Part shown: one piece after another, positions 1 through 64,000 of the stretch
Layout: each line of letters opens with the position of its first letter
How positions within the stretch are numbered: position 1 is the stretch's first letter
From: Isoetes taiwanensis
Lineage: Eukaryota > Streptophyta > Lycopodiopsida > Isoetales > Isoetaceae
DNA: 64,000 nucleotides
Assembly: GCA_021234155.1 (NCBI GenBank)
Contig: JAJEKV010000003.1
Span: forward strand, 34,393,166 to 34,457,165
Direction: 5' to 3'
Position numbers and translations under genes: made by a program
The notes under the pieces: generated by a model
Seen by the model: the letters and a program-made list of their open reading frames with translations, nothing else
Told to the model about the DNA's origin: nothing
Databases searched by the model: none

Positions 1-800
1 GGCTGTTATGCAATACAAAATCGTCCTACACATAAAGAGTGGCTTCCAGTGATTCTCGAGGAGTTAGAATGTGGAAAGAGGATGAACATGGTCAGCCAAT
101 GATACCAAAAGGTGTGCCACAAAATATTCCTCCTAGACCAACATTGAAAGATCTTCGGGGGTTGAAGGATAGCATCAACAAATACATCTCCCTATGGAAG
201 GACATATGTAAGAATCAAGAAAGTAGCTTGTTTGCAAGGCAATACCGGCAAGTGTTGAGTATTGGAGCCAGCTTATCTCTTTGGAGGATGTTGCTCGGGG
301 GCGTCCTCAAAATGATGCATTTTGGCCACAAACAAGACAAGCTCCTCTAGAACAAACGACATTTGTTCGGAGGTCGGCGATATCTGCCTTGGTCACACGA
401 CCTTTACCATCTTATTGTGGCCCGTCAGATGGCCGTCCAGTGTTGCCTCTTGAAGAGTTTGATCCTCACGTACATGTCGCAAAGGGTATGTTTGTTCTAG
501 TCGGACACGGAGATGATAACAACTTGCCACTTGGTTAGGATATCTGGAGGAGAATCTTTGTTCTTGATCCGAATCTACATATTTTGGCCATATTTTTGTA
601 TCGCGTGGTGGAAGCCCTCTTGGAGGGGACTACAAAGATCTGTTTGACTAAAAGCGTTGGCCTAATCCTTCCGATCCTTCAAGGTACGAAAATTTAGATG
701 CTATTCATTATGCTTGGGATGCCAATGGCAAGAGGCCGAAAACGGTCCAAATCCCGAAATATATTGTAGACATGTGGAAAGACATAGCACATTGTTCATC
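1..800 (+). other. Decayed coding-like stretch, unidentified
   Basis: Overlapping open stretches at about 39-350 and 281-538, and a further coding-looking piece at about 660-800 (ending in ...IVDMWKDIAHCSS), lie in one orientation. Base composition is richer in GC here than in the AT-rich DNA that follows. I do not recognise the family. It could be a worn transposon or virus-like protein or a host gene relic, cut by the left edge of the window. No start, promoter or splice structure is convincing. The call rests only on codon-like composition and colinearity of the pieces. Confidence 0.3.
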
Positions 801-1010
801 TTAATACATGAGATCTTGTACTTGTAATACATATCTTTCATCTTAATACATAAGATCTTGTACATTGCTATATTTATGATCATATATAACCTTGCTTACA
901 TCTTTAATATATAAATGCATACATGATTCATAGATAAGATGGTCAAGTGCTTATATGTTGAACATGTGATTCAATCATCTTCAGGATCAGTAGTAGTGAT
1001 CCCTGATATC

Positions 1011-1211
1011 TCATAGCTCATGCGCTCGGGAAGCCATATCGGATGGATCATAACACGAATTGACGCAGGGCAATGAATCTCGGCCCCAAAGCTTTTCTTC
1101 GCGGTAGGGATCAAGAAGAAGATGCCCATCTAGGCAACCAACAAGATCGAGTGGCTCATTGAGCACTTGATCGCCTCGATGTAATGAAATGGAAGAAGGC
1201 AAATAATCCAT
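1011..1211 (-). CDS. Small ORF, tandem copy 1, unknown function
   Basis: A 66-codon ORF beginning MDYLPSSISLHRGD. The start is chosen because the sequence around and upstream of the ATG (TCATCTCCCATGG) is shared with the neighbouring ORF at 1615-1824. A TATA box lies about 35 bp upstream. The two proteins are only weakly alike (both have a DP(Y/W) motif near the middle), so this looks like an old tandem duplication whose promoter and start context are better kept than the coding part. No signal peptide, membrane segment or known domain is visible. It may be a pseudogene or the first exon of something longer. Confidence 0.35.
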   Translation of the reverse strand: MDYLPSSISLHRGDQVLNEPLDLVGCLDGHLLLDPYREEKLWGRDSLPCVNSCYDPSDMASRAHEL

Positions 1212-1245
1212 GGGAGATGAATGACCTCCGACCCAAATGAAGCTG

Positions 1246-1254
1246 TTTTTATAA
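1246..1254 (-). promoter_or_regulatory. TATA box for small ORF copy 1
   Basis: The minus strand reads ATTATAAAAACAGC about 35 bp before the ATG at 1211. The block from here upstream (ATAATTTTACTTCA, AATTCACATCAA) is nearly identical to the block upstream of the second ORF at 1824, which supports a duplicated promoter. Confidence 0.45.
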
Positions 1255-1614
1255 TGAAGTAAAATTATTGATGTGAATTATTGGGGTGGGTGTAGCGCAT
1301 CATTGAGCGTATACAAGTATCATGTACTCATACAGGTATGATTCTATCATGTACTCAGATTCTATACATTAACTAATATTCACTATGCTTATATATATCC
1401 TTAACAGATACACAAATCATAAGTGCTTATATTATTATATCCTTAACAGGTATACGTATCATAGATGATTCACTCGTCATTGCTGCTTGACTAATATAGG
1501 TGTGATTGAAAATAAAAGACAGCTTGCATAGTTCATAAGTACTCATGTCATTATTATATCCTTAGCGGTCTGATTCACTCATCATCAACATCAAAGCACG
1601 TGATGCTATTCGGC

Positions 1615-1824
1615 TCATAGATCTCCCGGATCGGGGAAGCCAATAAAGGTGGACCTTAACACGAGTGAGCTTCTTGCAAGCACTTTCAGCGGGACCATCT
1701 GCTTTGACTTTTGCGACCATGGATCAAGTTTGATACCATTTACGTAGCATTCACACGGATCATTATAGCTAAGGTAGCACCAAGGATCGGATGTTCTCTC
1801 GGGCGATCGGGCAAAGGAAGCCAT
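1615..1824 (-). CDS. Small ORF, tandem copy 2, unknown function
   Basis: A 69-codon ORF beginning MASFARSPERTSDPWCY. It contains CECYVNGIKLDPWSQKS and ends near FIGFPDPGDL. It sits about 0.6 kb from the similar ORF at 1011-1211, in the same orientation, with a near-identical promoter and leader. A possible continuation in another frame past the stop ends in an acidic tail (..DVDDE) that parallels an acidic tail (..TDPEDD) past the stop of copy 1, so both copies may be frame-damaged at the 3' end. I do not recognise the family. Confidence 0.35.
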   Translation of the reverse strand: MASFARSPERTSDPWCYLSYNDPCECYVNGIKLDPWSQKSKQMVPLKVLARSSLVLRSTFIGFPDPGDL

Positions 1825-1863
1825 GGGAGATGAATGAGCTCTACCACCTGATGGATGGAGCTG

Positions 1864-1871
1864 CTTTTATA
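1864..1871 (-). promoter_or_regulatory. TATA box for small ORF copy 2
   Basis: The minus strand reads ACTATAAAAGCAGC about 40 bp before the ATG at 1824. This is the same arrangement as the TATA box at 1246-1254. Confidence 0.5.
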
Positions 1872-1954
1872 GTGAAGTAAAATTATTGATGTGAATTATT
1901 GGTGTTCATTGCCATTATCTCAGTACCATACATGTATATGATCCAATAATTTCT

Positions 1955-2045
1955 ATGTATATACTATCAATAATTTTGGTGACTATATACCATCAATAAT
2001 TTTGGTGGGTATATACCATCAATAATTTTGGTGGGTATAAATATA
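1955..2045. repeat. Short tandem repeat, about 27-bp unit
   Basis: About three copies of a unit containing ATCAATAATTTTGGTG and TATATACC run head to tail. The unit probably grew from the ATTGATG-rich promoter region of the neighbouring small ORF. Confidence 0.75.
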
Positions 2046-2047
2046 CA

Positions 2048-2323
2048 TCAAATTGCCGAGTGCGGAAACATTGGCCTCCGTCTAGCTATGGCGTATTCGG
2101 TCTTGAACGTGATTCTATCACTTGCAAGATGAATCATGAGGACTTCAAAGCGGTCCATGGCGAGATATACCGCGAAGGCGGCTCTGCATTTGCTCTCAAT
2201 CCTCGCCATTATCCCGATCCCGCTGATGTTATCATCCATCTCACGTGGAATAGGGAGTATCAAATGTTCATGATCGAAAGGGGATCTCGGAGCCTTGTCA
2301 CGCTAGTTCCGATCATTGAGTAA
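2048..2323 (+). other. Coding-like fragment, unidentified
   Basis: An 87-codon plus-strand ORF (from 2060) contains YREGGSAFALNPRHYPDPAD and ends ..LVTLVPIIE. Its composition (about 48% GC) stands out from the AT-rich flanks. The first codons are directly preceded by the 27-bp repeat and the end by AT-rich repeats, so this is an isolated island. It may belong with the fragment at 1-800. The family is not recognised. Confidence 0.3.
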
Positions 2324-2324
2324 T

Positions 2325-2640
2325 AGTAGAAGAATAATAATACTTGTTATCTTATTGTAATCTGTTTGTGATAGTATACAACGGTACACATAACCTTTGT
2401 AATACACATAACCGCATACTATAAGTAATAGTAAAATAATACTACTTGTTATCTTATTGTAATCTGTTTGTACTCTTATTGTTATCTTATTCAGGTATAC
2501 ATAACCTTTTGTAATACACATAACCATACTATATGTATTGAGGTATACTAGTATGCAACAGGTATACATAACCTTTTGTAATACACATAACCATACTATA
2601 AGTATTGAGGTATACATAACCCTCCAAGGTATACTATATA
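2325..2640. repeat. AT-rich imperfect tandem repeats
   Basis: Two related units alternate: one around CTTGTTATCTTATTGTAATC (two copies) and one around GTATACATAACC...GTAATACACATAACC (three to four copies). The long minus-strand open frame across this stretch is a repeat artefact, not a gene. Confidence 0.7.
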
Positions 2641-2690
2641 AAAATTATTCCAACTTGTCTTGAAATTCCAACTTTAATGAAACTCTGCTT

Positions 2691-3284
2691 CCTCATTAGA
2701 GGAGAGTCCGAACCCCGTGAGGCCAAAAAAAGCTTCCCGAGGCAGACCTTCCCCGGCTCAGCCCGCGTCTTGTAAAGCCCACACTCCGGATCTCGGTTCC
2801 CGTATCCAAATAGTTGAATTCTTTGTTCAAGGAACCTGGTTCGAGAAGGTAAAAAAATCCAACATCCGTCACGGGAGAACATATCAAACCGCAAGCGCCT
2901 GCTGGCGGCGATCAGCAGAAACCAAAGTGTTTTGTCGTTCGGACATTAAGCGGAGGTCTCGAAATGGCAATTCGACTTAAACCACATCGTCCGGAATGCC
3001 AAAATTACCGTAGGGACCAAGTTACCGCGGTCAGTTTTGCGAAGAAATAAACACTTCGCCCTACATTGCGATATTGGCCCACCTCCTAGGTCAATTGACT
3101 ACGAGTGTGTTGCATATGAGATAGTTTGGCTTCTTCGAGAAGGGGTGGGCTTCGGCCTGAAAACTTGGTCTCTAGGGCAATGTCGACGTTAAGGAGTCCA
3201 TTGGCGAGAGACGGATCCTCCGCGGTTCGGACGGGAAAGTTGCCCGTCCGTCGCCAGGGCCTTCGGGAGAGGACTTTTGGGGCA
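2691..3284 (+). repeat. 1-kb repeat, copy 1, left part (interrupted)
   Basis: Begins CCTCATTAGAGG and aligns throughout with the copy at 11880-12861, with small indels. It includes the shared blocks GAACCTGGTTCGAGAAGGT, CCAACATCCGTC and GGGACCAAGTTAC. It is cut at TTTTGGGGCA by the TIR transposon starting at 3285 and resumes at 11374. The unit is GC-richer than its flanks. I cannot assign it to a known family; it could be a tandem repeat or part of a degenerate retroelement. Confidence 0.75.
3278..3284. repeat. Target-site duplication TGGGGCA (left)
   Basis: Matches the bases at 11374-11380. The uninterrupted repeat copy at 11880-12861 has the motif once (TTTGGGGCAAGCT). Confidence 0.8.
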
Positions 3285-3299
3285 CAAGGCACCCAAAAA

Positions 3300-3900
3300 T
3301 TTAACCACTATAATAAACCACTAAAAAACCCCCATAGATGTGGTTTCTTATGCTAAAAAAATTATTCTTAGTAAAAAGCACATAACATAGTGGTTTTTAT
3401 AACTCATACGTGGTTATTCATGTTAGTTTTATGTTATAGTGTGGTTTATTAAAACCAATATTAGCTTATTACATGGCTTCTAGTACCAATGGTGGTCATT
3501 CATGCTAGTTTTCTACTGTAGCATGATTTATTAAATCGACAATGGCTTGTAACATGGTTTTTGACATCGCTTTAAATATGGCAATGGTTGTTTGTGTTGG
3601 TTTCTCATTGTCACATGGCTTAGAGAAATTGAAGTACTATATAACGTGGTTTTTTATACAAATTTAAACGCCATAGTGTTTAATCATGCTAGTTCTCTAA
3701 TATAAAAATGCATGTTTTATAATGGTCGCGGTTTGTAGCATAGTTTTCAATATCGAGTTTATTGTCATGGTAATTATTCATAGTTATCACCTAATAGGAT
3801 GTGGATATTCATAGTGGTTACTCATAAGGCACCCAAAACACAATTGTCATAATTAACCACTATGAAAGCATTACAGATATGGTCTTTTGTATTTTCTATT
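3300..3900. repeat. Left subterminal repeat region of the 8.1-kb transposon
   Basis: Many dispersed copies of GTGGTT, TGGTTT and GGTTATTCAT occur, with runs such as CATAGTGGTT. The inverse motifs (AACCAC, AACCAT) fill the region 10930-11360 at the other end. Such motif clusters are transposase binding sites in known hAT and CACTA elements; that role is inferred here. Confidence 0.55.
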
Positions 3901-6065
3901 TTTTGAAGGACATTATACTTTACTTAAATATCAAGCAAACTAGTACATGTGAAAATACAAAGGTGTCTTTTGTGCAATTTATTATTGTCTGGTCTTTTTA
4001 ATTTGTTTTGCATCTTTTAGTTATTTTCAAGAACTATAAGTGCTTTTGCATTCACACTTGTTACATTTTCTAGCAAAGGTTTATAATATGGCTTTCATTT
4101 TTTCAATACCAATTTAATTTGTATTAAGAAGGAAAATGTCCTCCTAATATAATGATATTTGAAAGATGGAAATTATTCTAGAGATGATTTTGTTTAATTT
4201 TATAGTGACTGAAGATACTTCAACTACAGCCATCCTTGTGACGATGCCTCTTTCTTGCATAACTATGCATTTCCTCCCTTTTAAATGCCTTGGGCATTTG
4301 CATGTTATTTTGAAGCTCTGCATAGCCATGCCATGGATTAAAAAAGGGAAACAAACCCATGATACAAGATCTGGCAATGTACCATAGCATTGACTTTATT
4401 CCCGTATGCCATCAGATTGGGAGAGGAATTTAGGGATTAATGGAAACTTCTAAATTCAGGCTGATGTCATCAAGTTGGCGTAAGTTTTCAGTGCTCTTTT
4501 GTTTTTTTCTTCTGTAGTTGGTTTGTTCGAGAGTTAGCTTTGGCCAACACCTGACATCTTGAGGAGTAGGGTGCGACATGCTGAGGCAGTGGAGCACGAA
4601 GCTTGTCGGAGTTGAGAATGGATGAGCTAGGCTTTTCAATTTGAATAGAGTCCTTGCGAACTATTTTGGTAATGAAGCCTTTCGGCTTCTTTATGAAGTT
4701 TTTCGAATTTTTGCAGAGTTGTCGCAATTTTCCTTGTCTTTTTGTGAGGCTTTTGGGCTTCTTTTTGAGAGGGGTGATTCCTATTTATTCATTCCAAGTT
4801 CAATGGTAATAGATAGCTAGGAAATAGTTAGTTTGTTTCAGTGGCTCTGCTTTAACTATGGGACACGGAATGCCATTTGAACTCCTCTGTTAAAACTAAA
4901 GACCATGTGTTTTATTTCTTCTACCAGGTTAGATAGAAGAAGATTATGAATGCTTGTCTTGGTCTTCGAGGTGCTTGTGGATGGTACCATGAGTCATGAG
5001 AAGTTTATTGAGTTTATCAATTGAAGCATGATGCTTCTCAAATGTGATGCTGCCAATTTGGTAGGCGGGTTCGAATCCTCGTAAAAAGAGTCCTTGAATT
5101 TTTGCAACATGTAAAACTATGTTCTATTTATGCTCTTAAGCAGGTCCGAAGTTGGGTGCCTGCTACAAGTTTCTTGCAGTGGGCGAGATGGTTGTAACTT
5201 ATTATATCAGTTTTTCCCTTCAAGGAATTGTTGTATAGAGACTAATTCCAGCTTATATGGTAAGTTTTATTCTTTAGATGCCTATGCTGTCGATTTTGGC
5301 TGCTAGCTTGTTGTAGTATTTCTTATATTTCTTTTTACCCTATTATCTTAGCCATGCTCTCCTCATTGCCATCTTGTTGTAACATCTAGCCAGACTTGTA
5401 TATTATAAGTTCAATGCCAATGTCTTAATTTTAGGCTCTACAAGAACATTATTGCTGAATTACGTTTGCTGCTTGTACATTATCTGTTGAATGCCTAAAT
5501 AGGGTTACTTTGATATTGAAGACTTGATACAGGCTGGACATTTTGTCTAAATTTCTAGTAATATTATTACAGTGGAACAATTAATATATTGGCAGTCTAA
5601 TGTTGGAGTTTGCTGGCAGAATCGGTCATTTGACGGAACATTATAATATTTGCAGAATCAGTCATGGAGTCTAATGCTGGAATCAAAGTGATGGATCTAT
5701 TGGCCAACTTTTTCCTTCCAAGAAGCAATGATTGTTATTAATTCCATTTATATCTGTTATCTGTTATATACATACAATTACTTAAGCACCCCCCTTGTTA
5801 TGTAGAGATTGATCACAGCCGTCCATTCGTGAAATCGATGATCCTCATGCAGCCACCTCATTATTACCTAAGCACTCCCTTGTTATGTAGAGATTGATCC
5901 TGGCAGTCGAAAAAAATTGATGGCTCGATTTTAGCCACGTCACAATCCATCAAGCAGCCCCCTTATTTGGGGCTTTTAAATCTAGACCATTAGATTCGAA
6001 AATTCGATCTGAGCCGTCGAACAAAGTAAAAAACATTAATTGCCACCAATGGTGTGATGGCAAGT
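3900..6065. other. Transposon interior without recognisable genes
   Basis: AT-rich DNA with intron-like T-rich runs. There is a duplicated ~45-bp segment around CTTGTTATGTAGAGATTGAT (about 5800 and 5883) next to phrases like GCCGTCCATTCG. A B-box-like GGTTCGAATCC at about 5069 has no matching A box. It may contain captured plant non-coding DNA. I see no supportable coding region. Confidence 0.4.
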
Positions 6066-6568
6066 TTAATATTTGGGAAATTTCTAAAAATGCCCTTGCA
6101 TTTGTGTCTAATTGTTAAAAAGCCCCTAATTTCATTGTATTTGTCAAAATGCCATTCTGTTTTGTACGTATCTTCATTTTCAGCTAAACGGCGGTGGCAG
6201 GAAGCTAGATCCAGTGGACAAACGACAATTCCAAACATCAATTTGCCTACGTCTGATGCGCGAGCACAGTTCCGGCAAAAGGACCAGCGTCCAGCAAGTA
6301 ACGACAGTCCTAACTTCTTTGAATTCTCCCACTTCCGATTCATAAAAAGCAAGCTGATTCTTCACAAACATATAAGTTTTGGTTTTTGCATGCTTTTTAT
6401 TTCTGTATTCTTTCATCGTTGATAAATATTTTGGAGAAAGGGAATTCCGTTAAGAGTACTGGATTAAATTAACTTCTGCATCAACTCTATGCACATGTCT
6501 TTTACTGTGTTCCTTTTTTTTCTTCTTTTCTTTCCAATATTGCAGGAATTGTTACAAGGGTTATCAAT

Positions 6569-6865
6569 ATGGAGCTAGTTAAAAGAACAATATTTGATTC
6601 ATTGATAGAGGTCAAGAATGCAGTTCGGACAGATGCCATTGCATCGTACACTGACTTCAAAGTTATTAAATCTGATAGATCACGGTTTCGGGTCAAATGC
6701 AGTGATGAGAATTGCACATGGCACTTATTTGCTTCTTTGATTGGTGAAGGCCCAAGATGTATGATTCGTCCAGTAGGAGTGCATAATTGTCGTGGCAACC
6801 AGAAGAAAAGTTCTTTCTGCCCAATGGACCTGAATTTAACAAGGATGAAGAGAATACATGACTAA
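6569..6865 (+). pseudogene. MuDR-type transposase N-terminal fragment
   Basis: A 98-codon ORF resembling the MuDR N-terminal domain of Mutator transposases. The pattern is F...IEVKNAVRTDAIASYTDF, then KSDRSRFRVKC, C..C-type spacing SDENCTWHLFAS, and a closing HNC (GVHNCRGN). The preceding bases (TTTCCAATATTGCAG) look like an acceptor site, so this was probably an internal exon. The catalytic DDE region and the SWIM zinc finger are absent. It cannot be active. Confidence 0.75.
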
Positions 6866-7263
6866 TTTTCCTTACAGATATCTTCAGTTTGACACAAACC
6901 ACAATCATTACAAATGCAGTCCTGATTGTTTGAGCAAGGGGAAGATAGAAACATGCCATTTGGACAAGCTTGAGCACAAGGGATATAGATCTATTGGGAT
7001 GGAACTACACATAAGCTATTATCAGGAGTATATATTCCAAAACTGCTAGCATTAGACTTATACTAGCCTTGTTCACAAGGAATTGCAAAGGTACACACCG
7101 GACGAAAAGTGGTGGAGGCTCAAACCGAGTTCCATTCCCAAAACAATCTACTAATAAGTTGGTCTCACCTAATTCCACAAGTTACATCTCGCAGAGGTAA
7201 GGGCTAAGAAATCGACTTAATAGGCATAGAAGATTTGTTAAACTTCCCCCAGCAAATAATTTC

Positions 7264-7578
7264 ATGGCAGTGTTCCCTAATACCACAGCTATGATCATGT
7301 CCTGCACTAAGAAGAACAAAGGTGACATTGTTTTATCTAACTGCAACTTCACTGCAGAGCAAATGAGATCTAGCAAATGGGCACTTGCAATATTTGTCCT
7401 GATGGGCAAGCGATCCAAAGTTAATAGTAACAAAGTGAGAATGGAAATGCATCATGCATCCAAATTCTTGGGGTGGGCAAAGGGCATGGCTGCGTATGGC
7501 GCCTCGTGGAGTAACAAGTTGTTTGGGTCACGGCCCTTCCTCATTGATCTGTACTCGCACATCGTAGAGGCAAATTGA
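7264..7578 (+). other. Open frame inside the MULE, unidentified
   Basis: A 104-codon frame runs into the right inverted repeat. It contains NTTAMIMSCTKKNKGD and HHASKFLGWAKGMAAYGASW. The last third overlaps the terminal repeat, so at least that part is not a conserved protein. It could be transposase remnant or captured DNA; I do not recognise it. Confidence 0.2.
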
Positions 7579-7708
7579 TGTTTGGAATTGCCGTTTGTCC
7601 ACTGGATCTCGCTGAAAATGAAAATACGTACAAAATAGAATGGCACTGGGGCTTTTTGACAATTAAACACAAATACAAGGGCGTTTTTAGAAATTTTCCT
7701 TAATATTT

Positions 7709-10680
7709 TCTTTGTTTCAATTAATGCCATGCAGCATTTAAGGCATTTGATCTCGGCCTTTGAAACTAAGGGTTTTGATCACGACCGTTGTTAGGAAGCC
7801 ACACAGTGTCAACGTGTGGCTCGTGCATTCATGGGCACAACCAGAATTCGGCACCATGCAGTGACACAACTCTTTGCCGTCTCCCTCCTCGACCGCCATA
7901 GCCGTGCTTCATGGAGCTTTTGGCCAAGTTTCCGAGTGGCGATGGGATTGTGGTAAGTTTTGATGGAAGCGGCATGGCGTAGGCTTCAATCTGAACCCTG
8001 CAGAGGCATTTATTTCATGTTGTTTGATCAGCTTCGAGTGCTTTGTTGAGCTTTGTATGTTTGCGCTTGCTCTGTTAGACTCGAGGCTCAAGTAATAACT
8101 CCAGAAAGGAGCCAAAAGGGTTACTAAATGAAGTTTGTTAGACCTGCATTACTCTTGCACTTCGATTATATGCATTCGGCATGTTCATATTGACTCTGTA
8201 AGAGCTAAACTTGAAATTGGGTCTTTTCTGCTAACGACTATTGCGCATCTGGCCCGATTTTTCAAGGGAATTCATTTGGTTCCGCTTTGCACTAGTGTTT
8301 TTGAGGCTTTCAAGTGTGGGTGAATGAGATGGTAGTTACCCCAGTTCCGATCTGTGTTTTAAAGTTCCAAATTAGTCATGTACATGGAACATTGGAAAAC
8401 ATACATATGCTCTGTGATTCAGGTTCCACGAGTAACATAATGCTTTTTTGCTTACTAATCGTGGAATGCAATCACCCTGATTCAGGCTAGTGAATCCAAA
8501 AAGGAGGCGTTTAGGAAGTGCTTGGAAGCAAGCGGGGTGCTAGATGCTTAGTGTTTGGGTGCTCAGGCCAGCTATGGCGCCATACATCTGCTGTAATATG
8601 TGGTTTCAAATTGGTTCTGGAAGAGGGCTTTTCACAACCTTCATTTGGCTGGATTTTATTGGGAATATTTTGTTTATGTCGGGCTCTTGGCTTCGCTACA
8701 GTACTCTGAAGCAGCATGAACGTGTTCAGTAAAGGTACGCAATCCTACTTTCCATGGATTTTTTCCCTGAATCAAGCTTTTATACAGTCAATTTGGTTGC
8801 ACGCGTTCCTGATTCAAGCTTTTTCATCCAAGTTTTGCTCAAAAACCAAGGCATTGATTCTATTTTTCAAGGGTTTTCTTCCAAATGAGGCTTTTAAAAC
8901 TCTGTCAGTACATAACTTTTAGTTTGTTGTAGGTATTCCGTCAATTTTGTGGGATGAAATGCTACAGGATGGCTCAGATTTTCTATATTTTTTATAGTCT
9001 TATGCGACGTATGCTTTTATGATATTTATGTTTTATTTACCAGATATGCTGGCATTTGCATTTGTTCATCATGTGATTCACAGCTGTATTGTTTCGTTTC
9101 AGGATGAGAAAGTAAAGCAGACTGGTTTGCAATGGGGCAGTTAAACGTCAACCATCTTGCAGGCCTGGTAACAATGCTTAACAAGTAGGATGATGTTGAG
9201 ATGATTATGCCTATGTTTTTAGAGAGTTTATGACAAGGCAGTGCCACTGTTTGGTGTCTTTTGATATGCCAAGGTGCACTTCTCTTCTCCATCTCTGATG
9301 CATTCATGTTTTAAATACCGATGTATGATATTGTAATCTATGTGTTCATTGTTCTGAAGGATTAGCCATTTCCTTGATAGTATTGCAGATGCGGGTTTTG
9401 TTGATCCTATTATTTTAGGTTGAGCAATTTTTTGTTTTGGTTCTGGAGAGCTGTGAATATGCCATGAATGTAGTGAATATGCCATGAATGGGTGGATATA
9501 AATAAGCTAGGAGTTGCTCATCTTTAGTGATAAGAATCGTTTTAACCCTTATAACGTTATTTCGCAACATAGGCCTTTCGAAAACAGTTATATTTTTGTT
9601 GTATGAGATTATACAACCAATCTTTAACCACCTTTTTGTTGTCAAATGCAGGAAAAGATGCTGCTGGCTGCATTTGCATGTGAATGTAAAGATAATCGTT
9701 TTGTGTGGATAGTGCCTATCTAAACATATTCGTGTGCTTAGAAGGTATGTGGTAGCTTCTTAGCTAGATTCATTGTTGCACACTTAAAGTTGTTTGATAA
9801 CTCAGGGTAAACCTTTGTTTCGGGTAGAACTTCTGTGAATCCATATCCTGGGATAAATGGGATGCAAACTCTCCAAGCAGTTAGATGTATAATGACTTGC
9901 GTAAAGCTCTCTTGCAAGAATGTTGCATCTCCATAAGTATTAGGTTCTACTTCTGCATGGTTAAGTCAATTGAAGGCTGACCTGCTCAGTAAATATCCCT
10001 GCAAATACCCCTGAGATTCAAGACCTGGAACATGCATGCAAGCAGGCATGCAAGCAAGCAGGCAGAGCAGACAAAGCTTGCTTTTTCCAATTCTTCTGGA
10101 CAATATTGAGACTGCATTCTAGGTTAGGTTAAAAATTTATTTTGGCCATGACCTTTGTGCTAAGGTCGATATAGCTATTTGTATGTGTGTCAATAAGCTA
10201 TGGAACAATAAATGGGCGGCATTTATGTATATAGTTGTTTGTATGTGTCAATAAGCCGTGGCACAATAAATGGGCTCAGGCGTAGCAGATTTTCTGCCCT
10301 GATTCATTTCAGTTCATTATCCCTGAGATCAGATTTCATCAGTTTGACATTGTCTGTACCTGTTCTTGCCCTTGCTTCTTTTATACTAGAATTTTCGTTG
10401 GAGTTGCAGCATTCAGGAGCAGTATATGCATATGGGATTTGGAGTTTTATGAATTGGTGGCAAATGCAAATTTGATTGCAAATTTGATTTCTTGTTAAGT
10501 TTTGAAGCTTCAAATTGAAGTAACATAGAACAGTTTTTTGAAAATTGTTGGGAGGATTCAAAGCTGAAAATGATTTCTGAAGTGATTTCCTTGGAGCTTC
10601 TTTTATTTATTTTTGTTATGAAAAATACCATTTGTAATGGCAATTTCTATTGGTGTATTGGGTTTTATGACATTGGCAAA
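7709..10680. other. Transposon interior, possible captured non-coding DNA
   Basis: No convincing coding region. At 7911-7952 a short ATG frame (MELLAKFPSGDGIV) runs into a consensus donor (GTAAGT), which could be the first exon of a captured gene, followed by intron-like T-rich sequence. Small tandem duplications occur at 9453-9490 and 10178-10275, and a (GCAAGCAG)-like run at 10030-10062. The rest looks like intron or spacer. Confidence 0.3.
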
Positions 10681-10929
10681 AGTACGTAATTACCAATGAT
10701 AGAGACTATTCCTAAGAAACCGCTACATGCCAGCACTAAGAACCAATTCATGCTATCATATAGAATTGTACGGTGTTAATAAATTAACTTAGAATGCTTT
10801 GGTAGATAAAGCACTAGTGATCTATAACATTGAATACATTATGCATTCTACTGAAGACCCTATATGGCATGCATAAAAATGGGAAGGCTTTAGACTATAA
10901 AACATTTCAACCCTTATGGCTGCACTTTA

Positions 10930-11373
10930 ACCCCATATGGTTTGCACGCATAAAAGTGAAGGCTTTAGACCATTAACCATATGCAACTGGTTTAATTTTA
11001 ACACAATGCAAACCATATAAATTTATCACAATACTTAGCCACCCTAATTTCGCACTCTAAGAACCACATTGTATAACGCCATATCAAACCGAGTCTCATT
11101 ACCACCACCTTATACCATATTAAGAAACTATACACATGAACCACGATATTAAACAACAACGAATAAACATGTCAGAAAACCATATCATTGAACACCATAA
11201 CTGACTCGTTGATAATTACTTTGTAAAAATACCACATTAATAAAGCATATAAAGAAACCACATACTTTAGCCACGTAATGATATTAACCCACAAAGATGC
11301 ATTGGTTATTTTCAACGGTTTTTTATGTATAACCAATGAAAAAACCCGTTGTGGTTTATTTTTGGGTGCCTTG
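10930..11373. repeat. Right subterminal repeat region of the 8.1-kb transposon
   Basis: Clustered AACCAC, AACCAT and ACCATAT motifs are the inverse of those near the left end. They are followed by the right terminal inverted repeat ending GGGTGCCTTG at 11373 and the target duplication TGGGGCA at 11374-11380. Confidence 0.55.
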
Positions 11374-11760
11374 TGGGGCAAGCTGCTTCCGGGTGGTTTT
11401 TAGGGTCCGTGCTCTGGCCCCCCTCTACGTCAAGACACGGCGTAAGGTCCTAGTCGAATCTGACAAGGATAGAGCCTCCGAAACGTAAACCCTATGAGTT
11501 GCCAGGTTCTAGCAGGGTTTGCGTTTTGGGTGCCGAGTTTTGGTCTTTTGCACTTGGGACGTGGCCGATCACATGCAATTGAGAACGCGAAGCAAGGGGA
11601 ATGACGGAATGGTGTTTGGACCTGTACTCCTCCCGTTGTGGTAGTTAGAAGTCAAGGGCCGCTTTTGCAGTAGCAAGACATTCGTAAATTCGTAATAATT
11701 CATAGTACGGACTTAAATTTGATTTTTGTCGCCTAGCTTCCTAAGTCATCGCCAACATAC
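11374..11760 (+). repeat. 1-kb repeat, copy 1, right part
   Basis: Resumes at TGGGGCAAGCTGCTTCC and follows copy 2 to CATCGCCAACATAC (about 11760). Shared blocks include GTCAAGACACGGCG, AAGGTCCTAGTCGAATC and TTTTGCACTTGGGACGTGG. Confidence 0.75.
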
Positions 11761-11879
11761 AAAGCCACTTTCAAAAATTTCGATAAGGTTTAGATCAAAT
11801 AGTTTGCATTAGAACGGTCCCGGCAGGAGTCGAAGCCGCACACTTTCCCAAGTCAAACAAGGCCGGACCTTGCAAGGCC

Positions 11880-12861
11880 TCCTCATTAGAGGGGAGAGTC
11901 CAACCCCGTGAGGGCGAGCCCCCCAAAGCTTCCCGAGGCCCTTTCTCGGCAAATGCTCACGGGGGCGACGCCAAAGACCACAATCCCATCTCTCGCCCTC
12001 AGATCCCACCGCTGAAGCCTTTGTTCAAGGAACCCGGTTCGAGAAGGTGCAAAAATCCAACATCCGTCCGGAGAACATATCAAACCGCTGGGCGCCCCGC
12101 TGGGCGGCGCTTGTAGAAACCAAAGTGTTTTGTCATTCGGACATTGCAGAGGTTCAAATGGCTATTCACCTTGGCCACATCGTCCTAAATGCCAAAATTA
12201 CCCTAGGGACCAAGTTACACTGGGCTTTGCAAAAGAAAGAAAACACTTACATACGCATTACATTGCGGTATTCAACAGCCACCTCCTAGGCCAATTGACT
12301 ACGAAAGTGTGTTGCACATGAGATAGTTTGGCGCTTCTTCGATAAGGGGTGGGCTTCGCCACAAAACTTGGTCCCTAGGGCAATGTCGACGCTTAGAGTC
12401 CATTGGCGAGACAGATCACGGTTCCTCGAGAGGGAAGTTGCCCGTCCGTCCGCCAAAATCGGAGAGGACTTTGGGGCAAGCTACTTCGGTGGTTTTTTTA
12501 GGGTCCGCGCTCGGCATCAACACCCCCCTCGCGTCAAGACATGGCGCAAGGTCCTAGTCGAATCGACAAGGATAGAGCTTAAAACATAAACCCTATGAGT
12601 TGCCGTGTTCTAGCGGTTTGCATTTTGGGTGCAGAGTTTTGGTCTTTTGCACTTGGGACGTGGCGATCACATGCAGTTGAGAACGCCAAGCAAGGGGAAC
12701 CCACGGAATGGAGTTTGGACCTGCACTCCTCCGTTGTGGCGCTTAGAAGTCAAGGGCCGCTTTTGCAAGAGCAAGACATTCGTAAATTCGTAATTAATGC
12801 ATAGTACGAACTTAAATTCTGATTTTTTGTCAGCTAGCTTCCTAAGTCATCGCCAACATAC
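11880..12861 (+). repeat. 1-kb repeat, copy 2, uninterrupted
   Basis: About 980 bp from CCTCATTAGAGG to GCCAACATAC, in direct orientation to the split copy 1 and separated from its end by only ~120 bp. It serves as the empty-site reference for the 8.1-kb transposon. Short ORFs in it are not shared in frame between copies. The unit could be one period of a tandem repeat or a terminal repeat of an unusual element. Neither copy shows clear TG..CA ends. Confidence 0.75.
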
Positions 12862-14390
12862 AGGCATGTTGAGATAAACTACATCTTCGCATGTTGGTAG
12901 GGTATTAGTTCTCATAGCAGGGGACAAAATTAAAAAAATATATATACAAGTCTTTGTACTATGATGGACTGTATCAAGTTGAGTGGACATTTGTGGTCAA
13001 AATTTTTGTGAGAGTAATTTACAATAAAGTCAGGCTAAATTTGAATTAAATCGGAGTTGTTCATTACGAGTATTTGTTTAAAGGAATGTAGACAATCTAT
13101 CGTATGGACCAACCCATCAAAATTGACAGTCAATTTTATAGTGAAAGACAAAGCAAGGCCAAAGTTCAATCAAAATCAACTTCAAACATAAAAGTCAATA
13201 AAAAGTGAAAATCAAACGCAAAGGTAAAGTCAAATGTGAACTCAAGTTCATACATAACATCTATATCAAATCGACAATATGTGTTTTATAGAATGTACAC
13301 AACGGATTTGTATGTGGCAACATAAAAAGTCAAGGCTAAGATTGCCTAAGATTTCAAGCGTTTAAAGATATTTTATATTTCCTTAGATTTTTCTAGATCC
13401 ATGTTCTCTATATAGAATCTTCAAGATTCTTGTGAGTGTTATTTTTTTGTTATCAACTGTCTATAGGTTACCTGTAAAAGAGTGAGAATTTAGAGATTGT
13501 CATAGTTGAATTCCTTCAAAAGAGTGTGAATTGTAGAGACAGTCATAAGTTATATTCCTCTGCTTTATTATAGGTTTCCCAAGATTCTATAAGATTCTTT
13601 GACGTTTTCTAAGGTACCATTCAGATTCCACATTATGCTATAAATATTCCTCAATATTCTATAGACAACCCCTTAAATATCCTTTAGGTTCCGTACAAAA
13701 CACATCCAATATAGAAGATTTATCTCTATTCACCTAAGGTGCCCCTAGATTCTCCAATGTCCCCTTAAGATTCCATTAGACTCCTAAAAATCAATTGGTG
13801 AAAGATCGGGTCAATCCTCAAGTCAACATCTGTCAAATCCTAGTTAGCATGCTTCCCTCTAGAATATATTTAGATTCCTATTAGATTCCATCTAGATTGA
13901 TTGGAGTAAGACCTTAGAATCCCTCATCAAGAATAAGATTTCTGGAAGATCTGCATCAATTGTCTGGAAAATAACCACGACAGGCATTTGAATGCAATGT
14001 TGGTGCTGTATATGCACTTCCATTGTATGAGTAGTTCGACGATGAAGTCTAATGGGAAGATTGCATATTGCACCATCTAAACGGAGGAATTCAAATTTCA
14101 ATGGGTAGATTACATATGAATGTGCCATGTTCAAATTTAAACTCATGGGGCAAGAAACATGAAGAAATGCATTGATGTGCTTTTGATAGATATATTGAGG
14201 TTTTCATTTTATTTCATTTTTTAATGTCCCCTTTTGTGGTATCTATCAAGTGATTATTAATGTTCTTTGTCATAAGCTCACAACATTTTATGAGGACAAC
14301 CTTCGTGGCATTAGATTATAAATTTCAACTTACGATTCTCTCATAATATTACATTCACAATTTTTGTAAATGCAAAGATTATAAATTTCA
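12862..14390. other. AT-rich spacer with simple motif repetition
   Basis: No gene. 13120-13260 repeats AAAGTCAA-like words; 13370-13900 repeats AGATTCC/AGATTCT words, with two copies of AAAAGAGTGTGAATT-type sequence at about 13479 and 13519. This looks like decayed satellite or transposon subterminal DNA. Confidence 0.4.
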
Positions 14391-17331
14391 CTAATGCGCA
14401 TTGCTACGGGTTTAAAAAGCTTGCAATTTAAGCTCCACATGACACATATACCGGTTAACACAAAAACTTATGTTGCCTATCTTGCTAGAACTTGCAACTA
14501 ACAATATTTGTTAAATGCAGGAAGAAGATGACAAAATTCTTTGCTAATTTTCAATTCAAAGGCATGAGTTTAATCTTGTACCTAAGACGACGTTCAGTAA
14601 GGACTTATCCAATACCACATTGATATCTCACACTCAATATCTTAAACAATATGAATCTTAAGCCTAGAATGACAACTTCTATAATCCCTCGCTTTTCAGT
14701 TCATGTCAATGAACAATTATTTTACTTGCAAACTCTTGCATATAGAGTAAGCTAACCTTAAGACTACAAAAATCGTGGCTCGAAGCAAGAAAAAACCACT
14801 ATAGACATGTTGAATTGCGATGAACACCAAAATACAAACAAAAGAGTTCTCACAATAAAGTGTAAACTCTAAGCAAGAAATAACCCGTCCACAATTTGCT
14901 ATGCCATAAGCATGCTCATTTCCTACTCCATTAGAAATTGAGAAGCAAAATGTACCTCTCCTCTTGTTCTGGCATCAACCTACGAAGACGCTCTCTTTCT
15001 TGGAGCTCCAGAAACTTTTCCCGACTAAGAGGTCTCTCATTGCAGGCCTAGATGTTGGCATAAGGCCACTGAGTCTCACAAGAAGTCACAGTTATATGAC
15101 TACAAAATGAACTTCACCTCAGAAAAACTGGAGGGAGAATCTCCAATGTCATACATTAGCTGTGCATGGATGCTCCAACAAAGAAAGGAGGCATAAATGG
15201 TGAAATACCATATGGTACTGGAGTATCGTATCTTCCATACATTCCATCACCATATCCAAGGGTGATCAATCCCTTGCAAGACGGTCTGGAGAACCACAAA
15301 CATAACCGGTATATGTGTCATCGATGTGTGAAGATGAATCTGTTGAGCCATCGATGGACCTTGCCAAAACATCTCAGGAGCATATGACGACATTGGATTC
15401 ATTGGTACACCTGCAATATCAGTCCAAACATGAAACACACAACCAGATTCTGCTGTTCTGCCAACTTAAATACTGAACTAACATAAATTCCAGCATAGCT
15501 TGCCCAAGTTCTAAGTCAAGAACAAAACTAAAGCTATTCTAAACTGCCTTTTTCCCTACTTCAGCCCAGCTGGATAAACAGGCTTAGTGCTGAAAATAAG
15601 GATAAGGATATGTGTGTCTCTTGTGGAAACATGATATTACAAATGAATCAAAAGCACGAACTTTTACCAAAAGATATGTGCAGTGCAGAACCTAGCCTTC
15701 CGCATCAAGAACCAGCAAAGAATAAGCTTTACAAATACCGAAAACCGACCTTGTATGTAAGGGAAATCGGGATCATCGGTAGCACTTCATCAAACGCCTG
15801 AAAGGACTTTGAATAATATGCATTGCATGTAAAAAACCTTATGCCTTGCAAAATGCCACTATTAATGGCAGCAACTGAGTTAACCCTTTCTGGCACTTAT
15901 TTTGCTGATCCATTATACCTTTGAAAACATCATCTCTTCTCGTGGTACAAAAAAAATTCTGCGAGCAAAATTCTTACTGTACCATTCTAGATTCTTGACA
16001 AATATAGAGGCAATCCAGAAAAGTTGCATCGATGCCATTCTATACAAACATAACAAAACTTGTTCAAGAATGTGACAAAATTTGCAATCTATTCTTCCGC
16101 TTATTCCCTTGAATGGAATGCACACATATATAAAGCATAAACAACTATCCAAGAACAAAGGAATTTTCAGGAGATACCTTTTCTACAAGGCCAAAATTGT
16201 TGAGAACATATAAACTCACTTTTAGCTCTTGAGACCATCCAAAGATTAGGAAGGGAAGCTTGACATCAAAATGTAATTATCCATGCCTCCTTTGAATGGA
16301 AAAGATGAAGAACTTAGAAATGGCATCAAGAATGGGTTTCCAAAAAGTTCCATGCGACAAATACTTGGCCATCTAGCGAAGAAAAAAACCATATCCTTGA
16401 TAACCGAGATATTCAAACTCAAGCAAAGGATCGCAGATATGAATCGCATAGGCGGCACATAGCTTTTGCAATTTTAAGGTAACTTTAATAGGTGGATATT
16501 TTACCATCAACACATAGTTGAAAACATCCCTCATGGATAGTTTTAGTTGGAACTAAACATGATCCGCCATCTACAAATATATTGACTTTACTTGCTAAAA
16601 GCATTGCACGGTATTTGTATCTCAACGTGGTTATTCTATCATGGGAAGTTGGTTAAGCTTCCATTTTGTTACTAAATCCCTGCTTTATAATTAAACCTTG
16701 CTTTATCACTTAAAAATCTTGGCCCTTTGGGCCGGACCACCGAGAACATACCGCATGAATGTCTCATCCCTCGAGATGGGTGCCCTAAATCTTAAATACG
16801 AACCCAATGAGCGTGAAAACCGAAAACCCAAGGGAAGTGGATGTCAACAAACTTTGCATCTCGCTCATGAAACATCAACGCTTGATCAAAAGTACTATGC
16901 TCACATCTTGAAAACACATGAAACAAAAACATGAAAAGTTTGCCCATCTTAAAAGAATCCACTTTGTTGAACAAAAAGGGCCACATGCTCGCAGAAAAAC
17001 CCTATAGAATCAAGTAAACATGAACATTAAACTTGAAAACGCTTCCTATTCATAATTTCTCAATCTTGTAAATCAAAAATATAAATTGAAGATCAAGAAT
17101 GAGTTCCCGGCTCTGTTCTTGCAAAGATGAAAAGAAATATGAAGATGCGCATCGAGGAGGAGCTTCTAGCTCGGTGCTATTTTCCCGCCTTAACTAACCC
17201 TAGCAAAAAAAAAAACCATGTTATTTTAAAGAATGTGACGTGGCATCATCTCCTCCATTGATTTCATCAAATCTGGGCCGCCCAAATTAGGGCTGGGTCC
17301 AACACTTACACAATAACATTATAATATAGGA
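14391..17331 (-). mobile_element. Helitron C, about 2.9 kb (3' end tentative)
   Basis: The 5' end at 17331 reads TCCTATATTATAATG on the minus strand. It is followed by a subterminal block (CCAGCCCTAATTTGGGC, CAGATTTGATG) shared with other Helitrons here. The likely 3' end at 14391 has CCCGTAGCAATGCGCATTAG|T, which resembles plant Helitron tails but lacks the second hairpin arm and has TTAG in place of CTAG. The interior holds no recognisable gene. A segment at 16490-16660 matches 17825-18000 in the neighbouring Helitron B. Confidence 0.5.
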
Positions 17332-17332
17332 C
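17331..17332 (-). other. Tail-to-head Helitron junction (B|C)
   Basis: On the minus strand CTAG, the last four bases of Helitron B, is followed without any intervening base by TCCTATATTATAATG, the first bases of Helitron C. Because every inserted Helitron has A|TC at its start, its own 5' boundary is a legal A|T target for the next insertion. Confidence 0.8.
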
Positions 17333-18003
17333 TAGAAAAATGCCAACTAAGTTGGATGAGCATAAGTTGAGAATTCTTGTAGTCCGACACCTTCAATTAT
17401 AAACATATAGACTTCATCTATTAATTGTCAAGCATTTCATCTATAGAATTAGAATTAGGAATGCAATGCAAAATTATCTGTCCATCCTTCCTCCTCAAGA
17501 GATTGCATATTTATTTCAGAAGAAGTGTTAGCGAGTCAAAGAAAAGATTCCATTGCTCTACTTTGATTTATATTCACACGTCTAATACATTTATGTCTAT
17601 GTTGGCGCACTATCACTTGATGCATGTTGATTCAAAAAAGAAAGGGAATCTTTGTATTCTATCCAAGATTGTTTATCTAGAGATTTACAATACATATTAT
17701 TAGACATAAAAAAAGTGCATGTTTATTTTCTATTAGTCATTGTTGTGATTGCATCTTGATCCTCTTTTCTTAACATATATAATGCAGATGCCATTTCTGT
17801 TTGATTGATCCTAATATTTTTTTATATAATGGATATTTTACCATCATCCTAATATTTTTTCCCCAACAAAAATTTGGGGGATAGTTTTTTGAAAAAGAAA
17901 AAATGATCTGCCATAAGAAATAAATTGACTTTACTTCTGCTAAAAGCATTGCCTGGTTTTTGAATCTCAACGTGGTTATTCTATCATGGGAAGTTTCAAA
18001 GCT

Positions 18004-18275
18004 TCACCAAATCGCTTTCAGAAATGCGCTATCCACATTCTGGAGCCGATTTACGACCAAGCCTTCGAAGGGGCTGGTTTTATTCTGTTTTGTGATTCCG
18101 GCAACGAGGGCTTCAGAAATATATGAAGCAAGCCTCTGCATCTGGCTGCCGATGTTGAGGACCAGGTGATTGAGCTGCGAGAAAAAAAGCCCTGCCATTT
18201 GCATATTATCCTGCGAAGCAGCCTCTGCAAAATGGGGCAATACAAGCAAGAGGAAGCATGCCGAAATTTTTTCAA
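18004..18275 (-). pseudogene. Captured GRAS transcription factor fragment
   Basis: The minus-strand ORF (18004-18249) reads ...HFAEAASQDNMQMAGLFFSQ then LNHLVLNIGSQMQRLASYIS and EALVAGI. This matches the start of the GRAS domain (leucine heptad region I: CAEA...N...A...L.QL..L....G...QR.A.YF.EAL..R). The rest of the GRAS domain (VHIID, PFYRE, SAW) is missing. GRAS proteins are plant transcription regulators; this piece cannot function. It lies near the 3' end of Helitron B in the Helitron's own orientation, the usual setting for gene capture. Confidence 0.7.
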
Positions 18276-19977
18276 CAGGGCCCAGGTTTACCCAATGGGT
18301 GGTTTTTTGTTTCTGCTAATTCTAGTCTCATTTCCGGTGACTCTGGAGAACCGGTCCCATTAGCTTCCCAAGGTGGACGAATTTTGTGAGGCAAATAAAT
18401 GCATTTTGTGTCGAGTAGGCAAGCCCTAATCCGCATGCATTTGTCGCTGTAGAGGAGAAATGAGATGCAAGCTTCCCTCTTTTTTTTTTCGGTTAAATCA
18501 GTTACAGAGATTTCGAAGCTAGAGGAGCTGGAAAATTACACTGGATTCTTACGCTTTGGGCTCGAAGCAAGCTTTCTCCTTCGGGACTCAGTTTGGTTGT
18601 CAACTGGAACTGAAACCCTTCTATTTTTTTTTTACAGAAATTAAAGCTCTGGTTATGGCCGCTAATAAGCAATGCTAAGGGACTCTTGTGCTTCTCGTTT
18701 TGATTTAAAACATTGCACTCTTGCAGGGCATCTGGATTTGATATCTATATCAAGGACATCGCTTCTGCTATACACAGCTTTGCCAGATTTGATCATGCCG
18801 ACAGAGAAAATGGTAAGCCCAAAACTGTTGTGCTTCGGATCTTTTTGTTGTGGGTTTTTCTGCAACTCCAGTTCCGACACATGAGGGTTTGAAATTTTGC
18901 CCACAAACTGGGGCTTGTGTGCCATGATTTGTAAGGCCCATGGAACTGATTTGTAGACCCCAAAACAGGGGCTTGGTCTGCAGCATTTAGGCAGATCCCT
19001 GAAATCTTTTCCGACCAAAGGTTTCCCTTGTGCTTTACTGTTTAGAGCGTGGCATTTAGCCCGATGATCACATGCCGGGGTAAGTTGCAAATAGAAAGGC
19101 CTGCAAGCTTCAATTGATGTGTAGTCTTTGTTTTAGATCTTAGGGAATAAATGCTTCGAGCTTAAAATTTCTTAAGAAGGTGGCTTGGCAAGGCCAGTGA
19201 ATTTCTTGCTTGAGGCAACTAAGTTCTTGAACACAGTGAGATTTGTAATAGAAGATTTTTGTGGGATTTGTGAGTACTCTGATCACAGGAGGCAAGTTCC
19301 TCTTTAGTTTTTAAAATGTTTTCGTCTGGCAAATTTCAAATGGGAAATGAGTGGAGCTCTCTCTTCTAAAGACATGCAATTTTCTCTTTGTTGAAAGGGA
19401 TCTCATTATTTTGAAAACATGATTCTTAAGCTGGATTTTATAGCTTGGCTGTAATAAGGACTAGTAGACAGTCAGCTTCAGAAATTTCACTTTTTTATGC
19501 CTGGCAATCCTGAACTATTGTCCTCTCTTTTTGTTTCCCTTTATGTTCTAGCTTTTATTAATGTAGATATGTTATGCCTGTGTATTATGTTTCCAGACAA
19601 TTAAATAATGGTGAGCTTGACTTTTGCTACAATTTCTGCACCAGATCTTGAGGTTGCTAGTGCAAATGATGGTAGGTTGTACGCATTTAGTAAGATACAA
19701 AGCAGGTTGGTAAGATACAAAGCAGGCTGTAAATTTGTCTCGTTAAAACTCTTGCTCTATAAAACCATTTCTAGCCTTAAAATGCTTCTGTTCCCTTCAA
19801 GTATTCTCTCACGTTGAAGATGATGGCAGATGTTTGTCTTGAAAATTGTGTTGTCAATTCAAATGTTTAAAGAAAAGTTAAGGTCATAGGTTAACTTACA
19901 AGGTGGCAACATTTGTGCATTTCATATGATACTGTTATTGCGGCGCATTTGGTAATTGCCACACACTTGCATCATAT
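18276..19977. other. Helitron B interior, unassigned
   Basis: Holds a 142-codon minus-strand frame (18662-19090) with no family I recognise, and T-rich intron-like runs. It may be more of the captured GRAS locus (5' leader or promoter), but nothing proves it. Confidence 0.3.
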
Positions 19978-19980
19978 AGC

Positions 19981-20097
19981 AAGTTCCCTAATCTCTATTA
20001 TGTTGATTGCTTCGTTATATGCATTGTTATGCAAGAATCAAGTTCCCTAATCTCTATTATGTTGATTGCTTCGTTATGTGCATTGTTATGCAAGAAT
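19981..20097. repeat. 59-bp tandem duplication
   Basis: Two head-to-tail copies starting AAGTTCCCTAATCTCTATTA differ at about one base, so the duplication is recent. Confidence 0.9.
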
Positions 20098-20527
20098 GAT
20101 GGGATGTACACCCTAAGTTAGGTTAAACCATCTAGGTCCATTAGTCTGTCGTGTTGCTCATTACAATCGGACACAACCTATGTTTCAAATCTAGTTTGCA
20201 GTGAATAAGTCAAATGGGAAATGATACTGTAAATTTTTTATATGCTAGGTCACATGCATTAGTTTAAGGCATGTACTTTATGGCCACAGTTTAAGGCATT
20301 TGTTCTATGGCTATGGGGTGATGCCATCCAGTTGGTCTATAAAGCTTCTAGCCTTCGACATCACCATATTCATGATATGCAACTTTATCTTTCACAAGCT
20401 CTAAGTGGAGAGCAAAATATAGTATGTTTCCATGATCCAGTCCAAGTAAAAGCACTTTAGGCAATATTTGAAACAATTTAGGTAGCAAGTAACATGCTAT
20501 TTGCAAGAGTTTATTTCTTTGACAGGG

Positions 20528-20650
20528 CATGTATAGACGAGTTGGGGAAGAGAAACATTCGCGGCGGCCATGTATAGACGAGTTGGGGAAGAGAAACGTT
20601 CGCGGCGGCCTTGGCCGCCGAATAAGTTTCTTGTATATCTAACTTTAAAA
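20528..20650. repeat. 41-bp tandem repeat ending in a GC-rich palindrome
   Basis: Two copies of a 41-bp unit (CATGTATAGACGAGTTGGGG ... TTCGCGGCGGC) lead into CGGCGGCCTTGGCCGCCG (20603-20620) and then AATAAGTTTCTTGTAT. The palindrome and its flanks (GAGAAACGTTCG / AAGTTTCTT) recur inverted at 53.6 kb. The GC-rich core is alien to the AT-rich surroundings. Confidence 0.75.
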
Positions 20651-23456
20651 CCAAGAACTCAATAAGAAGATGTTGGAGCAGCTATGCCGTCTTTCAACAA
20701 AGTTGCATATTTGTAATTTTGGGCCATCTACAATAGATTGGTTACTTTTTATCGAGTAAGAAAGGCTTTGAATGTTGTACTAAAAGACCTAATCACTCAT
20801 TGTGCCATTGTGTGCCCAACTTAAAGCACCTAACTGTTCAAAAAGATATGAATTGCAAACAATCATTTTCACCTATCACAGCTTTGAATCCATATGAATC
20901 AGCCCTTTAAAAACTCTATCACAATAGAGTCATTATATATGATGAGTTCAATCCATCCAAATTCTCTATCAAGGAATGCTTTCATGTGATTTGCACTACT
21001 ATAGAGCAAAGATTTCAAGCTTTTACAAAGAAATTCAAAAATAAATATCATCCCTCTCGAGCGATTATGCACAACACCCCTTTCATACCATATTGACTAT
21101 TTCCTCCTCTCAGAAATGAATAACTTGTAAGTCGAAAAGCACATTTAGTTCATCACTTGAAGAGACCTATTGCAGTAGCACATCTCTGCCGTGGATTAGA
21201 TGTAAAGGAAAATAAAATTGGCTTTTGGTTTTAGTTCTCATCTTGGCATTCTTGGCTTTCTCTATGGGGTTTTTCTTCAACAATGGCATCCAAAAACAAT
21301 GGCATTCTTGGCTTTCTCTATGGGGTTTTTCTGCTCCAGTGGAACTTCTTAAGAGCAATTTAACTGAAAAGTACAAACCCCAAAAGCAATATGACAATAT
21401 TAAAAGCAATATGACAACTTGAGGGGTCAGAAAACATTACCTTTTGGCAAATGATTCTCAATTCCTTGTTTGAAAAAAGCATGTCAAAGTTGCATAATAT
21501 TATATTCACATTGAAATCAAAAGCCACCCTCTTAGTACTATGACGAAAAGAAATGCATCACTCACAATGCAAATAAACCAAATAAAGGCACATCAAGAAT
21601 CATAGCTAGATTCTTCTGCAAAATTTGTCATGTTTCAGAAATTCAATCGGTTAGATGGAAGGCATTTCATATTGTAGTATCCACCAAAACCAAAACCGTA
21701 GAAGGCCTTAAAGCATGTATCGAATCAAAATCCCCCTTCAAAATTGTAAGACACTGCCTCTCTCCTGCTAAGCCACATGCACCGATTGGTCCTATGTTTC
21801 CACCTACTATGCTAGCTACTTGAATAGTGCAAACATCAATCTAGTAAGGTTCACCTAAGGTAAACGTCAAGCTGGAAAATCCCCACTTTACACGTTTTCC
21901 CACGTATGATGTCTGTTTTGCTGTGAAATAATCATACCCAATTTTTTCTGCCATAAAGTTAATATCAGAATTCTCTTTCCATCTCAACATCCCACATCCA
22001 TCATTTAAATAAACTCTAAGTTAAAATCTACATACTTGTAATGCATAATTACATCCAAGAGTAGGATAGTAGCTATTTAAGCTTCAAAAACACAACCATT
22101 TCCTACAGGTTTCAAGCACAAATCGATTTGTAAGCATCAGAGTGTGTTGGATGATAGAGCAATCGCTTCCACACCAAGATCCACACCACAAAATCCCCGC
22201 CGATGCTAAATGTTAGTCACCAGCAAAAAATAATAATACTTGAAATGAACAACACTAACTTCCACCAAGCTCTCATCACAAACACATCATTTACAGCTAG
22301 ACATAAAAGCGCATCCCCACTTTACTTTCAATTCGATAGACTTTACAAAAATGCCAGAAAGATGTTTCCAAGAGCAAGTAGATGTACCTTCAAATGAATT
22401 AAGTTGAGAATGAGAAACATGACATTAGCCACAGCTTAAAGCGCTGCCTGGATGCAAAGCTGGCTGAGCTCTATACCTGCTCGAGTGCTGCATATTTTGT
22501 GCTTCAGGCCTGCAACACTTCTAACAAGAATGAGTAAATCATTGGGTGCCCATGCAAATCCGGGTGCCCATGCTCCAAATCCATCCGGGTGCCATAAATT
22601 TTGTCAAGAAGACAAATTGAGAGATCAACATAATAGCAATTTTTTAGGGGCCAGTAATTGGCAGATGCATAAAACGATCTGACTAACAAAAATACAAAGG
22701 AAGAATGCCAATTATATACTTGAAAAGTCCCATCTTTCTAGCTTTTAGAACTGTTTTACGACCAACTTTAAGTCTATCACCTGTAATTACCGCAAACTGC
22801 AATTTGAGACATTGTGCATTATGTGAAACTGTGCTACAATAAAAATGAAGATACTTCTTGCTACGCAATCAATTCAAATGGGAAACTACGTGCATTTAAT
22901 GTACAATAGCAAAAATAAGAACATAATATAGTAGAAGCATCTGGCCTAAATGTCTATTGCCTGCCTAAATGTTTCTATATGCTGCATAGCCCAAAACCCT
23001 GGAAATTTTTTAGACCACAGGGAATTGAACCCTGCTCTGAGCACCAGCTACCGCGTCAAGAAGAGTTGTAGAATAAAGCAGAAGTAGAAGGCTAATGAAG
23101 AAGCATTTCTTCATGAAGTAAATGAGATCTCATGGATCTGCTCCAGACAACTATGCTCATGCTTTGCTGACAAAAAAACATCTTCTGCCCTTTCTGATTC
23201 TACCATTTAATTGCTTTGCTTGTATAAAAGCTGTTTAGGCATCAAAAGCCTATCGAAGATCCAAGCAGGAGATACCAGCATTACAATCACTACACATGGA
23301 TTTGAGGAGTCTTAACGGAATTGAAAGCCATGATGTTTGTGACAATATGCATCAATCTGGGAAAGACAGTAGTACAAAACTCTTTCACAGACTATTTTCA
23401 GTGTGGGCAACAGGTGAGAAGAAGATAGTTGTTACATTAGCTTTCCCATCCTTGTC
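20651..23456. other. Helitron B interior, no recognisable gene
   Basis: AT-rich DNA. A ~35-bp duplication (CATTCTTGGCTTTCTCTATG) occurs at about 21245 and 21303. At 23010-23060 the minus strand has a tRNA-like word order (GGTAGCTGGTGCTCAGAGC then GGGTTCAATTCCC), which may be a tRNA-derived SINE head or chance. A leader or coding piece of an unknown gene is possible around 23280-23480. Confidence 0.3.
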
Positions 23457-23786
23457 GTTGTACCAGTTTGTTATATGATAGGAAAAATACAATCTTTTGC
23501 CAACATAACGAGGATTCATATTGACGATGAGACATATTTTACCTGGAGCTGTTAGGGCAAAACGTGGCAATGACAAATCCTTCGTTGCCCTAAATACCTT
23601 GTAACGACCATGGCTGTTGTACCAGTTTGCTAGATGACAGGAAAAATACAATCTTTTGCCAATTATAACAGAGATTCGTATTGAGGATGAGATATATTTT
23701 ACCTGGAGCTGCTATGGCAGAACGTGGCAACGACAAATCCTTGTAGGCCTTTCGTTGTCCTAAATACCTTGTAACAACCATGGCTG
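23457..23786. repeat. ~160-bp direct tandem duplication
   Basis: Two copies, each starting GTACCAGTTTG and containing AATACAATCTTTTGCCAA and TTTTACCTGGAGCTG, end at CCTTGTAACRACCATGGCTG. They differ at roughly one base in ten and by a small insertion in the second copy. Confidence 0.85.
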
Positions 23787-24008
23787 CATGAACAGAGCTT
23801 ACAGAGAAAGCTGTGATGGTAAACGAAATGTAGAATGGTAACCTACTGAGGGAAACGAAGCTGCTATGGCGGAAGGGCAGGCTGCGAGCTTACTTGGCTA
23901 GCTAAACCCTAAATCTAAACCATTCGATCAATCCAGTCCTAAATCTGAATCGTCCGATTTAGGGCGTGATGGAAAACGGACACACATCAAAACATTACTA
24001 GTAATAAT

Positions 24009-24025
24009 GCCCAGCGTTGCTGGGC
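24009..24025 (-). terminator. Helitron A 3' hairpin
   Basis: A perfect 7-bp stem (GCCCAGC/GCTGGGC) with a 3-nt loop lies 7 bases before the terminal CTAG. In Helitrons this hairpin marks where rolling-circle transfer stops. Confidence 0.85.
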
Positions 24026-24238
24026 ATAAGTTGAAACCTGTGTGAAGGATAACCTATTTAGCTCAAACTCTTTGTCATAAATGTAACATAATGAAGCAAA
24101 TCCATAGGAAAATTATCATTTGTTCTCAAATTTTTTGTCATAAATCTAACATAATGTGACCTTTTTATTATTGTGGAAAAATTCTTCTTTACATATTAAT
24201 GGTGTCCAGTGTAATAGAAACTAAAAGATCTCTAGAAA

Positions 24239-24520
24239 TTAAGCGCCTATTTCATCTCGTAGAATCTCTTTGTAGACTACATTAGGTGTGAACCTCCTAT
24301 TGTTTTTTAGCAGTGTTCCTTGTCTTGAGGTGTCTTGAATATATATCTTCACTCCGTGTTGTGTGGTGCACCTTGAGAATGCGACGTAGAGCTGGCCATG
24401 TGTGAAAACTGACGTTGGTAGGTAGATGCCAACGGAGGTCATGGACTGGCCTTGCGACTTGTTCATTTGTCATCGAGAATGCGACTCGCACGGAGAATGC
24501 GACTTGCACGGGGAAAAAAA
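24239..24520 (-). pseudogene. Helitron RepHel helicase, C-terminal fragment
   Basis: The minus-strand ORF 24239-24466 contains NKSQGQSMTSVGIYLPTSVF, then HGQLYVAFSRC and NVVYKEIL. These are the last conserved motifs of the Pif1-like helicase of plant Helitrons (family: MTINKSQGQT..VG.YLP..VF.HGQLYVA.SR). An adjacent frame supplies VAFSVRVAFSMT, the residues expected just before NKSQGQ, so a one-base shift separates them. A short VAFS..VAFS duplication is also present. The Rep domain and the other helicase motifs are gone. The protein's end lies ~240 bp from the 3' hairpin. Confidence 0.85.
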
Positions 24521-24599
24521 GATAAAAATAAGTAAAATTTTCAGTGTTAGGTGCTTTGGGGGTGCTTAGATGGCGCCCCAGCTCCATGCTTTGACCCAA

Positions 24600-25730
24600 A
24601 TACCTTGGTTAAAGAAGAAAAGGCAGAGGTTACTGTGCCCCTAGCTGAACAGAGCTTGTTATTATCGCTTCTTTTGTATTATCTTTTATTCTAGGCCATT
24701 GATCTTATGAATATTCCAACTCTGATTCCAAATGGAGACACTGTGGCCGTCCATTGACCCCTTGATGGGGTCAAACTGCAATTTCCACGTCAGCATATGA
24801 TTTGGAAACAATGGTGTCATGAGTCAATGATGCAGTCGTACAAATTCCGCTATATTTAATTCTGATATAAATGGCATTAACCTTAAAAACATCAAGTTTG
24901 TTGCAGCACAGCAATTTTTCTACTAAAGTATGCCCTGCCGCTGCCGGATCAAATAGAAGAACAATAAACTACTTTCTAGTTGAGGGAGTTAACCCTCCTG
25001 CCATAAGCAGTACCACAAGGCTTGTCCTGAATTGACACACAGAGCAAATAAAGCAAACAAAGAACAGAGACTTAGAAAACCTAGCGGCAAGGGCAAGAAT
25101 AAGTCCCGGGGTAGAACAACACTATACCCATTAGGGATCAGCCTTTCATGGCCTGGGAAAGATGGCCAGGAATTACCTCTGAGATAGAAAAGGGGTTTCC
25201 ATCAACTGGGATGAGGCGGCAGAACAAAGGAGGCGGAACACAGAACACAGAAGGAGGTTACAGCAGAACACAGAAGCTGGAATTTTAGGAGAACACAGGA
25301 GAACACGAATTTAAGGAGCAGGCAGTGAATTTAAGTCCAGCAGTGAAAGCCCCAACGCCATCGCGCCATCGCCACCATGCGGATGCTCCTTTCCTGCAGC
25401 GCCAAAACCTTCTAAGAATAAACCCTAAAGCATAACCAGAGCTTTGTATGCCTCCACCGCCATAGCACATGCACTAAAAACCCTAAGAAAAGGCTGCCGC
25501 TTTATCTCTTCAAGAGTCACCATATCGACGATTCTCCAAGTTCGCTGAAGAGAAATTTTGCACTGCCATCTCCTCTCCAAAAACCTTCGATATATTGAAA
25601 CACATTTTCCACCATCAGCATTGTACTAATTTATCTACGAATACACCTCATACACCATTAACAATCTTATGTAAGACGGTATATTTTTCACATTTTTGGA
25701 ACTTTAATCATAAAGTGCAAAGTCAAGCCA
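24600..25730. other. Helitron A interior, possible captured gene leader
   Basis: No coding region I can name. 25200-25450 is repetitive (AGAACACAG several times) and then GC-richer, with a 61-codon minus-strand frame (25285-25470) that may be part of a captured exon. 25500-25720 is AT-rich. Confidence 0.3.
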
Positions 25731-25976
25731 ATGGATGGCAAGTTTAGAAAGCATAAAAGAGGAGGAAAAGAAAAGAAAGTGGCTTTTCCTGGGTGTAAGG
25801 CAGCTGCCGTGTGGCAAATTCGTGACCCACAACAAAAACTTGGCCGTTGGTTGGGTTCTTATCCAACCGCAGAAGTAGAAGCCGTTATAGCATATGATAC
25901 TGCATGTACTTGTGATCCAGAAGTAATTAGGATGCTGGATCTTTTGGCATGCCTTGCAGAAGCTGCGCCGACCTGA
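25731..25976 (+). pseudogene. Captured AP2/ERF-domain fragment
   Basis: An 81-codon ORF with a worn AP2 DNA-binding domain: AVWQIRDPQQKLGRWLGSYP followed by TAEVEAVIAYDTAC. This corresponds to W..EIRDP.....WLGT..TAE.AA.AYD.AA. The YRGVRxRPWGKW strand is eroded to FPGCKAAAVWQ, about four residues short, and the downstream helix is altered. The family are plant transcription factors. This copy is on the opposite strand to the Helitron that holds it. It is very likely non-functional, although the frame is still open. Confidence 0.7.
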
Positions 25977-26349
25977 GACGTCCTCAAACGGTCACGATCA
26001 AGCAGGCGGCAGACAGTGCAGGTGAAAAGAAAAAGTTGCAGGCATTGTTTGCCCGATTATGGTGCCCCATCCATCAATGGGGTTTTCTGATGCATGCATT
26101 GTAGCATATTTGAAGGAGGATGGGGCATCCGGGAAGCCCAATGCATGAGCTGCAATGGGCCGATGCCTACTCCATCCATGGCCGAGCTAACCACGAAAAT
26201 CTGCCCGAGATTACCACTTCCCGGAGTAGATTTACGGCGCGCCGTTCCCACTGGATAAGGTTTATCGATGGCATCTCCATTGATTCGATATACACTATAC
26301 AGAGTCTTGGCCATCTTTTCTGAAGATGACGAGCCCAGGGTCTCGATTG

Positions 26350-27106
26350 CAGATTGGATCATATTTGGAAGGGAAAAAAGGGCACTGAAAAGGTGGGGAA
26401 AAGGGATATGGGAAAAAGAAAGGAGGAGGACAAGGGAGCAAAAAGGGACACTGGAAAAGGGAAAGAGGAAAAATGTGGGGAAAGGAGAAAAAAGGACAGG
26501 AAAAAGGGAAGCAGAAAGCGAAAGGGAAAAGAAAAAGGGAGGGGGAGGCGAGGAAGGGAAGGAAAAGGTGCATAGAGAAAACTGGAAGAGGGAATGGGGG
26601 AAAAGAGAATGGGAAAAAAAGGAAGAGGGAAAGTGCGAGGAAAGGGGAAGAGGAAGGGTATGGAAAAAAAGAAAGGGAAAAGAACAAAGGAGGGGGAAAG
26701 GAAAGAAAAAAAAACACAAAAATAAAGGGAAGGGAAAAAAGGGCACTAGAAAAAAGGAGAAGAAAATAAGGTGGAGAAAAGGGATATGGGAAAAGGGAAA
26801 GAGAAAAAAAAAAGAAAAGAAAAGAAAAGGGGAGAGGAAGAAGGGGGAATGGAAGGAAAAAATAGTACGGGAAAAAGTGGAAGAGAGAAAGGGCTGGGAA
26901 AGGAGGAGAGGGGAAGGGGAAAAAGCCATTGGAAAATGAAACGTGAAGGGAAAGGGGAAAGGGAAAGAGAAGCGAAGCGAAGGGGAGGGGAGAAAAGGAA
27001 AAAAGTAAAAGGAAAAGAGGAAGGGAAACGGGAAGGAGGATAAATGGAATGAGAGAAAAATAAGAGTAAAATAGGAATGGCAGGGGAACAAAAAGGAAGA
27101 GAAAAA
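26350..27106. repeat. Polypurine/polypyrimidine tract, ~750 bp
   Basis: The plus strand is almost entirely A and G (GGGAAAAGG-type words) for three quarters of a kilobase. Internal repetition includes AAAAGGGATATGGGAAAA at about 26399 and 26778, and GGGAAAAAAGGGCACT at about 26370 and 26728, so it grew partly by duplication. Very long open frames on both strands (344 and 308 codons on minus) result from the lack of T and C, not from genes. Mirror-like purine tracts of this kind can form triplex DNA. Confidence 0.9.
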
Positions 27107-28599
27107 CTAGTAAACATGTGCCCGGCGTTGCCGGGCTAATGTTCTGGGCATGTGTTTTTACTCGGCCTTTAACGTCCATATATCCGCAGGTTTTGAGAAC
27201 ATCACAAGTTGATGCTTGCAAGAATGGCCATTATTGTTTATGTAAATATATTTGTTATCAAAATTGTCAAATAACAGTATTGTCAATGTATTAACTTTGC
27301 ATTAAAGGATGGATTTTGTTGCCGCGCATAAGTAAGGGCTCGTGTTTTTTTAGGTCCTTGGAAATGTCTAAATTGTATGCATACCTTGAAAGCTATTGAT
27401 ACAATGTAAGAAGTACTTGCCTCACCATGCTCAATTTGCAATAGCTTCACACCCTAACAAACATGCATTTGCAATGAAACATGCTTTTGTGGAATTATAC
27501 TTGTAGAAGGAGAATGACCAACTCATTGCATTTTTTTTTGTTTCGTTCTCTAGTTTGGCCTTAAAGTTCCTTACAATTGCTCATGTTACGAATAAGGGCA
27601 CCTCATCTTACCTATTTCCGTGTGATGTATCTTTGTAGATCTTGAAGGTTGCACGTGACCTTGGCGATTTTCTGCTGGTTGGCATTCACATAGACCAGAC
27701 AATCAAGTGTGTCTTTTCCTTGTCTTGAACGACGGGATGTAGGCTTCCTCCATCGCCTTGATCTATTTGTTAGTCATTGGGCCATTGGTTTGGATGAAAG
27801 AATTGTTTGCTCGCCATAGATGGTGTAGATTTTTTTGGGGGGCAACAATTGAGGGCATCCATAAAATTGGCCGGCCCATAGGTTTTATGATTTTCGTAAA
27901 AATCCATATAAGGTGAACTTGAGCAATAAGAAACTTTAGATTGTGCAGTGTTCATGCCTAAATCGATCAAATCTCAACTAGCACTTTTTTGGTACTTTCT
28001 TTTAAGTGCAAATGTTATGCTTCGAAACTATTGATGATGACTGGTGACCATCCCACACATGACCTAAAAAAAAGACGCCGAAATTGTCACAGGTCCATCA
28101 TTTTTTTGTGCAGATCCAGCCAGATCAGAGCCAATTTCCATTCTGAGTTGTAGAGAGGTAGCACATGGCGACACCACATGCAAAAACGCGACCCAACTTC
28201 CATTTTGTTAGCATTATATATCCAAGAGTATATCAAATTAGGAAATGACTTGACTTCTCCAGTCATTCAAGGTAGTATGACCATGAAGTACAATTGCAAG
28301 AGTTAAATTGACCATGATGTTTGTATGTATGGATGGTTATAAAATCATCCATGTATTATTACATGGTAAGTGGTCGGATCATTACGATTATGCATCATAT
28401 AATATGGTAGATCTATTGTAATCAAAGTGACTTAAATCCAAATAAAACCATCGTATAATTTCAATGATGCATGAGAAACGAAATATGGATGCAAAACATA
28501 ATTTTAGAAACGTATTGTTTAAATACTAAAACCTGTTGTACCATGTAAGCACAGAATGGTAGACTCAACTATCATGACTGCCACATGGCAGCACCAGAA
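27107..28599 (-). mobile_element. Helitron J, 3' part
   Basis: The minus-strand 3' terminus is at 27107: hairpin GCCCGGC-GTT-GCCGGGC (27120-27136), then ACATGTTTA and CTAG|T. The element runs rightward. Its 5' end was not found and the CACTA element at 28600 appears to interrupt it. No helicase or host gene fragment is recognisable in the visible part. Confidence 0.7.
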
Positions 28600-28642
28600 C
28601 ACTATAAGAGGAAGGGGGTATTAGAGTCAGTTTTAGAGTCAG
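28600..28642 (+). repeat. CACTA left terminal inverted repeat
   Basis: CACTATAAGAGG, then AAGGGGGTATTAGAGTCAG, then TTTTAGAGTCAG. It pairs with 43338-43380. Confidence 0.85.
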
Positions 28643-28708
28643 ACCCTAGTTATAAACTTAGACAGAAAAAAATAGAAAAAAACCCTTAAACTGACACTAT
28701 GGCTGATG

Positions 28709-30330
28709 TGACGTCCCCTACTCATATACAGTGCCCGCACCGTATACAAACAGGAGTTCATCCCCCATACCAGCTCCATACTGATACAGGGCCCTCCACG
28801 TATCACTGCAACCTTGATGAGTTCCAGTGGGAAGAATGAAGGGGTCATTTACCCTGCCTTCCTCAGGGCCTACCTAGCTGCGGAAGCGTAAACATACATG
28901 TCAGTATACAACATCAACATCACATAACCATCTCGAAGGATGGCTCATCACATATCTGCATAGACAAAGATCGGTGACATCACATGGGGAATCCTACCCA
29001 AGGCTCGTGACTCAAGGGAATGACCCGACGGGCTTGGGTCTCCGAGTTCATTACAAACGAGAATTCATGGCAATGGATTTGGGCCGCATAAGAACATGGC
29101 TTAGGGTTGTCCACTCCATCCGCCCCCTCAGTGCACACTTTGCGTGAGTAGGCTGAAAAGTGTTGGGACTGATCAGTATGCCCGCCGGATGCATAGCCAA
29201 GGGGGCTATTCCTGGGTTGCATCTCCCCAGTTCCGATGGGGCAGATAGGGATCATTCCCTCCAGAGATCTGCATGCTGACTCAAGGTGACTAGAGGGCCA
29301 CTGCCCTTATTCGACTGAACCCACTGGAAAGTGAACACCACTCCACGGGTGTCGAGCCCATGCCTTGCCCGCACTCAGTGGCAAGCCATTAGACCTAGTC
29401 ACAATGATCCCCGGTAGGCCTTACACACCAGAGGAATCGTTCAAGAGTCAGAACACGAACCTCCTTCTAAGCCAGAGTCTGGCCCCTTCACCCACAACTG
29501 TGTGTGGTTCTTGTACACGGCCGAATTTACGGTTGTGCTAAAGAGGCTAGCTAGGAGCATCAACTACCAGGCCTTAGGGTCTCTACCCCCCTTCCCAATA
29601 CAATGAGTTCACAGAGATACATCATCCATATACATCACAGAAGAACTAAAGAACTAGATCTAATCTATATCATAGAGTTAGGTTCTTTAGTTAGAGCTTG
29701 GTATCTGGAGTTCTATATGGCTGCTATGGGCAATTCAATAGGCTAAACATGCTAACTCTATGCCCGGAAGGCGGATTAGGCTATTGAATTGACGAAATAC
29801 CTGGTCCTCGGCTTGCTCCTCTTGATCCGAACTCGACCATCCTGCTCTGCTGCTAGAGGATGAAGCTAGATTGGGAAACTAACGAGCTGATTCGCTCAGA
29901 CAGAGTCTGGGATGCGGGTTTGACTCCTGGAGCAAGTAAAACAGAGCCCTAAAAGCTCATGGACAAAAATTAGCAAGTTAGGGTTTCCTTAACCTATATA
30001 GAAAAGGGTTAGGGCTAGGGTTTCCAATTATCCCTTTAGGCATGTGGGATAATTGGGTATGGCCCACTTGCCTTTATTAAGTGGCATAAAGTGTCCACAT
30101 GGGAAAGCGTGTACACTTGGATAAATGTGCACATTAATAAATGCACACACCTTGCAAGTTGCCCCCCTAGGGTGCTACTTGCTTCGGGGTAAGCGCCGGG
30201 CGTACGTCAATCGGGATGGCGTGTAATGCGTGATGGCGCATGCGATATACCCCCCCGGGACCGTGATCTCGCGGCTTTGAAACGTCCTGGTACCGACGCT
30301 ATTAACTAACCCTACGCTCACATTTAAACG
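28709..30330. mobile_element. Probable solo LTR (fossil), inserted in CACTA subterminal array
   Basis: A ~1.6-kb GC-richer block begins TGTGACGTCCCCTACTC, a common start for plant Gypsy-type LTRs. It interrupts the AGAGTCA-type array, which resumes at about 30335. It lacks coding sequence. The right boundary is uncertain (a CA occurs at about 30331) and no target duplication was matched. Treated as a broken retroelement remnant; family not assigned. Confidence 0.45.
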
Positions 30331-30334
30331 CCGA

Positions 30335-30870
30335 GTTAGCGTCGAAATTTAGCGTCGGGCTTTGCGCTATACATAGAGTCATGATTAGAGTCAACCTTAG
30401 TGTTAGAATTAGAGACAACACTAACATCAACATTAGAGCCAACATAGAAGTCAACTATAGTGTCAGGATTAGAGTCAACCATAGTGTCAGAATTAGAGTC
30501 AACCATAGGGTTAGAATTAGAGACAACTCTACCATCAGCATTAGAGTCAACATTAGAGTCAATTATAGTGTCAGAATTAAAGTCAACTCGATCATCACAA
30601 TTAGAGTCAGTATTAGAGTCATTCATAGTGTTACAACTAGAGTCAACTCTAACATCACAATTAGAGTTAGAATTTAGGCAGCCTTAGCATCAGTTTGAGG
30701 GTTAGAATTAGCGTCAGAATAGAGTATTTGTAGTGTTAGAAGTAGAGTCAGTCAATATGTCACAATTAGAGTCGGTTCGAATGTCAGGATAGAAGGCAGT
30801 CCTTGAGTCAGTTATAGCAGCACTTTAGCATCAGTCCATGAGTCAGCCCACACATCAATTTGTGAATCAA
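30335..30870 (+). repeat. CACTA left subterminal array
   Basis: Dozens of degenerate copies of TTAGAGTCA / TAGTGTCA / AGCGTCA, spaced about 12-24 bp, all in plus orientation. Long open frames here (for example 30381-30677) are repeat artefacts. These are likely transposase binding sites by analogy to En/Spm. Confidence 0.8.
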
Positions 30871-31261
30871 ATATTCCACTTCTTTTTTTTAGTCACATTG
30901 ATTAAATTAAAAGGAGGGTCGTTTAAGTTGCAAAATTATAGGTTATGAATGTAAGAATATTGAAGCATATTTTGCAACTATTTTAATTATATTTTACTAT
31001 TGCTACAAGAAATCATAAAATATAGGTAGCAAAATCCATTGAGATAAACATCAATGAAGAACGAGCAACCCAAAAAAATAAATGCGAGAAACAACTCTTT
31101 CTTGAAGAATGAAAGAGTTGGCACATAAATCAGGATAGAAGAACAGAAGTTATGATAAATTGAAGTTTTTTTAGTACAAAGAAAAAGAATACAGCCATTT
31201 GCAGGATGTGTTTGATCATGTTTTCCATCCTCATGAGAGCCATTAGAAGCATGCACATCGT

Positions 31262-31564
31262 TTGCAGCTTCCATCACTGACCCATTGTGCTTGGCTGGCC
31301 AATGTGTCATTAACTTCCATTTCTCTGCGTGACATGCTAGAACATTTTGATGAAAAGGATGGTAAGTTACTCCCTGAAATCAGGTCTGTTGCAACAGCTG
31401 CAGCACCAAGGACGTCCTCAACAGGAATTGCGATGTCCATCCATTCATTTGTAGAGTCCCTATCAAGTGAGCTTGGCTTGCCATCTTGTCTTGATCTAAC
31501 TTTCACCAAAGGAGGAACAAATTACACAAGCACAAAAGGGAAGAGCAATGCAAGCACAGTATAA
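31262..31564 (+). other. Coding-like open frame, unidentified
   Basis: 100 codons with balanced composition, containing SLRDMLEHFDEKDGKLLPEI and IHSFVESLSSELGLPS. The opposite strand is also open (31243-31509), so the coding strand is uncertain. It could be a captured exon or a CACTA or Helitron protein remnant; no family is recognised. Confidence 0.3.
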
Positions 31565-32731
31565 TTATTGATATGCTGCATGAAGATTTTAAGATCTTCC
31601 AGGATGTCATATCAGAAGATGATAATCCTACCCTTTTCTAATGACACATTTAGATCAATAAAAGACTGGATAATCTAACATGGGGCATGCATATTGGAAA
31701 ATAAAGTACTTGCTGCATGTCAAATGTGCTACGTAACTCATTTTGAGTTTCCTTCAAGTCATGGCCAAGAAGATTTGCTATCATGGTAATTTTCTATGGT
31801 AACTTCTGTAGATTTCAGACATGCGACTATATAAGCTCTAAAGATTTGGTTAGGGGATTTGAATGGCCTCCTGTGATCAGCAGATAATGGGCACCTAAAT
31901 CTTACTGCAAAATCAACAAGGTAAATAGAACACTAGAATAGAAAATTGTTTAGGTTCTAACAAACCCAATCTCTTATATGTTCGTGCTGTGTTCTGCAGG
32001 CAGAGGTGGGCAAAGGTTTTGTTGATAAGAAACAATGAGCGTTCTCACCACAACACGCACAGCTAATTCAGCAGCCACATGGCTGCCAAATAAAATGCAG
32101 AGCAGATATTGGGCATCCAACAGCATCCTCTTGACTTTGTGAATACACATAAATTAGGAAAACCAGCTTTTCCAAAATTCGGCATTTCTGTAGAATGAAT
32201 AATCTAAATGAGCTAGAGATGCAAATACCATTTCAAAAATTTAGTGCAACATTTCGATAATGATATGGCATAGAATATGCATTGAAAATACCAGAATGAG
32301 AGGGTGCATAAAGCTTACAGTTTTGAGAACCTTGAAGCTAGATGACTTCAGAAGAGAAGGAGAAACCTGATGGCAGGCGCATCGGAAGACCTATGCAAAA
32401 CAGAACAAATGGATTAGACAAAAAAACATGATGCTAGCATCTACACCGGCTACAGACTTCAAATATCTGACCCTAGGGCTCTCTTCATCTTCAGAATTTT
32501 ATTCCTAAAATCCGGCTTCCCTGAGCACCATCTCTGATGAAAACCTGAGTAAAGATTTATCTAAATTCGGCTCCAATGCATCAGGGGCCGGGCCAGAACG
32601 CACCAGGAGCCGGATGATTCAGAAACTCGCTACTTCCGGCCACTTTTCAAAGACGAGCCTTTTTCAAAAACACACAAAAAACTAGCGGAAATGCAGTCGG
32701 GTGAAGCTTAGGAAGGGGTGAAAAAAAAAAG

Positions 32732-32825
32732 GGAAAATTATAAAAATACCCCTCTATTTTTGCTCATTTGTGAAAACACCCTTGATATCTATCAAAATGT
32801 CCCTCATTTTACTTTGTACTCTGAT
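32732..32825 (+). repeat. Orphan Mutator-like terminal repeat
   Basis: Starts GGGAAAATTATAAAAATACC and continues with TTTGTG, CACCC, ATCAAAATG and TTTGTAC blocks in the same order as the left arm of the MULE at 6075. No inverted partner was found within several kb, so it is a solo or truncated end of a related family. Confidence 0.55.
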
Positions 32826-32879
32826 GCCGTAAGTTCCGTGTGTTCCTATATTTGATATCGCAATTGTGTCGCAATGGAA

Positions 32880-34440
32880 TCCAAGAATAGGAAAGGAACT
32901 ATAAAAAAAATGGCGAAAAAATCATGTTTGGGTCATCCAGAAGGGATTTGCAAAGAATATGCGAAGTGCAACGATGATAAATTTGGTAAGATCTTGCATG
33001 ATTTTTGAGCTGGGGATCAATCTACCTCAAAAAGGGCACTTGGATCAAAAGGGCTATTATTACTGTACAGATGTTGTATCGAACACAAGAGATGCTTTTA
33101 TTTCAAAAAGCTTACTTACCTAATTCTTGATTAACTTAGTGCAAGTTGCATAATTCCATGATTCTCCCTTTATTCCCGAAGAAAAACCGTAGCGTAACCA
33201 TCCTTATCGATTTTCTTCCGCAAATCATAGTGCTCTAAAAGATTGGAATATGAAGCCGTCTCCTCCTTCTCTATGTTCATTCACCATGGATATGCTCTAT
33301 CACCTCAATAGCTATAGCATAAGGACACGCAAATGCCGCAAAAGAGGTTACAAATTTTCTATCATAATACTGGGCTAAGGCGTATAATCAACCCAAATGT
33401 CATATCTATGGTATCATTTGGGCATATACTTCAAGGCATGCTTTTGCAATGCCACCCCATTGCTTTATTTATGAAGGTCAATCAAGAGCTGCATAAAGGA
33501 TAGAATGATAGCCATCAGATTCTAACAAATGTTATAGAAATGCAAGAGACGCGATTAAGGTATACCAATGCAGAAGTATGAGGTATGATGTCTCAGAATG
33601 CAGAAGTACCTGCAATAATTGTGCACACAAAAACCACATTCAAAATGATATATTCTTCTGAAGCGATCTTTGCTCAAACTTATGTTATGAGCATGCAAGT
33701 GCCTGTGTCCAAAGATAGGCACAAAAGGATGGACTCTTACTGCAGCTGGGCTTAAATGTGGCATTTATAAAAAGCTTGGAAGAAATCCAACTCAATCAGT
33801 CTCGAGAATGCCAATGCTCAAGTTTCTAGCTTCGCTCTAAAAAGTTGCTACTATCATGTTTTATCCCAACCCAAGGCAGCACCAAGAGCGTGATAACTAT
33901 ATGTTGCAGTGGCAAAGAAGTGTAACCTTGGACATGGTGCTCCAATTAGTGCTGTCTATTTGGACAAAACTGCACTCTTGCCAGCCCTCTAGCATGTTGC
34001 TTTCATCAGCCATCACATATTCTGCTTTGCAAATTTTCTGCTCGAAAAATACAACTTATTCCACATTTACCTTTACCTTCCAAGGACCTTCAACAGTTGG
34101 ATCGACCTTGAGCCCAATTTGTGGTTGCCGTACCTTCAGATCTTCAATCTTAAAATAGTCTGGATCGTGTAATTGAGCAGCGCCGGCCTGAGAGCATAAT
34201 ATTCTTCTTAACCTCACATGCCTATTGATCTTCATTGCTTGAATTAAATGCCTTAACAAACAATATTTCTTGAAGCCCCACGAAGACATCACACATTTTA
34301 TGCATGCTAAACCCTCTTCAATGCTAAATAGAGGCATCCCAAATCTCAGGGATCATCTTTTTGAGAGATTTGCACTGCCTGAAATCAAGAGTCTTCTAAT
34401 AAGAGGTTCAGGATCTTCCATGATTTATTACGCAGTGCGG
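32880..34440. other. Helitron E interior, unassigned
   Basis: AT-rich DNA with scattered short frames. A minus-strand stretch at 34100-34440 reads in places like a leucine-rich-repeat piece (CKSLKKMIPEIWD), which suggests, weakly, a captured resistance-gene fragment. No firm gene. Confidence 0.2.
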
Positions 34441-34536
34441 AATTAAGCCGACGTGGCAGGCCGATCTGGCAATATGCCCTTATGGGCGACCATTTTGGCG
34501 CCACAGGCATTCACCGCATTCGATTTCTCAATTGGC

Positions 34537-34544
34537 TATAAAAG
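34537..34544 (+). promoter_or_regulatory. TATA-box-like site, possibly captured promoter
   Basis: TATAAAAG follows a GC-richer stretch (GACGTGGCAGGCC at 34451) that contains an ACGT core. No clear ORF follows before the Helitron boundary at 34808, so it may be an orphaned promoter. Confidence 0.25.
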
Positions 34545-34817
34545 TTTTAAAACGTTTGCATTATATTTTTGCCACAAACAGAGTGAGGAATGCATACTCC
34601 GGAATTGGATAGAGTAGAGATGGAGAAGATATCATGAAGCGAAGAAAATACTCTCGAGAAAATTGATCATGGTTGTTTGGCATGCATTCACCTAGCTCCA
34701 AAGTGCAAAATAATAACCGCACATCTAACGGATAAAAATAAAATTGAAAAAATCAATGGTTGAAAACGCGCACAACTATCATCTTTCGGCTTTAGTACTA
34801 TATATAGACTAGTAATG

Positions 34818-34836
34818 GTGCCCAGCCTTGCTGGGT
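34818..34836 (-). terminator. Helitron D 3' hairpin
   Basis: The plus strand reads TGCCCAGCCTTGCTGGGTA: a 6-bp CCAGC-type stem lies just inside the terminal CTAG. Confidence 0.8.
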
Positions 34837-34908
34837 ATAAGTTTGTGCATGTAAATGTCTTGGCTGAAATAAGAAAAGCGTGTAGTAATAAGCCAACTTT
34901 TTATCCAA

Positions 34909-34931
34909 CCCCAGTGTTGCTGGGCTTTAAG
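34909..34931 (-). terminator. Second internal hairpin of Helitron D
   Basis: ACCCCAGTGTTGCTGGGCTTT lies ~100 bp inside the terminal hairpin, with GTAGTAATA upstream of it on the plus strand. Helitron H has a matching second hairpin (GTGTCCAGAATTGTTGGGC, about 61522) after a similar AAAAGCGT.(C/G)AGTAATGA block. This looks like a bypassed older terminator. Confidence 0.6.
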
Positions 34932-35089
34932 AGCTATAACTTTTAAGGAGGAAACATATCTTTGCCGACTTAATATCTTTTCACAACAACCCCTCCCCCA
35001 AAACCCAAAGCACAACATTGATTTTGATGTTTGATGCTCTTTGAGGATGCCGTTGTTGATATGTTTCTTTTCTATTCCTCGCTTGATGT

Positions 35090-35216
35090 CTAGGAATAGG
35101 TATGCTGTCTTAAGTTGCATTGACACCTAGGAGATTGTCTTGATGTTCTAGGAATAGGTATGTTGTCTTAAGTTGCATTGACACCTAGGAGATTGTAAGA
35201 TGCATCGCCCTTGCTT
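35090..35216. repeat. ~60-bp tandem duplication
   Basis: Two copies of CTAGGAATAGGTATG(C/T)TGTC ... CACCTAGGAGATTGT run head to tail; a third partial copy (CTCTAGGAATAGATG) follows. Confidence 0.85.
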
Positions 35217-35415
35217 GATGCTCTAGGAATAGATGTTGTCTTTATATAAGTAAAAACACAAAATCAACAATGTTTAAACTTGAGTACATGTGCACACAAT
35301 ATTTGATGTTAAATATCCTCTCATAAACCTTGAAAAGATGCCTTGCACATTAACCTAAGCAAATATCTTAGGTATGCTTCACTGTTCCATTCATTTGATA
35401 TTTGTCATCCCATTG

Positions 35416-35889
35416 TTTTCAGTATAACATCCAACACACAACTACTATTAACATTATTAACATAAACTATTGGGTCCAACACATTTAAATTAAAATCCCC
35501 CTTAAACCCCCTTTGGTTTGTGTGCATATTCACACGGGGGGTGACTCCGGGCAACGAGAGCTGTTGGATAGGCATATTCACCCCTTATTCCTTAATCTAC
35601 ACCGTACACAAAGTTCCTCGTTTGTGGGGTATAGATGTACAGAATTTGTTATACTGTATAACAAGATTTGCAAAATACTATAAGATTTCAGGCAATATAC
35701 TATATGGTGTTAATTTTGTACAGGAAAAAACATAATTATAAGGGCTCTCTGCCTTCTACGCCAACCCCGTTCTCCATATGCACACAAACCAAAGGGGGTT
35801 TAAGGGGGATTTTAATTTAAATGTGTTGGACCCAATAGTTTATGTTAATAATGTTAATAGTAGTTGTGTGTTGGATGTTATACTGAAAA
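35416..35889. mobile_element. 474-bp element with 114-bp identical inverted arms
   Basis: The left arm 35416-35529 and the right arm 35776-35889 are exact reverse complements over 114 bp by my reading, with a 246-bp loop. The arms start TTTTCAGTATAACATCCAAC. No target duplication was found at these limits (ATTG / AAAT). It has no coding capacity. It could be a young MITE, or the inverted arms could be part of a small Helitron-like element ending at the adjacent hairpin-CTAG (35897-35913). Confidence 0.75.
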
Positions 35890-35896
35890 AAATTTT

Positions 35897-35913
35897 GGGC
35901 CCTTCGGCCCTAG
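35897..35913 (+). terminator. Hairpin abutting CTAG, Helitron-like 3' end candidate
   Basis: GGGCC-CTTC-GGCCC (35897-35910) runs straight into CTAG|T (35910-35913). Canonical Helitrons keep about 6-12 bases between hairpin and CTRR, so this is atypical. It lies 7 bp beyond the inverted arm ending at 35889. Confidence 0.4.
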
Positions 35914-37599
35914 TAAATACCTAGGCGCCCTTTAACTTTTAAAGAAACACCCATTTGTCAAGATATATGAGAAACTCCATTCAAGCACAATTGTTAGGAT
36001 AACACAAACAATAATGGTTTGATCCAAATATTGAGAACTTTTCTCATGTCCAAGTGATGGACTTTGCATGCATTGCAAGTGCACCTATATGTAATGATAA
36101 TCCGCTTGGCTAACTTTTTGATGATAATAACCGCTGTATTTCTAAGCCAAGTTAAAGGAAATTTTAATTATAGTTGTGGCCTTTGATCCAGGAGAGGTTC
36201 CCGCTCAAAAGGAAGCCTTCTAGGATATTTTAAGGAATCTAGGTTCACATGCATCACAAGCGATAACTCACAAAGAATCTTTTAGACAACAATTGAAGTC
36301 CTTTTTGTAATCGGATGGCCAATCATAGCAAATCCGATCTAGCTCCAACGAACTAGATCCAAAGATCTATGATTGCCTTGTGGCAACCTGTGCTAGGAAA
36401 GCTTCGTATGAGAATGCCCCAAGAAGTCTCCTCCTCAGCAACACAAAGCCCCAAGAAGTCTTCAACAAAAATCTCGCTTGAAACACGACTCATCTTCCCA
36501 ACATTGCTCCGCAGCAAGGTCAACAAATTTGTCTCGAGCTCGCTCAAGCAGTAAATGGGAACTATAATAAAGCAACACATCCATGGTTGAAAACTAACGT
36601 ACACTAATCCCTACCTTTGTAATGATAGAACTTTGTAATTGACTTGAGGCATGTTTTTTCCCAATGCATGTTGCACATAGGGATCGCTAATATTCCTTAG
36701 GCAAAAGATTCAAGTGTAAAGATGTATCCAACGAACGCTTTTACTGCTCAAAACAACTTGACAATCATTTTTCAAAGATGGAATGCGAGACAATTGAGAA
36801 ACCCCCGTAATTCCGGATCAAATATTCAATAGAGTACATCCACCTTCCAACTCATTGGAAATGGGTTCGACCTTGAGAAATGGGTTCAAGAGATAGGTGT
36901 ACTTACCTTCCGTATAGCATTTTTGCTCGTGAAGAACAATCGTAACATCTCTTTGCATGGACTCATGGCGTAACAAGAAATCTTCAACTCTTAGGAACTG
37001 CTTGTATTTCTAACAATGATTCATTACCCAAGCCCCAGGAAGAAAATCCAGCTATGGCGGGAACACAAGCCCATGGTAAATAACCGCAACCACCAAAATG
37101 TCGATATCGAAGAATCATGTATGGCTTTCCCGTGACGTAAGTGTCGCCATTGTAATCATAAAACTTTGTAATTGACTTGAGGCATATTTTTTCAAATGTA
37201 TCTTGCACATAGGGTCTGCCAATAGTCCTTAGAGCTAAATTTTTCAAGTGTAAAGATGTGCATAAAAAATAGACAGATGCATTCAAATAATATACAAATT
37301 GTTTTTGAACGAAACAAAAGACATACCTCACATTGGTGGGCATGCCTAAGGCTACAACAAGCTTGGTAGAGATGGAGTCCTTGTGAAACATAGCAGATAC
37401 TATCAAGATTCCATATATGGATGTGAAGATTCCATGCATTCACCTAGCTCCAAGAAAGATATGTCCCCATTAAAATGCCAAGGGCTCATTCCAAAACAAT
37501 AGCTGAAAAATTTTCTCGGGAGATGAAGGAAGCCAACTCTTGTCGAGACCCAGCTATGGCATCTAAGAAAACGCCAGTAATGGCGATTCTAAAACAGAT
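35914..37599. other. Helitron D interior, coding-like pieces unassigned
   Basis: The minus-strand frame at 36984-37439 includes GGCGYLPWACVPAIAGFSSW. A separate frame over 36840-36990 (VEDFLLRHESMQRDVTIVL) runs into a GTAAGT donor at about 36908. I recognise neither. The nucleotide phrase CCATGGGCTTGTSTTCC occurs both at about 37068 and about 37920, suggesting an internal duplication flanking the EXORDIUM piece. 36353-36604 is another unassigned minus frame. Confidence 0.3.
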
Positions 37600-37842
37600 T
37601 CTCCAAAGCAAAGTTGTTGTTGTAACCGGCAAAGCTTTTTCCACCATGAGCTAACAGTATGCTTTTCAACGGGCTTAGTTGAAAGAAGTAAGGAAATCCT
37701 TGACTACGGCTCTTTGTGCAGGGGTGAAGGATCCATACCAGATGAGATAAACAAGTTCTTTTGTCGATGATAAGAGAGTCCCGTCAAAGGCAAACACACA
37801 GAGGCATAGATTAGAGCTATGAAAAAACTTTGAGGAGGCCAT
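37600..37842 (-). pseudogene. Captured EXORDIUM-like (phosphate-induced protein 1) fragment
   Basis: From an ATG at 37842 the minus strand reads MASSKFFHSSNLCLCV (signal-peptide-like), then LVYLIWYGSFTPAQRAVVKD and FLTSF, which is the conserved N-terminal block of EXO proteins (LIWYG.F...QRA...DF..SL). After a stop at about 37675 a shifted frame gives VSSWWKKL, matching the family's WW/SWWKT motif. EXO proteins are secreted plant cell-wall or growth-related proteins of ~300 residues; only about the first quarter remains, with an internal deletion and a frameshift. Same strand as Helitron D. Confidence 0.75.
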
Positions 37843-39802
37843 TTTGCAACAAAAAGCTTGAGAAAAGTGAATGCAGGATGAGACAAGTATGTATAGCTTA
37901 ATCCAAATATGGCAGGAAGACAAGCCCATGGCAACAATCCCAGGATAGAAGTGCTGCCGGATTCCTTGATATCCTAAAATCCTTGATACCCTAAAAAGAA
38001 CCCTAAAAATAAATTGGGAGGATATTTGCATGCATCCAACTTCTACACAAAAAAAAAAGCCTCCACCACAAGATTTGCCCCTTTCCTAAAATCAACGGCT
38101 AATAAATGGGTGCACTCTAGAAATACTATTTAGTACACCTGGATGAATACGGCCACTAAATCATATGAAAACCTTAGAGAAAACAGTACAAAAACAGAAA
38201 AAAAACCCCCTGTTATAATGCTAGATATTGTGAAATGTGGAAAGGATGGCTAATGCCATCATGAGCCATCTAGAAGGGCTATGGCAATGTAGCAATACAC
38301 AAAAATAGCAACCATACATCCCTTTACCATACTCCTGATTATAACTTTACATTTTTCTTGCCTCAGAATGATACATCCAATTCTCAAAAAGTAGCAAGCT
38401 CCTTCACATCTTTCATTTTATTGCAAACAATACTCCATTTAACTGTGCAAAAAATGACAATCTCCTCTACAATTTGGAGCATTTACCTCTTCTCTGCAGA
38501 AATGTAATTAGTTTCTTGTTAACCGTTGGATAATGAACAATGCAACTTTACCTTCGAGAACAATCCCATTTGAGAGCTTTCAAATTTCTCTTTTTCCAAA
38601 GCTTTTTATGACACCCAATTGCTTCATCCTCAAGTAATGGGTAGTCCTTCCTATCGCACAGAGTAAGGCGCCATGCTTTTAGCATGCATTTGATTGTTTG
38701 GTGCTGCAAAAGGTTTGCTAGAATGACCACTTTTCTTTTCTTAAAACTCTTCCTTCTATGCATTGCTTTCCATTTAGCCCACATACTGCCCTGCCCTATT
38801 TTATTATGTCGATCTGTTTCTTGAGTTGGAGCAAGAGAGATGCATGATCTGCTTTTAAATTATGAATAAGGTAGAAAAGAACCTTTTCAACATGTTCTGC
38901 GTGCTTCTGTCTATTGCTACTTGGCTTTCTTCCCTCTTTCTTCTGGAGTATGCACTATAAGAATGTAATAAGATTGTACAATACTTTAGCTTATGATTTT
39001 TCCAGTGGTTTATTGCAAACTCCCCCTACAACTTTTTCTGCCTTTACAATAAAGATATCCACTTCTCCAAAGGTCGAAAGTTCTGGCCAGCTGTTTGGAA
39101 GTATGAAATCTGGTGGCTGTTAAAATCTGACAGCTGTAGCATTTTCAATTCGTGTGTATCAAGAACATGAACATGCATCATAGGCCAATAAGCATGAAAT
39201 GAAAGATGGCAAACCTATATTTTGTGAGATCATCCAAACATCCACAAGAAGCAAAGAGGCTAATGAGATGCTCATTTGATATGGTGCCATCCCATTGTTT
39301 TGCACTGTGAAATGATGGCTGATACCATTAGCAGCCATCTATAAAGACTATGACAATGTAGCAATATACAAAATAGCAACTATACATCCATTTAACATAC
39401 TCCTGATTATACCTTTACGTTCTTCTTGCCTTAGAATGATACCTCCAGCTCCTCCATACCAAACAAATCTTCAATTATCTTCAAAGCCTCCAGTTTTTTT
39501 AAGTATACAAACTTCATTTTCTTAAAAATCTTGGGGTCTAGACATACCATTGCCCCTCTAAAAGCAACAAAAATCAGATCTATATACTAACCACGAATGA
39601 ATAGGAGCAAAGATTCATCGCTCTCCAGATTTTGGACCGAGCTTCTCTTCAATGGACTTAATGGACGACTCCTGGAAGTTCAAAGATACAAATCAAATAG
39701 AGAATAGCATTAACTAAGAAATAAGAAAATAGAAACCTAAAAATATTATTTGGGAGTTTCATTCACAAATGTTTGAGGTTCCTTACTTGGAAATTGCTGA
39801 AC
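37843..39802. other. Helitron D interior, no recognisable gene
   Basis: AT-rich DNA. A ~150-bp block (GATGGCTRATRCCATCA..AGCCATCTA..AATA.CAAAAATAGCAAC..ATACATCC) occurs at about 38245 and again at about 39315, an internal dispersed duplication. Otherwise nothing is supportable. Confidence 0.4.
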
Positions 39803-40210
39803 TGTAACGTTCCTAACCGACATGCCCTTAGCCAACTGGGCAAAACCGTCTAGACGTTTATGAGTAGTCGCTTCTACCCATTTATGCCGGTGTCTCGGGA
39901 ACGCACACCAAGATCTACTCGAGCCATGGGTCCGTTACAATCTCTCCCACTAGACTATGCTCGTCCTCGAGCATCACAAACCAAGTCATGACCTACCGTC
40001 CAACGGTATTTCGGGTCATACTTGCCCCCATGGAGACTCGAACTCGAGCCCTGCTCTGATACCAAATGTAACGTTCCTAACCGACATGCCCTTAGCCAAC
40101 TGGGCAAAACCGTCTAGATGTTTATGAGTAGTCGCTTCTACCCATTTATGCCGGTGTCTCGGGAACGCACACCAAGATCTACTCGAGCGATCTCCCATGG
40201 GTCCGTTACA
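39803..40210 (-). mobile_element. TRIM retrotransposon (fossil), 408 bp, looks structurally whole
   Basis: A terminal-repeat retrotransposon in miniature. LTRs lie at 39803-39939 and 40067-40210 (137 and 144 bp), both with TGTAACG..CGTTACA ends. The internal ~127 bp begins (minus strand) with a primer-binding site TGGTATCAGAGC complementary to initiator-methionine tRNA and ends in a purine run GTGGGAGAGA before the 3' LTR. A 5-bp target duplication TGAAC is at 39798-39802 and 40211-40215. TRIMs code for nothing and depend on other elements. Near-identical LTRs suggest a fairly young insertion. It is inserted in Helitron D. Confidence 0.92.
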
Positions 40211-40356
40211 TGAACGTCACTGCCATTTCTTCTGATAGAACTTGGACAACAAATACAATGCAGCCATCTTCCCATTCTGCCTTCTTTGCCTTTTTTATGT
40301 TGCCGTACTTGGCTTTAATTAACTACTATTGTTAAAGGCAGTCCTTTCGTTGTAGC

Positions 40357-40519
40357 CCCAAAATGAGGCACAATTATTAAGGTTTTCACCATATTCATTT
40401 CCAGAAAGAACCTTCCTTACAAAACCTAATCTTTCTAACCCAAAATGAAGCACAATTGTTAAGGTTTTCACCATATTCATTTCCAGAAAGAACCTTCCTT
40501 ACAAAACCTAATCTTTCTA
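40357..40519. repeat. ~81-bp tandem duplication
   Basis: Two nearly identical copies start CCCAAAATGARGCACAATT and include TTCACCATATTCATTTCCAG. They sit just inside the 5' end of Helitron D. Confidence 0.9.
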
Positions 40520-40572
40520 TTGCACCTTAAATATCCGTAGCTAACTTCATGATAGATCTCTGCTAAACCTCA

Positions 40573-40790
40573 TTGCCTTGCAGCTGTGACGCCAAAATTG
40601 AAGAAGTGGTTGGTGCAGGACGACCATTTTGCCTTGCCCATTGTTTCATCAGAACCATCAGAACGCTCTGCTCTTATCCACGCGGCCGACCCTTTCTCTG
40701 CTCTGCTCCACGCCGACACGTCCTTTGTTATGTTACCTCTCGTCCTCTACTCTATTACCATAGGCCTAAAGCCTTAATTGGTGAATGATG
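40573..40790 (+). other. Coding-like frame near Helitron D 5' end
   Basis: Two overlapping plus-strand frames (71 and 63 codons) of balanced composition; one contains FVMLPLVLYSITIG, a possible membrane stretch. May be a captured exon; family not recognised. Confidence 0.2.
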
Positions 40791-40892
40791 CTGCCCCTTT
40801 TGTCTTGAATCTTGATCGTCCAAATTAGGCAATCAAATCCTCGCCCTTCGATTTAGGGCTGGATTCAACACGTTAAAACATTATAATATAGG

Positions 40893-40920
40893 ATAGATAG
40901 ATATAGATAGATAGATTAGT
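40893..40920. repeat. GATA microsatellite at the Helitron D insertion point
   Basis: GATAGATAGATATAGATAGATAGATTAG directly borders the 5' terminus. The A needed before TC is supplied by this tract. Confidence 0.85.
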
Positions 40921-41399
40921 TATCACTTGCAACTGTCTTATCTATGCAATCCTTATACATGGTCTTTTTACATCAAACAAGCTCAAATGATGTGCTCTCA
41001 CTTTTAAGGACATGAATGTCTATAGAAAGCAATTAAGACGTCATCTTCTACAAGAAGTGTTTCCTAAGCAACACATATAGGATATCACTGGCTGATGTTG
41101 ACTTTTTTTCTTTTGAAATACATGAAACTTTATTAATAAAACAAAAAAAATCATAAACATAGATGGCATACTGAAAACACCAGTGGAGAAATTGTCCACT
41201 AAAGCCACCTACCACCTTGCCGCATACAATATCTAAACGAGTTATACATAAGTATAATCTGAAGATAAAGGACCCAAATAATTGAGCACTTGATGGCCAC
41301 GACACCTATTGCCCTTGAAGATGACATGACCTAGATGACATGCTCGGAGATGAAACAAGTAGGTACTGCCACGGAAGCAGCATCAACATCGCATCCAAT

Positions 41400-41730
41400 G
41401 CCTGAGGCAGAGGTGGCCCAGCAAATCAGGTAGGTTCTTTGCGAGGAACAGGATTGTCAATCTCGCCGGTTGAACCTCATTGTTCGAGGCCTGCCTGAAG
41501 AGCATGGGGAAGGTTTTTTGGCTAAGCTTAACGCCTCGATGCTAGCAAGGATACAACTGCAATATTTGGGGGTGGGAAACAGTCAGACACTAGGTTCTGG
41601 CCATTGCATCTGGTCTGCCATCTCAGAGGTGGAAGGTCTAGATGTCCCTGGCCCCATGGCCGTAGTCTCTGCTACTGTTGGCCGCAGAGGTGCAAATACC
41701 TTCATCTTGCCATTAACCAAGCCTGTCGAT
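41400..41730 (+). pseudogene. LINE ORF1-like fragment (tentative)
   Basis: The open plus-strand frame includes EEQDCQSRRLNLIVRGLPEE then HGEGFLAKLNASMLARI. The RRLNLIVRGLPE phrase resembles the start of the RNA-binding domain of plant L1-type ORF1 proteins. The frame continues through VVSATVGRRGANTFILPLTK and is cut by the TRIM array at 41731. No reverse transcriptase is nearby. It could instead be a host-derived or other transposon protein. Confidence 0.35.
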
Positions 41731-42421
41731 TGTAACGTTCCTAACCGACATGCCCTTAGCCGACTGGGCAAAACCGACTAGACGTTTATGAGTAGTCGCT
41801 TCTACCCATTTATGCCGGTGTCTCGGGAACGCGACACCAAGATCTACTCGAGCGGTCTCCCATTTGTCCGTTACAATCTCTCCCACTAGAACTATGCTCG
41901 TCCTCGAGCATCACAAACTAAGTCATGACCTACTTGTCCATTCAGATTCCCGGTCATACTTGCCCCCATGAAGACTCCGAACTCGAGCCCCCTTTAATAT
42001 CAAATGTAACGTTCCTAACCGACATGCCCTTACAACTGGGCAAAATCGTCTAGACGTTTATGAGTAGTCGCTTCTACCCATTTATGCCGGTGTCTCGGGA
42101 ACGCGACACCAAGATCTACTCGAGCAATCTCCCATGGGTCCGTTACAGTCTCTCCCATTAGAACTACACTCGTCCTCGAGCATCACATGCCAGGTCATTG
42201 CCCTCCCATCCAATGGTATTCCAGGTCATACTTGCCCCTATGGAGACTCGAACTCGAGCCCTGCTCTGATACCAAATGTAACGTTCCTAACCGACATGCC
42301 CTTAACCAATTGGGTAAAACCATCTAGACGTTTATGAGTAGTCACTTCTACCCATTTATGCCGGTGTCTCGGGAACACGACACCAAGATCTACTCGAGCA
42401 GTCTCCCATGGGTCCGTTACA
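41731..42421 (-). mobile_element. TRIM array (fossil): three LTRs, two internal regions
   Basis: LTRs at 41731-41875, 42005-42147 and 42277-42421 alternate with two internal regions of ~129 bp. The same family as the TRIM at 39803-40210, in the same orientation. LTR-internal-LTR-internal-LTR arrays arise by unequal recombination between LTRs or between elements. The flanks (TCGAT and AGAGT) do not form a target duplication. Confidence 0.9.
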
Positions 42422-42554
42422 AGAGTGTATAGACAAATGGTTATTTGAATAGATGGCAAGTGTCTCTTTTGGTATCTTTGCATATGATATTATTCAAAAG
42501 GCTTAAAATTAATAGTAAAGTGCATGGCTATAAATAGAATGCATACTATATGTG

Positions 42555-43345
42555 TCAATGGTGTAAAGTTAGACATAGTGTCAATGATAACATCAACTCT
42601 AGACATAATGTACAAACAAGAGTTAGATCACATGTTAGCATGAGTAGTAGAGTTCGTACTACTGAATGAGTCAATAGTAGCATCAGACATAGGGTTAGAA
42701 ATAGAGTCAATAGTAGCATCAGACATAGGATCACTAGTAGAGTCAGAATTGGAACTAATGATAGTGTCAGACATAGCGGATCACTAGTAGAGTCAGAATT
42801 GGAACTAATGATAGTGTCAGACATAGCGTCAGAAGTAGAGGTCAACATAAAGTCAAGCATAGCGTCAATTGTAAGGTCAGAACTAGAGTCACTGGTAGAG
42901 TCAGAATTGGAAATAATGATAGTGTCAGACATAGCGTCAGAAGTAGAGTTCAGCATAAAGTCAAGCATAGCGTCAATGGTAATAATGCCAACACCTTTGA
43001 ATCATAGTGCATCAGTTGTTACGTTAGTTATAACATCAGTTATAGCATTAGATTGTTAAAGTTATATAGCATCATCTTTAGAGTCAGACATAGCGTCAAA
43101 ATTAGAGTCAGATGACATGTATGTTTGAACCTAATGTTAACACCTTTGACTCATAGTGCATCAGCTCCTACCTCAGCTATAACGTCAGCTATAGCGTTAG
43201 ATTGGTTAAAATGATATAGTGTCATCCATAGAGACAGATATAGCGTCAGAATTAGCAACAGAAAAATATCTAACTATAAGTGCTGCTAATAACTACAGAA
43301 CATTGTTTTCACCTCAAAAAACACCAAAAATATCCTTCTGACGCT
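42555..43345 (+). repeat. CACTA right subterminal array
   Basis: Dense degenerate words GTAGAGTCAGAA, AGTGTCAGACATAG, TAGCGTCA. Larger duplications are present: a ~60-bp unit around TCAGAATTGGAACTAATGAT repeats three times between 42735 and 42930. Nearly all words are in plus orientation, like those at the left array; only the last ~50 bp before the right end are inverted. Confidence 0.8.
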
Positions 43346-43380
43346 AAAACTGACTCTAATACCCCCTTCCTCTTGTAGTG
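43338..43380 (-). repeat. CACTA right terminal inverted repeat
   Basis: The plus strand ends CTCTAATACCCCCTTCCTCT then TGTAGTG; the inverse of 28600-28642 with two differences. Confidence 0.85.
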
Positions 43381-43446
43381 AACCCAAAATTTGCAAATTT
43401 TGTGACCTAAATACACCATATTGTAAAACTAAAGTGGAACGTGAAA

Positions 43447-43705
43447 AAGAAGATAGAAAAGTCCCAAAGCCCAATCTGCCTGAAACTGCATTATCATAAA
43501 CCAAAATCACACTTTGGATCCTTCAAATTCAACTATATAACTCTGCTACGCAGAATCCGTCATGTCCCTCTGGAATATGAAACAGAAGATAGAAAAGTCC
43601 AAAAGACCAATCCGGCAAAAATTGCATTATCATAAAAACAGAATTACACACTTTGGATCCTTCAAATTCAACTATATAACTCTGTTACGTTGAATCTGTC
43701 ATATG
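43447..43705. repeat. ~130-bp tandem duplication
   Basis: Two copies each contain AAGATAGAAAAGTCC, TGCATTATCATAAA and CACTTTGGATCCTTCAAATT, ending in AACTCTG(C/T)TACG. Confidence 0.85.
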
Positions 43706-43984
43706 AGCAACTTAATAGAACTGCAATGCATACATAACAACAGAGATGCAATAGATTGCAGGAGATTTGAACCCCAAATATTCCAAACTAATTCATTCTC
43801 AGAGAGATAAGCATAAACATAGATGCAGCGCACATTCTGTCCCTACATTTTGCAATAGATGGATAAATAAGTACTTCTATCCCTGCACTTTGCAATAAAT
43901 TGATAGACATTAATTTACAGACACGCAAGGACACTAAGGTTGTTAACATTACAAAATGCTTCAATACTTGCAATATAGACATAC

Positions 43985-44166
43985 CTTGCATCTTTTGTCC
44001 CAATGAAGGCTACATACAGATTTCTGAACTTTGAATATCCCTTCCTCGTGCTGGAGTCTACAAACTCAATCTCTAAAAACTTCAGTCTACTCCAAAGGTG
44101 GCCACAGCTGGCTTTCATACTATAGTTCAGCCAGTGATGAAGTGCCACATGGCACAACCCAGCCAC
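43985..44166 (-). other. Possible exon of an unidentified gene
   Basis: The minus-strand frame reads LKFLEIEFVDSSTRKGYSKF then RNLYVAFIGTKDA and then meets a consensus donor (AAG|GTATGT at 43985/43984). The protein segment looks natural in composition. No family is recognised. It may be part of a host gene or a captured fragment. Confidence 0.35.
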
Positions 44167-44169
44167 TCA

Positions 44170-45298
44170 TCTAATAATGCATGCAGTGGTACGCAATAAT
44201 TGTGTATAGATCAAATAGTAACATGCATTCAAAAGTATCAAGCCTAACTTGAAAACTAACTTGAAAAAAGGAAAGCATTACATCAAAGAATCAAGATTTT
44301 GTGCACCTTTAATGCCAGAGGGAATTTGAATCCAGCAAAATTGGAGCATAACCACTCTCAGTAATTTTTTGCAACGCCTATAAGCTGCATCATCATGTAC
44401 ATTTTGTTTCATAAATCCTGCATAGAATAGGAACCACCAGCCAGGTTTTTGTGCTGCAAAAAGAAAAGATCAACTGTGGAAACCACAGAAAAAGAAAGCA
44501 AGCAAAAATAAATGGAGAGACATACCAGAGTTCATGAACCAGTTAAAAAATGCAACAAAAAGGGGTTGGCAGCTATTAAGATCTCGTTCTCTAGCAGGGG
44601 ATTTCCAAAAATGAAAAGCCTGCCTAGCCTGAAACAATAAGACTTCCTGTAAATCAAGAATGAAGTTCTTGAAGCAACTTTACTTCCACAATAACAAATC
44701 AAAGCCTATATTTAACCTCAGATCTTTTAAAGAAATAGAAACTATTTTGAAGAAATATATTGTACCTGCACCTTCCACAGAAGAACAAAAGACTATGAAA
44801 TGGTAGTAGTCTAAAAGATATTCTCAATGATGAACCTTCTAAAGTCTGGACATATCCAATCTCTAGTACTCTAAACTTCTAAAGTACGAATATATGCAAA
44901 AAGAAAGAACCTTGGCTTTCAAAATGAAACGGGAGAAGCTTATATTGTAGCAGAGCATATGAGTACAGAGCACATCGGTAAAGACCTCTCGCAGCTATTT
45001 GTGAAATGACAATAAACTGGTCGATGATCATTCAAGCACTTTGAGCCACGCCGAAATTCAGATGGAAAAGACCAGATGGAAAAGACCGCTTGAAAAAAAA
45101 GCCTTGTAAGAAAGAGCAAAAGAAAAGACTAACAACTAAATCCTGGTGAAAACCTTGTTGGTTTGTTGTAGTGCATCCGGATTATGGTGAAACATAGTTT
45201 CATGCATACAAAAATGAAGAACAAAAATGAAGAAAGAGCACAAAACTACCCTAATCCTCCGGTTAAGGGTTTGGCAAAACACCTCCTCTTTGCAAGAA
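44170..45298. other. AT-rich DNA without a recognisable gene
   Basis: Intron-like or spacer sequence. A possible continuation of the locus around 44000-45740 on the minus strand; no coding frame supports it. Confidence 0.4.
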
Positions 45299-45739
45299 TC
45301 AAACCCTAAATGCAACAAAAATCCTACCTGAAATGTCAAATCCGGTGCAACAAAAATCCCACCAATGTCTGACCCCTAAAACCAGCGCTAACAATCTGGC
45401 GACCCTTTGTGCATGCAAAAGATCTGGGCATTTGCCGGATGATTGCCGCCATTTGAAAGGAATCAAAATAATTAAAGGAGGAGGCATCTCGCGCCGCCAA
45501 ATCCGCCTTAATCTGCTTCCCCAATTAGCTGGCACTAAATGGAATCGTGATAATGATAATTGCAGGAACGAAACGTAAATGGGCGTGTAAGAATTGAATT
45601 TAGTGGAAATAGGAAAGGCCAAAAAGCGTGCATAATTTTGGGACTTTATTTTTCTTGCCGGATTTTTATTTTCTGATCCCAAAATTTCGCTTTTTTGCCG
45701 GATTCCGATGTCCACAGGCGGCCGAAAAAAAGAGGACAC
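45299..45739 (-). other. Open frame of 146 codons, unidentified
   Basis: GC-richer segment at 45380-45530 (HAQRVARLLALVLGVRHWWD). No known domain. The plus strand is also partly open. It could be a first exon and leader of a captured gene, since it lies just upstream of a purine-rich tract and a Helitron 3' end. Confidence 0.25.
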
Positions 45740-45764
45740 ACCCTCCCAAACACATTTTAAGTAA

Positions 45765-46015
45765 GTAGATAGAAAAAAGGAAAAACAGGGAATAGAAAAG
45801 TAAAAAAGGAAGAAACAAAGGAAAAAGAGGTGGAGAAAGGGTGAAATAGGAAAAAGGAAAGGGCATGCAAAAATAAGAAAAAAGAGAATGTGAAATTAGA
45901 AAAATATAAACATTGAATGGGAAAAACAAAAAAAAGGGAAAAGGAATATGGTAGAGATAGAATAGTGGAAAAAGAAAAAAGGTAAATGGTGGAAAAGGGG
46001 AAAGGGAAATATCAA
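45765..46015. repeat. Second polypurine tract, ~250 bp
   Basis: The plus strand is mostly A and G (GGAAAAAGG words), similar in style to 26350-27106. It lies about 100 bp inside the plus-strand Helitron 3' end at 46124. Confidence 0.75.
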
Positions 46016-46095
46016 ATCCTCTTAATTGTGTGATTTCAAGATGTAAATTAATTTAACAATTTGCTCAAGAGTGTATCATTTACAGTTCCTAGCTA

Positions 46096-46124
46096 TGTCC
46101 AGCAATGCTGGGCTCCATTTCTAG
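46096..46124 (+). mobile_element. Helitron I 3' terminus, plus strand
   Basis: GTCCAGC-AAT-GCTGGGC hairpin (46097-46113), then TCCATTT and CTAG|T (46121-46124). This is the only clear canonical plus-strand Helitron end in the window. Its 5' end was not located to the left, so the element's extent is unknown. Confidence 0.7.
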
Positions 46125-48250
46125 TAATTCTTATACAATGGTGTCTTGAAATATTCATGTTATTAGGGCATCAATTGTGGCCGTCGATTTTGCAAGGTAT
46201 TGATTTTAGCTAAAAAGCTTTCGTTTGAAGCAACCGAGGAATTCTTGAGCACCACCGGGATCAAGTATCCAAAGTTAAAGGCAAGCAACTAGAACCCACA
46301 CCATACTCATGTGAACACTAGTCGGATTTAAATCATTTAATTGCCAAGTCCAACAGCTCCTCCATAGAGTCTTTGTAATAATTTGCCTGCCGCCAACGCT
46401 CTGAAGGTCGTGAATGGTAGGCGATTGCCAAGGTATGCTCTACAAATGCTCATCACCGCCATAACCCAGGTAATAAAAAATTTCGTGTTTTTTTTTGTTG
46501 CGTCTCTCTGGCTATGGCGTCCAGCCCATTTTGAAGCAGGTCACAGCTTTCTATTGTGGTTTTTTGGCCCTTGCCTTTTAGCAACTTTCTGCTATGCAAA
46601 GTGCTGGAAGGTCACCACCAGATGCTCCAAGCTCAGATCCTGCACGGTCAGATTTTCTACATGCACCATAATAGGTGGTTGCTTAAACTTTTCCTTCCTT
46701 CCACTCACATTTTTTCTTCCCTTTTTCTACGTCTTCATCAATGTATATTCTGTCAGGTTATTTTGATTCACCTTCTCCATAGCTTGCGGGACTTGGCCCT
46801 TCGCTTCGTCTTCTCCATGGCTTGCTAGACTTGGCCTGTGAGCTCTTCATACTCCTGAGAACTGTGTGAATAGAGCTATAATAGGTCTCAATCCTTCTAC
46901 CATACTGGCCTTCTCACATTTAAGCCTAAACCCTTTAATTCAATATATTAATGGGGCATTTCTATCCCTTATCACTATTGTTTTGTGGAAAGAGGCAAAA
47001 ATGTTGTCTCTTCCAGAGTTATTAGGAGTTTATGTTCAAATTCTTTGATATTGCATTAACAATCAAAGCAAGGATTTGTCTCTGCCATCAAAGAATATTT
47101 CAGTTTACAGTAGCATCAGCACAAATAGCTCCCATTTGCTAAAGCTTTCTTCGGAGGAATATCAAAGCATTGAACACTTCACAGGTGACATGCTTTACAG
47201 AATAGAATAGAATGATTTTTACCGTCCACGGATTTTGATAGTTTTGATGAGGACCTCAAAATTTTCTATGAACTCCTCTTCTAAAGTAAAGGGTAGGAAC
47301 ACATGCTTGACCAGTTAGAACCCAATCCAGATTAGTCGAATGTCCAAGAAAAACTTAATTAATTGGGCACTGCTGCATATAGAACATACCAGAACACTAA
47401 AAATAATGCCAAATTTGAACAGCTAATTGGTTGTTTTGGCACATTACATGTATACGCAATCTGTTGACACATTTATAGAGTGGTAAGATGCTTTTGAGCA
47501 ATATTGATTTAGCTTAGAAATGAATGTTATTGATCATGTAGCAATGGACCTTACTTTTCTCCAAGATGCTTTATATTGATTTGTAAATGACGCTTTTATA
47601 CCGGAACCTTCCTTCGGCAACAACCCAAAAATAATTAATGACATATCGAGAAACAGAAAGAAGGAAATTATGATTAATGGTGATGAACAAAGCACATCTT
47701 CCTGGCTTCATTTTCTGTAAGTAAATTCATCATTATCATAAGGAAAATTCAATTGCCTAAATAGCTACAAAGAAAAAGACCTAATTGTACTTGAAAACAA
47801 AATCTAAGAATAATTTGACAGGCATGCAAAAGGAACACCCAATTAATATCACTAATTTCATGCAATAGATTCTTCATCGGCTATAAGGATTGGTGCACAA
47901 ACCGAGCCCTGAATGTCGGCCTGCTTTGAATCATGAAGAAAGGATCTTAGCATTGCATGGCTATGTTCCCAACTCCCAGAGATAACCCACCAAGCATGGC
48001 AATCGCAGCAGCAGGACCAGTGTCCTGAAAATGTCTTACAAACTCTTCCAATTTGGGCTGAGAAGCCTTGGTGCAGGCCAAAACTCTGGATTTAGGGATT
48101 TCGACTCGCTTTTATAACTATTTAAGGCAAACAAACGAAGTGCCTCTGGGCTCCCAAATTGGCTAATTATTTGCCCAAAAATACTGGCCTTTAAAAGTTC
48201 TATATCCAAGAGAAACAAAGGTAAAAACTTACCACTTAATTTCTCAAAAA
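46125..48250. other. AT-rich DNA, no supportable gene
   Basis: The plus-strand frame at 46383-46766 (127 codons) has no recognisable domain and an unlikely T-rich composition. The remainder shows no repeats or motifs I can support. Confidence 0.4.
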
Positions 48251-48580
48251 ATGGTTCTAGCCTCCCTTCTCACAGAAATAAAAAATCACAGAAATTTGAG
48301 CTCCCCAAGCCGCTTCTGCAGAGCACAACCCGCATTTAGGTTGAGATCTAGACGAGCCAAAACTAATCCAGAGAGATTAGGGCGCAAGTGTAGAACTCAA
48401 GAACAGCTAGTCAAAAAGGTCCGTTTAGCAAAGGAATTTGAGGTAAAGGCTAGTAGTGGCACTTACTCTGCTGCCCTGTTCAAGAAAGATAGAATAAAGT
48501 GGCAGAAAAGAAAGAATAAGGCTATTCGCGCAGAAGATTTGTGCTGGAGTATTTGCTCTGTTCCTCAGAAAAGGAGATGA
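48251..48580 (+). other. Basic 109-codon open frame, unidentified
   Basis: Encodes a lysine/arginine-rich protein (RLRSRRAKTNPERLGRKCRT, then KDRIKWQKRKNKAIR). Composition is coding-like and the frame is clean from ATG to stop. No family recognised; it may be a captured exon or a small host ORF. No TATA box or terminator is evident. Confidence 0.3.
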
Positions 48581-48831
48581 TGGAGGATTAAAATAATTAA
48601 GTTAACAAGGTGCTGCGCACGGAGGGTTGCCCTCAAGTGCCCCGATGGTGGGTTTGCTTTTTTTTTTTGTCGTAATTTCGTGTTGGAATTCGAGGAAACA
48701 CCTTGTATTAAGCCAGAACAAGAAATTCCGAGGCCATATCCCTACTTAAAAGGGCAATGGCAAAGAATTTGCGATGACATGGGCTAGATAACGTCCTCCC
48801 ATGAGGCGTTACGGCTCAAGAAAATGGCCGA

Positions 48832-48890
48832 GTGGCCATGTGGCGAGAAATTCCTACCGTATGGCTCGAATTTCTTGGCCACATGGCCAC
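48832..48890. repeat. Imperfect hairpin, ~22-bp arms
   Basis: The left arm GTGGCCATGTGGCGAGAAATTC pairs with the right arm GAATTTCTTGGCCACATGGC plus CAC, with one small bulge and a 14-base loop. It sits in a GC-richer 250-bp island (48600-48900). It resembles a foldback that could give a small RNA, or the junction of a MITE. Confidence 0.6.
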
Positions 48891-48899
48891 GACGGATCT

Positions 48900-51800
48900 T
48901 CCGAGAGAATACTCGATTGAAGCATTTTAGCATATAAACTAGGTTGGGAGATGGAATTGCACGTGTTTATGGATCAAGTTAGCCATTGTACACATCCAAA
49001 TTGTACATACATACTAAAAGTTAGCCATTGTACCCACATTCATGACGTTGTAAATATATCACAAAGCAAGCTTAGATGGAATTCATATATGATGATAAAC
49101 ATCACAAGCACTGTTTCGAGTTATCGTAAAACATTGACACATCCATGGTGCCAAGAATACTAACAGTTTCAAATTCCTACATTGTAAATAATTGTCATAC
49201 TGAAAGTGATCACCATTGACCGCCATTTGTAGATTTATTTTTTATAAGGCTTGAAAATGAGTTTTTCCAGGACAATCCCAATTCTTAATAGTGCTGATGC
49301 TTTAGAATGTCTGCAAGAAAATAGTAAAGCCTGCATCATGAGTTAAAGGCCTGGTGACCTTATTATTTCTCTGGAATATTCCACATGAAATTAGCTATCA
49401 ATATTTTGCTGTGTAAGGCCCTCCTCCTTTGTCTTTTACATTTTTACCATGCTATGCATTATCTTTTGCATTGTGGGATGATGAAATATTATTTCCACCA
49501 AAAGCTTAGTAAATGAAAGTGATAGTTTTCACGCCATCCTGTCATGTTTTATTGAAATGAATTGGCAGGCCCTCGTTAACTTTGAGACTAATGGGAGATT
49601 GCTGGCACTTAATGTACAATACTAACACTTTCGAGTTGTAGGTTAAGGTTCAAGCTTACAAAGTGGCTTCTCCAAAAGATGTATGAGGCTGCCACTAATT
49701 ATACAATCCTTAATAACACCTTCCACATCCACTTCCATATCCAAATATTGGAATAAATCCCATAAATTGTATTACTAATGGCGCCATACACAACAGGCTT
49801 ATTACCTCTTTTTATTCGACAATATCTCCTTGACTCGCACCTTGCAGATCCAAATTGGAGTAGCTGTGTGTTCTGCTGGAATGACTTGGTGGTGGGTGAT
49901 AATGTGTCCATAATTCAGACTTACATTCTTGAAGGTGCCGCCAGCCCCAAGCATCCTCCGAGATATATTTAGTAACTTGCTTCACATTCAAATAGTTTTC
50001 TAGGCCCCCGCTCAAGAAAAATACTCTTTAGTACCCCACATATTTGTTGTGCCAAAGCGAAGTTGAAACTTACCATTTTCCTAACTCACGAAAAACCACA
50101 AGTTTTTGATCCACCCCATGGAGCTTGAACAAATAAAAACGGGCCGAGAACAATTGATCCATACTATGCCCGCTTGCAAAGCCTCGTGATTAAACTCTCT
50201 CTGTTCACATATTTTCCCTCCGTAAATTAAAAATAACTTTATCGAGCCCATGATACCTCCGGAGACACGCTTACATCTTTCATTGTCTTTTTGAGATTAC
50301 CGCACCGCTAATCCATACCTAAATAGCAAAGTACAAGAAACTCGCCTATAAGTACACTTCTTAAAGCAACTCCTTATTGTAATCAGAAATCACTATTGCA
50401 CTATAAATATCAACTCATACTTGTAAGTTTAGTTAGTACAAATGAAAAAAACATACCGTGAGTCATTTGCTAATTGAATTGCTTCCTCTTACCAAAAAAG
50501 GTGTTACCGCAAGAGACAGACCAAATACTTCTTCTTTCTATATCCAAGCATTTGTGGTGTTACTTCCCTAATATTGTTGCTTCCACAAAGTATCCCTTCT
50601 CTAAGTTCTACAAATTAAACAAAATTCAAGGTAAGTTTCTTCATCATGAAAGCCCTAGCAATATTGAAAACTCTCTTATGCAACTCAATCACATCCGCTC
50701 CTTACACTATGAACAATGATGAAAATTAAAATTGAAAACTAACTTACACGAGGACGCCTACCACCACAAAGCAATGTGGCCCTTCTCTTTTTACTTGCGC
50801 CGATGTGCTTGAGAACCTTTTTTAGTAATTTGTAGTAAACATGCTTGTCAAAATAAGAAACCCAATAAATAGAACAATATTGCATGTGCCATTTACCGTC
50901 CTTCACTCACAATTGGCCCAAGCCTCTGAGTCCTTCTCCAATGGATTAGACACCTTTATGCTCTTTGTCCATTCAACAAGCCGATTAGTGAATTCAGAAC
51001 GGCAACACCAAATGCAATAGTTTCCTATAGGAAATCACACTATTCTCAATTATTCCCTAAGAAGTTTGAGGTCAAATTTAGCAAAATAATGAAGTGCTAC
51101 CTGGACCAGGAGCCTAGATGTTGCACTACAAATCTGTCCATTTGTCCAAAATGCTCCAAACATAGTCCACTCAACAAATTGTTATTGAACCGACAATGAA
51201 TGCCATAATATAGACAGAACAAATATCTATTGCAATAATAGGAGGATCACCATAAATGGAAGGCCCATCTCTGCAATCTCAGACAATTACCTTTTATAGA
51301 CAAGGTAGAAACTAAAACCATTTCAATAGACTGGGGACTAGTATAAATGCAGGCTGTGATTGTTCAAGCATATGCTTAAACAAGCACCCTCTAACAACAT
51401 AATTTTAGCGAGGAACAACTAATCATCCTGAACATATTTGCATTGGAGTCATTGCCAGAATCCACCTTCCTCGCACCGCAGTGGGCTGTCCGTCAAAATG
51501 TGCTTTAAGAAGACATCCATAGCTTACAGTAATAACAATGACGGAGACACGACAAAGAAATATTCTCATCCAGATCCAATCTTAACACACATTCGCAGAT
51601 GAAAACTGAGATTATTGAATCACAATGGACAGCATCTTATTAAATTGATAACCAGAAAACAAAGTACGTTGAACTTTCTAGTCTATAATTCACAAAGAAT
51701 TAGAATCAAAAGTGTGATTATCAGCCAATGGCAAGTAGCATAAGATTGGAACAAGGCCATGCAGATGAATGATGTCTTGCACCTTCGACATAGTTTTGAT

Positions 51801-52280
51801 GTAACACAAATCCCCAATTGTGTGCAAGAATGTTCCATCTAGAAACCGAAAAAGTTATGCAAAATTTAAAGCATATCGTCTAGTACCTTTATCAATATCT
51901 GCATCATCAAAGACAATGATAGGACTTTTGCCGCCAAGTTCCAAGGTAACAGGCTGGAAAAAGAAGCAAAGAAGCACAATAATTGTGACGAAATAGCCTT
52001 AGGTATAATGGATGATTATTAGAATAACCATGGAAGCAGTGGCATTCTCCAAGCTCATTATTGCGTATGCCATGGCCGCTGCATTGCTTATGGAAGGATA
52101 TGTTGTGAAGGTTCTGCATGCATTAAAAATCTTTTGAATTTGAGCTTGTTAGAGGTTCACTTGTTACATATGCACATTTCGTTAACTAGCTAAGCCACCA
52201 AAGAAATGTAAGTAGGATTCAAGATGAAAAAAGCCAACCTTAGTGATCTTCGTGTTCCTAATCTTCAATAAATGGTTCAA
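48900..52280. other. AT-rich DNA, no supportable gene
   Basis: Short frames only (for example 49778-49972 plus and 49812-50015 minus, antisense to each other). The GC and codon pattern at 49760-49970 is slightly coding-like, but I recognise nothing. Confidence 0.4.
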
Positions 52281-52800
52281 TATGTGATGACGGGGTTTTA
52301 AGAATCATTTCCAAATCAAAAGGTCGATGTCGCCAAATGTAAGAAGATGCGATACCGATCTTCAAGGCATACCGTCGGGGTCCGAGAGTCGAGAAAGGAC
52401 GCCAATTTCACATTCAAAGGTTGTTACTTACTACAAAATCGTGGCCGAGCATATAGAATTGCGATTTTCGCCCATTGCCGTGGAAGACTCCATCGAAAGC
52501 CGAATATCTCGAACCCCCGCGGTCTATTAAACCGGTTAGCCGGTTTTCTTAAGTCGCCGCCCGACAACAACAAACACCGCCAATTTACACCCAATAGCTT
52601 GTTTTTAGCAGTCATCGGCATATTCCTGGCATATACTAGCATATGCTTAGAATATGCCATAAACCCATATAAACAAGGGCTTGCCCCCCTAGGGGCAACC
52701 CAAAACGCCCATTTCGACCCACAAGAAGAATAAGAATAAGAATAGTTTCGTCCACTGAGACCAATCGGCCTATGGGACCCATCATATAAAGCTGTAAATT
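52281..52800. mobile_element. LTR-like GC-richer segment (fossil, tentative)
   Basis: Begins TGTGATGACGGGG and has sharp GC contrast. It includes GGGCTTGCCCCCCTAGGGGC, which recalls TTGCCCCCCTAGGG inside the probable solo LTR at 28709-30330. No internal domain or matching partner was seen. The boundaries are uncertain. Confidence 0.3.
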
Positions 52801-53580
52801 CTAACAGAGCTACCGAAAGCAATACGTTTGCCATAACTTCAAATTTAACCAGCGAATGGGTTAATGAAAAGACCCTTGTGTTTTCTAGAAATAACACATA
52901 GAGAGCTATGAATGAATGGTCGCCATAGCCATTCTTCCTAGTTCTGCGACCAAAAGCAAGCGTTTTCTCAAATTTTTTGAAATTTTGCACTAGGCTAGCC
53001 CAACGCCAAAAAGGTCAAGGGCCACTGTGAGCCATGCTTGCAGGGCGCGCCTCCCGATTGCAGGGCAAGAAATAGGAAGATCAATAGATTTCTTGAATAG
53101 CAAGAAAGGGGGTCTTCAAACCAATGAAGTGCAAACCAACGCTGCAACGCTGCATACAGTCTTCTCCTTAGAAGCCGTCACTCTTTTTTTTTTCAATTTT
53201 TTTCAAAGACACGTGTCTCTCCCAAAATTTTTTTGCATCAAAGAAAATAAGAAAAAGCAAAAAAGAACATGCTTTAGATAGGAGTGAATAGATAGGCATT
53301 GGAAACTTGAAACGACAAGAGACAAAAATGTAAAGATTATTGTATTTACCTTATATTCATGGATGTAATAATATTTCTACTCTAGTGTGAAGCATGAAAT
53401 GTAAAATTAGACAATTGGTGACGTAGATATTGAACATTTGAGGCCATTTGACCATCAGAATAAGACACAACGTTGGCACTGCCCCTTAGGCCCTACCCAT
53501 TCACGAGACATTGCTTGTTGTTGTCTTATGATTAATAACACCACATTGCTTGTTATAATATAAGAAGATAGGATTTCCGA
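52801..53580. other. No recognisable gene
   Basis: Contains a small direct repeat (TTGCAGGGC at 53028 and 53059) and a T-rich run. The 188-codon minus-strand frame over 52424-52990 crosses the LTR-like segment and is not judged to be a gene. Confidence 0.4.
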
Positions 53581-53589
53581 GTCATAATA

Positions 53590-53650
53590 ATTATACAAGA
53601 AATTTATCGCGGCGGCCAAGGCCGCCGCGAACATTTCTCTTTACCGACTT
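53590..53650. repeat. GC-rich palindrome, second copy
   Basis: CGCGGCGGCC-AA-GGCCGCCGCG (53608-53629) is perfect. The flanks AAGAAATTTAT and GAACATTTCTCTT extend the pairing imperfectly. The inverse of this ~50-bp block matches 20590-20640, so it is a dispersed element and not a local accident. Confidence 0.8.
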
Positions 53651-55500
53651 GGTGCAATTCAAAATCCAAATAATATAGAGGGAGTTTCAAGATAAATTTT
53701 TTTTTACTAAACAATCTGTTGATTAGTAAGTTAATGTCAGTCTATTAATTCATAGGCAAGAGCAGCTAAACCTGTGAAACCATTGAATGGGTTGGTGAAT
53801 TCAGTTTTTAAGAGCTTAAAAAACTATGCCCCTAAAACAATAATGTACAACAATTGTCTATGTGCTTCATTTAGCTCTACTGATATGCTACTACACCTGA
53901 CCATTGCTAAATGTTGGCCATCAAATACTCTATTAGCTTTTGGCCTTTGATGTTGAATGTATAAGGTGTGGTGTTGATAGATGCAATCTATTAACACGTT
54001 TGGAACAAATTGATGTAACATCAAAGTTTATTCAAAATTTATTGCATCTCATAGACATTTATATAAAATAAAAGTTCTTGTTCTTGCCCTCTACATATAA
54101 TAATGTCGTCCAATTAGCCATCTTCATATGTTCTGGGCAATAGCTGTTGCTTGATTCTTGCTTGTGGCTATTAGACGTTTTCTGTTGCTTGATTCTTTCT
54201 TGTGGCTATTAGATGTTCGCCTTATAAAGAGGTTCCTCATGTTAGTTTTGGTGCTGAATGATTTTTTAATCCTAGAATTTCTTCTAGTCAAAGTACTCTA
54301 ATAAAATAGTTCGAAAAAAATATTTCACCACTCTAATGAGATTTATTTCTGAAAAGTGATCTCCAATAAATCATAGCTTGGTAATATGTGCCATGTTTGC
54401 TAAACGTATGCCTTCACAAGGAACAAAGACAATGTCTCTCTTGAGCTTCTATAGAAGAGAATGATCTTAATATAGCAAAGGATTTTTTCTTTTGAAAGCG
54501 GGTTTGCTCATGTTTGCTTGGATCCTTGTAGTCATTCTGCTTTCTTTGAGTCATAAGTTCTATAAATTGATAGATCATTTTGGACGTACCATAACATGAA
54601 CTTTACTTGGCATTTCTCCTCCCTCTTGTTTGATTACCAATCAACAATTGTTCATTGTCTTCAAATATAATTCTCACTCCAAGCTTCCCCTATAAAACCG
54701 ATAATCCAAAACTAGCTCTATATAGAAAGTTTGGCTCATGCATGCCTAGTGTTTGGCAGAATGAACTTATCTCCGAACTTAGGATGTAGGCTTAAATTGG
54801 GACAGAAGCAACATATATTGACATGCTTACGGATAGAGATAGCGAATGCCCTGGCTGGACCATCGACATGCTTCTCGAGCTAGTTTAAGCTGGGCCCCTA
54901 GCTCCAGAAATACAATATTCCGGCCTTTCCATGAATTTCAATAGGTTTGAGAAGATTCACAGATCATTTTTACCCTGCTGGAAATTCGAATCCAGGCTTC
55001 TGGATTCCCTACAACTCTGCCCAAAAGCTTCTGATTATGCCCAAACAACCACATCTAGCACAATTTTGGCCTATTCTAGGACTAATTTGAGTTTTTTGGG
55101 CAGTTCTGAGACTATTCCCATGGCCACAACTCGGTCTCGTCCTTCTGGCAGTTACAAAAGAACTCACAATTATAATGTACAATGCAAAGCAACAAATTAA
55201 AAAACAGGCACCATATCTTATATGAAGCTTCCTATAGTTTTGGTGAATTGAGAAACGCAAAAAGATGTAAGATTGACCTACAAAAATCCCTAGAGAAATT
55301 CACAAAAAATGTAAGATTGATCTACAAAAATCTTCCTACTTCAGCCTTATACTATCCACAACAAAGCCTACTTTACAATAGATTTACCTTGCTCGATTTA
55401 TTGTGGTGCCATCATGAGAAAATGTCAAGCTCTGTTCATCTGCCGTGTCTAAGAAATAATCTTTAAAAAATATCTGGCAGAATCAGCCATTAAGAGAATC
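53651..55500. other. AT-rich DNA with short duplications, no supportable gene
   Basis: A ~41-bp tandem duplication (CTGTTGCTTGATTCTTGCTT and following) lies at about 54136-54220, and a near-duplicate TGTAAGATTGAYCTACAAAA at 55266 and 55310. Nothing else is firm. Confidence 0.4.
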
Positions 55501-55550
55501 AACGATTAAAACATCCGAGCGATGTGATCCGGATCTATGCTAAATGTACT

Positions 55551-55793
55551 TCAGATCATAAGCAAAGCGGTAAGGAACTTGGCGGGCTTTATATCTCGCG
55601 ATGCTTCTTGGCGAATGTAGTGGGCGAGCCGCCTGCAATGGCGACAACACCAGAGGCCAGGCAGGAGCCAGCAAATAGCATAAGAAAACAGATGGCGACG
55701 GGATCGGCAGCTTGGGCACAAATGGAAGAACCAGATGCAGGTAAGAGACGCCTCACATGTAGATTGAAAGGCATTCACATGAACGAAATTTGA
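55551..55793. other. GC-richer coding-like segment, strand uncertain
   Basis: Both strands are open. Minus gives ICFLMLFAGSCLASGVVAIA, which looks like a hydrophobic segment; plus gives GSAAWAQMEEPDAGKRRL. A captured first exon is possible. Family not recognised. Confidence 0.25.
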
Positions 55794-55897
55794 GACGTTT
55801 GAGCCGGCCGTCTCCGAACTGCTGGAGCAGTTCAGACCAGAGCGTCTTGAACGGCTTGGACGTCCGGCAAAACTTGCCGCTCACATGTGAGGCGTCC

Positions 55898-56107
55898 TGT
55901 TGGGCAAATTCCGGGGTAGAGAAGGTTTGTTCCGGTTGAAACTAAGAATTTCCGATTGAGTTAGCGCATTGCAGGAAAAATTCCGGTAGATTTTTATGCA
56001 TATTTATATAAGAGTAATACAAATTTCCGACGGGGAACTGAAAATATCCGGCTATTTGATGAAAGAGTAGGAAAATTTCCGATTGGGTTTAAAAACTTTG
56101 CCCAACA
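55898..56107. mobile_element. 210-bp MITE candidate
   Basis: Ends TGTTGGGCAAA and TTTGCCCAACA are inverted. The flanking 8-mers AGGCGTCC and CCGCGTCC agree at six of eight positions, compatible with an hAT-type duplication. Inside, the word TTCCG (with ATTTCCGA or AATTCCGG context) occurs about seven times, as subterminal motifs do in hAT elements. No coding capacity. Confidence 0.55.
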
Positions 56108-56115
56108 CCGCGTCC

Positions 56116-57454
56116 CTAGGAAGAACCAGATGCCATAGATCAGCGGCTTGAGAAACTATGGCGTGTAGAATAGGGCGAATCTTCCTGCTCTAATCTGGCC
56201 GCACATGTGGCATCGTGAGACTAACTTAGATTGCGGCGGAGAACACAAAAAATTGAAACTGAATTACATATGTTTAGATAGGATTTCCAGAGTCCTCTTC
56301 ATTCATTTAGGGAGGAATTGCAGATGGCCTCACATGGGACAATCCGATAAGAACATGGCCTCACATCCTTTCTTTTTAGTCCATCCTTTCTTTTTAGTCT
56401 ACTCTTAAACAGAGCTGTTTATAGTGCTGCCAGAGCTTCACATGGCACGATCGGTTCGAATTAAGTAGTCGGCATTAACTACAGGCTTTGCAACAGAAAA
56501 GTGGCCATAACACACGAGCTGCATTTCTGACTTTGTAACAAAAGACATGACACGATCACTTGAAATAGTCGTATTTCTGGATTTATAATGAAAGAATTGC
56601 CACAGCACAGCACATGATCATTCGAAATAGTCTACCTTACCTTTCTGACCCACAACACACGATCCATAAAAAGAAATCCATAAGAACAAATGCAAAGGCA
56701 ATTGGAGCTGACGGTTTTTGTTATGGGCACGATGATTTGAATACATATTATGTATGACTATATAAGCACATGGGTGGAATGGAAGCAACAAAATCCTTTG
56801 AGCCATGGATGTGTCTAAAGAGGATGAGCAATTTAATATCAAGGGCCGATGGAAAGTCACGAAATCGAGGTAGAATCTTTGGATGAGGGTGATAATAAAA
56901 CTGAGAGGTCTTACCCAAAGAACCGCCACGGTCATGTTCGACAAAACTCGAGGGTGATGTAATGCAACCGCCCTTACCATTTGACGCTCATTGTGCAACT
57001 CCGCAATCTAATGCTCACTTTTACGGGCAAAGTCGGAAGTTGATTTTGCAGAAAATATGAAGGTGCGGCTTTAACCTTTGCGAAACCTTTTTCGCCATGT
57101 TCCGCACCGCCAATTTGGTCAAACTCTTAGAATTTACTACCCAATTCCTCTCACTCTCACTTCAAAATCAAAGGTAACGCTACCACCGAATTCCCGCCCA
57201 ATCGAGGCCCACGCCACATTCAATGATGCCTCGCATCACCGCTAGGCACATTCACCGGCTCGCTCGTGCCTTTGCGGTGTCCAGGTATAGGTATACCCCG
57301 ACGGTACCTACAAGGGACCCGGCAAGTGGTCCCACCCTTCCCGCCCATCCCCGATTTTTGATTTAGACAAGAGTTTTTACCGTTATAAGGTTTTCCCTAC
57401 CGGTTTTAATCCTCGAATGGTAATTGTATTTGTCTAAATTGGTTTTATGGAAGA
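56116..57454. other. Mixed spacer; GC-richer block at 57000-57400
   Basis: 56116-56990 is AT-rich with no clear gene (the 126-codon minus frame at 56618-56998 has no recognisable domain). 57000-57400 is C-rich with phrases such as TACCCCGACGGTACC and could be an LTR or host promoter fragment. Not classified. Confidence 0.35.
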
Positions 57455-58044
57455 CTAGAATGGTGCCAAATTGTCGGGCATAAGTTGGAAACCTCAGACA
57501 GATAAGGCATCAAAGATACCGAGGTGTTGCCGCAGCTATTGCAACTCCTCCCTCTTGCCCTTTGTGTTGGTGTTAGTGGATGTTGTGCCATTACTCCATT
57601 CAACTTTATTGTCTTGCAAAGTGCCCCTTGACAATATGGTTGGTTGTGTTCAAGATTCCATTGGTTGGTTGTGTTCCGGAATGTGTTGGTTTTGTATAAG
57701 GCAAAGGTGTATGCTTACATGCGAGGCTCTAGTTAGATATATGCACAAAGTTAAAGCTTATATTAATAGGAGTTGAGCTTTAAAGCTATGTGCATATGAA
57801 CATTGGATTTGTATGTGGAGCTTGTGCCGTGAGAAAATATGATCCAATTAACAGAGGCATAAGGTGTAAATTTGCCATACATTTGGATAGGCTGCCATTT
57901 ATCATGTTGCCCTTAAAAACGTTATGCCCAAAATGCCTTCATACCCTCATTGTATTTGTCTTATGCTTTATGTTGACAATATACATAAGAGTTTTAATTA
58001 TGACATATATGCACATGAACAGAGGTACCCTAGCTTCTTGAATA
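57455..58044 (-). mobile_element. Helitron G, 3' part
   Basis: The minus-strand 3' end at 57455 is CTAG|T. The subterminal sequence (plus strand GGGCATAAGTTGGAAACCTC) matches that of Helitron A (GGGCATAAGTTGAAACCTG), but the hairpin is eroded (TGCCAAATTGTCGGGC). Helitron F appears to be inserted in its body. The 5' end was not found. Confidence 0.6.
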
Positions 58045-58199
58045 ATAGAAAAGTGCCCAGCAATGGCTGGGCTTTCATTGGAAAATAACTACATAAAAGC
58101 GCATTGTAAATTCTTGATGACCTTATGGACGTTGATATTTTGTTGGGCATTCCGAGTAGATGTGATGTTAAGCATTAGAAGCAAGAAGTAGATCATAAA

Positions 58200-58332
58200 G
58201 TGGCGTGAAATGTTTTCAAAAGGAGTTTCTTAACTGGGCACATTGATGGGGAGCAAGAATTAGATCATAAATTGTAGGCGTGAAATGTTTTTGAAAGAAA
58301 TTCCATAACTGGGCACATTGATGTTGATGGGC
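58200..58332. repeat. ~65-bp tandem duplication inside Helitron F
   Basis: Two copies with GGCGTGAAATGTTTT and TAACTGGGCACATTGATG, separated by GGGAGCAAGAATTAGATCAT. Confidence 0.8.
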
Positions 58333-59684
58333 TAAAATAATCCATTTGTTGTTAAAGGGGAGCACTTGGAAATTCAGGGAAAGTGGAGCAACAGGTTGCA
58401 AAAAATAAGTTATAAAGAAGATATATCGAAAGGCTGTGTTGCAATACTTTAACTATCATTCACTAAGACCCAACACATAAAACCCTTATAGATTGGGTCT
58501 AAATATGTTTTGCATTACATTTATTTGCCATTAGTGCCTAAACTGCAATTCATTCTATGATAGTTATCTCACATCTTGGACCCAATGCATCACTGTCAAA
58601 TCAAAACCATCAAGAAGGAAAAAGGATATGTAATGAGCGCTTACAACAACCAAGAAGGGCATAGGACATGTAATGGGGTCCTACAGACACAAACATAAGA
58701 CTGTGATGTTAATCAAATAGATATAACTACCAAATGGCAGCACAAAAACAAACGTTCTTGCCCATTCAACCCTAAAGCAGAAAATTTCAGAAAATAACCA
58801 AAAACTACTGCATAAATACCTTCCAGACTGTGGGCCAAAAACCAGTGTTGCATAGAATTTGCATGTTGTTGACACCTTTCACAATAAGATCTTATCCATG
58901 CCTGCCAAAATTCACTGCTGCAAATCCAGCAGACAACATGTCTTTCCACTGCAATATCAACAATGCTTCTAATAAAGATAAGATGATGAAAACAAATGTA
59001 GAAACGAAGTTAAATTTAAAGCTACAATTCTGTAACCAATGAATTGCATGTCCCTGAAAACAATGAGCAAAGATGCGCAAGAAGTGATTGAATCCTATAT
59101 TGCAAAAGCTTCTGTGCAAGGACGAATCAAAGATGCGAGGCAGTTTGGATGCTTCAATCTAGCCATACCCCATTTAATCTGACATAGATGTTCAGTGTCT
59201 AATTTACGTGTAGATGGCTGCTCAGGAAGCATCTATCATAAAACTGAAACCATCAGTAAAATGGCTCCAGCAATCACAGTTGTAAAGAACACGTTCACAA
59301 CCATGAAGTAATAATACTTGGCTGCCGTTACAATATCCAGTTGGGATAATGATAAGTGGCCTTCAATTTTAGACATAATCATGAATACTTTCGGCAGAAA
59401 ATGTAGAAATAACTTGAGTGCAAGCCCAGGAATAAAGCCTTGCAGGAAGTAAATATTACCATGTAATGCAGACATGAAAGGAATTAGCCTTAGACCAGCC
59501 CTGGCGTTTCAGCTTCCGCTCCTTTGCACTACCAAAATATGTCAATATCTTGAATGCAGGGCACCATTTCATAAACTCAGTTTCCCAAATAAGCATCACA
59601 CTTGTAGGACTCCCCTCCCCCTGCAGAGTATAAGCATTAATCATGAATACTGTATAAGCACACAATAATCATTGTTAGCCTTAC

Positions 59685-60476
59685 CATGCGATATCGGGAA
59701 AGCAGCTCTTCTATTGGAATCTCGCTTTCTGGCTCTCTTGTTGCAATAAGCAGAAAAGCCTAAGAATGCATCCATATCCGACACCTCTTTCAAGTACATA
59801 TTCTGTCCAGCGGGCACAGGGCAGGGCTGGAGAAGATGGAATGCATGTAGTTCTGTCGGAAGAACATGGTTGGAGCTGTTTGAGGAGATGTCCGCAACAA
59901 TCTTTAGCTTGTCTTCCGCCTCTTTCTGACTCTTGAGACCGGAAGCACATTCACTACTCAATCTCTGCAAGCTCCAGAGTTTCCATCCTGTTATGCCGAT
60001 CAGAGTAAGTGGAATAATTTGCTAGCAAAATTGTACGTCTAGAAAAAAAACAGAAAAACAACTATAATCCGGCCCTCACCTGAAGAGCTTGGGAGTGGAA
60101 TAAGGGCAAGAAGAATAATACGGTCCCCAGGCTGTACTGCATTGGCAAGAGCCCATTCTAAGCCATGTTTTGTAACTGCTTTAGTTGCATCAATGGCTAC
60201 AACGGCAGTTTCAGAGCTTTGAAGACTCGCCGGTGCCCATAATTTTTGGACATTTCCAGACTATTCTCGCTTTCCAGGATTAAGCTGTGAAGCAAGTGAC
60301 ATCTTTGTAGAACCGCCCCTGCTGGAGCCAGACTCCATAGCTCCCATGTTATTAGAAACGAACCATAAGAAATCAATTGCTGGATCGAGTTTAGGAGATG
60401 GCGATCTTGCCCTAGCAGCATGGCGATCTTGCCCTAGCAGAGCTTGCAACAGCTTCTTTTGATGCACTCCATCCAC
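59685..60476 (-). pseudogene. Captured USP-domain receptor-like kinase fragment, two exons
   Basis: Exon 1 (60476 to 60080) includes SSETAVVAIDATKAV, HGLEWALANAVQPGD and RIILLALIPLPSSSG. It ends at a GTGAGG donor. A ~92-bp intron ends ACAG, and exon 2 (59987 to 59685) begins in phase GWKLWSLQRLSSECASG and is followed by a GTAAGG donor. This is the N-terminal adenine-nucleotide alpha-hydrolase/universal-stress-like part of a plant protein kinase family (V.A..A.KEI...AL.WAL..VVQPGD..., KLWGF.R...DCASG). One in-frame stop at about 60261 breaks exon 1 upstream of the domain. The kinase domain is absent. Confidence 0.8.
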
Positions 60477-60565
60477 CGCCTAACCTAACTTTCTAACTAA
60501 ATCTGAGCCGTCAATGTTAGGGTTTCGTTGACGACATACTTACCCAATAACATTATAATATAGGA

Positions 60566-61433
60566 TAAAAAACATAAAATGTTCCTTTGATTTTATTTTT
60601 TTTATTTTATTTTTTATTAATAGAGAAATGAAAGTTAGAGATAAACAAAAATTAGAGATAAACAAAATTACAAGACACCAAAACGAAATTCACCTAGTCC
60701 AACCTAGGCTAAAGAGTCATCATCACCATCTCTTCCTAGCTCGGCCCATGCACACTTGAAGTATTGGTAGAACCCACCCTTGCATGCGCCCACTATTCTC
60801 TGTTGTATGCTTCGCCAAATTTTTGCCTGCCATGAGAGAAACTTTATAGTTGAAGGTGGCTATAATTCTTCTGTGGTCTATTGGTTTTTGCCCCATTGCT
60901 ACATCACCTTCCAACAAACACCGCAGTGCTACATTAATCGTGAGTCCATCACTTTAGTACATTTGATCATTGCAACCGTGGCCATTGCATGTCATTGATC
61001 GAAATTCCCAAGATGGTCACCCCAATGCCAAAACCGATTGATACGGGGCGGAAGAGCATATGGTCGATGCTCTCCGCCGGAACATCCTAACGGGCAGCCC
61101 ACAGTTTTCTTTTGTATAAACAGGTGAGAGTTGGCAATCCTTCCTTCCATATCTTTTTGGAGCACCAGAGTTCTAGCAAAGGTACTAGGGCCGAGGTAAA
61201 AGTTCGTCCCGATCCAAAATTTCAAACTCCCTTTTTACTTTAAATGGTTCTCCTCGACTAGCATTAACTTGTAATGAGTTTTGACCTTGTAACCCCTTTG
61301 CACTCCATGCCTTTCTCATCTTTTAAGATCCATGTCTCTGTTGTTCCAAGGGTTCCCACACCCACATCTATCCTTCTGATAATTGTCTTGTACAGCCTTC
61401 TATTTGTGAATGTGTCTTCCACTTTATTCTTTA
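60566..61433. other. Inter-Helitron segment with coding-like minus frames
   Basis: Starts with T-rich runs (60580-60620) that, on the minus strand, would be a poly-A-like tail with AATAAA-like words. Next come short minus-strand frames at 60723-60917 and 60992-61225, the latter beginning MKFWIGTNFYLGPSTF. A degenerate LINE 3' end on the minus strand is one reading. No reverse transcriptase motif is visible. Confidence 0.3.
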
Positions 61434-61699
61434 CTAGTAAAGGTGCCCAGCGTTGCTGGGCATAGGTTGGGAGCCTATAAATGTTTTGGCCGCAATGGAA
61501 AAAGCGTACAGTAATGATGGTGTCCAGAATTGTTGGGCTTTACTTAGTAGACGATACACACACAGCTATTTTCTACACGCACACCCTTAAAACTGCGGAT
61601 CTTGGCCAGCACAAAACCTTGGCCTTCGGATTGCAGCATCAAATGTCAACCGTTGGATCACTTTTGTTGAAGACACTTTGATTGGACCACACAACTTCA

Positions 61700-63700
61700 T
61701 AATATATCTAGCAATAGTGCAACAATACGTGGTCTTCATTCACATTGACATGAGGTCTTTTATCACACATGCAACCTTAATAACGATTTGCTATAACCAA
61801 ATGCATGTTAAACAAAAAGAGCATAAGTAGGTGTGTATATATGGTACTTTATTCACTTAAAGCAATGATAGAGAGAAACTTTAATAGAGTCGGCATAGTG
61901 TTGATGGGCTAAAGTTGGAACCCTTGTAACTAAATTTTTGTGTGCTTTCTAAGTTAGATTGTTGTTGAGAAATATGTGTATGTTCCAAATATCTAAGTTT
62001 AAATTTTTAGCATATGAACTGTACGTTATAACTATGCAATGCTATTGCATTTTTTAAGGACCTTGTTTCCCCTTGCATTGAAAAAGTTTCCCCTTGCACT
62101 GAAGAACAGATGATTGAGAAAGAAGTTATTGATGCCGTGTGTAGAGGTCTGGGATTGAAAAGGGTTAATGATTTCTTTCTTTTTATTTCATTCGTTAGTT
62201 TATTTTAGTTTATTTTTATTCCGTTGAATCTAGACACACATTATCCACTTTGTCTAACATTATCACATAGAAATGAGCATCATGGGGAAAATGGTGTAAA
62301 TCATCTCTAAGAGTAGTTGCAACAACAACAACAATTGACAGTGCAACTAAGGGCAGGGCTTTCACATACTTATGCTTCTTGCAACAAAGATGGGAACTTG
62401 CAATCCTTCTTTTCATTTTTTTTCTAAAAGGTCAGCATCTAGGCCAGACCCCATGATGATTTACCAGCATGAAAATAAGAACGTCATCTTCTTGAAGATC
62501 CAAGCACTAAACTTTGCTTAATAATAGAAGTCAACCGATAAGAAGAGAAAGCATAGAATGAACCAATATCATATTGGTTCTAAGCAGAAACAACTGTAAT
62601 TGCAACAAAGGATCATGTTATTGGAAAGCTTAAACAGCCAACTGACACATGCCGAACTGCATGCGTTTATTCAATAGATTGGTTGGTAAATGGTGGAAAA
62701 TATGACGTCTCTGCAAACATATATTGTGTATAACTCTGTTTTCAGAGGCAAAAAGCATGGTCATGTATCCGATAAGTGACTCACCTAGTACTCCTTTGCT
62801 GGATCAGTAAGTGTACTAAAATTTACCTTGCCCATTCATGTTTTAAAAAATCGACCTTGCAAAACCCTAGGATGATCTTTGCTCTCCATACTTGTGCAAT
62901 ACATAATAAAATGTGACTTTTTGCAAAAAACACATTAGACGGTGTTAAAAAACTTGTTCTTTCCATGCTTCCACATTTCGTGTGCATGTTTTAGCTGGAT
63001 ACACGCAAATCCGCATAATAGAACCTTTGCAGATGCTTGATGTCAACATGTTGTTCGCCTTTCCTGCACCAAGCAATAACTCCAAGCTAAGGTTTGTTAA
63101 GAATAAACAGGGCAAAACTTTAAACGACATACATTGTAACAATCAATCATGCCATGTGGGTTTCATATGCTCTGTTCCAATCCCTGTTCCCCAAAAGAGG
63201 TTGGGCATAAAAACCCTATGCACAAAATCCAAATTCTTCAAATAAGAGGCCTTAAGAAAGAATCCGAAATAAAACTATCTAACTAAACTCAAGACTTGAG
63301 AGATGCTGCCTTCAAAAATGCAGCATGTGAATTGCTGCCAGTCCTTGCACTTGCTCCGCCAAGCAAACCCAATCGTATTCATGATCTTAGGAATTAGAGC
63401 AACACAAAACCATACATTGACCTCTTCTTGCCACAACTCTCTGAAGAGTTCAAAAGTTAGACTCAACCCTGCAAGGATTACCGTCAAAACTTATTACAAT
63501 TCCCATGCTCAAGTACTTTAAATTCTACATATCCAAGCTCCGGATCCATGTGCAGTTCAAGGCAATATTAAGAGATTAAAAACTTACTTCAAATTTCGAC
63601 CCTCAGATTCACTCAAGCATTAAGGCATGAATTCATAGACCGGAATTCTCATTGAGTATGTGAAGCCCTTTGAAGAAATGGATGGTGCCTCGAAAAGACA
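61700..63700. other. Helitron H interior, no recognisable gene
   Basis: AT-rich, intron-like. The 87-codon plus frame at 62982-63245 overlaps the minus frame 62945-63142 and neither is convincing. Confidence 0.35.
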
Positions 63701-63753
63701 TGAATGAAGCTAAAAATTAAAACACGAAGCTTCAAGAAGTACCGCATTCTTAC

Positions 63754-64000
63754 CTTCAATCTTGAATCTAGCAAATCGTGGGCCCGGCATAGCGGAAGAG
63801 TCACCTAATCGGCGAAAGAGGTCCGGAGGCCATCTTGGTCGAAGTATATGAGTAGGACCGAAGGGCATTTGAAAGATGGGTGATGAGAGAAAAAATCCAC
63901 CGGGATACAACTCCGACTCCGCTTGTTTGAGGGCGGCATTTACGATTTGTTGCTTGCAATTCATATGGAGAAGCGCGAGATCCTTCCAAGTTACCATCGC
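63754..64000 (-). other. Partial exon of an unidentified gene
   Basis: A minus-strand frame is open to the window edge: LALLHMNCKQQIVNAALKQA, then LFRRLGDSSAMPGPRFARFK and IEG, followed at 63753 by a consensus donor GTAAGA. The GC content is above that of the flanks. It looks like a genuine exon, captured or native, cut by the window. Family not recognised. Confidence 0.4.

What the first reader, a model, noticed from the sequence alone, without database searches (positions are those of the whole stretch)
17300..17360. Two Helitrons joined tail to head with no base between (B|C)
On the minus strand the CTAG end of one element runs directly into TCCTATATTATAATG of the next. Every Helitron carries A|TC at its start, so its 5' boundary is a target for another. 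Exact abutment could reflect repeated insertion at that A|T, or read-through rolling-circle concatemers.
Basis: partly seen in the sequence, partly recalled or inferred. Interest (0 to 1): 0.7.

Follow-up and report, generated by a model that had tools for sequence, protein, structure and literature searches.

The report
Helitron inserted at another's 5' end
Two different jumping genes of the Helitron kind really do touch with no base between them, most likely because one landed exactly at the starting edge of the other; such pairs are already known from maize and bats, but in this genome joints of this form are far too common and too one-sided in orientation to be accidental.

Summary
The abutment is real. 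On the minus strand a Helitron 3' end (TTTTTCTAG, to 17332) touches a Helitron 5' end (TCCTATATTATAATG, from 17331). Both edges are confirmed by other copies: two relatives of B stop at the same CTAG and then diverge; a relative of C starts at the same T after an A. The 5' motif occurs 999 times, 881 after A; CTAG precedes it directly 45 times, against about 0.03 expected for random A|T insertion. B and C are unlike elements, so a concatemer does not explain this pair; consecutive insertion does. Genome-wide the split is open: of 32 joints read, 4 pair like with like (one family), 4 pair unlike elements, 24 could not be decided. Joints are one-sided: 45 tail-to-head versus 3 head-to-head places; 56 versus 4 at an A|T inside the 5' end. 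The window holds a second joint, 23998|23997. I propose that the Helitron 5' end is an orientation-locked landing site, perhaps because the transposase nicks it. Maize pairs were reported in 2008, so novelty is modest.

The parts
17317..17331 (-). C: Helitron 5' terminus TCCTATATTATAATG, first base T at 17331
   Evidence: relative C223:837380 starts at the same base after an A
16500..17331 (-). C: verified 5' part of the element; its 3' end was not found in the window
   Evidence: 832 of 832 bp matched at 88% by C223; 89% over query 153-832 by C930; no 3' end found downstream
17332..17335 (-). B: Helitron 3' terminus CTAG, directly abutting C
   Evidence: relatives at C1018 and C108 end here, are followed by T, then diverge
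17343..17355 (-). B: weak 3' hairpin CCAAC-TTA-GTTGG; two relatives carry GCCCAGCAACGCTGGGC there, the window copy lacks 12 bp
   Evidence: alignment
17332..23997 (-). B: proposed whole element, 6,666 bp, with a 5' end lacking the first 10 nt. Homology with the C1018 and C108 copies covers only 17332-17768; the extent further upstream rests on the 5' motif at 23997
23998..24029 (-). A: Helitron 3' end TTATGCCCAGCAACGCTGGGCATTATTACTAG, abutting B's shortened 5' end (second tail-to-head joint, site A10|T11)
40879..40893 (-). Another Helitron 5' terminus in the window, preceded by A
60551..60565 (-). Another Helitron 5' terminus in the window, preceded by A

Best explanation
C inserted first, at an ordinary host A|T. 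Later a different Helitron, B, inserted into the A|T made by the host A and C's first T, so that B's CTAG now runs straight into C's TCC. B's own 5' end then received element A in the same way, at an A|T ten bases inside it, so the array grew at its 5' side. The Helitron 5' end appears to be a preferred landing site in which the newcomer points the same way as the resident. The likely reason is that the HUH transposase nicks one strand of that end at A|T to start transposition; a free 3' CTAG of another element can be joined to the nicked T exactly as it is joined to its own 5' T when a Helitron circle forms. Shown here: both edges, unlike neighbours in the window, the genome-wide excess, the one-sided orientation, and use of sites A0|T1, A5|T6 and A10|T11. 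Inferred: the order of events, that most other joints arose in the same way, and nicking as the cause.
For: 45 exact joints against about 0.03 expected. Unlike neighbours where both could be compared: the window's B|C (one shared 120-bp stretch in 6,666 bp) and, in the window, A|B (no hit between B's last part and A's end); L041, two complete elements of 4,531 and 2,003 bp sharing only their last 37 bp, flanked by A and T; L028, a complete 1,497-bp B sharing only 71 terminal bp with C's first 1.5 kb; L040, no match between 4.9 kb on either side. 28 of 32 joints read share their pair of neighbours with no other joint read, so one copied joint is not the source. Orientation: an A|T target reads the same on both strands, so blind insertion predicts equal orientations; 45 tail-to-head against 3 head-to-head places at up to 3 mismatches, and at A5|T6 56 tail-to-head against 4 inverse, fewer than the about 8 that chance gives. 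8 of 8 A5|T6 sites read follow what looks like a Helitron 3' end, 6 of 8 with hairpin score 7 or more. Two places hold both edges of a whole element inside a 5' end, by coordinates alone: C907 6.1 kb, C908 3.0 kb. The transposase joins CTAG to TC in circles, and only the plus strand of such a joint is cleaved in vitro (passages of PMC5876387; PMC4778049).
Against: Only 2 of 56 right-hand A5|T6 joints pair with one of the 55 left-hand motifs, and the one left-hand case with a 3' end read (L053) has no 5'-end remnant on its far side. For A|B in the window the missing ten bases and A's own 5' end were not found. Four joints are like-with-like and 24 of 32 could not be decided, and concatemers would also give only tail-to-head joints, so the orientation bias alone does not separate locked insertion from concatemers. 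No empty site was seen. The head-to-head count needs both 5' ends within 3 mismatches in all, so it undercounts; I assumed one third detectable. One head-to-head case near a 5' end was seen (L004/L045). The age argument is weak: B's best relatives are at 90-94% over 349-422 bp and C's at 88-89% over 680-832 bp, but short stretches of C's head match at up to 95%. The nick is not shown.
Confidence: 0.6

Rival explanations
1. Read-through rolling-circle concatemer, or a circle joint inserted as such: one event laid down several units of the same element in a row. For the genome as a whole this could account for an unknown share of the 45 and 56 joints; for the window pair it would need B and C to be one element.
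For: Three consecutive joints of one 2.95-kb family at C31:78-84 kb and a fourth, same-family joint at C31:235.9 kb. Concatemers are always tail-to-head, as found. Imprecise circle joints are common in Helraiser and would explain inner joints without a left-hand remnant. 24 of 32 joints could not be tested for likeness.
Against: B and C in the window are unlike, as are the neighbours in L028, L040 and L041, and A and B in the window. The C31 units are 91-94% alike, no closer to each other than to a solo copy (90-95%); if all copies date from one burst this does not exclude a concatemer.
Confidence: 0.05
2. Insertions fall on the 5' A|T only because that stretch is A+T-rich and easily melted, with no role for the transposase at the resident end.
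For: Several A|T sites of the 5' end are used (A0, A5, A10). AT-rich melting near the cleavage site is discussed in PMC4778049 (passage).
Against: Scarcity of the opposite orientation at a palindromic target, unless concatemers make up most of the tail-to-head joints.
Confidence: 0.18
3. C came second and inserted non-canonically at the G|T after B's CTAG.
For: Offered as one of two readings for the maize pair (PMC2267711).
Against: Only 118 of 999 5' ends do not follow A, and 45 of these are the CTAG joints themselves. It cannot explain CTAG joined to a 5' end lacking its first 5 or 10 bases.
Confidence: 0.08
4. The B|C pair was copied as one unit (segmental duplication or joint transposition past B's damaged 3' hairpin), so the joint was made once elsewhere.
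For: B's hairpin lacks 12 bp, which in principle favours bypass.
Against: B's 19-base 3' end is unique in the genome; relatives of B end in other flanks; C's full-length relative follows an A; none of the 31 other joints read shares both neighbours with the window pair (13 joints unread).
Confidence: 0.03

Closest known systems
[quoted passage not shown] 2008, PMC2267711; passages seen)
   Same: CTAG of one element joined directly to TC of the next, giving a G/T instead of an A/T joint; unlike elements; consecutive insertion favoured by the authors
   Different: One pair there; here 45 exact joints in one genome, an orientation comparison, and joints at A|T sites inside the 5' end
Tandem Helitrons in the bat Myotis lucifugus (Pritham and Feschotte 2007; not seen, cited in the passages)
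   Same: Perfect head-to-tail joints
   Different: Read there as tandem repeats; the window pair is of unlike elements
Helraiser circles (PMC4778049, PMC5876387; passages seen)
   Same: Exact CTAG-TC joint made by the transposase
   Different: There both ends belong to one element; here two elements on a chromosome
Helitrons of Fusarium and Metarhizium (PMC5148889; passages seen)
   Same: One element inserted 2 bp upstream of another's 5' terminus; three copies in tandem with the same two readings offered
   Different: Non-canonical termini and target
Maize Helitrons inserting near other Helitrons (Yang and Bennetzen 2009; not held; cited in a passage of PMC12477314)
   Same: Preference for Helitron neighbourhoods
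   Different: Here resolved to single bases of the 5' end and mostly one orientation

Membership tests
Canonical Helitron | 5' end starts TC, inserted after host A | tested here: met
   881 of 999 exact 5' ends follow A
Canonical Helitron | 3' end CTRR preceded by a short hairpin | tested here: met
   CTAG; hairpin score 7 or more in 21 of 32 joints against 29 of 1,271 CTAGs. Window B scores only 5.6, its hairpin lacking 12 bp
Canonical Helitron | Followed by host T, no target-site duplication | tested here: met
   2 of 2 relatives of B are followed by T and then diverge; L041 pair flanked by A and T
Canonical Helitron | RepHel transposase in autonomous members | tested here: inconclusive
   No Pfam match at E up to 0.1 in the 7 open frames of 150 codons or more in the window; the genome was not searched for it
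Canonical Helitron | Rolling-circle transposition | not testable with these tools
   Needs an active element
Rolling-circle concatemer | Neighbouring units are the same element | tested here: not met
   Not met for the window pair, L028, L040 and L041; met for L009-L012; 24 of 32 joints undecided

The most novel reading that the evidence does not exclude
The Helitron 5' end is an orientation-locked landing site for other Helitrons: the transposase treats a resident 5' end in trans as the partner for another element's 3' end, at A0|T1 and at inner A|T sites (A5, A10), so arrays of unlike Helitrons grow at their 5' side. Some inner-site joints may be direct end-to-end joinings rather than full insertions, since the left-hand remnant is usually missing.
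Probability: 0.35. Interest if true: 0.5.

Novelty: new member of a known kind. Interest (0 to 1): 0.34.

Why it matters
Exact head-to-tail Helitron joints have been read since 2007-2008 either as rolling-circle concatemers or as consecutive insertions. A genome with about a hundred such joints makes the question directly testable: compare the two neighbours of every joint. If unlike pairs in one orientation prevail, the 5' end is a site at which Helitrons disable or recombine one another; if like pairs prevail, concatemers are common in nature.

Tried and rejected
Chance: rejected (45 against 0.03-1.1 expected). Motif internal to one longer element: rejected. The 120-bp repeat between B and C (17995-17879 and 16650-16535, 84%) first suggested a same-family tandem; it also occurs in other copies of C and lies outside the part of B shared with B's relatives, so it does not make B and C one family.

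The scrambled pattern returned 0 and is of little value as a control. The strict hairpin rule missed B's damaged end. The left-hand motif TCCTA|TCCTATATTATAATG, meant to confirm insertions at A5|T6, gave 55 places against about 3 expected, but only 2 pair with a right-hand joint, so most of the 55 are unexplained. Not read: 13 of 45 boundary joints and 48 of 56 inner joints. L035 and L039 are both copies of the window; L035 is the window's own joint among the 32. One search listed 100 of 118 places. The 15-mer was in no paper of the library. Searches for Helitron tandems in papers.

Full report
What is there. On the minus strand, base 17332 is the last base of a Helitron 3' end (CTAG at 17335-17332) and base 17331 the first base of a Helitron 5' end, TCCTATATTATAATG. 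In the genome the window comes from (1.66 Gb, 1,110 contigs) the 15-mer occurs 999 times and its backwards control 0 times; 881 of the 999 follow an A and 118 do not (100 of the 118 listed). The 832 bp that follow in C have a relative over their whole length at C223:837380 (88%), which begins at the same base and follows an A. The 3' edge of B is real too: two relatives (94%) share the sequence up to CTAG, are followed by T, and then differ. The window's B lacks 12 bp of the hairpin that these relatives carry.

How often. CTAG sits directly before the 15-mer 45 times. With A|T dinucleotides at 8.9% of positions in 241 kb of sampled sequence and an assumed 8,640 insertions (2,430 exact copies of one 18-base 3' end, divided by its share of 9 in 32 joints), random insertion predicts about 0.03 such joints. 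Thirty-two of the 45 were read: the 30 loci and two. 21 of 32 show a hairpin scoring 7 or more before CTAG, against 29 of 1,271 CTAGs in background sequence and 0 of 18 distinct A-preceded ends.

Who the neighbours are. Comparing 1.5 kb on each side, only four joints, all of one family (L009-L012), share both neighbours with another joint by at least 120 bp; the other 28 pairs are each shared with no other joint read. This excludes copying of one or a few joints, but not concatemers of many different families. Whether the two neighbours of one joint are alike could be judged in 8 of 32. Four are alike: L009-L012, whose B tails and C heads both match one solo element, L049. Four are unlike: the window (B's 6,666 bp and 17.3 kb on C's side share one 120-bp stretch), L041 (two complete elements, 4,531 and 2,003 bp, sharing their last 37 bp and flanked by A and T), L028 (a complete 1,497-bp B sharing 71 terminal bp with C's first 1.5 kb) and L040 (4.9 kb on each side, no match; ends not identified). 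Twenty-four are undecided because only 1.5 kb per side is in hand. The like-with-like array at C31 has units 91-94% alike, no closer to one another than to the solo copy at 90-95%; it could be an old concatemer, repeated insertion, or unequal crossing-over.

Orientation. An A|T target reads the same on both strands, so an insertion that ignores the resident should point either way equally often. Exact head-to-head joints, sought as the 30-base palindrome with up to 3 mismatches, number 3 places, two of them with the same sequence, against 45 tail-to-head. If one third of 5' ends are recognisable at that tolerance, 15 would be expected, and 3 or fewer has probability 0.0002; the one third is my assumption. 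A second test used the next A|T, five bases inside the 5' end. Tail-to-head joints CTAG|TATTATAATGTTWT number 56; 8 of 8 read follow what looks like a Helitron 3' end, 6 of 8 with hairpin score 7 or more. The inverse, TCCTA followed by the reversed common 3' end, numbers 4, with about 8 expected by chance (2,430 times 0.0032). So the excess is in one orientation. That argues against blind insertion; by itself it does not tell orientation-locked insertion from concatemers or circle joints, which are also always tail-to-head.

The same window again. At 23998|23997 another 3' end (TTATGCCCAGCAACGCTGGGCATTATTACTAG) is joined to a 5' end lacking its first ten bases: TAATGTTTTGATGTG aligns to position 11 of other 5' ends. 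This gives B a 5' limit at 23997 and makes an array A|B|C in which each newcomer sits on the 5' side. B's last part has no match near A's end, so A and B are unlike too. The ten missing bases and A's own 5' end were not found in the window.

What does not fit. If every inner joint were a whole insertion, the left side should read TCCTA|TCCTATATTATAATG about as often. That motif occurs 55 times, about 3 expected, but only two pair with a right-hand joint within 10 kb on the same strand (C907, 6.1 kb; C908, 3.0 kb; from coordinates). One unpaired left-hand case, L053, has a 3' end about 3.2 kb on whose far flank is not a 5' end. Exact matching loses many partners, but a class of 5' ends with a repeated TCCTA, or end-to-end joining without full insertion, remains possible.

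Mechanism. In Helraiser the transposase joins CTAG to TC exactly when it makes circles, and only the plus strand of such a joint is cleaved in vitro (passages of PMC5876387 and PMC4778049). If a resident 5' end is nicked in the same way, another element's 3' end can be joined to it, always in the same orientation. That is inference; sequence can show the bias, not the nick. Age supports the order only weakly: B's best relatives are at 90-94% over 349-422 bp, C's longest at 88-89% over 680-832 bp, while short stretches of C's head match at up to 95%.

What is known. Du et al. 2008 (PMC2267711, passages) describe the same G/T joint in maize, cite Pritham and Feschotte's bat cases, and weigh the same explanations. 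Cases in Fusarium and Metarhizium (PMC5148889, passages) are similar. The finding is therefore a new instance of a known arrangement; the count, the orientation bias and the inner sites are what it adds. I saw no paper stating the orientation bias in the listings, which cover open-licence papers only.

Noticed in passing
window 23997-24029 (-): Second tail-to-head joint: a Helitron 3' end joined to a 5' end lacking its first 10 bases (A10|T11).
   Followed up: partly
G000:C31:76915-85851 (L009-L011): Array of four tail-to-head units of one 2.95-kb Helitron family (two whole, two in part), 91-94% alike, with an internal repeat of about 310 bp.
   Followed up: partly
genome-wide: TCCTATCCTATATTATAATG, a 5' end with its first five bases repeated before it, occurs 55 times, about 18 times expectation, mostly unpaired.
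   Followed up: partly
window 17995-17879 and 16650-16535 (-): 120-bp repeat, 84% alike, upstream of B's verified part and inside C; the B-side copy is closer to three other copies of C (86-88%) than to the C beside it.
   Followed up: partly
L004 / L045, G000:C8:125360: By eye, a head-to-head pair: a 5' end lies next to the 5' region of an oppositely oriented element, an exception to the orientation bias.
   Followed up: no
window 61434, 34809, 27107 (-) and 46124 (+): Further Helitron 3' ends (GCCCAGCAACGCTGGGC-like hairpin plus CTAG), so the window is a nest of Helitrons.
   Followed up: no
window 20097-19980 (-): Two 59-bp copies in tandem at 98% identity.
   Followed up: no
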